Shown piece by piece: positions 1 through 64,000 of a stretch of 64,000 bases of DNA; the first letter of the stretch is position 1, and the number at the start of each line of letters is the position of its first letter. A program made the translations under genes and the position numbers. This stretch comes from Ophioderma brevispina (Eukaryota > Echinodermata > Ophiuroidea > Amphilepidida > Ophiodermatidae), in contig JAMKCH010078825.1 in NCBI GenBank assembly GCA_023653785.1, positions 1-64,000 on the forward strand. Reading direction: 5' to 3'. A model generated the notes under the pieces. The model ran no database searches. It was not told where the DNA came from and saw only the letters and a program-made list of their open reading frames with translations.

Positions 1-771
1 CATTCTTTCATTCATTCATTCATGCATTAATTAATTTCTATATTTATTTATACCAAATATGCAATTTATCTTATGCTATAACATGCTCTGCTATTTATTT
101 GCGGCATTTAATTATTTATTATTTCACATTTCCTCAGTTTATTTCATTATTTTTTTCCGGAAATTCCTTTATTTGTTCATTAATGGTTTGATTTGAAAAT
201 AACAAAATTCCTTTGTGTGAAAAAACCTCTTCGTTTTCCATTATTTTGAGTAAATTTCAAATTTGATGTACAAGTGCCATTGAAAGCAATGCAGCGACGA
301 CGGGTTCTTGCCCTCTACAAAATGGAGGACAAAATGTTTCACTTCTCGATCGCCGCCCGCTATCCATGTTTAGAGGTCAGTGGCACTAACATGCAAAATA
401 TTTGAAAGCATGTTCTCTGTTTTATTCAACACATATTCAGAAATCGATTACTGCAGGGCATTAAACGTTGTTTATGACCGGCTCTCGACCAATCACAAAC
501 GCGGAAATCTCCTAATGATGTGTGAACAGCGATTGATTCCGAATCATTACGGTAAGTACCGATTAGTACACTATCTGTGCCCAGTGGCGACATTCCAAGA
601 TGGCGGACGTCCCAAAGCATTACACGTAGGCCGATATTTATTCTTATATATTAATATTCTCTATCTCAATGTTCATTTGTCAATTCGATCTCGCCTGTTA
701 AAAATTGGAAGCCCGCGCATTTACATACGTACTGGAGGTGGAGGCCAACCATAGAAACACACTGTTTTCAT
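1..771. other. AT-rich sequence, nothing recognised
   Basis: This is non-coding AT-rich sequence. Open frames exist on both strands around 380-754, but they overlap each other and show no recognisable domain. It is probably intronic or flanking sequence of the minus-strand gene. Confidence 0.5.
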
Positions 772-1396
772 ATTTCGGAATAACGCAGTTCTTTCTCGAT
801 TCGGAATAACGCAGTTCTTGCTGGATTCGGAATAACGCAGTTCTTGCTCGATTCGGAATAACGCAGCTCTTGCTGGATTCGGAATAGCGCAGTTCTTGCT
901 GGATTCGGAATAACGCAGTTCTTGCTGGATTCGGAATAACACAGTTCTTGCTTGATTTGGAATAACGCAGTTCATGCTCGATTCGGAATAACGCAGTTCA
1001 TGCTCGATTCGGAATAACGCAGTTCATGCTCGATTCGGAATAACGCAGTTCATGCTCGATTCGGAATAACGTAGTTCATGCTCAATTCGGAATAACAGCT
1101 CTTGTTCGATTCGAAATAACACATCTTCGGAATAACGCAGCTCTTGTTCAATTCGGAATAACACACCTCCTGCTCAATTCGGAATAACGTAGCTCTTGCT
1201 CGATTCGGAATAACGCAGCTTCGGAATAACGCAGCTCATGCTTTATTCGGAATAACACACCTTCGGAATAACGAAGTTCTTGCTCAATTCGGAATAACAC
1301 ACTTTCGGAATGACGCAGCTCTTGCTCGATTCGGAATAACACAGCTATTGCTCTATTCAGAATAACGCAGCTTCGGAATAACGCAGCTTCGGAATA
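772..1396. repeat. Minisatellite, ~26-bp unit
   Basis: This is a tandem array with a consensus unit of about 26 bp built on TTCGGAATAACGCAG, then TTCTTGCTCGA. Roughly two dozen units are present. The first two-thirds are regular. From about 1100 onward units are mixed with short 16-bp forms (AGCTTCGGAATAACGC) that have lost the TTCTTGCTCGA half. The minus-strand translation gives a repetitive Glu-Leu-Arg-Tyr-Ser peptide that is an artefact of the repeat. The array abuts a TTAA-type element end at 1398-1467. Confidence 0.9.
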
Positions 1397-1397
1397 A

Positions 1398-1467
1398 GTG
1401 CTGACCCCAAACAGCCACCCCCTTTGGGAGTTTTGTTACAAAAATGACTCAGGTAGACGAGGGTTAA
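1398..1467 (+). mobile_element. TTAA-type element right end
   Basis: The sequence CCCCCTTTGGGAGTTTTGTTAC and the following AAAAATGACTCAGGTAGACGAGGGTTAA closely match the right end of the element at 46817-47518 (CCCCTTCGGGAG, ATGGCTCAGTGACGAGGGGTTAA). It ends in TTAA. The matching left end was not found, so the minisatellite before it may be internal expansion of the same element. Confidence 0.5.
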
Positions 1468-1655
1468 ATCGCATGAAATCCAATCACTTTCTTAATGTAA
1501 CTAGTGCATTTTCATACAACATTAGTCATGCAAGAAAATACAACCAATGTTTTCATCCTTACAACAGCCAGGTTAGTATTATGTAACCTCAAAATTAAAA
1601 ACAAATATAAAAAAGTGAAGGAAATGTTTATATTGGGTTCACCTTGATTACTTAC

Positions 1656-1769
1656 CACAATTGATCTCATCAGACGAATCCATGCAATCTTGGTGTCCAT
1701 CGCATATTAATTCGTGGTCTATGCATTGTTCGCCAAATGTGCAGTAGGACTTCCCAGAATGACAGGTTG
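1656..1769 (-). CDS. LDLa domain exon (last visible)
   Basis: The exon is 114 bp, intact, with acceptor CCAAACAG, donor GTAAGT and phase-1 junctions. It encodes an LDLa module with six cysteines: TCHSGKSYCTFGEQCI, then CDGHQDCMDSSDEINC. The acidic calcium cage (D..D..D-x-S-S-D-E) is complete. It is the most downstream exon of the gene seen in this window. It lies 5.7 kb beyond the third CUB exon, and that intron is occupied by a 5.3-kb transposon. No further exon was found between 1 and 1655, so the 3' part of the gene must lie beyond the window edge or be unrecognised. Confidence 0.83.
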
Positions 1770-2177
1770 CTGTTTGGTTAAAAAATGTGGCCACTTGTTA
1801 ACGAGATTTAATCTGAAACCTTTATATATAATCTAATGTTTTGTGCTCTTTATATTTTACGTGCAGTAACCCATACGATTATTTTCCCCATGGCCACACC
1901 CCTCTTCAGCTTCACCAATGCAAATAAATATGACATGATTTATCACAAACGGCATTCTTATTCTCCTTCATGCTTTCAAATAACTTTTTCTTCTTGCATG
2001 TTATTAATTAGTGTTGTCGTTTTTGCGTCGATCGCACGTATTTTTCCCCGCGTGTGTTGCGCAGTTTCCACTTACACGCCGCAATTCTACCCACACTCTA
2101 ACAATAACAATGCATTGACCCTATGTTGTTCCGAAATACAGTATATCCAGACTTCACTCACCACTACTAAAATATTG

Positions 2178-3290
2178 AAGGGGACATATTCATGACAAAA
2201 ATCGTGTCTCTTCTTCACGTGTGAATTTTAGCTATAGTTAGAGATGTAAGGGATTTTTTGGTTCACTTTCTTCCAAAAGCACCAAATTTGGCCCAGATGG
2301 TTTGCTAGACCATACTATCTTGATTTCTGATGGGCGCCAAAACTGGCGCCCCCTGGAGTCGCCATAATGAACAAATCCAAAATGGCCGCTATAAAAATTG
2401 CAAATGTAATTATAAAATGGCTATAACTCATAATTGATACCACTATTTAGGTTTTTTTATCAGAGAATCCAAGTTCAATGTTATCTTAATTATGAGAGGT
2501 CAAGTTTATCCTTTAAAGTTGACTTAAAGGCCGACTCAGAGATTTCCTGAGGAGGGCGCCCTCAATTTCCAAAAAGAATCGTGTTTTTGCATGTACATAA
2601 TGCTTGTCCATATACTAATCACTGTGTGAAATTGCTAAGCTTAAATCGAATTCCTTCATATAGAAACTCGCAACTTTGTTATAAAATTCCGGATCCGGAA
2701 TTTTTGTTATACACAGTATTCTATGGGACGTAATAATACACATAAATGTTTACTGCATCAAAACGAAAAATCCGATTCATCTCAAATTTCGGATTTGTGC
2801 ATATTAGGTTACTATATATAGTTCTAGTTGATTATTTTTTATTATTACACAAAAATAATATTTCGAAATCTCTGAGTCAGACTTTAAAGGTCATTTTGGA
2901 GTCAAAATCCAAAATGGCCGCCATAAAAATTGCAACTGTAATTAAAAAAAGGCTATAACTCATAAATGATACCACTTTGTAGTTTGTTTGTTTGTTTTTT
3001 TTTGTCAGAGAGGCTAATTTCAATGCAATCTTAATTATGAGAGGTCAAGTTCATCCTCTAAAGGTGACTTAATGGTCATTTCGGGGTCAAAATCTAAAAT
3101 GGCCGCCATAAAAAATGCGGGGAAATTGCAACTGTAATTATAAAATGGCTAAACTCATAAATGATACTATTTGTTTTAGGTTTTCTGCTCAGAGAGGTCA
3201 ATTTCAATGTTATGTTAATTAAGATAGATCAAGTTCATCGATTGAAGTCGACTCAAACGTCATTTTGGGCCAACTTTTTATTTTTCATCA
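2178..3290 (+). repeat. Left inverted repeat with tandem subunits
   Basis: The left arm holds three tandem copies of a subunit of about 190 bp (starting near 2375, 2905 and 3095). Each contains AAAATGGCCGCCATAAAAAT, TGGCTATAACTCATAA, TCAGAGAGG and GAGGTCAAGTTCATCC. The first copy is split by a MITE. The right arm at 7100-7500 has only one, more diverged copy, so the two ends are unequal. Confidence 0.7.
2531..2880. mobile_element. MITE with GACTCAGAGATTTC termini
   Basis: The inverted termini GACTCAGAGATTTC at 2533-2546 and GAAATCTCTGAGTC at 2865-2878 are perfect. The element of about 350 bp interrupts the first subunit of the left inverted repeat. The flanking ACTTAAAGG and ACTTTAAAGG are the split repeat sequence and act as a target-site duplication of 8-10 bp, suggesting a hAT-like non-autonomous element. 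Neighbouring repeat copies show the uninterrupted site. Confidence 0.7.
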
Positions 3291-3551
3291 ATATAGGCAC
3301 CTGAAATCGGTATTCTTAGGACAAATTGTATTGACACACGTCATTTGGGGGCAAGGATCAACTGTTCCTAATACAACATTTTAACTACTACAACTGCATC
3401 TACTGCTGCATCTACTAATACTACTGCTACTGCTGCTACTACTACAAACAATTTGATAAGTACAGGATAAGTGGAACAAAATTTAATGATGAAGATGAGA
3501 TGAAGTTATAATAAGCAAGGTGATGACGAACAGTTTCTTGCTTGAAAATGA

Positions 3552-6500
3552 CTATGAATAACTGCTGGCCATATCCAGCACAACAACAGTGGCTTGTTTG
3601 GCAGCAGTTACGTGGCCACTGTGTGATTTAAGGCATTGTAGAATGTCCGATTTCGTTCCTGATTTCAAGGACCCTCGATCAGCCAGGGTTGGTGGGTCTT
3701 TCTGATTTTCGAACCGAAAAAAATCTGGCATGTCGGCATCCGGACGGGACTGAAGTGAGAGGAAAAGTTGTGTGATTAAGGTCATATTTTGTCTCTGTAC
3801 GCCGCAGTCCTTTGTACCTTTTTTGCTTTGGATCAGGTCGGTTAGCGAATGTTAGAATGTTGTTCCGCTTTATAGTATACTGGTTTTGAAGCCATTTCGA
3901 GCTTTTCTTTGACATATTCGCCATGAAGAGCTTGACCAGTTTCACAGATTTGAGATAGTGAAGTAGCGACAGCTTCTTCCATTACACTCTGTGTATCTAG
4001 TGCTACAAGCTCCTGATTTGTAACAAGGAAAGGATTGCCCAGCTGCATCACCTCCACGACGAATGATAGCACATCCTTTCGAAACTTGACTTGCAGGCTG
4101 TGCCCTTCCTCATGATGAGTGGTCGACACAATTGGTTCAGGGTCGCCAATTTGCTAAAATACCTCAACTATCCGCGCGCAATCAGGTCTGTCCAGCATAA
4201 AGAATGTAACACCGTCGGGGTTCTCATAGAGCCCTGCTGCTCCACCATGTGTCTGGAGGGTATTGTTCGACTGTTCATGGTCTTGGCCCTTTGCAATCAA
4301 GCTGAGCTTTTTAGGTGATTTCTGAACAACAAAATTGCCCTTCATAAATTCTGCATGCACTTGCGGGTGTTCCTCAACAAACTGGACCATGCCCCTTACA
4401 TGTACGGGCAGCCAACCTGCATAATTCGTGTCATCCATTACGTGGAACCAGCCGCAAAGCTCAACGCAAACTTGTACATCTAAGTCACCTTCCCACAGGG
4501 ACTTCACAAACCGGCACATCAACAGCTCAAGATCCATAACGGTTGACCAATACTTGAACTGATTATGACTTCTTGATCGTTAATATCAAATGACCCATTA
4601 CTTTCTCACAACAATCCATGTAGACCTTCTGATTGAGCAGGTACAGTGACATTAGGGTGACCTGGTGAGCATACCTCGTGCGCTTAATATGATGCTCATT
4701 GAGGGCTGATTCGGCGCGGCCCGATGTCAGGACCTGAGCATGAGCTATAGATGGTGGCCCACCCAGAGTCGCGCAGTAACTTCCCTATCATAAGATGCAT
4801 CTTGTCTTCAATGTACAGTGCACCCATCATAGCGACCAATTTGTCTTCTCCGAATTTGTCAGGGTATTGCCATTGGAGAAGTTTGATAATAGCAAACAGT
4901 TGCTGATCTGCACCAAGAACGCTAGTCTGACCTGGGTTTAGGAACTCGGCAGCCTGCATTGTTATCTCCATTGCATGTTTCATTGAAGATGGGCATGCAG
5001 CCTTGTCTGGGAATAGGGGATATATGTCGATCTCAGCAGGAGGTTTCACTGACTCGTCACTTGCAAGCATAGGGTTGTATCCAGACCAGGTGATGATGTC
5101 TTCGTCTGCCAAAGTGACCCTGCTGACATGTGCCATCCACGATTCATCCTTGATCTTAGCACCTCTCACATCAATGGATGATCTCACTTCTCCATTGTTC
5201 ACTGTGGGCGCAAAGATATCTATATTAGAAAGTTCAGTTGGCGATTGTATCACATAAAAGTCTGGTAGCTTAGGAGTTAACGTGTCGGTGGGATTAAGTA
5301 TGATGGGTGGTCGTTTCATTCCCATGTTCTCATGTGGGAGATAGTTGGTCACGCTCAACATATATCCATGGAACTTATCCTATGAATAGTTGCCTTGCGC
5401 CTTGCTGTCTAGATTATCAACATCGTGGGTGGTGAAAACATGTTGGCGACAGTTGGTGGGTAAAACCAGCCCATCCTGAGCATGACGAGCACACAACGCA
5501 CGCGCAATATCTTGTTTAACTTCCATGATGCGACTGTACAATACGGTGATTCCATGTTCATGGTTAATCTCAATCTGCTTTCTGCTACGTCCATTTCCAT
5601 GCAACTTGAGGCCATAATACAATGGGAAAGTTGTTTCTCGCTCTTTGCTTGAAGTAGCGCCGAGTTTTGAATTCATGGTGTGTCCCTTAAGTGGTATGAG
5701 GATAGAGAGCAGATGGTGCACGCGATTTTGTCCATTGCATTCAGTTTCTTGTAACCACTCAGTTGGTTCCACTCCATGAAGAGCAGATTGGCCCGGAGCA
5801 CTATCATTGAAGCGCTCCTCATCTCATCAGTCACTGGTGCTGTGAGGCAGTTGGGGTGAAGGAACCTCAAAAAAATGCTCTTGCCTTTGTAAAGCACAAG
5901 TATGCAGCATCACGGATGCACGCATGAATACAACCGCCTCCTCCTGGTCCATTTGTGACCTATGTGATATGGCAAGCTCATCAACCACTTTCATCTTGTG
6001 AGATATGTATATGTCCTTCCTTACTTTGCTCCTTTGGAAAACTCTGCCCATTCAGGTAGGAATTTCAGAAGCTGTTCCTTGAATCTGGTTGAATGAGGCT
6101 CTTTGCTAGAGCATGGGTTACCTTGATCACTCATAAGATTCCAATAATATCTCGCGCAGTTCTGAGAGCTTGAATATGAAGTTGTCAGAATGTTCTACCA
6201 AGGCTATAATTTGAGCGCATATATGATGGGATCAAAGGGCGGAGGTGCATGACCTGCTAAATTACATCGCTCAGCAGCGCGTGCGGAGTCTCGCAAGCGC
6301 AAATAACACTGGTGGTGATAATATGCATCAGCTGCGTGTGCGTCAGATGCTACGGCAAAGAGTCTGCCCAGTAAATTAAAGTTTTTGTTAGTTTTAGCCC
6401 AACTCTTAGATTTGCATCAACAACATCAGTTGTTACTTTGTGGAGGTCAGCTGTCTGTCTTTTCACATATTATACAATACATCGGATTAGCTAGAGGCTA

Positions 6501-6590
6501 GACGTTTTTTGGACTGTTTGCAGGACCAGCTTCTTTGTCTAGCTTCTCTTTTTCCCGTTTGACACGGGAACCACTACAGTAACTCCTACA
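3552..6590 (-). pseudogene. Decayed ORF of a recurrent uncharacterised family
   Basis: Minus-strand fragments in at least eight frame segments line up as one protein of about 1000 residues. N-terminal: a cysteine pair (CIICEKTD, near 6470), then YYHHQCYLRLRD (near 6330). Middle: GLKLHGNGRSRKQIE, VLPTNCRQHVFTTHDVDNLD, SVTNYLPHENMG. Then EFLNPGQTSVLGADQQLFA with QWQYPDKFGEDKLV (4.8-4.95 kb). C-terminal half: NYAGWLPVHVRGM, DHEQSNN, ENPDGV (4.2-4.5 kb), and FFRFENQKDPPTL (3.7 kb). From memory, this motif series recurs in many uncharacterised predicted proteins of cnidarians, cephalochordates and echinoderms. Its biochemical function is unknown to me. Its place between inverted repeats suggests a transposon-encoded protein. 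No DDE triad could be assigned. Confidence 0.7.
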
Positions 6591-7510
6591 TTTTTTGTGA
6601 TATTTAACTTGAGCGTTGCTGCAATACCTGAGCCATCATTTAACTGACTGTAACATTGATACCTGAAGGTAGTTTGTTGGCATTGATAGCATTCCAGTCA
6701 TTGAGACATGATACAAGTGATACAAGCCCTTGTTCCTTGGGATTTTGTAAGGCTTCTTCAGTGTTGTCTATTTTACAAAGACAGTAGAGTCTCCGATTGA
6801 TAGACTCCGGAGAAGCCATCGCTATCATTATGTAATATAATATTACATTATGAACTTTCATCATACAGTCTCAAGTAATGTATTGTATGAATAGTTCAGT
6901 TATGAATGGTACCAGGCACTTAAAATTTTACTTTGACTTGCATCTTTACATTTCCTGTAATATATTCAATTTAAAATACAAAACAAGATGTAGAATAATG
7001 GTTAAACATTAATAATATTTCAATTTAGTGATAGTTCTAACAGACCCATAGTCTCCCGGCCACGAAAAACCTATAAATCACAGGTCCTTTTGTCATGTTT
7101 TGACAAAAAAAAATACATAAAATTTTGGGCTCAAAATACTATAAGTCAACATTAAATGATAACCTTGACCTCAATCATTAAAATAAAATTGGAATAAGAA
7201 TATCCTGACCTTGCAAACCTTAAATAGTGGTCTCATATGATTTTAGCACTCTAAATTTGTAAAATTCATAATTGAGTGGCGGCTTATTTTGGATTGTCCA
7301 ATATGGGTCCAGAGGGGCACAATTTTTGGCGCCCATCAAAATCAAATAGTGTGGTTAGAGCAACATCTGGGCCAAATCTGGTGCTTTTGGAAGAAGGAAC
7401 CAAACAAACACTATGATGCAGTGTACCATCTCCGACTAATACAAAAACTTCTTTACTCTTTTAGAAATGGGAAAATTATTACAGAATGGTCATGTCTAAA
7501 GTATACGTAC

Positions 7511-7856
7511 TGGTCGTTATGGCTTGTCTAAAATGTAGTCAATGTATTTGTGGCGAGAGGGATTCCAAGACTGGTGAAAAATATAAGCTTTATTTGTGGG
7601 AAGTGTTCAAATATGGAGCTTACACTTCCCATTAGATATTTCCTGTGAAGTGGAAATTCGTCGCCCTGTCCGTAATAAAATTGATCCCCTTCGATCTGGA
7701 ATTCCTTAAATTCAATAATGATGGGTTGCATAGGGTTGCCACCTGATGAAATAAAAGCAGCTTGATCCTACATACGTCTTACCAATTCTGGTAAATGAAG
7801 AAGATAATCGATCACCCGGGAATGAAAGATTGGAAACATAGGAATTCTTGCAAGGC
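7511..7856 (-). CDS. CUB domain exon (third visible), frameshifted
   Basis: The acceptor is AATTTACAG and the likely donor GTACGT. The first part reads PCKNSYVSNLSFPG, the same P-C start as the second CUB exon. It then passes a cysteine segment (SSCFYFIRWQP) and shifts frame into PIIIEFKEFQIEGDQFYYG, a typical CUB strand, followed by LIFFTSLGIPL. The closing strand (KYIDYIL) lies in yet another frame. At least two indels are therefore present. The acceptor side is also one base short for phase 1. The inverted repeat of the neighbouring transposon begins only about 10 bp beyond the donor, so this exon edge sits right at an insertion. The domain is recognisable; exact boundaries are not secure. 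Confidence 0.6.
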
Positions 7857-8702
7857 CTGTAAATTAAGAAAAAAATAAACATGTACGTGTTCCGATGATT
7901 GCTCATTAAGCGATACCGAAGGATTACAGCATTTCAACACCCAACCACACACACACACGGCAATAAAAAACATTATGTTTACACGGCCTTGCTCTTTCAT
8001 TTTTGTTTACATTGTGCTATTATCATATTAAGAGGGACACTGGACACATTTGAAAAATAGTGGCGCCTCAAGATTTTCCAAAATCGATATTTTGCATGGT
8101 GTAAAGCTTTTATATACAAAACTCACCCGAAATGATAAAGGGGGCAGGACATTTTTTGTACAATTTACGAATTTGGTCATTAACATAAAGCTTTAAAATG
8201 GGATGCTTTATTTAAGGAAACAGTTACAATGATCTCCCCATTCATTTTTACTTAATTAGCATAATAATCCCACCAGCCATAAGCTTAAAAAAACGTTTCC
8301 AAAAAAAGTAACAACACCCCCCGGCAACATTCCGGTGTGACGTTAACCTGTTTAGTCGGTGTTGCCACTAGGGCACCAAGGGGGGACACCAAAGATGTGA
8401 CAACACGCGATGTAGAAGCACACACAGCGTAAGTGACAAGCATTTTTGAACAGTTGTTGAAAAATAAATCCCAACATAATTTTTATTGAGGGGCAAATTA
8501 ATTTGATCGTATTCAATCTTAATAAGTACAGATTCATGTTATTGGTGCGAGATTAGAACTTTCTATTAGGATTCTTGTATTAAGGAGCAAAGACAATCGT
8601 GAATTATCACCGCAAGTGCGATTTAAAATCCCTGCATCTGTAAATTTTTCGGGACACTTGACCAAAAAATACTAGGGGCAGGCAAGGTCAACCTGCTCGC
8701 AT
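7857..8702. other. Intron sequence, nothing recognised
   Basis: AT-rich intron upstream of the third CUB exon. A short (AC)n run lies near 7945. No coding or repeat structure was recognised. Confidence 0.5.
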
Positions 8703-9538
8703 GCTATAAAAAAATTTAATGCGTCAAATAGTTTAGATGATCACATAAACACCCCCAGGGGGGACACGTAAATAAATTATGCTGCACGGGACCTACAAGA
8801 GGAGGGGTAAAGACTTAAGTTACTATGGGGGTCAAATGTTTCAACTGCTCCAAACTAATGTAAGGAGCTCAAAGTATTCTTAGGTAACCAGGAGGAAAAA
8901 AGTCAATTGGGGTCACGGTGTGGTGCTTCCTTTCCAAGATATTTGGGAAAATAGGCTAAAGGTCATTTGTTTATTCAAGAAAGGCCAATATTTGTAATAC
9001 CCAGATTTCTTTGTAAAAATATTTTTTTTTTAGAAATGTTTAATGATACTGATTCCAAATTGAATGCTTTGCTTGGGCTATCTTCTTGTTATCGGGAATG
9101 GGTTCAAATTTCCCTGTAGGACTCTATGGGGTGGGGACATTACACCCCTCCCTATTAAAGGGAACCAACCCTATGCAAAATAAACGGCTATTTTGAAGCA
9201 GTATAATTAAATATTTTTTTTGATATTTTTTACAAAGAAGAAATCTTGGGATTACAATGTGACACTTCTTGAATAAACAAATGACCTTTCGCCTATTTCC
9301 AAATATCTTGGAAGGAAGCACCACACGCATGTGATCAAATTGACTTTTTTAACCCTGGTTACCAAGGATATTTGAGCTAGATTCCATTAGGTTTGGAGAG
9401 TTTATTTTTTAACCTGTGACCCCCCTAGTAATTGACCCCTCTTAACACCCCCCGTGCAGCTGATGAAAAACGTGTCCCCCTAGGCATATGTTTACTTATG
9501 GGCCATAGAAAGACTACCCAGGGCAACGTTTTTATAGC
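8703..9538. mobile_element. Foldback element, ~350-bp arms
   Basis: The arms at about 8703-9062 and 9182-9538 are imperfect inverted copies. Shared blocks include GGGGGACACGT, AGCTCAAA with TATCCTTGGTAACCAGG-like sequence, AAAAGTCAATT, GTGGTGCTTCCTT with CCAAGATATTTGG, and AAAGGTCATTTGTTTATTC. The spacer is about 120 bp. Both arms have accumulated many indels. No coding sequence is present, so it is best read as a non-autonomous foldback or MITE-like element. Confidence 0.75.
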
Positions 9539-9957
9539 CATGAGAGTCACTTTGCAATGGAATATTAGGTTTTGCCCCCTGGCTTATAAAGCAGATTTCC
9601 GTAAGGTTTTTAAGCCTTTATGGTCTAATTTGAACATTTAAATAGCTCATTTTCACTCTGACTTTTTTGCACTTGGAGGATCTTAGAGGATATTGTTGTA
9701 AATACATTACACAAGGTATTTTGTAATTTAGCGCTTTATTAACAAAGCGAAATGGATTTTTCTAACCTCACCCACCCCCCTCACAAATACGAAGGCAGCT
9801 TACGCGGTACCCTCTGCCTGTTACAATTCAAGCCCGCGTTTGCTCTGCAAACAGATAGACACCGTGAGTTAGCTCACGTATCTGCCGCCGTGGGTCTTAC
9901 CTCGTCTTACCGTGCATAACTCGTGTTTGTTCTAGTCCGAGGGGTTGTTAAAATTAC
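9539..9957. other. Intron sequence, nothing recognised
   Basis: No gene or repeat recognised. A somewhat GC-richer patch near 9780-9930 lacks any conserved open frame. Confidence 0.4.
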
Positions 9958-10500
9958 AATTCCAAGCTTTTCAGGCCAAAATTTTAATAACAAGAATCTT
10001 GGCATGAAATGATGTGCAGAAATATTCTTGAAATGAAAGTATTAGCACAAAAACACTGACCATTTATTATCAGGGTCAATCCCAACTCTGGGGTACATAA
10101 GCAGGCGTCGTGTCGATTGCAAGCCACGTTGTGTGTGGTTCATGTTATCACTGTCAGTGCTTCTACGAAATTTACCACATTCCAAGCTTTTCAGACCAAA
10201 TCATTTATCTAACAAGAATCTTGGCCATAAAGATGTGCAGAAATATTCTTGAAATGAAAGTATTAGCACAAACACATGACCATTATATTCAGGGTAAATC
10301 CCCCCTCTGGGTCCATAAGCAGCGTGTCGATTGCAAGCCACGGTCGTTGTGGTTCATGTTATCACTGTCAGTGCTTCTACGAAGTACCAATTCACTTTCA
10401 GGACAAATCATTTATTAACAAGGAATCTTGGCCAAGCAATGATGTGCAGAAAATATCTTGAATGAAAAGTATCCCGAAAGTATTAGCACAAACACTGACA
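9958..10500. repeat. Tandem repeat, ~220-bp unit
   Basis: There are two full copies and one partial copy of a unit of about 220 bp, starting near 9958, 10178 and 10390. Each contains TTCCAAGCTTTTCAGG, AACAAGAATCTTGGC, GATGTGCAGAAATATTCTTG, TATTAGCACAAA, GTCGATTGCAAGCCACG and CATGTTATCACTGTCAGTGC. Copies differ mostly by single-base indels. Open frames here repeat the same peptide and are not genes. Confidence 0.85.
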
Positions 10501-11269
10501 ATTAAATTAAATAATACAAGTATAATATGAGTTCGTCGAATGCAATCCGGCCGCAATTTCTTACAGCTAGTCCAACCCCGTGGGCCAGCAAAGCCCTCCG
10601 AAAAAACGCGACACGCAGTCGAAGTTTGGCAAATTCACGAAGATTCTCGTGCTATTTTGTCTTAAAGCTCTAGATTTTTGTACTTACAGAATTTCAACAA
10701 AGATTGTAATTACCAATTCAAAATGTTCTCGCTGTCCGGCAAAACGGTCATGGTTATTTTCCTTTGCATTATTTGCTACTCTGCTTGCTGGAGGTCAATC
10801 GGACGGCCTGTACCTCACGTTCTCCTTCCCCAAAATATACCCCTACGTCTTCATCAGAATTACTATGAGCTCCACAACTACAAAAGACTTCAAAACCGCT
10901 AATTCTGCCATCTCCATTTAAAATTCATCATAATCCATTTCATTATTTGTAAAAAATGTACGAAAAAAGGACACATTTGTAAATTTAAATACCGCAGGTA
11001 GTCAGCTTCTGCACCTACCACCGTATGCGTTCTGGACCAGTGCTGGCAACCGGAAATGCCCTGGAGTAAACAGGAGGACGTCAAGCAAAAGAGCCTCCAA
11101 TGTATGAGCTCTCCGCCGATTTCTGAAGTGCCTTCTTATGACCAATAATATGGCCTCAATTAAAAATGTTGAAGTGCTGAGAAAGTTAATTTTGTTCTCT
11201 TTTGCTTCTATATAGATGTAAGAATGTAAAAATAAATAAATAAGATGGTTCAAAAGAGTGTCCTGCCCC
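10501..11269. other. Intron sequence, nothing recognised
   Basis: Open frames of 60-113 codons occur on both strands but overlap each other and show no domain. No repeat boundaries were found. Confidence 0.4.
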
Positions 11270-11695
11270 TTTAAGCCAAATCGCTTCCTTATGGGTAAAA
11301 ACAACGATTTTGTAATTTAACGTCGCCGGCGACCTTAAATTACAGCAGGGACGACGCGAAATTGCGTTTAACACCAGAACACGCACGCCGTATGCAGTTT
11401 CCCACGATATGCACAACTGTTTGAACGGTCTATAACCTTTGGTGGTTTTTTATATCAGTGAGTACGAGTCCAAATACTCATGTAATATACACAATTTGTT
11501 GATTAAAGTTATGGAAAACTAAATTGGCCTACAATTCCTTGATGTCTTTATCCTCATATCAATGTCACATTTGTGTTGTTGGTATGTTTTTTTATGTGTA
11601 AATATATCTCTGTTCTTCCCATGACCTAGACTATCATTTGAGACAATGTAGAACTTCTATTTTGTGAAATTGTGCGAGTGCCGCTTTAACCCCCA
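11270..11695 (-). repeat. Dispersed repeat with GTCGCCGGCGAC core, copy 1
   Basis: This block matches 45990-46440 in reverse orientation over about 400 bp. Shared landmarks (given on the minus strand) are GAACAGAGATATAT, GACATTGATATGAGGATAAA, GACTCGTACTCACTGATAT, CATACGGCGTGCGTGT and a palindromic ACGTCGCCGGCGAC next to TTAAATT. No open frame is conserved between copies, so it is likely a non-coding dispersed element. Confidence 0.75.
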
Positions 11696-14046
11696 TTCAA
11701 CAAAAATACACATCTGGAAATTTTACATTATCAAGTACACAAAACATATAAATGCCCTCTTTTATGACTAGCTATATTGTTTGTGCAAACGATAGATTTG
11801 GTGTACAATGGTTCAGGTAACCATTAAACACACAAAACAAGTACTTACTTCCCATAAAATGCCACCTCTAGAGCATAATTTTACAACTACACGTGTACTC
11901 GCTGCAAAAGTCGAACTTTTTCTTACACGTCTTTTCCCTGCTGTTTCGTCACGTCTGTAAAGCCCTCGCAGGATAAGCAGAGAGAGCGCCCTCATAGTTG
12001 TGAACTACCGTGAAAACGTCAAGTTGGAAATGGTGTTTGAGAGCTCTTAGTTAGCAAAAATCCAGAAATATAAATAATCCATTCTACAAAATCTCAACTT
12101 GAGATTCATATAGATGATAGGCCATTATGTAACAGATCTTCATTGATGATCAGAGTACTATAACAGTGGTCATTTGCTAGGGTTCAGAGCTCAGGTAAAA
12201 TAACTACTACATAATACTAATTCTTGTACAAAGTTTTGTTCATGAATAACACAGTGAGCTCTAGTAACCTGTGCTTCTTTCCGGTGAGTAAGCACAAGCT
12301 ATTACGACATCACTATAGCCAAGATAGACTCATTCCCATGGCACAGGTCGGTAATTTACATTATCACGATGTATCAAACATGCGCCACTGTTTTGGAGTA
12401 TGATGTCTGAAACCCAGAACACACACTATGTTGTAAATGCATAACACTAGAGCCAATGAACTTTGTCCTCAGTGGATACGTCTTCTAGCTCATAATTTTA
12501 TGGGGAGGTCAAACATGAATGATTGAAAATGTTTATGCTCTTCTTCTTTTCTAGTTTATGATGCCCCTCGATGGAGAAATTGTTTAAAATGACCCTTCCC
12601 ACAAATAACGGGAGGCCACTTACAGGGTAGATAGAAATTATCAATACACATCAGCATAAAATAAGTCCTTTCCCGTTCTTGGGAGCAAAGGGGTTGCATA
12701 ATAAATAAAACCATTTCACATATGAAGCCTAACCATTAAATTCCCTCTAAATGCGCCATTTTCTTCAAAATAGAACATTTTGGGGTTTTTTCAAGTGCGG
12801 AATCCCAGAAACTCACATTTAAAGGTATAAGGATTTGTGAAAATGGTTGACCTTGATAACCAATTTCAAAACTGAGGGCGCTTCTCTCTCCTTATCCTTC
12901 CAGGTCTTTTACTTGCTTTCGCAAATAGTTGGTTCTGCCTTGCTCACTGCCAATAATATTTCCTTGTACGTTGTACAAAAAGACACTGTCACGATGGCCC
13001 ACAACCGTCAATTATAATTTGATTAACAACAACCGTCAAATTAGAATTTGATTACACCATCAACATGAAAATTTTATTAATTTGGGTTAGGAATCATAAG
13101 GTGAATTAATTTATTTTTTTCACAATCCGTATATGGTGATACCAAAGTGCTCAATAGCCTGATATGTAATTTCATTCTAAGATTATGAATTATATATTCA
13201 AGAAACTAAGTTTCTGGCAGTTTATGGCAATAAACCTCAGGCATAATAAATACCAATAACCCTTAGAAGACACCTAAAACCGGGTTGTATTTAATTTTGA
13301 ATTATGATGTTTTGAAAGTTTGACATTTTCTGGTATAATATTAACGTGGAACTAATTGGGGCGAACACACGCATTAGTATAGATTTTGTTTATTAGGACA
13401 CAGGCCAATAAATTTGGAAGGGTGTTAAAAATTTGTTCAATGGCATATTTTTAAATTCAATGTGACCGAAACAGTTCCCAAATCCAATATACTGCCCCAA
13501 ATGTCAAATATGCTACCGGGAATCACACAATTTTTTAAACCCCTTCAGTCTACCTTTTGGTGTACTTTAAAAAAAACACTTTAAGTGGCCCAAGCTAAAG
13601 AAACTTCCGTTAGTCCCCCCAAGGGATGGGGGGTCCTAGGGACCCAACCAAGTAAACACCACTATTTCCCTGGGAGTTTGATCATGACACAACACAAGTC
13701 ACAATGGGGGACACGTAAGAACCACAATAAACCACATACAAATGGAACAAAAAATCCCAAAATTTGCCCCGACTTTGACCTAATGAACCATTGCCAATTT
13801 GGTCCTCTCCGAAAAGGTGGTAATTCACATTCCCACATCCTCATGCAACTCCATATCATGTTTTGAACCAAAGTAATTCATTTTACATACTCTAGGATAA
13901 CCAATTAAAATAATCATTGCAAAAATAATAGCCAAATTATACCATTCTTGTATTTTTCTCCGAAACTTCAAAATCCCCTTGATTTTCCCATAGACTTACA
14001 CAGTTAAGAGCACGCTCATGAAAAATTAAAATTGATGCTATCAGCA
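11696..14046. other. Intron sequence, no gene recognised
   Basis: This is 2.3 kb of AT-rich sequence. A block near 13585-13640 (GGTCCTAGGGACCCAACC) recurs near 14550 (GGTTCCTAGGGACCCAACCT), suggesting a small direct repeat around the next MITE. Short overlapping open frames at 13585-13871 on both strands are not supported as genes. Confidence 0.4.
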
Positions 14047-14424
14047 TATCGTCGCTGGGCGGGAAAAACCTCATATGTAACTCCAGAGGTCAAATGCAAA
14101 ACCTCATATGTAAAAAGTGGGCCCCAATGCTAAAACATCATATGTGCATTTTGGTCACATCGGGTTCTAGCTTGAATTTCATGCCAAATATGATAGTAAA
14201 TCATATGGCACTTTATTTCAGAATCTGGAGTAAATAATTACCTAAATATATTTAGAAAGGAAAACCTTTCTTGTGCATGGCATTACAGCAAATTATTCAG
14301 TTTTTGGTGTCTCTCGAAAATGTTTACACTATGAGGTTTGTCACTGTGACCGTTTTTCCTCCATGTGAGGTTGTGCTTTTACCGGTCAAAGCACATATGA
14401 GGTTTTTCCCGCCCAGCGACGATA
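14047..14424. mobile_element. MITE with perfect 32-bp inverted termini
   Basis: The termini at 14047-14078 and 14393-14424 are perfect inverted complements over 32 bp, beginning TATCGTCGCTGGGCGGG and continuing into AAAAACCTCATATGT. The outermost TA on each side could be a TA target duplication, which would make it a Tc1/mariner-type non-autonomous element. The AACCTCATATGT motif is repeated internally every 30-45 bp at the left end. Length is 378 bp, with no coding capacity. Confidence 0.85.
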
Positions 14425-17400
14425 TAAAAGGTTATTTGATTTAAGTAGTATTTATCTTATTAATTGCCTCCTAAGCAAATAAATCCCAAGATTTAATTAC
14501 TTTAATTTTTTAATTAGTAAAGTATCTTAATTTTTTTCACTTCCGTAAGTGCCCAATGGGGTTCCTAGGGACCCAACCTAATTAATCTAATGAAGCCGTG
14601 GGTGGATTAATTTTTTTTAGTATCAGGAGAAGCGTATTCATAAATCAGACAATTAGCAAAAAACTCAAAATGATGGCCAATGAATATATGACAATTTTGT
14701 AGGTTTTTAAGATCTTAAAGAGCCTAGAATTAGTACACTATTACAAATACTTGATGAGTGATGCTCAATTGAATAATTTCAAGCATATTGGATTTCGGGG
14801 TGGCCATATTGAATCTGATGGTAATGTTGTGATCAAATGAAATCAAAAATCCATTTAGTAGATCCCTCGTGCTTTAAAATCCGGATATTAAGCATAACGA
14901 TATGGCAACTTTAATGAATTGAGAGTGGAGACCGTCCATGTTTTTTTGGATTCTTACAAAATGCCATTGCACGAAACTTGACCACATAGTAAATGTGGGA
15001 TGTATTTTGTTCAATACTTTCATCTACAAGTGCAACCAGGATTTTTCTAAATCAAAAAAATGGTATGAGGATTCTTAAAAATCAGGGTTGTCCCATTTTT
15101 TAAAATTGTGTCTTGGATGTATTCTAGCGGGTAAGGTTTATTCAGGGTCAAAATATAAAGGGGGCAAAAATTGTATTAAAGTTATTACCATCATGTTCAG
15201 TACCTTTCAAGGATTACCGAAAGGTATGTGGGCCTTAAATGAGGGTAAAGTACATAGTATTAGGCAAAACGGGTGTTCAAGGTCACACTGGGGAGTGAAA
15301 ATGTCAGATTAATCGGTTTGTTTTAAGAATGGTGACCAAATTGTCGTCTTACTGTACAGAAGCCTGAATATATACAGGTGCGTGTCAATGACGTTTTGGT
15401 GATAATTAAGGAGGCAATATGGCCGTGGTCCCCACAGGTCTATGGGAGTCTAGTCATATCTGAAAAAAAGCTCTCCACTTTTGAAAGGTTGAAACACAGA
15501 ATCTATATTATCATTTTCTTATTAGTTTATAACCCATTGAATGATTACACCAGTTTCAAAAAAAATCGGACCGTTCTATAAATGACTTGAATTTTTGAGC
15601 ATATCGGACTAAACCACATTTTAAAAAAATGACACTATGATTTCCATATTTAATGAAATTCTGTTTTGGAAAAAACACATTGGTTTTAAATTGTTATTAA
15701 ACAAAACTAAAACCAAAAACATTAATTACATTTCCCCATGTACTATACTTTTTTTCATTATTTGGATTAGGTTCTCGGAAAGCACAAATACTCGGATAGA
15801 CAAGTCTGTACTCTACGTCACGATTACTCCTGACGATAAAATGGAAAAATAAATTTTAGTTAAATAACGCAATCAATAGAAGTTTGAGTAAATAAACTTA
15901 TGCCGAAAACGTTAATTTGGGCCCAGGTTGTGTGAAACTTCAATTATCCGATTCAAATTACTATTCAAAATATTCTTTGCGTGAACGGGCGGTGAAATCT
16001 CAAAATCTGCCAGGTTACTTATTATTAGCCCCGACTATTTTCAAACCTTCGACCTCGTTGTATGGCTAAGGATATGATTGTTTAACTTATTTGATGATTG
16101 TTGGAGGAGCGTGGGCCATGGTTAGGTATTCGCCCTTTGGGGTTGTAAGAGGTTCCCGGGTCGGCCCCGGCGGGGCAATCTGCTGGGATTTAAATTCGGG
16201 TAATTTAAAACCTTATGGATTGATTTGTAAAAAGAATTATTAATTGAAAATGGAATCCGCTCTCCCCGTGTCATTTGGACATGGGGGACACGAACCATTA
16301 GAATACTCCGTCCAACCAAAGAGACAGAAATCTCCTCTAAAAAAATCCATAAGCGCCGCTGAACCTGTTGCTCAATCTACAGTGCATAAAGTCAAAAGGG
16401 TGTGAGCCTGATACATGGACGGACATTTTTGTAGAAAATGTTTTATTTTTCGCTACCACAAGGTGACTATTATAGCTCCATTATGAGCCACAAATGTTTT
16501 CAAAATACTAAATTTTCTGAAAGAAAAGGCACAAAATATATGATTTTTTGTCATGGACGGACAAGCTTTGGCTTTCGGAGAGCCCGTCCACGACACCAAA
16601 TTTATACTGACATAAACAAAAACTTCTTTAAAAATATGACCTCTGAATGCATGTAAATCGTGGAATAGGATGATTCGTTGCATGTCAAAATGCAAAAAAA
16701 AAAAAAAAAAATTGGATGTTCCTTTGGTAATTATGGATTCCAAATCATTTGGAAGGCCTGGCCCCATTGAAAACAATGGAAACAAAAGCATGTGGTCCAT
16801 CCATGACCACACTTTCAATACTCATTTCCAGTGGGAACTTGGAAATGTGAAGAATCCATTTTCGTAATACATAATTACACCGCATAAAGAGAAGATGATA
16901 CTTTCCTTTGGTGGCATCGTTTTTTCTTCTTGTACGATGTAGAAAAAACTTTACGAAATATTTGCGATCCTGACGGACAGTCCAAATCCAAATGGTCAAC
17001 CACCCTGAAATCTCAGTACTCTTACTTAAAGCATTCTAAAGCTTAAGTATAAGTTTGTATAAAATGATTATTCCCCTTCATATATCAGCACTACCTAATT
17101 CATGGAGGTGGATTCAAGTTTTAAGATAAAAGTATAAAACACATTTCGTTTTTCTTTGTGGTGTGCCATCCCATGACGGTTCTGCAATTTTTGTGACATT
17201 CCTAAATAAACTGATTTATGTGGAGTTCTAAATGATTTTGAAGAAAAGAGGTTGGGCCATCATTGTAATAAAGAATTCAATAAAAAATATGAAATTGTTT
17301 TTTGACTTTATGCTATACCTGTAAATGGATCAGACTTCGGCCGATATCAGTGACGGTCTATAATTCTACGGTAACGGGGAGCTTTTACCTAAATATTATA

Positions 17401-18604
17401 AACTGGCACAATTATAACAAAGAAAAAAAAAAAAAGACAAAACTTAAAAAAAAAAAAACCACACACACCATCCAAACTCACAGCAGCTTCCTTCATCTCT
17501 GTTAAAACCCACCAATTTGACATAAGCGTCGCATATCCTGTTACGATCTCGGCAAAAATCCATTTGCCTGCAGTGAAACCTTATCCTTGTGGCAAATTCC
17601 TCATGAAAAAAATGAGATGATATGTTTATAAATAAACAATGAAAGGATAAAAAATAAAACTGAATACAAATGTCTTTATATCGTTCTGTTTAATTTTTCA
17701 TTATGGAATATGGTGACTACCAGGAGGAAAGAAGAAGAAGGAGAAGGAAATGGCTAAACTCACCATTTTTAGAACTACGTTTTTTTGACAAACAGCAAGC
17801 TGCTTTTTATTGACCATAATCGAGTAAAAAATTTTTAGTCATGGAGTATGGACACATATTTAACGGTCGTTAAATCGAGAGCTAGCTCATTTGTCATAAA
17901 AAAGCCTAAAAAAACAAAACAATAAAAATTGATTTTTATGATTTTTATTGTTTTCACATGGGCATTCGGCAGTTATAATATTAACACCGTTCCTGTAAAA
18001 GTTCATAACTTGAAAAGAAACCAGTTTTACTATGAAAAAATACATGCAATGAAGTTTTAAAAATTGATTAAAATTTTGAATAGATATTTGAAATATGATT
18101 TTTACAAATTTAATTTAAAAAAAGAAAAAACCTAAAAAATTAAAAAAAAATATTTTTAAAAATAATTGTTTCTAGGGTTTCAAAAGGTTTTGTTTTCTTT
18201 GATGCGTGTCCCAATTTGGAAAATGACAAGAGCTTTTTTACACCACTAAATTTGGACCAACAATATCTTCTGTCATGGAGAATGATTGTATAACAGAGGT
18301 GCCCTTTTAAAATTTTAAATCTGGTTTTAAAAAAAATATTGAATAAAATGTGATTATTTATTTTATATTTTTTCCCAAAAATTGCAAAAATATTATGAGT
18401 TATTCAAACTTCCAGCACTTTCGGCCAGTACCCCAACAAGAAAAAAAAAACGGTTCGGTTACGCCCCTTTGCCGGTGGTGTAGTTATTTTTCACAGCTCC
18501 CTTCACAGTACACACTACGGTTGTTTACGTATTGTAACACCCGTAAACAAGGAGTACCGGCGCAGGAGGAAGGACGAGCGAGGAGAAAACAGAGCCGTCA
18601 GCGC
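14425..18604. other. Intron sequence with homopolymers
   Basis: This is 4.2 kb of AT-rich DNA with no recognised gene. It holds a run of 18 A residues near 16686 and A-runs near 17424-17458. The motif CATGGACGGAC occurs at about 16413 and 16553. Open frames of up to 121 codons are antisense to one another and carry no recognised domain. Confidence 0.45.
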
Positions 18605-18690
18605 GAGGGAGCGGACCAGGAGGAATGGAGAGAGAGAGATGAGAGGAGATGAGAGAGAGAGAGGAGAGAGAGATATATATATAATTTAAC
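18605..18690. repeat. (GA)n and (TA)n microsatellite
   Basis: Purine tract of AGAGAGAG and GAGGAGATGAG repeats followed by TATATATA. The same two repeat types, inverted, lie at 21890-21940 on the far side of the large inverted repeat, so they may belong to its outer edges. Confidence 0.85.
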
Positions 18691-18924
18691 ATCATAGTAA
18701 ACAGTTTAGTATTAGTTACAGGTGGACTATCTTTGAAAAATTAAAGGAGTGTCTCAATCCCAGCCCAGTACAGGAGAGCGTTAAAAATAAATTACAAAGT
18801 ATTAGACCGTCTGGAAAGGGCAACCGTTTATATTTAGATAATATATATATATTATATATAGGTCAGAAGGAGCTGAGTGAGTTGAGCACACTGCGCACTG
18901 GAATGCAATGTAGATGTAGAGTCA

Positions 18925-21885
18925 TAGAAGCCGGTTTGGTATGGCTACAGTGCTGGATGAAGTTCAGATTATGGCTACAATATGTTCGGCGTAACCACCC
19001 TCAACAGTACAACTACAATACTAAATGGTTTGTTGTGTTGTTGTTGTTGAGGTTGTAATGCGCTTTCAGCTTACTAATGCTATTTGTGCCAGAACTAAAT
19101 AGCTCATATTTGAAAACCATCACAAACTTTAATGTGCATTTTACATCGAGGACTTTGGCAAAGGGCACGGAAGAAGAAGCACTTCATGCATTAGCTTCAG
19201 TAGATAGGGGAGGTAGCTACGCTGGAACAGAAAGAAGCAAAACCTTCACTGGTGTCTAACGTAGGGTGTAACAAAGTCAGGCAACATTCTGTCAACATCA
19301 TCATCGTGGAATAAATAGGAGCATAAAAGTTCTGGTTCCACTGTGATCGGGGTTACCCATACTACGTGGTATCGCCTTGGATTGATGCTTTATCGGCCTC
19401 TTCAATAGGGAGGAAAGTGGTCCCATATCCACATCCTTTCCCAACATCTGGTAACGCGTCCCAGATGCCGCCTGAGCTGGCACATGGTCTTGGGTACCTC
19501 CGAGGCTTTGGTAATCAGCTGGTTTAGGCTGGTAGTCATCCGGCTTTCTTCAGGCCCAACCATGCGGGCAAGCATTCTTCTTATACCCTGTCTCTTTGTG
19601 GAAGGGGATTTCCGCTTTCTTTTTATTCTTCTCGACCTTCCATCGGTAGCAAATGATTGTTCACAGTTCCCGAAGACCAAATTGCAGTGGTTTACAATTT
19701 GTCTTGCACAGGTTTAATGGGTCATTTGTCTTCGCGTGGGTCTCCACACAATATTTAGATATACTACAATACTAAACAACCACAAAATTTTAAATAGAAT
19801 AAAGACAAGATGCAGTTTCCTATGGTGTAAAAAACAACAATGTGCGTAAACACTGCAGCAATGTTCAAAGCACCAGGGGGAGTAGGCAACAGGGTGAAGG
19901 GAGGTGCAGTTTACAGGTTGGCCAGTCACATTTTAAGAGGTCGACGCGAAGCGGGAGTTATTGCGTCCATTGGGTTTTCATGTTTTGAGGCTTGTGAATC
20001 AGATAATTGTTATGCAGTGGACGTTTCTTGTCTGAGTTACCACAGTAGGACAGAATGCACGTAATTTTGACGTCATCCCCCGAGGTGTGGGTTGGCACTA
20101 TTGAAAGTGCGCAGCGCAGCGATGGTTTACCAGGGTTCATTGTTCTCGAGGACGGCGATGGGCTGAAAACGGACTGAAAGTGAAGTTTTGTTTCACCCAG
20201 TATTAACTGTTTTGAGCTTGACAATAATGGCTTAAAATGAGATTGTCAGATGTGCCAGGGGACGTGAGAGGAGATAAAAAGGACTTAAAACACCGGTGGG
20301 GTCCTTCAACATAAAGCAAACCTGGGCAATATAATGAAAACATTGCATCGCGGTTAGACGGCAGGGATGATGTGCCATTTGGTGGTGCGGGGGTAGAGGC
20401 ACGGACCACTTGGTCCCTGATGTTGCGTTCACGGCGAGAGCTTGATGGGATGCGTATGTGGTGGGTTGTGTAGATGTGCTTAGTAATGGAATGAGAACGA
20501 AGAATGTTGAAGTTCTTGCGAATTATATTAAACAACAGCGAATGTTACTGGGTGGTTTGATCACCCAAAGGGCTCGATCAATATGTCTTCAACGGAGAGG
20601 GAGGAGTAAGAGCTGTAGGGATTGGTCTTGCAATGTTTGGGTGGACTGGACGACTACAGCAAATAATTATGTGAGTCGGTGGGTTTGTAGTGAATGTGTT
20701 GCAAGTTTGTTTCCCTCAATGCTAATAGTGAGATCCTGGCTCACCTGTAATGCACCTCCTTTACACCTGTGCCTACTCCCCCCTGTCTTTGAACATGCTG
20801 CAGTTGTTTACGCCACATTGTGGTTTTTGACAACATAGAAACTTGCATCTTAGTGTTTATCTATTAAATTTGTGGTTGTTTAGTATTGTAGTACTGGTTT
20901 GGATTTGGCTTATCGATTGAGTCTCAACTGGGTTGATGAGTGTGAGGACGTGGACTGGTACCGCTCTTGGAAAATTATGGATACTCCAATCATTTTCCTG
21001 TTCTTGGACCAGTCTATCTAAAATTCTTCAGAGCTTAAATATTACAGTGAGCCTATCTTTTCTGAGAGGTCATGGAATGCCCGTATACTAAAATATTGTG
21101 TGGAGAACCTCACGCGAAAGACAAATGGACCAGTAATACCGGTGAAGACACGATGCGAAACCATGCAATTGCTTCGGGAAATGTGAACAAGTCATTGCTA
21201 CCAGTGAAGGTCGAGAGAGAGAATAAGAAGCGGAAATCCCCTTCTACAAAAAGACGGGTGTAAGAAAGGCTTGCCGCATGGTTGGCCAGGAGGAAGCGCA
21301 TGATCCAAGCCTAAACCAGCTGATGACACAAAAGCCTCGGAGTACCCAAGACAATGTGCCAGCTCAGGCGTGCAATCTGGACGTGTTAACAGGGGTGGTG
21401 AAAAGGATGTGGATATGGACACTTCCTCCGCTATTGAAGAGGCCGATAAAGCATCAATCCAAGGCGATACCTGTGATATGGATAACGATCACAGTGAACA
21501 ACGTTATGTCCTATTATTCCACGAGATGATGTTGACGATGATGCTCACTTGTTTACACCCTACGTTAAGACACCGATTGCAGGTTTGCTTCTGTTCCAGA
21601 GTACGGGACCCGATTTAATGAAGATATGCCTGAAGTGGTTCCGGCCCTTTGCCAAAGTCCGCACATGTAAAGAACGAACATGAAAGTTTGTGATTGTTTT
21701 CAAATGAGTGAGCTAATTTAGTCTTGGCGCAAATAGCCTCGTAGCTGAAAGCGGCCATACAAACCAACAACAACAAACAAAAAAATTTAGATGGTAGTTG
21801 TACCTGTTGAAGGGTTGTTAACCGAAAGATTGTACCATAATTGTGACTCATCCAGCACGTAGCCATACCAACCCGGCTCTAGGGC
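18925..21885. mobile_element. 3-kb inverted repeat with ~1-kb arms
   Basis: The left arm at about 18925-19935 and the right arm at about 20745-21885 are inverted copies. Landmarks present in both orientations are GTTTGGTATGGCTAC, CTTTGGCAAAGGGC, GTATCGCCTTGGATTGATGC, TTTATCGGCCTCTTCAATAG, GGGGATTTCCGCTT and ACTACAATACTAAACAACC. The right arm has about 170 bp extra near 20895-21065. The loop of about 800 bp is unrelated. Each arm carries the remains of one coding-like stretch (minus in the left arm, plus in the right) with KRKSPSTKR, PKTMCQLRR and DKASIQGD-like peptides. I do not recognise it. This is a transposon with long inverted ends or an inverted duplication. Confidence 0.75.
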
Positions 21886-22019
21886 TCATTCTCGCCTCTC
21901 TCTCTCTCCCTCTCTCCTCTCTCCTATATATATATATATACTTTTAATTACAGCAACTAGATTCAGATCGCATATGACAGAGTGCTCGATACTAATGAAG
22001 TAGCGCTAATTAAATATAA

Positions 22020-22105
22020 ATTATTCTGTCCCTTTTTATACGCACTACGAAACAAATGTAGTTTCGTCATGGAATAAAAAGTGACAGAATAATTTATAAT
22101 TAAAT
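22020..22105. repeat. Small hairpin
   Basis: AAATTATTCTGTCCCTTTTTAT is answered by ATAAAAAGTGACAGAATAATTT about 35 bp later, with GAAAC and AGTTTC pairing further inside. It looks like a tiny MITE or a recently formed hairpin. Confidence 0.6.
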
Positions 22106-22395
22106 AATATATATATATATCTAGATTATATATATATATTATATACTATATATATAATATATCGTAAGGAAATGGTTGATGTTGGACACGAATCTGATGG
22201 ATTTTTTGTTATAATATACAAACTATTATTATAATATATAATTATATATATATATATACTATATATATATATATATAGATATTATATATATATCGATATA
22301 TATGATAATATATATATCTATATACGATATAGATATATAGATATATATTATTTATATCTATATATATATAATATATATATAATAGATATATCTAA
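22106..22395. repeat. (TA)n-rich block
   Basis: Nearly pure alternating TATA with ATCTATA variants, interrupted around 22160-22215 by unique sequence. Such tracts are unstable in replication and hard to assemble. Confidence 0.9.
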
Positions 22396-22602
22396 TTTGG
22401 GCTAATGTCCCAAAATCATGGACGGATAACATCGAGCGCGGGATGAAGATACTTTATGTACTGTACAAAACATTTGTAAATATCGCAGATCGTATTGACC
22501 AATATGAAATTCAGCACCTGTGTTTATATTGAAATATTACAAAATCACAATGTGTTTCGTGGAATATGTCCTTTAAAAACCAATCAAATTGATTAAACAT
22601 AC

Positions 22603-22713
22603 CACAACCGAATTCATCTGTGTAATCTGTCAGTCAAGCCATTCCAGTGCACACGGCACTACTTGGAACACATTCAAGTCCAGAATGACATCGAAACTCA
22701 TCTCCACTGCAAT
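22603..22713 (-). CDS. LDLa domain exon with internal stop
   Basis: This 111-bp exon has acceptor TTTTTTTCAG, donor GTATGT and phase-1 junctions. It encodes an LDLa module: CSGDEFRCHSGLECV, then VCTGMA and TDYTDEFGC. In the middle the reading hits TGA where the family has Asp-Cys; the local bases look like a shifted GAC-TGC with compensating changes nearby, since the frame is correct on both sides. It may be a small consensus error or a true nonsense change. If true, a transcript including this exon would truncate, or the exon would have to be skipped. Skipping is possible without frameshift because both introns are phase 1. Confidence 0.75.
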
Positions 22714-22835
22714 CTGAAAAAAAGCTGATGTTATGCTTATCTTTTCAAGTAAGCAAGTGTAAAAGTGATATCTTAAAAGACGCACTGTCTCCATGATTGT
22801 GTAGAATGAGGTCTGTGAGATTATTCAGAAGCTAA

Positions 22836-23237
22836 AAACTTTACCCTGACAAGGATGGATATTTATTAATCTTTCCCTGGAGATGGCCAGCGCACACAAG
22901 TTACCAACTGAGCCACAAGACTGGGTTGGTAGAAGAACGATAGATATCATCTGTAGGTATTAGGTGTTCTGATGCTATCCGCTAGGAAAGCGAAGGACAC
23001 CCTTTCGAACCTAACACCTATAGATGATATCTATCGCTCTTCTACCAACCCAGTCTTGTGGCTCAGTTGGTTAGAGCGCCGTCACTAGAGATACCGGGCG
23101 GTCGCGCCCGGTTTCTAATCCGGCCAAGCGCATATGGGTTTTTTTCAACACTTGTGTGCGCTGGCAATCTCCAGGGAAGGATTAATAAATATTAATCCTT
23201 GTCTACCTGGAGAACTAAGTAGTTAAACTTTACCCTG
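22836..23237. mobile_element. Inverted SINE-like dimer with 13-bp target duplication
   Basis: The 13-bp sequence AAACTTTACCCTG flanks the insert perfectly at 22836-22848 and 23225-23237. The insert is palindromic from 22848 to 23213: ACAAGGAT, TTATTAATC, CCCTGGAGAT and CAGCGCACACAAG pair with the far end. The right half contains a tRNA-like promoter, TGGCTCAGTTGGTTAGAGC (A box) and GGTTTCTAATCC (degenerate B box). The left half has lost about 85 bp including the B box. This is most likely a head-to-head SINE-derived insertion. Confidence 0.75.
23042..23115 (+). ncRNA. tRNA-derived promoter region of SINE-like element
   Basis: The A-box-like TGGCTCAGTTGG and the B-box-like GGTTTCTAATCC are spaced about 45 bp apart, as in RNA polymerase III tRNA-type promoters. 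The B box departs from GGTTCGAATCC, and no full cloverleaf with a 7-bp acceptor stem can be drawn. It is therefore a tRNA-derived fragment, not a functional tRNA. Confidence 0.5.
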
Positions 23238-23239
23238 GC

Positions 23240-26200
23240 AAATTGTAATCACAAGACAATACAGCAGACAGGTAAAAATGATCACCTTTGTATGCGCGCC
23301 GTTTTACCCATTCGTCACCCTTGTGGTTTGGCGATACTTAAAATTAATGCATTTACAATGAAGGCCAAAATCATGGAAAGCCTTTGGCATCATAATGTGA
23401 CTTCTGTATATGATGATACAACAAGCATGCGTTTAATTTTGTTCTTCCTAGGTCTTACACAATCATATGAGATCAAATAGAAGACTTTTTGCTCAGCTCA
23501 AATGTCCACACTTGAACACTAGTCATCAACGTAGGGAGAGAGGTCAAATGTCAAATGTCTCGTAATAGTCAAGGCTAATATATAACGTTCTTCAATGGTT
23601 TCAAGACCATTTTTGCTGCTGAATCTGAATTCGATGGGTACCGGACTATTTTTGTCATGACCTACACACCATATATCAAAACATATGACCTCAAATCAGT
23701 TATACTTAAACATTGGGATAAAATTGAACCCAATTCTACACCCCATAAGTTATTTCCTGAACCACCATTACTTGCATTCAAACATTGCTCCTAACATGGC
23801 GGACCTCATCGTTAGGTCAACCCATCCCCCCACCTCCATAACCCATTTAGACATCAAGCGCGGCACATCACTCATGCAGATTTCAATAGGGGTTGATACC
23901 CATTGAACCAACCCAAGCAACTTGACATCGATATAGGATACACTCAACAATACATGGACATCCATGACACATCACTTAATGAAAATGGTTAGGAACTCAT
24001 CCAAATCCTAATCGAGCTTATGAACGAATAAGTTGCTTGTTTGTCTCTGGTTTCAATGATACAATTTGCATCCGTACAATCTCTCTGACTCACATCTGGA
24101 CATTAACGCATATAACTTATGTGAACTTTTTCACCAACTCTCGTATGCAAACTAAATGATAAAATTTCCTACCAATTTAAAACAGATCTAGCAATACCAA
24201 AACCTATGTCTTCTATGGCAAATTTGCATCAAAATAACATAAGTCATATCACATTGTTCACTCATAATATACTCTTGTTTTTTTTTTTCTTATACATATC
24301 GTGCAATCGATGAGTTCGACACAAAATATCCATTATCCGCACGTATGAAACCGGTCTTGCTAGCTACATAGATAATTGAATATCACCGACGTATTCTCTC
24401 AAAATAATGTGAAAGTGATACGATCATCTAGGCCTACACATCGGTAGAGGTTTCATAGAAGTCCCATGGATACAAATGAGGTATTACATCATGGCCTCCA
24501 TCAGTCGCAAGCGACTATGGCGCAAAGCCAGGGCAATTGCTATGGAGATCCGTATGTCGCCCATGCATGCACATGAATCCCCCTCTCCACGCTGAAGACA
24601 AATCCAAAGGAACGTCGAGAAACGATACAGTTTGGTGCCAGCAGCGTCGCAGGAGTTGCCGAACTGGTGCTGAGTAAAGCAGTCAGTCGCCTACGGGACT
24701 CCAACTCCGGATTTATCCTCAGGGTTTTCTCCCCAAGCCTTTCCTGCAATCAGATGAGTCTACAAGGCAGCAGATACTATAAAGTCTGGAACACACGGCC
24801 GTTGAACCTGATGGTTTCTTCCGCCCTTAATGCTGGTATGTTCAGCAGCATGTAGGTCATTTAATGGCCTAAATGACATTACAAATGATTTCATAATTAT
24901 GCTGTGTGATGTTGTGCAGTAGCGCTTGACGGAATGAATGGCAATACCCCGCTTCCATCCATGCGACTTCTATATTAGTAGGGTTATAAACGAGAATCCC
25001 ATTCTAGAAGTTTGAGGAAGAAGGTTTGAAGATGTTTTTTTATAGTTTGAAGAGTGCTGAATCAGAATTTCTGGGTCAATCCTCTGGGAAATGTGGGGAA
25101 CTTGGTAAAATAAGGGGATAAAATTAGTACAGGGGTAAATCTAAAATTTGTTTATTTTTACCGGCAAACACCTATGACGTCACTGAATAGTCCTTAAATG
25201 CCGTCCACACGCATTTATTTTGATTTTTTGTATCAGGTTGATGTGAGGTGTTGTCTTCCTGTGAACTATATATTATAGAGTCAATTTAAACCACTTTATA
25301 TGGCTTAAGTAGTAACCAGCTACAGTAACAGCACTTTTTTGGACAAGTCAATACCCCACTTTAAAATTTTTGGCATCATGGAAATGATTAGGGTCATTGT
25401 CAGAAAGTGTTGTTTTCTAACGTCGAAAAGATGGGTATGGCTGCTTTTCTTCTTGATTTACGCACCCGAGAGCGAATATAATCACTACCATCTTTAATAA
25501 AAACAAAAATACGAGTCTGTGCGCAAAATACGAATGCCACAAATTATTTTCGGTGCTCCCGAAATATCACACAGGTTCTTATCCGAACAATTTGCCATTT
25601 TATGTTTATTAGCTAAACATGCCTATTTGCGGCGGCCATCTTGGACGCCTAGATGTTTAAGTCCCCTTCAGGAAGTTAACAACTTTATACCGTGTAATCG
25701 TGAATGAAATTTCTATCTGTAATGAAATTATAATGGCGGTTTTCCATAAAGCAATGGCGGCCATTTTGAAATGGGTAGGACAGGCTAAAGTGCAGCGTTT
25801 CGGGTGGAAACAAACCTATTCCTAGTCAGGGGGACACCACCTTCAAGGTGATATATGGGAAAATTAATCACCAATTAGGTGCAACCAACCGACAATCTGG
25901 TGATGGCAGCTCCTGGACTATGGATGACTAAAACTGTCCAGAAACAGAGAGATATTTAGACTATCAGTGATCGTTTTTTTTAGGGGCTTAGTAAGTGTCC
26001 TACATCTATCGATTACTCTTGTTACCTCGTAATATATAAGCTGGCCTGATTGATTTACAGGGATATACCCAAACATTGCAGTTCTGGTTTAGATATCAAT
26101 TATAGCTTTAGCTATATGTATCGGAAGTCAGTCTTGACCATGAAATGCAAAATGGCAGCAATTTCAGGTTTCAAGGTCAAGACTAACATTTGTACTATTA

Positions 26201-26765
26201 AAAGTTACAAAATTGAATTTGTCATGCACGAAAACATATAATTAGACACTTACATCTTTAAAATCGGTTAATATTAACAATTTGACCTTGACTGAAAGTG
26301 CATTGACCCTTGGACATTTTTTGCCATAGCGTCCTCATTTGAAGTCGGATCTATAACAAACTATATTTTTTTTTAGATTCCGGATGATAGGGCGAGTAAT
26401 TTGACATGCACATTAATTCAATTGCGACAGTTATCAATTTTTACCCCTATGTTAACTTTATTTCCCCTTCCCTAAAATGCCGGAACATTGAAGCGGCAAG
26501 CCCAAGTCAAAAACCTTCAACATGGATCAGAGAACCCCAAGACGCCTTCAAATCTTTGTCTCCAGAGTTTGGTCACGGGATCTACAGGCTGGTCTGCTAC
26601 TAGCACTTTTTAGAGATATTTTTTTCTACGAAATACATGTACGACATTTGTATTTTTTGGTGAATAATTTGATATTGCATTTGTCATTATATGTTGATAT
26701 TTTGTTCATCGTATATTAGTAATGGACAAGATCTGAGTACATCGAGGTGAAAATACGCTACTTAC
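23240..26765. other. Intron sequence; GC-richer block at 24.47-24.85 kb
   Basis: This is mostly AT-rich intron between the second CUB and second LDLa exons. A clearly GC-richer block at about 24470-24850 carries overlapping open frames on both strands and looks like a dispersed repeat, but I do not recognise it. Around 25700-25800 there are GGCGGCCATTTTG-type sequences like those of the repeat family at 54-56 and 63-64 kb. Confidence 0.4.
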
Positions 26766-27125
26766 CAATGTTCTGGTATTGAAAGACGCCCACTTTAAAC
26801 CCTACATACTCCTGCCTGTATCGGTAATTTTCAAGGGTAATCCACATGCTGTCACTGAATGAAGTGATAATTGCAGGAACAACAAAAGCTGCTCTTCTAA
26901 ACAAAAGAACACTGGACTCATTTGAAGGATCCAAACCGTCTCCGAACTTAACAGTGCTTGAAGTTATTGAGGGCTCATAGAATTCTACCGCTATGCGTGA
27001 CTGCGGCGAAGATTGTACAAACCAAAAACATGCGATATCTTTAATGGTTTCTTTAGGATAACCCGGTGACGATAACTCATGCACAGCTCCGTCGGAAATA
27101 TTCAAACTGAAGTGCCTGCAAGGGG
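26766..27125 (-). CDS. CUB domain exon (second visible)
   Basis: The exon is 360 bp, 120 codons, with acceptor TACTTTTAG, donor GTAAGT and phase-1 junctions on both sides. It opens with PCRHFSLNIS and LSSPGYPK, the typical S-P-x-Y-P of CUB domains. Then come the second Cys and Trp in CFWFVQSS, an I-x-V-E-F strand, and a closing strand around EYVGFKVGVFQY that matches the usual G-F-x-x-x-Y ending. The reading frame is intact. It lies about 10.7 kb downstream of the first LDLa exon. That intron holds the whole Gmr1-like LTR element, inserted in the opposite orientation. The partner LDLa exon is about 4 kb further along. Confidence 0.82.
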
Positions 27126-27149
27126 CTAAAAGTACCAAAAGAAGATTGG

Positions 27150-27290
27150 TAATTGGTATGTGGTGTGTGTGTCTGTATGTGTGTTGTGTGTGGTGGTGTT
27201 TGTGTGTGTGTTAATTCGTGTATACGCTCGCCGCGCGCCGTGTGTGGTGTGCGTGTATGTGTGTGCGTTGTGTGTGGTAATATTTCAATT
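27150..27290. repeat. (TG)n-rich microsatellite
   Basis: Imperfect TGTG/GTGTGT tract next to the second CUB exon's acceptor. The Val-Cys repeat frames in it are artefacts. Confidence 0.9.
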
Positions 27291-27799
27291 ATTTACTTAT
27301 GTTCTTTCGTGTTGTATTTTTTGCATACATACCGCAGTGCATTTCAATCAAAGCAATCTCACAATCATTGATTCCATTGCATAGGAAGGTTTATGTCTAC
27401 ACATAGCCTGTGGTACACATGAAATCACTATTGCATCACACGGAGCTGTATAAAAGGAAACAAACAATACCTTTGTTACTACAGCTGTCTCAAATAGTCC
27501 AAGTGAACAGCGCCTCTTCGGAAATTATAAATACTGTTTTGACATGATGCTTTTCATAACGTCAAGGGCGTGGCCTAAGCTTTCAAATGCGTTTTTACTG
27601 CGAGATAGTTTATTTAACATTCCAAATGTAAAAAAGGTGATTCTTTCTGTACGTCCCAGTGTCTCTTTAAGAGTGTGGGAGAAACATCACCGACTGTCCA
27701 AGTAGATAAAAGCCAAAAAGGAGTACAGTCATAATCAAAACGCTCTTTTCATTTCAGAGCTACTACAAACTTCCAAACAGATCAATTGATATTGGAAAT
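27291..27799. other. Intron sequence upstream of LTR element
   Basis: AT-rich sequence without a recognised feature. It ends at the TG start of the 5' LTR. Confidence 0.5.
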
Positions 27800-28793
27800 T
27801 GTCCTGATAGGTTCTACACTTTAATAATATATTGTGGCTTGCCTTTTAAAAATAAGCAATCCCTGGTCATTCATCCTGGTCAGCCAGGCATTAATGTGGT
27901 GTTACGTATGTCAGTTGCAGGAGCTATGCATTGTGCTGACACTGCTAATCCTCACAGGGGCCAACTGTCGACTGTGTTAGGGTGCCACACTTACGGTTAT
28001 CAGAGGATCAACATCTCCTTCATTTTGCAAATGCTCTATCTTGGTGGTTGACTGTTCCACAGAGGAGGGTAAAATAGGCTACTACCATGACTGGGCTCTT
28101 ACAGGTTTGCTAAAGCATAGTTAGGAAAGGAATCCAGCCCGTGTTCATTTTGGCATAAACGAGCACAAGAATCCACAAGGTTGTATTAAAGCCGACGCCT
28201 GTCACCGACTATTCATGTGTTGAACACCACCCAAGGTCTCCAAAGAAGAATCTCGTCCGTATAACTTTGGATCCTCATCTGGACTTAATATCAACGCCGT
28301 TTTCATGACCGGAGACTACATTAACCATATGGTTTCATTTCTTGGGTTTCGACAAGGCTTGATTGTAAGCCCTCTTTTCAAGCCGGCAAGATTACCATCT
28401 CCTCATGACTAATGAACTTCTTTTCCTGTCCACCAGACCAGTGCCGCCGAATATCCTTTACGGAGGCACAAGGGTTTTTTATTTTAATATTAATGAGTAC
28501 TCAAATTAATTGTATGTACATAGATTGTACTTATGTCGCGCATGAGTACTGGAAGAGAGATGTGTTAGAGTAATAATCTTGTCTCATGGTGCGAAGTTAC
28601 ATAAAACCTCCCTCTACCCAGACTACCCTCCAACACAAAATTAAATAGATCTAATTATTAAGTACACCATGCGAATAAAATACCGGAGAAATAGATCTGG
28701 TGTACATTGGTTTATTCGTTATACCAGTGTGATTTATTTTGCAGCTAAGTGACTTGTATTTGTCTGGCTAGCATCTTCAGGTTCGTACGTACA
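27800..28793 (+). repeat. 5' LTR
   Basis: It begins TGTCCTGATAGGTTC and ends ...GTACA three bases before the primer-binding site. It aligns with 33721-34775 throughout, for example GGTCATTCATCCTGG, CTACTACCATGACTGGG, CACCCAAGGTCTCCAAAGAA and CAGCTAAGTGACTTGTATTT. The boundary was set from the co-alignment of both LTR starts. Confidence 0.85.
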
Positions 28794-28796
28794 TTG

Positions 28797-28811
28797 TGGG
28801 GGCTCGTCCGG
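28797..28811 (+). promoter_or_regulatory. Primer-binding site, tRNA-Pro type
   Basis: TGGGGGCTCGTCCGG lies three bases after the 5' LTR. It is complementary to the 3' end of tRNA-Pro, as in murine gammaretroviruses. Fifteen bases match before divergence. It marks where minus-strand DNA synthesis would be primed. Confidence 0.85.
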
Positions 28812-28989
28812 TGAGTTAAAAAAACATTTAAATCAACCAGTTTCTGGTTAGCATTAAGTCACAGTGACGAATATTCTTCATGGTTTTCAACATTGGTGGA
28901 ATTGATCGGTGTCGACAGTTATGGCTTATTTGTAGTTCTGTTTGTTTTGTTTTTTTTTTACTTTGTTTCATTCCAATTTCCTAATTATG

Positions 28990-29925
28990 GATATTGCCGC
29001 CCTTACTGCCTAGGTGAAAGATTAGGGTCCATAAGGGGGAGGCCCTGCAAGCGTTGTAAAACAGGGCGTATCGCGCTAGCATGTTCTTATGAACAAAGTG
29101 AGGCCTGCAATTGCAATATGAAATTGAGGAATTAAAACAAGAAAATGCTGCAAAGGGCAAAGATGCTCAAGAACCGAACTGTTCAGAAAAAGGCCCCTGT
29201 CCCTAAATTGCCCGAGTTTAGTGAAGGGACAATGATATGAATGCCTACCTTCAGAGTCGAGAGGGTCATGCACCGTCTAATAAATGGAAACCTGAGATTT
29301 GGTCTCTATATCTCAGTGCCCTTCTACACGGCAAGCCCCGGAACATCTGCAGCATGCCATGCTTTGCATGTAGGGTTTTATTCAGTTCCTGCAACCACAA
29401 TGGCAATTGTTTGAAAACATATCACCTCACCTGAAGGTGGTTTTAGTGTAAATTTCGGAATGCTAAACCTGAACAAGGCGAAAATGCACATCATTTGCAT
29501 GCTAGTGCTCCGCATAACTAGATCGTTGTGATTGATTTTCAACAACTACCACAGAGTTACAGGATTGGTTGATTTCTTGATGCGTGAGCCTTGAACCATG
29601 TACTCACTCTGAAAATGTTCTTTATATTTATTATTCAAGACGCAAAAAGCTAAACCTAAATATGACTAAATGTGCAGAACAGTACTTCGAAGCAAGGGGT
29701 ACTTGGGGTGTCGTATCAGGTTCGTTGTCAAAGGAAGGCTCACCTAAAGTAATCAGTCATGTGCAAAGCAACTAAAACTCCCCTAAGCTCAATCATGGTG
29801 CTAACACTAGTTCTGGACAAACTAAAACTGAGAGAAGACCTTTGATAAGGTGCTTCATTTGTGGGATAAGACGGGCACAAAGCTTGCCTACGACCGTCCA
29901 AAAGTAACTTAAGGGGCAAGCCAGT
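28990..29925 (+). pseudogene. Gag remnant, SCAN-like capsid and zinc knuckle
   Basis: Fragments in several frames give PKLPEFSEG, AYLQ followed by RVMH (28.99-29.28 kb), KWKPEIWSLYLSALLHGK (29.28-29.33 kb), then SLEPCTH (29.59 kb) and CAEQYFEARG (29.67-29.70 kb). The series 'A-Y-L-x-R-F-E', 'W....LS.LL.G', 'A-x-Q-Y-L-x-A' is that of Gmr1-type Gag capsids, from which the vertebrate SCAN domain is thought to derive. A degenerate CCHC knuckle starts CFICG near 29852. At least five frameshifts or stops are present. In a working element this would form the particle shell. Confidence 0.65.
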
Positions 29926-30199
29926 CTACCACAGATGATTCATCAGTGCATCCAAGGTCTAGAAACCGTAGTAACAGGTAAAAAACAAAACCATTGCTCA
30001 GCCTGAAAAGTGTTCCTGAAGTTGGTAAGCCATCTAAATGTACTGCTTGCACTTGTGCTACATGTACTAAGTCCAGACTGAAAAGTACCGCTTTTAAAAT
30101 GGTATAGAATGTTCAAGAGATACATTGGACACTTCCAAGGGGATGTTACTAGTCGTGTGGTCACAGCCTTCCGGTCTAAGTGCTGCCTGTAGTCCACAA

Positions 30200-30480
30200 A
30201 GGGGGTTCAGAAAATGCCCGTAAACTGTGGAAGATTGGTAATTGTAAAGTCAGTGTCCTTCGTCAGTGGGTTTGTTACGTCGTAGCTTGGTTTCAGAGTA
30301 TCATTTTATCGGGTGGAGTAAAACTTGCATGGGATTGATGGAAACACATAAGGAAAGTTCCTGTCGCCCTATGTAGATGTAGATACCCCATATCTAACCG
30401 GAACAGTGAGCGCTTTATGTATGGACAACCCTTTGAGATGATGATTTTGGGTAATGTGTCGGTGTCATAGATCCGTTCTA
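30200..30480 (+). pseudogene. Retropepsin-like protease remnant
   Basis: The readable C-terminal half shows RKVPVA, VDVDTPYLTGTVSALCM, DNPL and ILGNV, matching the strand pattern and the hydrophobic I/L-L-G-N motif of retroviral-type aspartic proteases. The catalytic D-T/S-G is not legible in any frame. It sits between Gag and integrase as expected for a Gag-Pro-Pol order. The assignment rests on position plus the C-terminal motif. Confidence 0.5.
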
Positions 30481-30649
30481 ATCAAACGGACTGGAAACAT
30501 AGTTGTCAAGAAGATGCAAGTACAGAGTTGGAGAGTGACGTTACCGTGTCGTCCAACCAGAAGTCATAAGACGGCTCAGAGAAGCCAATGAAGAAGCTGA
30601 GAAGTTGCCAAGTTTGTAACCCTAGGTCAACTGCAACAAGCCCAACAGC

Positions 30650-31880
30650 TTGACCCTACTTTCAAACAAAAATTCGCGTGAAGTTACGAAGTCTGGTGCA
30701 GTAAATATAACTCCGTGTGACGGTCCTCAAAGTATTGTTTGTATGGACGGTATTCTTTACAGAGATTATCAATCCCCTTCTGTTAACTTCGGTGATTATT
30801 CATCAGGTTTTTCCCCCGGCATACCGTCTTCAATGTCATGAACTTTATCCCATGAATCTCGTCTCTGGGTGGTCATGCAGGTATACGTAGACTGCTTCCA
30901 GACTTGAATCACTTTTTCTGGCCAGGGGTCCAGGCCTGACATTACTAGATTCCTGCAGATCAGGGTGGATAATATTTAAATAACCATCCCCAAATGTCGT
31001 GTTGGTAAAGTTCCCCTTGGGTAACATGCCAGTTTTTTATAGATGTTCCTTTCATAGCCATGGATATAGTGGCACCAATTTCGCCATCTACTGAGCGTGG
31101 ACATAGGTTCATCCTGACTGTGGTTGGATTATGCCACGCGCTCCCATAAGCTGTGCCACTTCGCCATATTGATGTCCATCCCTGTGTCGCTGAAGCACTT
31201 ATGAGCATCTACTCTAGGGTTGGCTTTCCCCGAGAATTTTTGTCGGATAAGGGGTAAGACCAGTTCCGTTCTGAGGTCTGACTGAATTAATAGACTTCTT
31301 TCTAATCCGTCCACTCACGACTACCGCTTGGCATCCCCAGGTGCAATGGACTTTGTGAGCGCTTTAACGCTGTTCTAAAGTCAGATGCTCCGCAAGATGT
31401 GCGAGGAACGTCCCGCGTGGACTGGGGACAGATACATCGATGCCCTACTCTTTGCCTACATGAAACTTCTCATTCAATCATCGCTTTTCACCTTTCGAGC
31501 TGCTCTACGGTCTATCGGTTAGAGGTCCTCTCGACATGTTAAAGGAGTTTGGTGGACTCGGCAAGGTCTAAGAGCCTGAAGCCAAGTCCACATATATGAA
31601 CTATGATGTCTTGGACTTTAGAGATCATCTTGAAAAGACATGTGAAGTTGCTAAAGAAGAAATGCTGAACTCTCAGGGCAAATACAAAGATGTAGTTATA
31701 CTAAATCAAGATCATTCAAGGTAGGAGATGAGGTGCTGCTGCTGGTTGCCTACTGACCACAACGACTTCGCTTACATTGGAAAGGTCCCAATTCCTGTCG
31801 TGTACAAATTGTCCACTGGATTAAAGATGATTAGGTACCAAGGTCAACATTCCATTCCAATCTTCTGAAAAGATACTACC
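30650..31880 (+). pseudogene. Integrase remnant (upstream of RT)
   Basis: The zinc-binding domain is visible at 30.85-30.97 kb: LGGHAGIRR, then LNHFFWPGVQ, with the CxxC only partly legible. The catalytic core follows: first Asp in AMDIVAPISPSTERGHR (GAT at 31063-31065), FILTVVGL where the second Asp-containing V-V-D is Gly, RVGFPREFLSDKG with an Asp (31246-31248), and NGLCERFNAVLK with the catalytic Glu (31357-31359). A C-terminal segment near 31710-31870 holds the GDEVLLL-like region and a LLKRYYR-like end. It lies before the reverse transcriptase, unlike standard gypsy elements. Several frameshifts and stops make it non-functional. Confidence 0.8.
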
Positions 31881-31999
31881 GCAGAGATTAACCAAAGGAT
31901 GTAATGAGCTCATGTCTTGGAGGTGGCTTTTACCTACTGCATTTTTATTGAGTGGTTAGACAATATAGATGGTAGTGGCAGGTGGGATCACTGGGTAAA

Positions 32000-32870
32000 T
32001 TATGTCTAATGTAACACCTCTTCAGCCCCTACATTCAAGCAAGGAGACTATCACCACTGAATGCTGAGCCGATCCCTACACTCATAAATTTTGCCAAGAT
32101 TGGGAATGCACGCTATTTTTCCAAGTTGGATTTAAGCAAAGGTTCTGGCAAGTCCCTCTTACTGATGATTCAAAGCCTTTAAAGACCCCCACTATCAGTG
32201 ATTGCTAAATCAAGCAAATCGAAAAACATTTAAAAAATCAGATGTTTTGCATGTCTGTAGTCGTAAACACAACTTACAGGTATTCCTAAATACCCTGCCC
32301 AAAGGATAAGACCAGAAGCCAACCACTACCTTAATATGGACAGAATCGGAGATTTTAAGTCATTAAGTGTCCGAACGGACCAATTACTAAAACACGTATT
32401 GAATGGAGAATCAAATCTTGGAACCACTGCCATTTTCTTCCTTTTCTGTCAATTCCACAGCTGGAAAAGGTTACAATTATGAGAATTTAACAGACTTATC
32501 CTTCACTTTGAGCTATTCTGCAAATTCAAAATAATTTTTCAAATCACTGAAGTGTCTTTAACAGCTTTTATAGCTCCAGATGACGCTTGTATCAAAAAAA
32601 AGTTTTTTCCCCAGGAAGATGCCATTTGGATTGGTGAATGCTGGTCAAAGACTTTTTACATACAAGAATCAATGATAAGCTATTAAAAATCTCTGCCCGA
32701 TGTAAACAATTTACAATCGACGACCTCTTGGTACACACACTACTTGGGAAGATCACCTGCTCAAATGAATCAACTATTGAAGAGCTTACGAGACGCTCAT
32801 CTAACTGAACATGCCAAACCTTCCAATGTTTCTTTGATATGAGAAAGTGAGTTCTAGGTCCAAAGGTGGG
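32000..32870 (+). pseudogene. Reverse transcriptase remnant, split by a MITE
   Basis: Motifs of gypsy-type RT in order are PLNAEPIPTLINFAKIG, YFSKLDLSKG (catalytic Asp), WQ-VPLTDDSK (32.09-32.18 kb), then after a 371-bp insertion TAFIAPDDA and MPFGLVNAG (32.56-32.64 kb), and TIDDLLVHT with the Asp-Asp pair at 32719-32724. The Tyr of the usual Y-x-D-D is Thr here. The thumb region EFLG..VG lies near 32850. Frameshifts are frequent. Confidence 0.85.
32177..32563. mobile_element. hAT-like MITE inside RT
   Basis: An insert at 32185-32555 (371 bp) is flanked by CTTTAAAG (32177-32184) and CTTTAACA (32556-32563), an 8-bp target duplication with two changes. Its ends are inverted: CACTATCAGTGATT at the left pairs with AATCACTGAAGTG at the right. 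Removing it brings the RT motifs DSKP and TAFIAP next to each other in frame, which independently confirms the boundaries. No coding sequence inside. Confidence 0.75.
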
Positions 32871-33129
32871 GAAATGGGTTTACCACACACCTAATCATCC
32901 TGATAAACTCCCGGACAGTCAGATTCTCCTAGACCAGAACCAAAACGCATTGAAGTCAATTCTTGGGTCAGGCAGTTTCTCTAAAGACAGTATATCCCAA
33001 ATTTTGGAGGTATATTTGCACTTATCTAGACACCCAAGCTGGAGAACCAAATAAAGATCAGATGGGAGATGGAACAAAATGGACTCCTTAAGAAGTTGAA
33101 GAGTATGCTGGTGAAATCTCCTATCCCTT

Positions 33130-33470
33130 ACATTTGCCAGACTTTAGCCTCAATTTATCTTGCGTACAGACGCCAGTGAGGTTGCTGTAGGCGCAGGTCC
33201 CTGCTACAAAGACTTTGGGCGTAGTCAGTTTCCCCATTGCTTACCTTAGCAAAACTCAACAAACACAGGTGCTGATTCATTACTGGAGAAAGAATGCTTT
33301 GCTGTGGTATGGGCTGTCCTTAAGCTCGGAGACTTATCTATACGGACGAGAGTTTATCTTGAAGACAGTCATCAACCACTCCTATGCCGTGAAACGCTCC
33401 AATTTGCCAATGGTCGCATTATGCGATGGGCTTTGTCCCTGCAACCCTCAGATTCAGGATAGTAGATAGC
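33130..33470 (+). pseudogene. RNase H remnant
   Basis: The start TDASEVAVGA is legible near 33165-33190 with the first catalytic Asp. SFPIAYLSKT (about 33225-33255) matches the 'P-I-A-Y-x-S-K-x-L' segment of gypsy-type RNase H. ALLWYGL and GREFILKT..NHSY follow. It ends about 240 bp before the 3' LTR. No integrase follows, which fixes the unusual domain order. Confidence 0.75.
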
Positions 33471-33706
33471 GGCCATCAAAGGTAGCGACAACATATGAGC
33501 GTACTACACTGGAGTAGGATTTTGAAAACATGTAGTTCAGGTAATATTTATTTCATGACTTATTTATGATAGTCAATAGATATTTTAGCCAAGTGTTCTA
33601 TGGAGGACATAAATTCAAGCTATAATATATACTGTGAATCCACTTATTTTAGGTGGTATATAAACATATCTTTGGTTAGTAAAATTGTCTGTAATACAAA
33701 TTTACT

Positions 33707-33720
33707 TAAGGGGACAGAAA
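33707..33720 (+). promoter_or_regulatory. Polypurine tract
   Basis: AAGGGGACAGAAA lies directly before the TG start of the 3' LTR, the standard place for the plus-strand primer of LTR elements. Confidence 0.75.
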
Positions 33721-34775
33721 TGTATCCATGAGTAGGTTATACCACCTTTCAAATATGTGTTGGAGCTTGCTTTAAAATAAAAGCAAGTCCTGGTCATTCA
33801 TCCTGGCCAGCCAAGGCATATGTGGTGTTATCCTTGGTATGTCAGTGGCAGGAGCTAATGCATTGTGCTGACCACTGCATCCCTTTTGTTTGGTATGCAC
33901 AATGGAAGTATGTCGAGTAGCAATCCCACAATGCCACGTAAAGACGGTGTTAGGGTACACAAACTTACTGGTTATCAGAGTAGAAACATCTCCTTCATTT
34001 TGGCTCATTGACAAAAGCCTATCTGGGGTGTTGAACGTTTCCATAGGGTAAAATAGGCTACTACCATGACTGGGATCTACAAGTTTGCTAAAGCAAATAG
34101 TTAGGAAAGGAATACGCCCTTTTTTCACTTTGCATACACGACGCAAACAAGAACCACAATGTGGTATTAAGCCGACGCCTGTCACCGGACGATTCCATGT
34201 GTTGAACACCACCCAAGGTCTCCAAAGAAGAATCTCGTCCGTATATTTGGACCTATCTTGACTTAATACCAACCCGTTTCAAGTGCGGAGACTACTTTAC
34301 CATATGTTCATCCTTTCTTGGTGTCGACCGGCCTGTGATTGGGAAGCCCTCTTTTCCAGCCGGCAAGATGACCATCTCCTCATGAACTGAATGAACTTTC
34401 TGTCCACCCAGGCCAGGCCGCCTGATATCCTTTACTGAGTGCACGTTGTTTTTTTTTAATACATATTATGAGTCCTCAAATTAAATTTGTATGTACTTGA
34501 TTTTCATTATGTCCGTCGCATGGAACTGGACGAGAGATGTTTTAGAGTAATAATCTTGGTTCAATGTGCGAAGCTTCCTAAAACATCCCTCTACCCACTA
34601 CCCTCCGACACAAATAAAAAAAAAATTAAATAGATCTAATTATAACTACACAGGAATAAAATACTGGGAAATAATCTTGGTGTACATGTGGGTTTAATTC
34701 GTTCTACCATGTCTTTATTTTTGCAGCTAAGTGACTTGTATTTGTCTGGCTAGCATTTTCAGTTATCCGTGGACA
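33721..34775 (+). repeat. 3' LTR
   Basis: It starts TGTATCCATGAG, ends ...GTGGACA, and is collinear with the 5' LTR. It is about 60 bp longer because of scattered indels. Identity is clearly below that of a recent insertion, although indels outnumber substitutions by eye. Confidence 0.82.
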
Positions 34776-37700
34776 GTAAGTTACTGTGGAAATCGCGAGA
34801 TGCCTATAATTAATCTTGACCGATTTTGCAGTTGTAATCCTAATGTCCCCAGTGGAAAATACTACCAACCTGACAGCAACCGCAAAAGGAGGTACCTTAT
34901 TTGTCTGTTATAAGATCTAGGAGAAAATTTCCCACAAAACCAAGATGTTTTTTAAAATTGGCAAAATGGCATTCAGGGGATTTAAGATATATAAATGGTA
35001 TTTCGACCATGGCAGTTAATGAACACTGAAGAAAAACCAATCTAAAATCCAAAATAAAAGTTCCTAGCGCTTGAAAGATTTACATTTACATAATGACATT
35101 CCGTGCAATTTCTAATGTGGAGAATGTTACAAGTAGTACCTCTGTCTATCTTACACGAAACCAGGGTAAGATTATCCACTATTTGGGGTGTGATAAATAG
35201 AAAATGAATTTTTGTATTTTTTTCTTGAACTTCAAATATTTTTTCAGTGAATGTAAACAATTGACATCGATTCCGGTAGTCTTCCCTGTACCTAGTGACG
35301 TTTTTTCGAACCCAGTAGGTGCAGTTAGTAAAATGGAAAAGCATTCCACTTTGGCTATGTCCAGAATAATTATGTAACAAACCCCTAAAATGAACCACCA
35401 TAACTTTTAAAAGAAACGAGTAGCATTCGAGGGTAGTATTTATGGACACTGCAGTCCATCTTCAGACACTTAAGGGTTGAATCAAGCTAAAGATGGTGAT
35501 TTCAGTCATCACGGATAAGGAAGGAAGGACGACATCTATTATTTTCATGAGAACGGACGCAGTGGCATTGTGGTTCGGGAAAAGACCCCATTTTCGCAGG
35601 TTAGCACTCATTGCACTACATCGGCATAAGCTAAAATGTAGAAGGTATTTGGGTACTTTCATAAAGGGCTGCCTCATGTAGCGTCTTTATGCCTTATGAA
35701 GGTCAACAAATTTATTTAGACATCACTTGGCTACTTGGCCACATCTCTTGATGAGTATGCAAAAAGTTAAGTAGGATGGCGCAACCATGTTTTTTCCCTA
35801 AATGTGGCTAATACCAAGCTCATGTATCTGGTGCTGATCAGCCCGATGACCACTTGAGATGAAATTGATAGAATCACTGGATACAACTCTTGGTGCATTA
35901 ATTAAACAGGAAGGTGGATGTAAAGATGAACTTGGAGGACACGCTTAGCTATGGTCAGATGGACAGTGGTTAAAGTTGGCCAGATCAACAGTGCGTAAAG
36001 TAACAAGGGTCTGAGAAGATAGAGACACCACTCAAACAACTAATTGTCGCCTGGTCCGGGCTGTGGTTTTCCCAATCGCAACCCACGGGGGTGGATCACG
36101 GACTTTGACCAAGGCTGACAGCAGGAAGATCAGTGGTTTTGAGCTTGTGGTGTTGACGAAGAATGCTGAGGGTTCTGTTTACTGATAAACGATCTAATGA
36201 CAGCGTCCTCCATGAAATTAAACAGGTGTCTCGCATTCAGCTAGTATGGTCACATCTCCAAGGGTAGTTGCAACTGTCTTGAAAAGGTGGTACTCCAGGG
36301 AAAGGTTGAATGATCCCGAAGATCAGGAATACAAGAGACCAGATGGATTACCCACTCGCTGCTGTCTACAGGGTGACAGAAGATCGTCACAAGTGACATG
36401 CCATTGTGGAGGTCACGACCTGTTAGTCATGATGGAAGCGTACCAAGCAACAATTGAAGAGCTGATATGCAAAAGGGCTTATGTCCATTTTTACCGAAAT
36501 TGAGTTATTAGTATTACATTATAATGCTAACAAAAAATTCACATTGTGGTGCTTGTTTGACTTTCATGCCTCCTTCCCTTCCTGAGATATCATAATTTTT
36601 CCCTTTCGGAAATCTTCTGGAATTTCCGGAAATTTTGACTTAAAATGCTATAAAATCTCAGAAAAATTTTTTTTTATCCTTTTTTGATGTTTTATGGTAG
36701 CTTTCAATATGCTTTAACTTTCAAAACCAGAAAAAAAACTGTTTTAAAGTCACTATAGGTGAAAAAAATAATTTTAATTAACAAAAGTTGCTGTTTCGGA
36801 AAAACTTTAAAAATTACAGAAATGGCATTTTGGTCAAAATAATTAAATGTTCATAATTTGAAAAATAAATGAGATATTCATTTGTTCTTTTTATTTTTTC
36901 TCGATAAAAGCGTATTTAGGATTAAAAACAGCCTGTGCATGTGATGAAGTAGTAGTACGATACCAACTCAAAATTGATGGCGAAAAATAACATTGATGAT
37001 TATAGAGGGCACCCTTCTCTCCTTATCCGGGGCGATTGTATCCTTTAATCGGGACCCAGTCAGGACTGATCACGACCGATAAAACGTGAACACCCCTCTT
37101 AACTATTTGTTGTATAAGTGTGTGGAAGTTATTGAAGTGAGTAATGGTGAGTCCAACGGATGCAGGTACAAAAACACGACAAGGATCAAAAATTGATACA
37201 AGAGATTACCTTGAATAAGCGAAAATGAGGGAGGTGAGGCAAGGTGTACCAACTTGGCGTGGGGAGGGGAATGTAACACGGAGAAACAAGTGTGACACAG
37301 TAAAGTGCGAGAGCCACAAATTACAGAGTAACAGTACAAAAGGGGGTAAAGAACATAATATAGGCCTGTATGTAAATGTAAGGCCTGTACGGTAAAGGAA
37401 AACAATGCACTGGGTAGGAGTAATAAGAATTACTGTGCAATGTGAAAAAAGGAAAAAAAACAACAAACAAACAGAGGAAATTACCAGAAATTAAGTAGAA
37501 CTGTGGCAGAGCAAAGTACGATAGCCATAAATTGCAATGTCACACAGCACAGATTAAAAACTTGGGGACGGGGACAATACAGGCAAAATGTGGATGTTAT
37601 TCAAAAAAATTAGTCACGAATTCAATTATGTTATTTTTTTTAATTATTGACTTATATGATCCGAGAAGTCATGAGTGAAGTGAAAAAAACAACAACAGAA

Positions 37701-37809
37701 CATTGATTTGTTTGTTTTAATAATTAGATTTAGTGATTAAAATAAATAAGAAAATGTAAGCAACTGTTACTAAGCATTTATTGACATTAAACAGATTTAA
37801 GTACCATAC
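34776..37809. other. Intron sequence downstream of LTR element
   Basis: No exon was recognised. A 135-codon minus-strand frame at 35042-35449 contains cysteines but no known domain. A possible transposase scrap at 36.2-36.4 kb is listed separately. Sequence from 36.5 to 37.8 kb is AT-rich with A- and T-runs. Confidence 0.4.
36240..36425 (+). pseudogene. Possible Tc1-like transposase HTH scrap
   Basis: SPRVVATVLKRWYSRERLND followed by a charged stretch and GDRR resembles the second helix-turn-helix of Tc1-type transposases ('S-x-x-T-V-x-x-V-L-K-R-W-x-x-x-G-x-x-x-D'). The usual G-R-P-R motif after it is absent, and no DDE catalytic core is nearby. The assignment is weak. Confidence 0.25.
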
Positions 37810-37919
37810 CGCAACCGATTTCATCGCTGAAATCTACGCAGTCAGGGAAACCATCGCACACGGACGCATTCAAGATGCATTCGCCGTCTTGACAAAGAAA
37901 ATCTTCTTCAGAACAATTT
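37810..37919 (-). CDS. LDLa domain exon, paired with first CUB
   Basis: The exon encodes a near-canonical LDL-receptor class A module. It has [15 protein letters not shown], then [16 protein letters not shown]: six cysteines and the acidic D-C-x-D-x-S-D-E calcium site. The donor is TGCG followed by GTATGG, phase 1. The acceptor TTTTAG leaves only one base before the AAT TGT frame. The exon is therefore 110 bp rather than a multiple of three, and the phase does not match the preceding CUB donor. A lost A in the A-run right at the acceptor would explain this. The missing base is either a consensus error or a real lesion. Domain identity is very clear. Confidence 0.82.
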
Positions 37920-38109
37920 CTAAAATAAAACAAATAGAGATTGTTTTTATATATTGACTTAAAATAGCCATATTGAGGTAGCATATGCCTTATATTAATT
38001 TTTCATGTGTCTATATATTCAAAAACATTTTGACAAATTAATTTCTTTTGTTGATATTGCTGGTAAGCTAGTAGATGATCAGTTTGAAATACTCGATACA
38101 ATATCTTAC

Positions 38110-38466
38110 TCTTTTCAAAGACGCTGAGCTCCACAAGAAAATACGTATCTTCAGTAACACTTCCGTCTGTTGAAAAGAATACCCACATCTTATTTTCTGC
38201 TGACCTTACACGTAGAGGCGTCACGCTACCCTTGCGTATCAGCAACTGTGATCCCAGATCTAACGGATTGAAATCATTTCCAACCGAAAAGGCATCGTCT
38301 CCCCAAAGACGAAAATCAGAGAAAGACATACCTACTCTAGTATCCACGGGTGTTTGAACAGTCCATGTGCATTCAAAAGATTCAATTACGGGTAGTGGAT
38401 AGGAAAACGAAGACAGGTTAAATTGTTCATTGTAGGCAAGATCTACATTTGAAATGCTGCAATATC
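38110..38466 (-). CDS. CUB domain exon (first visible)
   Basis: This 357-bp exon encodes about 119 residues. The acceptor is a pyrimidine-rich tract ending TTTTTAG; the donor is GTAAGA; both junctions are phase 1. CUB hallmarks are visible: an early Cys (YCSISNVDL), an FECTW segment with the second Cys and the conserved Trp after about 30 residues, a hydrophobic strand with FSDFRLWGDDAF, and a closing YFLVELSVF strand. No typical Cys3-Cys4 pair is obvious in the second half, as in some divergent CUBs. The frame stays open upstream as a hydrophobic stretch starting with Met, which could be read as a signal peptide. I prefer the internal-exon reading because the pyrimidine tract itself encodes Leu/Ile/Phe and the acceptor phase matches the other exons. 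It is followed 190 bp later by an LDLa exon. Confidence 0.75.
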
Positions 38467-39871
38467 CTAAAAATGACAACAATATTAACATCATATTAGT
38501 GAGAAACATTCCATCAAATATAATGGTCATTGAAACAAAATTAATTCCACATTTGGAATCTAAACTTTGCTAATAATCTAATAATACGTTTGTGGATGTA
38601 TGTATGTGTAAGATATTTAATCTTCAAACACTTAACCCGGACTTTGGGCTACTTTTAGCCCCGATTCGCTTCAGCGGTTCCATTGTTTTAGCGCAGAGAA
38701 GTTGAACCATTGCGGAAAGCTAGCGAGATATAACAGTTCTGACCGGAACCTGTTCTTGATTTCTAGCCATAATGTCTCGCCTCCAAGCCGTTTTCAATGA
38801 AACTGCAACCCATATCAGCTGGTCTGCCCACACAAGTTTGCCGTCGGGAGGTCATTATTTGCCAATCTTTATCGCTAAAGTTCCTGGTCTGTTAGGCACA
38901 GGATTTGGCCTAGGCCGGGTGGGGGTCTCAAAGGACGGAAGTCGTCTGAGATTTTTTTTAATTGAAGAACCATAGCCATAGCCATGTGCAACATACATAT
39001 AAGTAAACACTTATTACCAACAATAAAAATAATTAACCCTTTATGTGCTGAAAATAAGCAATTTCATTGTGGACGTTGCTAAACCGTTATCAACATAAAA
39101 TAAGTTTTCATAAAGTTTGATGTAAGTACAATGCTCATTGGAATTGTCCGTCTTTTTGCCCAATTTTCGCGTGTTTTGAAAAAAAAAATGTTTTGCCCCT
39201 AATTTGAAGCCCAAATAATAAATTTGATTATGATTGCTGATTTTTATTGTCTTATGACCTTCTACATGTGGTATAAATTTCGTGCAAAAATTTGTCTGGA
39301 AAGTATTTTCGTTAGTGTGTGGTCCCATGGACCCCCCCCCCCCCCTTGGGCACTAACGGGAGTGAAACCCCTTGGTCACTTACATGTTATTTGCCTCTAA
39401 GTAAAATCTGTATAACTGTTTTGGGGAATATTACATCTAAGGCGATGGGAAAAAAATCTGTTTTACGGGCGAGCGGACCTTTCGAGTAGGGTCGTTCGGT
39501 CGGGCGTTTTTTTTTTTCTTTTCCGGAGGTCAAAATTAGCTTAAATAGCTCCAAAATCTAAAAAAAAAATTAAGAGAAAAAATGAAAAATGTTTACAACA
39601 AATTCCAATAACAAAAACAGCCAAAATTGGTAAATTTGGGCTAAAAATAGGCTGATTTTACATGGTTTTTGGAAAAACTAAAAAATCTGCAAAACTGAAA
39701 AAATCAGGGTCGGTCGGGCCCGTTAAACAGGGTGTTTTTTTCGTCGCCTATAAGCGCTGGATCTATGCTCACTTAGCGGAGCGTTACAGCAGTAATACGG
39801 ACGCCATTATCGGAAATCTGTTGCCATGGGTTTTTGCGCATGCGTAATGACCTGATACGGTGTGTGGGTTC
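38467..39871. other. Non-coding sequence upstream of first visible CUB exon
   Basis: No upstream exon of the CUB-LDLa gene was recognised. A run of 13 C lies near 39331. The GGTCGTTCGGTCGGGCG block near 39490 and GGTCGGTCGGGCCCG near 39708 are similar and may be ends of a small element. The 67-codon frame at 38772-38975 has no known domain. Confidence 0.4.
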
Positions 39872-39987
39872 CTGCCCAGGGTATGACACGAAGTATGTCA
39901 GATGGCGATCATCCGATAAAAACCATAGGAACCTACTTGATGCTATGATTAAATGGGGGATGTCCCTGACGTCCCTAGAGGAAAATT
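39872..39987. repeat. 116-bp direct repeat, copy 1
   Basis: Nearly identical to 42979-43094 (only a few changes near the end, such as GTCCCTAG against GTCATTAG). It is probably a pseudo-LTR segment of the Penelope-like element. Confidence 0.85.
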
Positions 39988-41699
39988 AAGATTAAGTTAA
40001 GAGAAAGACGGGCCCTGGACGGCACCTGCTTCCAGTCTAAAAAAATGATATCAAATATATAAAATATATAGCCGAATTATAATTCCCATAGCTACGGGAC
40101 CAATTTTAGATAATTTTGGGAGGTAATACTTGCTTGTATTTCCTTTGGTAATACCTGCTCGGATTACCTGTATATAGAAGTTTCGAGTTTAGGTGGCTCT
40201 GAAAAGAGAGACATGTACGACTTGTGTGTGTCTGTGGGACATTTTATATTCCTAAGTCTGCTGGTAAATAAAACTAATTAATTAATAGTACTATATCTTC
40301 TCCCTGGACCTTTGTATCTATATATTTATACCCGTCATATGATGAATATGACCGACCTACGTAGTTCGATATGTTCTTGGCTGGCTTATCAGAGAAACCC
40401 CCATCTTAAACTTGGAGTTAACTCTTCTATGAGTCTTTATTGTTCGTAACCTTTATACCGAAATAAATAATTGTATACTTCTGTATACTAGTCTTTAATG
40501 AACTGAATATACTACTCTTAGTCTCTCGAGCCTTCGTAGTATTGTAAAGTAAAGTTAGCACTTCTTTTAAGTTGTGTGCTTTCTCCCGGAAATAATCAAA
40601 CAAAGGAGATGTACCATCGCTTTTTCAAAAAAACGGCAGGATATCGTGACTTGGCTAATTTGTTCTGGTAGCTCCTTTGTGTATGCTCGGAGCTGGTTTG
40701 GTCATCCTATTGTTCCTTGGATAAGTAGTTAGGAATCATCCTCGAATTCCTATCCCGAAAAACCTAATTACAATTCGGACTATTGTCCCCACTATCTCCA
40801 AGAGATGTGAGATATGTAAGCTATAAAAAAAATCTAGTTTAGGAACAGTATAAATACCGTTTTTCCCCTTACTGAAAAGAGGGGGGGGGGGAACTCCATG
40901 CTTATCTGGCATGAATTGCTTAGCATGCAGCTAGCAAGACGTACGTTTCTGAACTCCTTCACAGGGTTCTTCATCAGTTGCACTGCTGAGGTCGGAATAT
41001 TTACTGACCCATGCTAATTTAAAAAAGTACAGTCCCGAAAAATCGGGTCTATACCTCAGTTGACTATTGTCAGCTGGAGATGTTGAGTTTAGAGTGCAAA
41101 CCCAAAATTCGTATTTGCACCTCTGTCGGCATGCTTGCTTCCCGAAAATGTTATAAAGCCCAGTTGCGGATGCCCGCCCTGTGCCTCGGTTAAATCTTTT
41201 GAATATAATCTAACCGGAGAGGAACACTCACTTCCAAACTGAATGCGGTGACTTCATTGAACTTAAGTTCGTGAAGATTTGGTGGCTCTGAAAAGAGCCG
41301 TTTGGTTTATGGTTGACTACCTTGTCAACAAAATAGGGCCTAAAAATGTTTAACTACTGTGTCACGCTTTCCTGTGACACAGTGCCGCTTGAACAAGCCC
41401 CTTCCTCTTCCAGTTCTTCAACTAGCAATGTCGGAGATTTGGGTGAGGGGGGTCGTTCCCTAACAGAACTTCGTTAGTTGAAAAGTAATCACTGAGCCCC
41501 CTACTCTCCAGTTCTAGATCTTGCAGCATATGAAGGGTAGGCGACCCTGGGCGTGGATCGGGTTCAGTGTTGGATTCATTCGCTGTTGTTAGTCTTGCCC
41601 TGATTAGAATATCGCTAAGATTTTCTGTCCTACTGAAAGCTACAATAGGAACTTCTGGGAATATGCGCTTGGGTTCAGGATGTTTTACGAAATAAGTTC

Positions 41700-42850
41700 C
41701 CCAGGTTGCGTTAGTGCATTCTTGATGTGTTTACTTTCGATGTGCGGATGGTAGTTGATTTTTAAAGACTAGAGGGATTCGATCATCACTTTGTTTTTCT
41801 GTGATGAATCTCTGTCTTTCGTTAAAGTCTACTTCCCTAGAAGCTTCTTGTATTTCGCGTCGGCTCAGCTGTAACCCCTTGCTAGGAGTTTTTCTGTGAA
41901 TACTGATTCTTTTCCTCGTATGATTCAATGTTGTTCGAGTTGCGTGCATATCTGATAAGTTCACCTTTAATGAATCCCCTGAATACTGAGGGGCTGTGGC
42001 GTGAATTTCTATCTAAGTAACATCACGTTTCTGTGGGTTTCGTGAAACATCTAATATCTAAGATGTTTGAAGGTTAACCTTTAACCTTTGTAAATAATTA
42101 GGTCCAGGAATTGGATTTCTTGATTAGAAGCTCTATGCGTGAATTTGATTGACGGGTTCATATCGTTTATTCTTGAGTATGACCTCTATTCTTCCATTGA
42201 ACCTGACCACATTAGGAGCGAATCGTTCATATAGATATTGGAAAGAGACTATTTTAATCATTATTCATGTCCATAATTCTTTGAACTAATTTATTTATAC
42301 TAAGCAACATAATGACGGACTGGATCTTAATCCCATTGGACAGCCATATACCTGGTAGTAGAATTTGCCATTAAATTCAAACGCATTGCGATAAAGCACG
42401 AGTTTTAACAATTTACGCATATATGCCAAGCTAGGCTGGGTGGGTCGAAGAAGTGGGTTTACTTTAGCTAAAGTTCCCATAGCGATTTCAAACACTTCTT
42501 CTTGAGGCACGGCTGTAAACATACTAACGACGTCTATGCTCGCAACTATAATGTCGTTAGGAAGAACTAAATTTTCCACTTTTCGAATAGTATCAGCCGT
42601 GTCTTTCAGGTATGCTGGCGATTTTTTCACCTCTGGCAAGAAGGTAAAAAGTTATAAATTCCGCTATTATTATTTTACCGGTCTACCTACAAAAACTTGG
42701 TTCGGTTCTGTGAACTTGCGTCGTGAACATGCGGTAGCAAAGAAAATACTGGAGTTTTGGTTTCATGGCTTGTTTCCGGGTCCTAAATGTTCCGCTAGGC
42801 TTTGTCTATTTCCTTGGCCCTAAACATTTCACACACTAAGTCACTCACCA
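41700..42850 (-). pseudogene. Penelope-like reverse transcriptase remnant
   Basis: The 114-codon open segment at 42295-42639 reads PAYLKDTADTIRKVENL, then IIVASIDVVSMFTAVP (catalytic Asp of motif A), then NAFEFNGKFYYQVYGCPMG, the 'G-x-x-M-G' turn before the catalytic motif. Upstream a GRP-like and FITFYLL segment matches the preceding RT finger region. Downstream, GELIRYARN and PLVFKNQLPSAHRK continue the C-terminal part across several frames. These are features of Penelope-like RTs. The Y-x-D-D segment after 42295 is not legible, and no GIY-YIG endonuclease was found in this copy. Confidence 0.65.
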
Positions 42851-42978
42851 TCGCGGCGGTCGCCTTGGTCATTCATAATCTATCTCCTATTAGATTGATT
42901 TCATATCAATTCATTATCATCAGTTTGTCTTAGACCTTCTTGTATATAGTCTCTCCCTTTATCGAATTTTTTCAAAAA

Positions 42979-43094
42979 CTGCCCAGGGTATGACACGAAG
43001 TATGTCAGATGGCGATCATCCGATAAAAACCATAGGAACCTACTTGATGCTATGATTAAATGGGGAATGTCCCTGACGTCATTAGAGGAAAATT
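42979..43094. repeat. 116-bp direct repeat, copy 2
   Basis: Second copy of the direct repeat bounding the Penelope-like element. See 39872-39987. Confidence 0.85.
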
Positions 43095-43339
43095 GGACGC
43101 TCACAGAAAAAAAAAAAGAGGTAGCAGTATTTTCCCTGTTAGATCTAAGGCGAGTTCTCCCCTAAATACAAGGCATGTAAATACAGTTAAGGGTCGTTAG
43201 TGATATTGGAAGAAGATAACGATGCATTTTGTGGAGGAAAAAAAGGACAATGTAATATGGGAGAATACCAGACGAGTGAAAGAGGAGAAATATTGGAAGG
43301 CGAGTATATTATATGAAGGCAACAGACCATTTGGAACGA

Positions 43340-43512
43340 GAAATAGTGGCTTACTGTATTTTGCGAAACGAAACGAAACAGAACTCCCATTGGATTACAC
43401 GCTTTATTCCGTTAATGCACGTTATGCATGCATGACGGAATAAAGCGTGTAATCCAATGGGGGTTCTGTTTCGTTTCGTTTCGTTTCGCAAAATACAGTA
43501 AGCCGAAATAGT
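43340..43512. mobile_element. 157-bp palindromic MITE with 8-bp target duplication
   Basis: GAAATAGT is repeated perfectly at 43340-43347 and 43505-43512. The insert 43348-43504 is a near-perfect palindrome. GGCTTACTGTATTTTGCG, a run of CGAAA pentamers, then AACCCCCATTGGATTACACG-like sequence and CTTTATTCCGT pair with the second half around a short ATGCATGCAT loop. The right arm has one extra pentamer. An 8-bp duplication suggests a hAT-type origin. Confidence 0.9.
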
Positions 43513-45989
43513 AGCCTGGAATAAAATTGAAAAACAGCAACTGGAAAGTGTGGGAAACGTTTAGAAAAAGGAGAGAGAGATATATTGTTATGGAAAAGGG
43601 TCTTATAACGTTCTGGAAATGAATTGAAATGTATGGAGAGTGAATAAGGAGTATTATGCAGAATATGAGAGAAGAGAAAGGGGTATATGAAAAATGTAAT
43701 GAGTATAAGAAAGGAGATAGATTAATGAGAGAAGAGAGGAACAAAACAAAACAAATAAATGTTGACTTATTTGCTGACTCTTATGCAAAGTTCAATATTT
43801 ATCTAAAGACATTCATTTTTGCAATTGTGCTGTTTCCATACCAACTCAAACTAATCTTTGAAAATATATAATTTGCACCCATCATCTATACCAATAAGAT
43901 GTATCTGTATTCAGATATTGTATAAGTTGATTACACTACATTATTATACTCGATTCATCTGATATGTGACCCCGTACCATTCTTGCGGATGTGAAAAATT
44001 CAATGAGGCGCAGGGACTTCTGTTAACCATGTTATTGTGAGCAATGTTAATGCCTGAAATACCCTATTATAGTGCGTGTCCATACATGAATGAAATTGTA
44101 TTTAGTGGCAGGTTAGTGAGTAAATGACCAGAGTGTCCTCCAAGATAATCCGGTGTGACACGTATATTTGAATTCATTCATTTTCCCGGTAGAGCTCCTC
44201 TCCGACTTATTGGAATAGGTCCAAAACTCTAGGGGGACGAACGTATCAGCGCGAATCGACTATAATTTACGGACGGCGAAGATTTTATGCATCTACAGTG
44301 CTAATTCAATGCAGTGTCTCGGCACGGCCTTCATATTGCAGTTTTGTATACCATACGTCAACTTTTTTAGAATTGTCAGCTTTTTTATTGTCAATATTTT
44401 AAAGAAATTGGAAGCTTAAAACAATTCTATATCGCCATGTCTCACATACTACTATTGGATTGAGCGATTATATACACGTAGATCACTACCCTAGAATAAA
44501 CATTGCAATCCATACGTTTTCAAGCATGGTCTCCCAGTGTAGCGATCTCAGTTGCACACATGCAAAAACACCCACAACACACAAACACGCACAACACTCA
44601 AATACACACACAAAGACACCCCCTCACACACACACACACGCGCGCGCGCACATTAATGGTAGTACTGGAAACCCAAATGAAACAAAGATTATCAGACCAA
44701 CTTTATAGCATATGGTAGTGCCTTTCTAAACACTCTCCACATTATTCTATAGTCCCATGGCGCTAGTAATATAAAACCATATCTAGTTCTTTAAGTGAAA
44801 CATGTTACATCTTTCAGGGGATTTTATTTCTTTAATTCTGTAGTTCACGAGCACTTCTTATCACATTAGCTGTGAACATTTATATATTTACATTTTTTTT
44901 ATTTCTGAAAATGCCAATGCAGATGGGGTATGATTCATATTCAATTCAACTCACGTGAAGCTATATTTAATATTAGTACAAAGCTTCAACATTTGATCGA
45001 ATTGTATTCGCAATTAATATCTACTCCTAAACTTGGAACAATTCCTTCATTCCTTCAAATATGATTTCCCCTTTCTCTTTCTAATAGACCATTAAGAACT
45101 GAACTAACCAAAGGTTATTCTAATCAAATCTGTGGTGTGGTGTATGGTGTGTGCTGCGTGCGGCGTGCGTGTGTGCTTGTGTGTTGCGTGTGTGTGCGTG
45201 ACGTGCTGTGTGTGACAGGCAATATGAAAACAAAGCACAGATATCGAAAAAGAAGGAATGGAATTTATATATGGATATAGTAAATTAAGCCCACTGTAAA
45301 TATGTAGGACGAAGCACTAAGGACAACGCCGTGGAGCCGGGTCTTACTTTTAAACAACAGTCATTAATGATTAAACAAGGAAAATGAATGAAAACTGCAA
45401 AATTTAAGTCTTTAAAGAGACATGAGGAATTTCAAGAAAGAGCGCCCTCAATTTTTTTTCGAACCCGGGGTTTTTTGCATATTGGAATGGCTTTCCAATG
45501 TACTTAGATCATACCTGAAGTGAAGTGAATAAGCCGAATACGCCGTCTTTATGTAATATGATGATTTAGTACTTTCTGTTCGTGCACGACAGAAAGTCAA
45601 AGCACGGTGTTCTCTGGGGACAGTTACGATAGTAGGCAAGTTCAAAACAGGGTTGCTGTTTTTCTTTTGTAAGTGTTTGTCCAATTAACCTTCGAAACGT
45701 TCTTGATAGGTGGTCTACAATCGATCTGTGCAATGTGAGGAGAAATTCGTATCCTAAAAAACTCTGAGTCACTTTAAGAAAAACAACTATCGGTCATGTA
45801 CAAAACGGAGGGATAGTGGGATAAGAGAAGGGAGAAAAGGCGTCCCCTAAAAAATGTTAACACTCTGGGATTAATTGCATTAAAAAAATAAAGTTAATAA
45901 AATGAGCCTTTATTTTGCTATTTAGTCATTTCAATCCGATGCGTAGAACAAACGATTTATGCTCAGCAAATATGGAGAGTGCAGCGTCA
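43513..45989. other. Non-coding sequence with microsatellites
   Basis: AT-rich, no gene recognised. An (AC)n/(CACG)n tract lies at about 44540-44652 and a (TG)n tract at about 45133-45220. A 78-codon frame at 45448-45684 has no recognised domain. Confidence 0.5.
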
Positions 45990-46440
45990 ACTTGGTCCGA
46001 TTTCTGCCTTTAAAGGCGCACTGCCACATTTTACAAAATATGAAAATTCCTTCATTTGCTCTCAAAATGATTATTCTAGGCCTTGGAAGAACAGAGATAT
46101 ATGTTAACAACATAAAAATAACATACCCCAAAACAGATAGGGACATTGATATGAGGATAAAGACATCGAGGTAATTTGTAGGCCAAATTTAAGTTTTCCA
46201 AACTTTAAATCAACAAAGTGTATATACATGAATATTTTTGACTCGTACTCACTGATATTAAAAACACAACGGTATAGACCGATCAAACAGTGTGATAGCG
46301 TGAGACAACCTACATACGGCGTGCGTGTGTTCTTGTGTTAAACGCCATTTTCGTCACCTGCTGAATTTTAACGTCGCCGGCCGACGTTAAATTTATTAAA
46401 ATCGTTTCCGTTTACCATAAGGAAGTGATTTGGTCTTAAT
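45990..46440 (+). repeat. Dispersed repeat with GTCGCCGGC core, copy 2
   Basis: Same family as 11270-11695, in the opposite orientation. It shares GAACAGAGATATAT, GACATTGATATGAGGATAAAG, GACTCGTACTCACTGATAT, CATACGGCGTGCGTGT and AACGTCGCCGGC followed by CGACGTTAAATT. The differences are mainly indels. Confidence 0.75.
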
Positions 46441-46816
46441 CATTTCGGGTGATGGCTTTTGTATATAAAGCTTACAACCATGCGAAAATATCGAATTGAA
46501 AAATCTTGAGGGCGCACTATATTTCCACAATGTGCCAGTGTCTCTTAAGCTTTGAAATGCCTTACGCAACAAAAATACACTGACTTTAGAGCCACATCTT
46601 CTTTTCATCCTAAAAGGAAAGTAAGAATCTTGCTGTTTTATCTATTGCAAGAAAGATGCCAATTCTGCCACCATGTTTTACCAAGCGCTCATCGTTATCT
46701 CTACCACAACGGTCATTTTGGCCTGCTACATGTTTCTTTCCAATTTCGCCTGCTTCCCTCTTTCATGTAGCCTACATCAGAGGTTGTTTGTCTTACTTTT
46801 TTGTTTATTGCATGTT

Positions 46817-47518
46817 TTAACCCTCGCCTACCGAAGGGGGGGGGGGGGTACCACCACCCCTTCGGGTTTCCCGGCCTTGCTAAAACCCCCTTGTTTGGTG
46901 CCAATTATTTAATATAATTGTCAATTGTCATTTTCCCGCTCCTTTTCATCGCAAACAACAAACCTCCACCGATGTAGAGGTTAAGATACAGGGTGATCCC
47001 AAGTGATGGATGGGGGGGGGGGTGCCACCCCCCCCCCCCTTCGGAAGAGATACCAACATGCCTAACTCAACACAGGAACATCACAGCACACTTGATGTGG
47101 ACCATTAGTGCATGGTCCTCTTTTCCATTGATACCAAATGATACCAACATGGCCTAGCATTACCTCACAATGACGCATAAGTTCCGCATATCAGCAAAAC
47201 TGCAGGTTGAATAGACACACACACTGAAAAATTCAATTTTGCCAAAGGTTAGGAAAAGCAGATTTTCATGCGGTTTTGACTCTACTTTATTGGAAATGAC
47301 TATTTTCTATATGACAGCATGTTAGAGCTCATGGTGACGTCATATGGGGATGTTGGTACTTATTTTGAGAACAATGGAAGAAAAAATCTCTAAGCTATCC
47401 TTTTACCAAATTTACAGGAATCTGATTTTCAGTGAACGAAATATCAGTGGTGGTAACTACCCCCCCCCCCCTTCGGGAGTTTTTTTTTACAAAAAATGGC
47501 TCAGTGACGAGGGGTTAA
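46817..47518. mobile_element. TTAA-bounded element with G/C-run termini
   Basis: The left end is TTAACCCTCGCCTACCGAAGG plus a run of 13 G. The right end is a run of C, CTTCGGGAG, a T-run, GGCTCAGTGACGAGGGGTTAA. TTAACCCTCG and CGAGGGGTTAA are inverted. Duplicated TTAA is typical of piggyBac-type insertion. A second internal pair (GGGGTGCCACCCCC with CTTCGGAAG) lies near 47015-47045. No transposase is present. The same right end occurs at 1398-1467, and a related left end at 52990. Confidence 0.65.
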
Positions 47519-48340
47519 TGTCAACAGAATCATAGTTCATTGGTCATTCAATATGGAAGCGTCTGATTGTTTGTTTGGTTTGGTTTTAGCTTCTGTTTAA
47601 TTTTGATAGATTTTATAAGGCTAAGTCGTAAACTAATGAACATGATTAAAGTGAACTCACGATTACATTGAAACACACACCAAGTATTGGCTTGATTATA
47701 AAGACAATGTTCACACTTTTATTGCAATAATGAAGTTCAAAAACGATTGTCAATGTCTTCAGTAGTTCAATGTTGAGTACGTTACAAGATTGTTCCCCGC
47801 AATCGTACCAATGTAACCAATTGCAAATCGGACCAATCCGATTTTGCACTCTCCTTTTCGACGAAGTATATCTTTTGTACTACATATCGGATTGGAATGA
47901 AATAAACGGAAAATGAAAGCTTATTTATTTGGATTTAAGGGCACACCAAACAAAGATCTATTCGTACTTTAGTTTCTAACAAAATTTGCCCCGAGTGTTA
48001 ACATTCTTTGGGAGGGCAGCCTGTAAGTAGGCGGGGAATTATGGAGGAGCAGGTATAATGACTGATATTACAAGAAAAAATAACACACGATAAAAGAAGA
48101 AGAAAAAACGACAGAAAAGACAAATAAGAAAGTACCAACAAAAGAAAACATTACAGAGAAAGGTATAGAAATGAAGTAGAAAGTGAGATGTGTCCAAAAC
48201 AACTTGCTCCGGATTGTCATACTGACTTTAGTTTATGTCAAGAAAAATAAAAGTGGGAGGTAGGGAAGAGTATGGATGGAGAAGGAGGGAGATGAAAGAG
48301 GAAACAGTGTGAACTTGGATGGGAGAATTGAAATTGGCCT
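47519..48340. other. Non-coding sequence, nothing recognised
   Basis: AT-rich sequence followed by a purine-rich stretch at 48080-48320. No gene recognised. Confidence 0.45.
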
Positions 48341-48342
48341 GT

Positions 48343-49206
48343 ACAGGGTGTTTCAGAGAGAATTACACCCTGACTATTGGTGACCATAACTTCAAAAGTG
48401 AATATAACATTTGATAAATTTAAAAAGAATCTTAAACCACAATTATTTTTCAATATTTTAATGTAAACAGCATTCGATTCAGTAGTTTTGAAGAAATAAG
48501 TGATTATGTAAAACATGTCAATGGACACTTCCTTCCAAGTTTTGTAATAAAGTGATTCAGACAGAACAGGCGAGAAATGATCAATACTTTACAATACAGT
48601 CAGGTTCAAAATAATATTGCACATACATTACAAAATTACATCTTTTCTTTTTCACTTAAAAATTGAAGAAATGTCAGTGACATCTTCAGTCTTTTTAACA
48701 AATTAATGTTAATACCATGGCTGTCGCCAATCCAAGCAAATCCCTTTTTCATTTAATTTAAATTGCATATCATCAGGCAGCTTTCTAGAAAAGTTATGCT
48801 TTGAAATTAATATTGAAAACGAAGTAAAGTTTGATATTCAACTAGGTTATACATTATAAAAATCTAACGGTTTCAACCACCAAATGTTCACCTTTTTCTG
48901 TTTCCTAAGAATTGATTCAGATGTGTAGATTTTCCGTTTTGATAAAATGCATTCAAGATTTGTATTGTCTTGGACTTAGACAAAGACTTCGTCTGATGAT
49001 CAATGTTGTGTAAAGCTCGGGCGGTTCTCCGCCTTCCGCGACTCTTGTTCAAATTTTGACTTGTACCCGTTTTTACGGTACTTCTTAACATTATTCAAGA
49101 TTGTCTTCTTGCAAGGAGGATTTCTGTGGAACTTTAATCTAAATTCATGCCTGACCAGAGTAATGTTATGACCAGTTTCGGCATATCTGAAAACCACAAA
49201 CGCCCT
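48343..49206 (-). pseudogene. DNA transposon remnant with HTH transposase N-terminus
   Basis: Minus-strand frames give LHRAFVVFRYAETGHNITLVRHEFR, then FHRNPPCKKTILNNVKKYRKNG, and after a frameshift LNKSRGRRRTARALHNID. This is the N-terminal helix-turn-helix region common to a large family of mariner-related transposases (DUF4817-like), ending in the G-R-x-R-T-A-R segment. The DDE catalytic domain is missing: within 550 bp downstream comes GTACAGGGTGTTTCAGAGAG at about 48348, a sequence resembling the terminal repeats of such transposons. The element therefore looks internally deleted. Its upstream side is cut by the foldback at 49207. Confidence 0.6.
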
Positions 49207-49943
49207 ATGAAGTTTAATGAACAAATATAGCGGGGTGCCCCTCGAGAAAGTGTGGTCGGAATCCAGTAGGGGGAAATTCATATTACAGGTGTCAAAAATG
49301 AAAATGCTTGGATTGCTTTAAAGAGGTAACCAAAGTGTTCTGTCACAAGGATTAAAAATGGTATAGTTTGTACTACCTACAAGGTATGGTTACCGAGGTA
49401 TAAGACAAAATTCGTCCAATGTCAAAGGTCATCACCAAATGTTACATCTTTAATATTGCACCGATTTCTTTATAAATGGTCTCAAATTGTTAACCTTTCC
49501 AAAGGGATTGCAACAAAAACAGTTGCCCCTCTCATTTGTATTTGTTTATCGAGATAAATGACAACAAGGTCAACCCCATTGACCTCTATTGATCTCCGAA
49601 TTTTAAAAATATGTTAGACGGTGCAAAATGTTTTGTTGCAGTCTCTGAGGAAAGATGAACAATTTAAGAAGTCCATTTTTGAAGAAATCGAGCAATATAT
49701 AAGATTTAATCTTTCGTGATGACCTTTGACATTTGATGATTTTTGTCTTATATCTCCATAACCATACCTTGTAAGTAGTACAAACTATACTTTTTTCAAT
49801 CTTCGTAACAAAACGAACATTTTTTTTTACCTTTTTACAGCAATTTTCATTTTTGACCCCTGTATTTTGAATTTTCCCCTCCTGGATTCCGCCCACATTT
49901 TCACGAGGGCACCCCGCTAAATTTGTTCATTAACTTTCAAAGA
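49207..49943. mobile_element. Foldback element, ~320-bp arms
   Basis: The arms at about 49207-49530 and 49610-49943 are inverted copies. GAACAAATATAGCGGGGTGCC, GGTCAAAAATGAAAAT, TATAGTTTGTACTAC, TACAAGGTATGGTTA and AATGTCAAAGGTCATCAC pair across a spacer of about 80 bp. No coding sequence. It lies at the start of the decayed transposase frame, so it probably inserted into that older element. Confidence 0.85.
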
Positions 49944-50204
49944 AGGTAAATTCACTGAGAAATGGTGTTCTGCTCTCCACGGTCACGGAATTGCTCCAAA
50001 TTACCCAACTACATACACTTTAAAGCCAAACAAATAAACCCTGCGCACAAATGTTGTGAAATTTTATAACCTAAACTAATGGTGCATATTATCTTACAGT
50101 ATCGTATGTGCAAATTTGTTTTTCTCTTATTATTATTCACCGAAAGATGTTTTTATTATGTAGAAGCTCGGAGAAACTGGCGAGCATTGAATTAAATAAA
50201 GAAG
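49944..50204. other. Non-coding sequence
   Basis: No recognised feature between the foldback and the tRNA-like sequence. Confidence 0.4.
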
Positions 50205-50290
50205 AAAAATACACGGTCTCGAACCAGGTCCTCTCGCGTACTAGGCTGAGATTAACCACTGAACCACAGAAGACTGTGTTTACGTGGACA
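50205..50290 (-). ncRNA. tRNA-like sequence, pseudogene or SINE head
   Basis: On the minus strand TGTGGTTCAGTGGTTAATC resembles an A box and D arm, and GGTTCGAGACC is a perfect B box and T loop. The spacing between them fits a tRNA gene. The T stem has mismatches, the anticodon stem does not close well, and no matching 7-bp acceptor stem is seen. A tRNA pseudogene or tRNA-derived SINE head is more likely than a working tRNA. Confidence 0.45.
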
Positions 50291-50873
50291 CCGGAGAAAC
50301 GAGCTCTAATGTACTTCTGCCTTTATTTGAGAGTTTCAAGCGGCCGTAATTATATTATTATATTTTATGGGTGGGCCTATATGCTTGATTCTAGCAGAAC
50401 CTATGACGAAGCGAAATTCAATCAATGCACGCGAGGATCAAGTAAATGATACAACCCGAGAATGTGATTAGATAAATATTATGTAGAAGCTTGTTTTAAC
50501 AGAATTATTACTCATAGGTACATCTAACAAGAAATTACAGAAGACGATAATTACGTTGTAAAATTCATGGTATAGTATTGAACCTTCCAAATCGGAAGGT
50601 AATGAAAATTCCGCATTCCAACAGCAGCGGGAAATCAAAATTATTCATTTAATGAATATTACGCATATTACTTGTAACTCTTATTAACAGCAATGAACAT
50701 TGTAAGCTCTGTTAGATTTCATAATGAAAATCTATTGTTCAGAAATTTCTACTATCTACATGATAGTAATGACATTTCGCTTTTCGGCAGAAATGCTTCC
50801 TTCTGTGTGTTAGATGTATTTTGGAGACATAATATTATTAGACATGGTATGCAAGAAGCCTGAAGAAACACAC

Positions 50874-51155
50874 GTTATAAAATTAGAACGCACAAAGTAC
50901 TAGCCTGTTTTATCTGTGTTGATTTTACAGCTTGTTATGACCACAAGAATGTATCAAAAATTAAAGAAGAAAATTGGATTTCCATATTGTCAGTTGTATA
51001 GTGCTTGCAATGGTTACAAAATTAGAAAACACAAACTACTATCCGGTTTTACATGTGTTGATTTTACAGCTTGTTATGACCACAAGAATGTATCAAAAAT
51101 TAAAGAAGAAAGATGCATTTCCATCTAGTCAATTGTATAGTGTTTGCAATGGCAA
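50874..51155. repeat. Tandem duplication, 139-bp unit
   Basis: Two copies start at 50874 and 51013. The shared segment includes GTGTTGATTTTACAGCTTG, TATGACCACAAGAATGTATC and AAAAATTAAAGAAGAAA. The overlapping frames share TACYDHKNVSKIKE only because of the duplication. No known domain. Confidence 0.85.
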
Positions 51156-51570
51156 CCCACTTCCATTGTTGTTACCAATGAGTTTTATTCCTTTCAACGT
51201 ACCATTCCTCATATACACCGTCTACAGTACAATTTTATATTTATTAAAATGATTTGTATTGTAAGAAGCTTCTACAGAGTAAGGTAAAAGATTGATGAAT
51301 ATGCAATGCATAATACAGACTACAACTGTATTACATACCAAGAAAAAATCGAGCTTTAGTAAAACTTTGGAAATAAGGACTATAAGACTGACGACGGCCT
51401 GCAAGAGTGTGATTTCTCACCGACCTGTAGTGTTAGCAACGCAGATTCGTGATAAATTAATTGTGCTTAAATTCTGAATTTTCAATGAGTTGAGCACATC
51501 CACGAAAGATTTTGTGCTATAGTGGCAATGGCACCTTTTTCATGTTTCATTCATGATGGGGTGGGGGAAT

Positions 51571-51739
51571 GGTATACAAATATTTACTGCTATGAGGGGC
51601 ATGCATGATTGAAACTATAGGCCCAAGGTGACCTCGAAACAATACTATGGTATAGTATAGGTTCGAGATCACCGAGGGCCTATAGTTTCAACCATGCTCC
51701 GAATAAAGCAGTCATTCAATATTTGTTTTTATATACCGA
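51571..51739. mobile_element. Short hairpin MITE
   Basis: GATTGAAACTATAGGCCC near 51606 and GGGCCTATAGTTTCAAC near 51675 are inverted. Pairing continues outward with GGTATACAAATATT against AATATTTG-TATACC and inward with ACCTCGAA against TTCGAGAT. Total length is about 170 bp. It is non-coding. Confidence 0.75.
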
Positions 51740-52989
51740 ATATATAGATTCGTGTCATCTGATTGGTTAAAAGAACATTCCTAAGCCAGAGGCTTAACAC
51801 AGCCTATATCAATGTAGGCCATGGCATGCATGCATGGTTTAACAATTTTGGTAAGTTAGGGTCCAAAACTGTGAAGAATTAGCAATCAACCTTTCTTGTG
51901 TTGAGGAGTGATGTTGGAATCCAAAACGAATTGCCGTAATCGACTTATTGCCATTTTGTGTCCGGCAATGCGTACAACTCCGAATTCAGCCACTTTTACA
52001 CACGGCCTGGAGATGGCCGTTATCGGTGTCAATTTATCCTCGCATATCTTCACGTGTGTTTTACCTCGTTTGGTATTAAGCCCTTTGAGCTGCATCGCTG
52101 ATTCATTTCAGATCTTCATCTACAAGCTCAAAGCATGAATACTGATGCTGCGATTCAGCCATTTCCTTGCCTTGCTTTCATTAGCACAGTAAACGACGTC
52201 TCCCTTTTTTTGTTTTTATATTCACCCTACACCTGCTTAGTGTTTGTCAAGACTCGGTTTTTTATAAGTCCGTAGGGTGGGGGGGGGGCATCAGAGAGGT
52301 TCAAGTTGGTTGGTCCCTTTAGTTGATAGTATCCGGTAGTTTTCTTCCATAAAAAAAGTAATACGTAAACAAGGTCCTGTAACACAGACTAACACCTGCT
52401 TCAATATGTACACTCATAATTAGGATAACGTTAGACAGTCTTTTTACGCTGGTAAAGGTGTCCTGGGCATAGTTTATGAACTATGCCCGCTCTTTCCAAG
52501 GGCTAGTGCATTTTTTGGTTCAATCTTGAAGCTAGTTGAATTTTATGTCCCCTTTTAACCATAATGACAGGGATCTATATATGAGGTATATAAAAGGTAA
52601 TATTGGTTGGAAGCTTAGATTGCTCCAATCTCGTTGATTGATTGATTGTGTTGTAAATTAATAAATTATTATCATACAAATATACAAAAGCCGAAATGGC
52701 AGCAAAATACAGAGGATTGATGAGAAACAAATAAAAGCAAAATCTGTATGTGATCACCACCTATGTATAACAAAAATAAAACCGTACAGCATAATACAAA
52801 GGCTACAAACATCATCAGAGAAAATAAACCGCACCAACAAAAAAAAAAAAAAAAAAAAACACGAAGCGGAGGGTCCTAAGCATGCAACAAATACAAATCC
52901 GTGAAGGGCCGCTGAAGGACATCAGCCGTCCACAAATACCATTGATAAGCAACAAAATATGAATAAGTAGTAAATATTTAAGACTTGTT
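51740..52989. other. Non-coding sequence
   Basis: No gene recognised. A run of 20 A lies near 52840. A GGGGGGGG run occurs near 52280. Short frames at 51886-52138 on both strands are not supported. Confidence 0.45.
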
Positions 52990-53561
52990 TTAACCCTCGG
53001 CCTTCGTACCGGGTGGGGGTTTGGGGGGCGTCCTAGGAAACTTCGCCCCGGTGCGTTAAAATGCCGAAAAAACCTTTCGTAAAAAAGTGCTTCTCGGTAA
53101 TCGTTCCCTCATCCTTTCCTGTAATTTTAAGCGAAAAAAAATGTGAAGTAGCACCTTTACCGGGTTAGCGTATGCCGTCAAAATCGATGTGTGGAGGTGG
53201 TTGCCACCAAGGAGATTTTACTGTTGCATTTTTGAAAATATTTTGCACAGTATGGCTCTAAACTCTGTGTTTGTGTAAAACTACCCTTGCCATCTTTAGA
53301 GCTGAAAACCGCACGAAATTCCGATATTCGTTGTTTTAGCTCATAATTGGCTTTTTGCACTATTTTTTGTGGACAATGCCAATTTTGCCGACCTCGCGAC
53401 TTGATGACGTCATTGTTGCGCCATACTGGGTATGTTTGTAATAATTTTGTATCAATGGAAAGAGGAGGATCATAGCTATCCACTGTATTAAAATTATATG
53501 CTCTATAACAAATTCTTGTTGCAAACCGTGTTACAAAAAAGGCTTGGAAGATCAGGGTTAA
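52990..53561. mobile_element. Second TTAA-bounded element, diverged
   Basis: It opens TTAACCCTCGGCCTTCG, like the left end at 46817, and closes with CAGGGTTAA at 53553-53561. Only the outer 8 bases are clearly inverted. It is likely a diverged relative. No transposase found. Confidence 0.4.
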
Positions 53562-54009
53562 AGTGGCTTACTAGTCATTTTCAGATTTCCAGAATGTTTG
53601 TCAAGTCCATTCCATATTTTCCTTTACCCCTGTACAATTAGAAATTGGCCTTTTAGTTATTTTCAGCATCCCCCTTAACTCCAAAACAAGGATACCAAAC
53701 CATGATTTTTGAAATCCTTATAACCAGACGAGCAATGTGACATACCTTTCAACAAAAGCAAGCAAACTTGAGCCCTGTGGCTCCCCTTTATGTAACTTTC
53801 CTTGACCCCTCTCAGAGCACGGAGAAATCCGCAATACCCCATCACCATTTTTTTTTTCTGTGGAAGTCCTAACTCTGTGCCCAATATCAAGATTTACCAT
53901 CAAGAGGTGGTCAACGTCATGCCAGGAATTGTGCATAGAGTGGCGGCAAACATTCGTACTGCACTTAGGCGTCTTGCTGTCAATTTAAGGTGAGCTCTGC
54001 TAATGATTC
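53562..54009. other. Non-coding sequence
   Basis: Nothing recognised. Short frames at 53675-53993 overlap on both strands. Confidence 0.4.
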
Positions 54010-54480
54010 AATAAGCAAATAAATAGTCCTTGGGCCAGATGGTTGTCGGTACCATAGGAGTGTTGCAAAGCGAGTGTGGTATCAAATTACTCAGAAACAT
54101 CATCTATAAATAATTTTGCATGATAGACATTCCAAAGTAGGAGCTTAATCCTGCAATTTGCATAAATAAACAAAATGCCGCCATGAAAATGCTCCTAACT
54201 AGTTTTAGCCATATGTTGTCTTTTTAGAAGGAATTATTTTATGTGGAATAAATTTGGCCTAATTGAGGTGTTGACAATGGACAACCCAAGAACTCAAATC
54301 CATACATTTTAAATAAAACTAATCGCAGAAATCAAAATGGCCACCATTTTCTAAATTTGAGCTCTAATTTGACTTGAACAGTCAATGTTCAAGGTATCAC
54401 AGGGATGAACAAGCACTTTTAAAGTTTACAATTACACTCTTCTACTAATATAACTATAAACATTGAGATGAAATGGATTT
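54010..54480 (+). repeat. GGCCRCCAT repeat family, copy A
   Basis: Contains AATTTGCATAAATAAACAAA, ATGCCGCCATG, GTGTTGACAATGGACAACC, GAACTCAAATCCA, AAAATGGCCACCATTTTC, CAAGGTATCACAGGGATGA and AAGTTTACAATTACACT. The same order recurs at 55905-56560 and, inverted, at 63370-63960. Confidence 0.75.
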
Positions 54481-54545
54481 AAACCTTTACTCAAGCAAAA
54501 AAGGATTCACTTACGTGAGCTTCCGACACGACGACCGTGTCGTTA

Positions 54546-55860
54546 TCAAACTGAGATGTTACTGAACTTGGTTGTCACGTGACTAGATGACCTTTGATCA
54601 TGTGACAAATGTGACCTGGTATACAGGTGGACGATCGTGGCGGCCCTTTGTTCTCTGTTAAGTGAAAATGGGTTGGCGCCGACTGTTGATAGCTCCCTGA
54701 CACCGCGATTAAACAGTTGGAGTCCTGGTCCAGAGAACTTTAACACCCTTTCCAGTTGATGGAGTGTTTTGACTGTTTAATGTTGTGGAGCTACAGGGAG
54801 GAAGAACGTTGGTCCCTATGCTCAGCCAGGCGGGTCTTGAGTGAGCGTTCTGATTCACCCTACATAGGCCGCAGGGCAGTCATCGCATGTGATGTGATAA
54901 CAGTACCCAGGGGGGGGGGGGGACTTTATGCTCCGTTTTGGGTCTTATCCTGCGGAGGCAAACCAGTTTTGCCGGAGGGAATTAAAACTGGCTTGTAATG
55001 CGTGCGAATGCCCTTGTTCTGGAACAGGCGAGCAATAGTTCTGAGGTACCCTGTATGTAAGGAATCACCACGCTCCCTTTCGCAGGGGGCCTGTTCTGGT
55101 ATTTGGGCTCTGTTGTCCTTCTTTGTGGTCACTGACAGCGAAGACCCAGGGCTATAACACACTGTTTCAAACAATCCTGAATGTGATCAATCTCTTGTGT
55201 CTATCTTCCTCGTGGGTTATAATGGTGTTTGCTCTATGAGTTAAGGGTCCTCTCGAGCACCCAGTTTGTGTGTAGGGGGTGGTGCGAACCAAAGTTCAAG
55301 TATTGGTCCGTGTGGGTGGGCTTTCTGTAAACATACACTTCAAGGACCCATCCGACTGTCGAGTGATCAGCGCGTCCAACATGGGTATGCTGTTGTTAGA
55401 TTCAGTCTCTGTGGTGAACTTAATGGCATTCATTAATGTTGTCATATGCTGTGTAAATTCATCCCACACGTTCTCTCTCAATGATACCAGCGTGTCGTCG
55501 ACGTCGTAACTTATACCAATTTTTTTTGGTGGATGAGGAGCTGTGCTTAAAGCGACTGTTCGAAATGCTCCATGAAGAGGTTTGCTACTATTGGCGAGAT
55601 GGGCTGCCCATCCCGCGCCTTCACGTGACGGTTAAAGGCACGTCGTTGAACTGGAAAGATATGTGGTCTTAAGCAGAAGGACAAAAAGTTCAATAATCTG
55701 ATCTGGAGTAAGAGTAGTGCGCTCACTGAGAGTCACGTCATTGTTCAGACGATCGTCGAATGATGGAAATGGATAATTCCACAGGTGTGCTCGTGAAAAA
55801 CCGGGACGGGAAACGTCTAGGAAATAAGCACTTCTTGTTCACCGATTTGTCACAGTCCTG
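54546..55860 (-). pseudogene. Penelope-like element: RT plus GIY-YIG endonuclease
   Basis: Minus-strand motifs in order are LTPDQIIELLSFCL (about 55700), ISPIVANLFMEHFE (55.57-55.62 kb), YDVDDTLVSL with the catalytic Asp pair (about 55500), then ENVWDEFTQHMTTLMNAI, ALITRQSDGSLKCMF (55.3-55.48 kb). After a linker comes a GIY-YIG-type segment: ITCDDCPAA, then GESERSLKTRLAEHRDQ (54.8-54.9 kb). RT followed by GIY-YIG is diagnostic of Penelope-like elements, which insert via target-primed synthesis. Frames are broken by several indels and stops. It sits inside the GGCCRCCAT repeat array. Confidence 0.8.
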
Positions 55861-55904
55861 AGTTTCTCCACTAGATCCTGAACATGTCTTTATACAAGCA
55901 TGCT

Positions 55905-56560
55905 AATTTGCATAAAGAAAATGGCCGCCTTTGAAGAATTTCGTCATAATTATTTTCCGGCCCAATCATGTGGTAGGAAGAAATTCTTTAGTTGAAAATA
56001 TGCTAACACAAGGTGTTGATAATGGACAACCACCAGAACTCAAATCCAGTGCATTTTTAATTACACCTAATTTGCAGAAAATCCAAAATGGCCGCCATTT
56101 TCGTAAATTTGAGACAATTGACTTTAACAAGTCATGGTACAGTCAAGGTATCACATGGATAATCTCACCCTTAAGTTACAATTACACTATTTGAATTGAT
56201 TATATAATCATGTGTTGTTTGGAAAGACTCAAGGGGACAACTGGAGGCATGGATAATTTGCAAAAACAAATGGCTGCCATGGGAATTGCGCCTAACTAGT
56301 GCGCCATATCCGACTCTAGAAGAATATTTTAGGTACAACACTCCCCACAAAACTGCTAAAATGAGTGTTGATTAAACACAAACCAAAAGAATTCAATAGC
56401 CATCATTTTAATAAATCTTTGATTTGCAATCCCAAATGGTCGCCATGTTGCCAAAGTAGCATTTGTACTTGCGTTGCTTTTTGAATTGTAGTCACTCTGA
56501 ATCCTGGCGTGTTAAGTGTTAATGTAGTACACTCGGAATAAGGTGTCATTATACATATTT
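55905..56560 (+). repeat. GGCCRCCAT repeat family, copy B
   Basis: Direct copy of 54010-54480 in the same orientation, with GTGTTGATAATGGACAACC, AAAATGGCCGCCATTTTCG, TCAAGGTATCACATGGATAA and AAGTTACAATTACACTATTTG, plus a partial second subunit to 56560. Together with copy A it flanks the Penelope-like element. Confidence 0.75.
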
Positions 56561-56904
56561 TTTTTAAAGCACCTAATTTGCAAATATTGAGGATCCATTC
56601 TTGTTACTACAATGTTTTTCGTAGTTATTTCAAATCAATTAAGATATATGCGAATTTGCACATAAATCAACCATTTATTTACCAACGCATTATAAATAAA
56701 CTATTCACCACTTCACAAAGTTCTCATTACAAGTATTGGCCAATCCTCTGTATTTGTCTCCTTTAATAGTGTCTCTCCTCGCCCATCCCAGAACTGCCAA
56801 TGTAATGACCTTACCTTTCATGTTTTCACAGGTCGATACCTTGCACAAAATTGTACAGGACATCCCAGTAAGACCTTACATACACATTCTGGCAACTTGC
56901 CACA
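56561..56904. other. Non-coding sequence
   Basis: AT-rich, no recognised feature. Confidence 0.4.
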
Positions 56905-57560
56905 CTCTTGGGCAATTATTGCCCTGTCCCTCAATCAACATAAAAAAAGTGGGTAACCATGAGAGTTCTTCATTTTTTAAAATCACCTTTTCAACAATTT
57001 TCCATTGATTTGTCTCCTTTTTTTTTTTGCATAATCAGATGACAAAAATTGGGGTTAAAAAAGACACCGTATTTCAAGGTTTTCAATGACAAGATTTTCA
57101 GACACCGCTTTTCAAGGACTCGTATAGGCCTAATTTAACATATAAGAACAAAACATTCAAGTATCAACATTATTGTGTCTTGCCGTATTCACAGATGATC
57201 CTGTGTCTTTAATTTGGATTAAAAAATACCTGATACTGGTTTGAAAATGAAATCAACAAAGATAAACATCCTTGAAGACATAATATACAAATGTTCCTTT
57301 AAAATTTTGAGCTTGAAATGTTGTCAATGCAGGCTGAAGACCGATCGACCACGACCAATTCTGTGAAATACCCCTTTTTTTTAAATTTCGCGGAGACGGA
57401 TGTTCAGAATACCACCTTTTTTTTTCGTGATTTTGTGGTCTTGATGACAAGTAAGTAAAAAATATTACCCCTTTTCCCTTGAAATTTAGAACTCTCATGG
57501 TTACCACTTTTTATGTTGAGTTGGAGGGCCGGGGAATGATTGCAGGGTAAGAATTCTAAA
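56905..57560. mobile_element. Element with ~100-bp inverted ends
   Basis: CAACATAAAAAAAGTGGGTAACC and CATGAGAGTTCTT near 56936-56972 are matched in inverted form by GAACTCTCATGGTTACCAC and TTTTTATGTTG near 57489-57522. The outer parts (GCAATTATTGCCCTGTCCCTC and GGGCCGGGGAATGATTGC) also pair. The 450-bp middle is not inverted and has no recognised gene. Confidence 0.65.
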
Positions 57561-58221
57561 ACAACGTCTGCAGCAGGTTTTGCCATTCCTCCACTAGATG
57601 ATCAAATTACCATCAGGACGTACAATCCATCCATGACCATTGGGGCTTGAAGAGTCTGGAGAGGCTTCTACGGCACCATATAGTTTGCCCCATCTGCATG
57701 AAGGGTAATAGGCAGTCCTCACATAGAGGAAGCAGGCAGGCCAGATTCAATTTTGGCTTTCTTTGCTCTAAACAATTAGTACCGCAAGTTGTTCTCACCT
57801 TTGATGGGTGACCTAGCTACATACTAACAACATGAACTCTTTGAAGTTTGCAAAGAGAGAGAGAGAGAGAGGAGAGAGAGGAAGAGAGAGAAAGAGATAG
57901 ATGTCACTTGTAGAGATTTGTGCATTTGTCCTCGATGAAGTACCAGCTCTAACAAAGCTCGCAAGAGAGACCGACACACTCCTTTTTCTGCACACCATAC
58001 TGCACCCAAGTTTGAATCAGTTGAACTGATCCTCAGCCTGGCCTTCAACAATGACATTAGCTGCAATATGTTTATGAAGTGTGGAACTCAAAACAAGAGA
58101 AGGTACATCAAAGGCATGCATTCATATACAGTAATTGATGTGACTCTGTCAGCGCATTTGCTGCCAAAGGCAATGTTCTGGATAAAAGCTCCTCAAATCC
58201 CACGTTTACAAACTTCAAAGT
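57561..58221. other. Unresolved stretch with (GA)n microsatellite
   Basis: A (GA)n tract lies at about 57857-57900. Minus-strand frames around 57613-57798 and 57813-58066 look mildly coding but match nothing I recognise. They could be a continuation of the minus-strand LINE or another decayed element. Confidence 0.35.
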
Positions 58222-58900
58222 TCACATGTAGTGAACTAGATCACCCATCAAAGACGTGAACAACTTGGCCAGCTTCCTCCATTGAGAACTGTCTGACCCT
58301 TCATGCAGAGAGATGTTCCATTGTCTGTGGTTCTGTTCCACAACCATAGGTAGTGTCCTGGAATGCTTCCAGGTAGCCCACTTCTTCAAAGAAACCTTAG
58401 ATCGGCTGATTCTAGTTTTCCATCTGTTGAAACATCGCAATTCAGTCCATTTACAGTCAGCTCCAGGTGGAAGATGCTCATCACGTTCAATACCAATAGA
58501 TGTTACTTGGTTGATAGCAAGTTTTCTTTCCACAATGTAACTCTCTTAAGCTCCTTAGCGACTGATTCAAGAGGCTGGAATTTGCTTAAGAAACTCTCTC
58601 TGTAATTAACATGGGTGGCAGCTGGTCTCTGTCCAGACATAGGGTGCTTCACATTAGATACTTGACAGCTATGCTCTTGCATGCTCGCTACACTATGACA
58701 GATGTATGATGGGGCAATTCCTGCTTAAATGTATACGTTCTCCGTTGGTGTTGGACGAAGACATCTTATGATAAGCCGGCAGGAGGCATTTCATGCCGAG
58801 TCAAGTTTATTGCCATGGGTTGATCTTTCCCATACAGGCCATTTTTGCTCCAACAATGGGCAGACCAAGAGATGTTCCATTATCTGTGGTGCTGTTCCAC
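58222..58900 (-). pseudogene. Minus-strand LINE, 3' part, second copy
   Basis: This contains a second copy of the same LINE C-terminal region seen at 62038-62440: WERSTHGNKLDSA, LRPTPTENVYI, SCQVSNVKHPMSGQRPAA, ESFLSKFQPLESVAKEL, HLPPGADCKWTELRCFNR and a CCHC-like region ending EHLLVCP. These match the post-RT region of APE-type non-LTR elements (lacking only legible cysteines). Because it begins right after the last bases of the first copy, it is a partial tandem duplication or two adjacent insertions. Many frameshifts. Confidence 0.65.
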
Positions 58901-61900
58901 AACACAGGTAAGTTAACATCTGTTGTCTTTTTTTAATTCACTGTCTTTTTAATTCACTGTTTTTTAATTATGATGCGTAGAGGGACACTATCCTGATGCC
59001 AGTCTGGAATACGTGCCCTTATCAGGGCAAGCATCATCGGATGTCCTTCAGATTGGGGGCCCTTCAGTGCTCCACTAAACGTGGAAGGTCTCACTAGGCT
59101 ATAAGATAAAACATAATCGAACACCTACTCATCGCATAAAGTCACGCAATTTTCTCTACAAAGACACACGCGTACTGACAGTTCCATTCTGAACATTGCG
59201 GCTACCCCAGCTGCACACACCGAGAGCGCTACCCATGGGATTTTGCCACCGTTGCTAGTAACTCAGCCCAATGGTAACAAATTGCAACCTTACCTGCAGA
59301 CTCCACCTTGGAAATGGGCAACGACCCAAATGCATGTGTTCATGTCACCAATGTATACAAGCCACATAACAGCGGCTCCAAGCAGACTCCCTATCAACTT
59401 ATGGGGCCCACCCTGCATATGCTGGCGACTTTAATGCCATAGCATTCCCTGGGGTTACAGGAAAAACCAACCCTGATGGAGCTAATTAGAGGACTGGACC
59501 TCAACAATACGGGTACAACTTTGCGACGACCCAAGCAACCAGACACTTTCACTTCTGGCGGTGGACACGTCTACAAACCTCTGACCTGCTTTTGCAAACA
59601 TGGGACACCATCTCCATTCACCGTTTACTGTTCTCGACCGCTTTCCGAAGTCCCACCCAGACCATCAACTGATTTACGCTCAGAGAAGCCTAGTAAGCAT
59701 GTTACAACAAAAGCCAGTGAAAAGGTGGGAACTTACGCACGGCAGACGCGGACCAGTTCACGAACTGGTGGAGTCAGAATGCCCAACATCCACCACCAAA
59801 CCTCATCCAACCTGGAACAATTCCTACACAGCACCGTGTCAAACTCTTGATCAACATAGCAAAGTAAGACCCATCCCACGTGGCTGCCGTTGCAGGTATA
59901 TCACATCCTGGGATGAGGAGGAAGTGATAGGCTTTTCACACCCCCCCAATGATTTCATGAATTCTGAACCCGGGGAAAGAAGCTCATTTAAAGGCTTCAG
60001 ACGACAAACGGCTTGGACAGAAACGCGCCCGTAGTCGTGTGCGCTGGGAGGAGACGGTCCAAAACGACTTCACCCAATCCAGCAGGAAGCCTGGAAGACT
60101 ATAAAACCGTCTCACCGGCAGAATTCCCAAAACCATCGAAATGTCCAGTGACTGCCCACTCAATCGATGAGCAACTCCTGCCAAATGGTCGTTTCAAGAA
60201 CGTTGATAAGGATCCCACACTCGCTCGGTCAACAAAGAGGTCACCAAACCGTTCGAGCCCATGGCGTGGAGGGTCACTTTCAACACTTCTCACTTATATG
60301 AGCTTACCTCTGATATCAGCCAAACTAAAGAGTGGAAAGGCCTAGGGCCCTGATAACCTACCAGCAGAGTTCTGATGCAAGGGGGCCACGTGTCTAGAAT
60401 TGGCGCCAGGAGTTCTACACCTGTGCCTCACCAACCCGGTCATTACCCAAGGATTGGAGGAGAGCTTAAATCATCGCACTCCTAAACAAAACAATCCTGT
60501 CGTACAAACCCTAAGAAACTACCGCCCAATATCACGACTGTGTGTATCCTTCAAACTCCTGAGAGGCTGATCCTGGCTCGGCTGGAGGCCCCGTCGTCGA
60601 ATCCCATCTGCCTGCGAACACGCGGATTTCGCCGTGGCCGGAGCAGACTGTCCACCCAGATTGGAAAATCAAAATATGATATTGAGGAAAGCTTGAAATG
60701 AAAAGCGCCGTAAGGCAGGCGTCATCTTGGTGGGAATTACTGCAGCATTACGAACACAGTTGTGGCACCAGGCCTGACACTTCAAGCTTCTCAGGACATC
60801 CCGGATCGTCACTTGTACAATCAATGTAATATATTGCAAAACCGTTTAAGCTTTTATCTCCAAGACCAGTGAGGGACAGAGTAGTCGCCTGCGTCCGTCT
60901 GAGGAAAGGAGTACCACAAGGATCTGTACGGGCTCCTGTGTTAACTTGTATATCAGCGATTACCTCAAAAACATCTAGACATATGGCTACGCCGAACGAT
61001 CTTGCCCTCCTCCACTTGGACAGAAGCAACTGCGACGAAGTAGAAATCACACTTACTACAGACATACTTGGCCCTACTTGCAGCATACCTGAAGACCTGG
61101 AGACTGAAGCTTGACGAAGCCAAGACCAGACGCTACTCCTTCAAATCAACAACCAAAGAGGCCCATCGTCAGCTTCAAATCAACTCAATGGAGCGCCTCT
61201 GCCTACAATCTACACCAACCTACTTGGGAGTCAGCTTGCCGGCCGCTTAAATACCGGAAAGCACCTCGATCGTATTGTGCAAGGTACTTCGAGAATAAAC
61301 ATCCGGTGCGACTGCTGGATCTTCATTGGGGTTGCCGCCCAACGGACCTACGCACCACTGCCTTGGCTCTGGTCTCAGACAGCTGAATATGCAGCACCAG
61401 CATGGGCAACGCTCTCACACAACGAAGCTGGGCACCTGTACTCAACGAGACTTGAGAACCATCACTGGCTGCCGCCGTCCTACTCCCTTGAATTCCTACC
61501 AGTGCTTTCAGGCATTGCACCGGCAGGCACTGCGGAGGGAGAAAAAAAACAACAACACACCAAAGCACAAAAAACAGTGAATAAGGCCCTGCTGGACAAC
61601 AGGCACCTGCTGCATACCACCGTCAAAGAATCACACAAACTCGTAGAAAGAGACTGCGCTCTCGCCGGACCTTTCTGACGGACACGCCCCATTCAAACAT
61701 CCCTACAGACCATGGAAATATGCCCTGGCTTAGATACTCCAAGACCAGACCAATTATCTATCACACCTAAGACAGAACCACCACCTGGCAGCAATCTCCA
61801 CGCAAGGAATGGGTCACCTTAAACCGGATTCGCACAGGAGTCGGACGCTTCAACAGCCAGCCTGCCAATGTGGCTCTCCATCACAGACTGCGGATCACAT

Positions 61901-62037
61901 TCTCAATGAGTGCCTACCTTTCGTCCGCCGGTGGACATAGATTTCTCTAACCCCAACCAACCAACAGTGAGTTTTCTCCAACGCTTACAACACGTTTAGC
62001 TGCTGCCTCATACGCAAGAAGAAGAAGAACACAGGTA
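58901..62037 (+). mobile_element. Plus-strand LINE nested in minus-strand LINE
   Basis: AACACAGGTA at 58901-58910 and 62028-62037 is a perfect 10-bp target duplication. The insert (58911-62027) ends in a GAAGAAGAAG tail, as many non-LTR elements do. Endonuclease-side motifs occur at about 59.4-59.9 kb, RT at 60.3-61.1 kb and a C-terminal region at 61.2-61.95 kb. The duplicated target lies in the minus-strand LINE, so this insertion is the younger one. Confidence 0.85.
59400..61960 (+). pseudogene. LINE ORF2 remnant (endonuclease-RT)
   Basis: An APE-type endonuclease end is suggested by GDFN-like and NPD-like pieces near 59420-59580. Then SGKA-GPDNLPAEF (about 60340) and LRNYRPIS (60510), the usual entry to RT. 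Motif A reads ILVGITAAL where the family has V-D-L-T-A-A-Y-D (60725-60750): the catalytic Asp is Gly. GVPQGS is present in shifted form near 60915. The Y-A-D-D site is split by one extra A (GCCGAACGATCTT, about 60991). LKTWRLKLDEAKT follows, TYLGV (61230), then a VTLNRIRTGVGRF-like segment (61810) and CQCGSPSQTADHILNECL. The protein is dead. Clade not resolved; CR1-, I- or Jockey-related are all possible. Confidence 0.75.
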
Positions 62038-62849
62038 GTGTCCTGATCTGCTTCCAGGTAGCCTCACTTCTGCAAGGAACCCTTAGATCGGCCAATTCTG
62101 GTTCTCAATTGAGCATTGCTATTCAGCCCATGGAGAGTCAGCTCCAGGTGGAAGATTCTCACCAAGTTCAATGCCAGTAGATGTTACTCCCTTAAACTGC
62201 TTAGAGACTGATTCAAGAGGTTGGACTTTGCTCAAGAAACTCTGTCTGGATTTAATGCGGTTGGCAGCAGGTCTCTGTCCGGACATAGTATGCTTCACAT
62301 TAGATACTTGGCAGCTACGTTCTTGCATGCTCGCTACACTACTGTTGGAGCAATTCCTGCTAGGATGTATACGTTCTACGTTGATGTTATTGCGTGAGCA
62401 TACTTTACTCTTCGTCTTCTTGATGTGGGTCTTATAAGAAAGAGTGCGGTCCCAACTCCTAGGTAGAGAGGGTTATCGCAGTGCTCCAGGGATGTTCCAG
62501 ACCAGGTTACTTTACGCTGACGTTTGGCTCCACGGTTGCGTAGATGGAAAGCACACACCCGTGTCTTGAACGGATTTGCACGTAGGTGGTTTCCTCGTAG
62601 TAATTAGGAGTTCATCCAAAGCTTTGGACAGTCTCTCTTCAACAAGTGTGAAGTGTGCATCTTGTACGCTAATTCCAAGATCGTCTGCATAGATAAAACG
62701 ACAGGTTCCTGCACTCCTAGGTTGGTCGTTGGTTTAGATGTTGAACAGGAGAGGTGCAAGCACACTCCCTTGTGGTAGTCCATTCTTGAGCCTACTTCAT
62801 CAGCTCTTCGTCGCTCCTGCGAACAGACATCCTGTTTGCAAGTTACCAA
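62038..62849 (-). pseudogene. Minus-strand LINE, RT C-terminal part
   Basis: Read from 62849 downward: GSVLAPLLF-like start (in broken frame), NDQPT, the Y-A-D-D region (IYADDLG-like, about 62690), HFTLVEERLSKALDE, then VCAFHLRNRGAKRQRKVTWSG, TSLEHCDNPLYLGV, followed by YSTAEYA-like sequence, VKHTMSGQRPAANRIKSRQSFLS, VQPLESV and LPPGADSPW. This is the second half of a non-LTR RT and its C-terminal region. It is interrupted at 62037/58901 by the nested plus-strand LINE. Its own 5' part is missing beyond 62850. Confidence 0.7.
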
Positions 62850-63369
62850 AACAGCTATATGGTGGCGGTGTCTTCAAGAGGACTAGAGTGGGCAAATACT
62901 TGTAAGAAACTTGTGAAATTGGTCAATAGTTATGTATATGCGGTATGTTATGTATTGTTATAGATAACAGATTGATAGCGGTATTGCTAATGACTGGCAA
63001 AAATGGTAATTTCATGGGCAAACACATGAGCATATAAACTATTGAAATAACTACTGAAAAACACTATAATAGTGCAAGAATGGGTCATCAGATATCTGTA
63101 TCAAAAATAGGTGGTTTAAAAACTATATAAAGAGATGGTAAGTGAGGTGGTGTAGTAGTATTCTTTATTGTAGATATTGAGGAGCAATTTCCCAAAAACC
63201 CAAGGAAAGGGTCCACTCTATGACTTTTTTTGTCCGGGTGGTTTTTAAGGTCTTAGGGTTATTAGACATATGAATTTCAAGTGCAATATATTAACATTAA
63301 ACTGCCATGATTGAAAAACACTGGCTACCATTAAAAAAAGCAACCTAAGTCTGAATGTTGGGGTAACAA
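62850..63369. other. Non-coding sequence
   Basis: AT-rich; no gene or repeat recognised. Confidence 0.4.
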
Positions 63370-63960
63370 TGGCGGTGTTATTCCTCTAGGATATATGCAA
63401 TAAGGTTTATTAAAATCGATGGCCAGAATTCATTTTGATTGTGTTTTAATAAAAAACACCTCATTTAGCAGTTTTGAGCCTAAATATTTCTTCAAACGAG
63501 TCTGATATTTTTTTAGCCGAACCTGTTATGGCGCAAATTTCAATGGCGGCCATTTTGTTTATTCAAATTACTTGCTTAAGTTGTCACCGTGGAAGTTGCA
63601 TACATACATGTTATAGTATATTTGAGCCAATAGTTTAATATAACTTTTTTAGATTAGTGTAAAGTTCATCCCTATGATACCTTGAATGTTGGAAGTCAAA
63701 TTATCTCAAAATTTACAAAAATGGAAGTCATCATTTTGGATTTATGCAAATTAGGTTTAATTAAGAATATATTATTGACTTTGGTGGTTGGCCATTATCA
63801 AACATCCATGTTACCATTTTTTTTACCAAAATTATCATTCTACAAGACATGGTATGACTGAAACCAGTTATGGAGCAATTCGAATGGTCGGCTATTTGTT
63901 TATGCAAATTAGCAGGCGTAGCTCCTACTTTGGAAAGTCTATCATTGCAGAAATATTTAA
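63370..63960 (-). repeat. GGCCRCCAT repeat family, copy C (inverted)
   Basis: It carries ATGGCGGCCATTTTGTTTATTC, ATCCCTATGATACCTTGAATG, AAATTTACAAAAATGGAAG, TTTATGCAAATTAGG and GGTTGGCCATTATCAAACA. Read on the minus strand, these match the order in the copies at 54.0 and 55.9 kb. Two subunits are visible. Confidence 0.65.
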
Positions 63961-64000
63961 GTTGAAGTGTCTAACAAGTGTGGTATAGTACTCTCGTTTT

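What the first reader, a model, noticed from the sequence alone, without database searches (positions are those of the whole stretch)
27800..34775. Gmr1-type LTR element: integrase lies upstream of reverse transcriptase
Seen: integrase motifs (LGGHAGIRR, HFFWPGVQ, MDIVAPIS, FLSDKG, NGLCERFN) at 30.85-31.36 kb come before RT motifs (LDLSKG, TIDDLLV) and RNase H (33.13-33.47 kb). Only 250 bp separate RNase H from the polypurine tract and 3' LTR, so no integrase can follow. Known: gypsy-type proteins in a copia-like order characterise Gmr1 elements, first described from Atlantic cod. Inference: this is a new member from this animal's genome.
Basis: partly seen in the sequence, partly recalled or inferred. 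Interest (0 to 1): 0.8.

Follow-up and report, generated by a model that had tools for sequence, protein, structure and literature searches.

The report
Decayed Gmr1-type retrotransposon, integrase before RT
This is a dead copy of a known kind of jumping gene (a Gmr1-type Ty3/gypsy LTR retrotransposon) in what looks like a brittle-star genome, with its integrase ahead of its reverse transcriptase as is usual for that group, and a second small transposon sitting inside it.

Summary
Two LTRs (27800-28796, 33721-34786) enclose one element. Its gag, protease-region, integrase (INT), reverse transcriptase (RT) and RNase H remnants run collinearly on the + strand, with INT (30.68-31.9 kb) before RT and RNase H (32.05-33.5 kb). 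RNase H ends about 200 bp before the polypurine tract and 3' LTR.

A nested-element or shuffling artefact is unlikely. Of 16 other genome sites with this INT, 12 have RT and/or RNase H downstream on the same strand, 4 show none in the stretch held, and none has RT upstream. Of 145 database proteins returned, 125 have INT first, 5 the ordinary order and 15 cannot tell. In trees the INT, and the RT of the nearest copy, fall with brittle-star (Amphiura) INT-first elements, apart from the host's ordinary gypsy elements.

Frames are broken, and a few hundred bp are missing between INT and RT. This copy is dead.

The order is the published hallmark of the Gmr1 clade, so this is a new member of a known kind. 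Interest is low.

The parts
27793..27799 (.). left copy of the candidate target-site duplication TGGAAAT (a 5-6 bp duplication GGAAAT/GAAAT fits equally)
   Evidence: exact match to 34787-34793 next to the 3' LTR; exact boundary uncertain
27800..28796 (+). 5' LTR (997 bp)
   Evidence: aligned to 33721-34786: 870 matches, 70 substitutions, 92 indel events
28797..28811 (+). primer binding site TGGGGGCTCGTCCGG, matching the 3' end of animal tRNA-Pro
   Evidence: sequence read directly; the tRNA-Pro identity is recalled, not from a call
29102..29862 (+). gag remnant (region that in relatives holds the SCAN-type capsid domain and zinc knuckle)
   Evidence: tblastn with P0002 (41.7% id, E 3.8e-18 at 29102-29488; 29620-29862), P0007, P0033; no gag or SCAN Pfam hit in the window itself
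30153..30676 (+). protease region and INT N-terminal extension, remnant
   Evidence: collinear tblastn matches of P0002, P0003, P0007, P0033; no Pfam protease hit in the window
30677..31939 (+). integrase (zinc-binding H2C2, catalytic core, C-terminal part), frames broken
   Evidence: 16 other genome sites at 65-88% DNA identity
32045..32178 (+). reverse transcriptase, first piece (LDLSKG motif)
   Evidence: tblastn with P0003, P0005, P0007 and others; DNA match to ten other loci, best L030 at 93%
32179..32561 (.). nested non-autonomous DNA transposon (MITE-like) with TTAA on both sides, terminal inverted repeats TTAAAGA..CACT.TCAGTGA
   Evidence: not in any of the 19 other loci of this search; at 7 sites the RT runs on across the point with no room for it, 4 printed; inverted ends 6th of 1284 TTAA pairs in the window; copy number elsewhere not tested (search unanswered)
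32562..33100 (+). reverse transcriptase, second piece (TIDDLLV) and connection
   Evidence: tblastn with P0003; DNA match to L030, L032-L035, L037, L038, and a 28-bp match to L044
33101..33507 (+). RNase H
   Evidence: Pfam PF17917 E 4.1e-10 at 33148-33459; tblastn to 33507
33708..33720 (+). polypurine tract (AAGGGGACAGAAA)
   Evidence: sequence directly before the 3' LTR
33721..34786 (+). 3' LTR (1066 bp)
34787..34793 (.). right copy of the candidate target-site duplication TGGAAAT

Best explanation
The locus is a dead copy of a Ty3/gypsy-type LTR retrotransposon of the Gmr1 kind. When its ancestors were active, the element was transcribed from the 5' LTR, probably primed by tRNA-Pro. It was translated as a gag-pol polyprotein in the order gag-protease-integrase-RT-RNase H, copied to DNA, and inserted by its integrase with a short target duplication (replication steps inferred from the family; LTRs, primer site, polypurine tract, candidate duplication and domain order shown here). 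After insertion, on the strand opposite to flanking CUB-domain open stretches, it decayed by substitutions, indels and a deletion between INT and RT, and a TTAA-type transposon jumped into its RT. The host is most likely a brittle star or close kin (inferred).
For: LTR pair, primer site, polypurine tract and duplication. Collinear homology to single proteins with INT (H2C2, rve) before RVT_1 and RNase H, most with SCAN in front. INT before RT/RNase H in 125 of 145 database proteins returned, ordinary order in 5, undecidable in 15. 12 of 16 other genome sites with RT/RNase H downstream of INT, 4 not found, 0 upstream. Trees: window INT inside the INT-first group (29 rows, 100/99) next to Amphiura rows (95/99), with 17 host ordinary-gypsy integrases outside; RT of the nearest copy L030 with Amphiura (99/93) inside a 25-row group of INT-first elements only (99/94). 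Host kinship: INT of L030, L043 and L044 is 81.5-87% identical to Amphiura filiformis P0003. Nested insert and uninterrupted sites.
Against: Pfam recognises only RNase H above cut-off in the window itself. The window rows sit on long branches (2.45 to 4.71 changes per column) because their frames are broken. In the RT/RNase H tree three INT-first proteins (P0017, P0020, P0025) fall among the ordinary ones, unresolved, so INT-first elements are not cleanly one group there. No sequence named Gmr1 was in the trees. Four of 16 sites showed no RT in the stretch held. The LTR pair differs by more indels (92) than substitutions (70), so part of the frame damage could be assembly error.
Confidence: 0.95

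Rival explanations
1. An ordinary Ty3/gypsy element (RT-RNase H-INT) whose parts were shuffled here by rearrangement or misassembly.
For: The host genome has ordinary-order gypsy elements (18 of 20 fetched show RT-RNase H-INT, 2 show no INT), and this copy is indel-rich.
Against: The same INT-then-RT arrangement recurs at 12 of 16 other sites and in proteins of other animals. The INT groups away from the host's ordinary gypsy integrases.
Confidence: 0.02
2. Two nested elements: an INT-bearing fragment (30.6-31.9 kb) inserted in a gypsy element.
For: The INT-RT junction is shortened, and a nested insertion does exist further on, in the RT.
Against: No repeats flank the INT part. gag, protease region and INT are collinear with single proteins, with no room for an RT between protease and INT. 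The same junction order is seen at other sites.
Confidence: 0.02
3. A Ty1/copia element, which naturally has INT before RT.
For: Domain order alone.
Against: RNase H matches PF17917, the same model found in the relatives. The seven relatives scanned have H2C2/rve integrase (7 of 7), RVT_1 and RT_RNaseH (6 of 7; P0002 lacks them) and SCAN (6 of 7; not P0010). No copia model was matched.
Confidence: 0.01

Closest known systems
Gmr1 clade of Ty3/gypsy retrotransposons (Goodwin and Poulter 2002, seen only as a reference-list entry; passages in PMC8220671, PMC6238403, PMC3587641, PMC11117352)
   Same: Integrase upstream of RT, gypsy-type enzymes, two LTRs, about 7 kb with the nested insert (6.1-6.5 kb listed for pufferfish-order Gmr elements).
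   Different: LTRs of about 1.0 kb are longer than the 337-518 bp listed for those elements (PMC11117352 table). This copy is broken and holds a nested insertion.
INT-first proteins of the brittle star Amphiura filiformis (P0003, P0034; P0002 has gag-INT only)
   Same: Collinear domains. Nearest rows in INT and RT trees; nearest host copies 81.5-87% identical in INT.
   Different: The window copy itself is only about 44% identical over broken frames.
Ordinary Ty3/gypsy elements of the same genome (L009-L028)
   Same: Homologous RT, RNase H and INT.
   Different: Order RT-RNase H-INT in 18 of 20 (2 without INT found), and separate branches in the trees.

Membership tests
Gmr1 clade (Ty3/gypsy) | Integrase encoded upstream of reverse transcriptase | tested here: met
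   INT 30.68-31.9 kb, RT/RNase H 32.05-33.5 kb; 12 of 16 other sites agree, 4 show no RT, 0 disagree
Gmr1 clade (Ty3/gypsy) | RT and INT group with other INT-first gypsy elements, apart from ordinary ones | tested here: met
   (RT by the nearest copy L030, because the window RT is broken); three INT-first proteins fall outside the main group; the named cod Gmr1 was not available
Gmr1 clade (Ty3/gypsy) | Gypsy-type RNase H, zinc-binding integrase and core | tested here: met
   RNase H PF17917 4.1e-10; INT by homology E 2.5e-34, but Pfam H2C2 alone only E 0.019
Gmr1 clade (Ty3/gypsy) | gag with SCAN-type domain (SCAN is reported to derive from a Gmr1-like gag, PMC3424704 passage) | tested here: inconclusive
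   6 of 7 relatives scanned carry PF02023 at E<=0.01 and the window gag is collinear with them, but no SCAN hit in the window pieces
Gmr1 clade (Ty3/gypsy) | LTRs, primer binding site, polypurine tract, short target duplication | tested here: met
   exact LTR end and duplication length uncertain
Gmr1 clade (Ty3/gypsy) | Integration and reverse transcription activity | not testable with these tools
   copy is broken; no expression or activity data
Ordinary Ty3/gypsy | Order RT-RNase H-INT | tested here: not met
Ty1/copia | Copia-type RT/RNase H and integrase | tested here: not met
   RNase H model PF17917 as in the relatives, no copia model matched; no named copia element was in the trees

The most novel reading that the evidence does not exclude
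The copies form a separate brittle-star lineage of Gmr1-type elements, with unusually long (about 1 kb) LTRs and a tRNA-Pro primer site, that has split into several families within this genome.
Probability: 0.35. Interest if true: 0.22.

Novelty: new member of a known kind. Interest (0 to 1): 0.15.

Why it matters
It adds a probable ophiuroid family to the INT-first gypsy group and shows the reversed order recurring across independent copies; INT-first proteins were returned from echinoderms, molluscs and a crustacean (names, order). The order itself has long been in print. The TTAA insertion adds a layer (transposon into retrotransposon). No open question is newly made testable.

Tried and rejected
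Pfam scans of short window pieces mostly failed because of broken frames, and a PDB sequence search of one INT piece found nothing. A viral-contig scan with an RNase H piece gave 19 pattern matches but no relative. tRNA scan: none. Rejected: shuffling or misassembly, nested INT element, Ty1/copia (see rivals). A copy-number search of the nested insert and of the LTR, and a mitochondrial marker search to name the host, were repeated but did not complete.

Selection to note: the 145 proteins are everything listed by three searches. One search listed only its best 120 of 5367, so the set leans to close relatives. The 20 ordinary gypsy loci were 20 of the 150 RVT_1 matches listed (150 of 24231 candidates scored there), picked for short RT span and mostly long open frames, so they are not a random sample. 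One search listed 26 matches; 6 weak ones had no locus and were not examined. Trees used subsets; 44 database rows plus the window; 36 plus the window; 50 rows; 49 and 47 rows. Of the 18 host loci with INT, 17 had a piece long enough for the INT trees; proteins with short domains were dropped.

Full report
Observation. Two LTRs enclose them: 27800-28796 and 33721-34786, both starting with TGT and aligned with 870 matches, 70 substitutions and 92 indel events. Directly after the 5' LTR is TGGGGGCTCGTCCGG, which I recall as the complement of the 3' end of animal tRNA-Pro. Directly before the 3' LTR is a polypurine tract (33708-33720). TGGAAAT flanks the element on both sides. Exact LTR ends are uncertain: neither LTR ends in the expected CA at the point where the duplication fits best.

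Domain order. tblastn of relatives gives one collinear series: gag 29.10-29.86 kb, protease region from 30.15 kb, INT 30.68-31.94 kb, RT 32.05-32.18 kb and again from 32.6 kb, RNase H to 33.51 kb. There is no space for an RT between protease and INT, and only about 200 bp between RNase H and the polypurine tract. Pfam sees RNase H in the window (PF17917, 4.1e-10) but not INT or RT above cut-off, because frames are broken. In seven relatives scanned, Pfam gives H2C2 and rve in all, followed by RVT_1 and RNase H in 6 (P0002 lacks them), with SCAN in front in 6 (not P0010). With profiles made from relatives, 125 of 145 database proteins have INT before RT/RNase H, 5 have the ordinary order and 15 lack one of the two.

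Same genome. The genome (2.51 Gb, 65,844 contigs) gave 26 DNA matches to the window's INT, the window included. Loci were given for 16 other sites; 6 weaker matches were not examined. At 12 of these 16 sites RT and/or RNase H lie downstream of INT on the same strand, at 4 none was found in the stretch held, and at none is RT upstream. By contrast, of 20 other gypsy-type RT loci fetched, 18 show RT-RNase H-INT and 2 show no INT.

Trees. The window INT groups with four Amphiura rows (99/100) and, with host elements added, falls in the INT-first group (29 rows, 100/99) with Amphiura proteins (95/99), away from 17 host ordinary integrases and 4 others. The RT/RNase H piece falls in a group of 14 rows, itself included (97/94); the other 13 are INT-first elements, and those with names are echinoderm. 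In that tree three other INT-first proteins (P0017, P0020, P0025) fall among the ordinary ones, unresolved. Window rows are long branches because their frames are broken. The nearest copy, L030 (88% DNA identity to the window INT), has an open INT piece and places cleanly: RT with Amphiura (99/93) inside a 25-row group of INT-first elements only (99/94); three ordinary rows from other organisms (P0035, P0115, P0146) lie just outside that group and all host ordinary ones further off. Its INT also groups with Amphiura. No row named Gmr1 was available, so the clade name rests on the published definition: integrase upstream of RT (passages read in PMC8220671, PMC2774666, PMC3587641 and PMC6238403). 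Goodwin and Poulter 2002 was seen only as a reference entry.

Damage. The RT is split by 32179-32561. In copies L030, L032 and L038 the sequence reads straight through (..AAAGCCTTTGACAGC..), L034 reads through with a small local difference, and the window has TTAA on both sides of the insert. At 7 sites the two RT pieces match with no room for the insert between them, and the insert is in none of the 19 other loci of this search. Its ends are inverted repeats, ranking 6th of 1284 TTAA pairs in the window. About 0.2-0.3 kb is missing between INT and RT (my estimate). Many indels break the frames. The excess of indels between the LTRs is unusual (general knowledge). Other comparisons are mixed: a 139-bp tandem repeat in the window has 15 substitutions and 1 indel, the two comparisons of a 214-bp one have 8 and 16, and 4 and 11. 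Among copies, L031 against L030 has 104 mismatches and 12 gap openings, L032 against L030 has 215 and 156, and the window against L030 has 78 and 49. Whether part of the damage is assembly error is left open.

Host and setting. INT of L030, L043 and L044 is 81.5-87% identical to an Amphiura filiformis protein, so the host is probably a brittle star. This is inferred from one family of mobile elements, with no other brittle star named among the hits, and the species is not known. CUB-domain open stretches lie on the - strand on both sides (26758-27138 and 38003-38569), so the element may sit in an intron, in opposite orientation.

Verdict. The observation and the interpretation hold; the element is a new, dead member of a known kind.

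Noticed in passing
window 41259-41304 (-), within repeat 41230-42660 (-): A histone-mRNA 3' stem-loop (RF00032, 34.7 bits, cut-off 34) follows remnants of an RT that looks Penelope-like (RVT_1 E 0.0016, below cut-off; Penelope by recall). It belongs to a repeat family: 43 genome matches, window included, 40 of 94 candidates scored. Of 11 other loci, 10 align through the stem-loop. 4 of the 11 score E <= 0.1 at that place (L051, L054, L055, L059), 2 of them over the cut-off (L055, L059). No histone gene was found in these loci or the window with recalled core histones, and three narrow paper searches returned nothing. A retroelement using a histone-type RNA 3' end would be worth a study of its own.
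   Followed up: partly
window about 40186-40210 (-); L056 3883-3928 (+), L059 3919-3964 (+): A second histone-like stem-loop about 1.0-1.1 kb downstream of the first, damaged in the window and scoring 29.8 and 31.5 bits, below cut-off, in L056 and L059.
   Followed up: partly
window 32179-32561: TTAA-flanked MITE-like insertion inside the RT of the retrotransposon; the ends recall Kolobok/T2-type elements (from memory). Its copy number in the genome could not be searched.
   Followed up: partly
window 26758-27138 (-) and 38003-38569 (-): CUB-domain open stretches on the opposite strand on both sides of the element (Pfam CUB 6.4e-07 and 8e-09), perhaps exons of one gene with the element in an intron.
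   Followed up: no
window 774-1397: Tandem array of a 26-bp unit (TTCGGAATAACGCAGTTCTTGCTCGA) with variants.
   Followed up: no
window 22866-23185, 49205-49942, 8820-9431, 43348-43504: Inverted (palindromic) repeats that look like other MITE-like elements.
   Followed up: no
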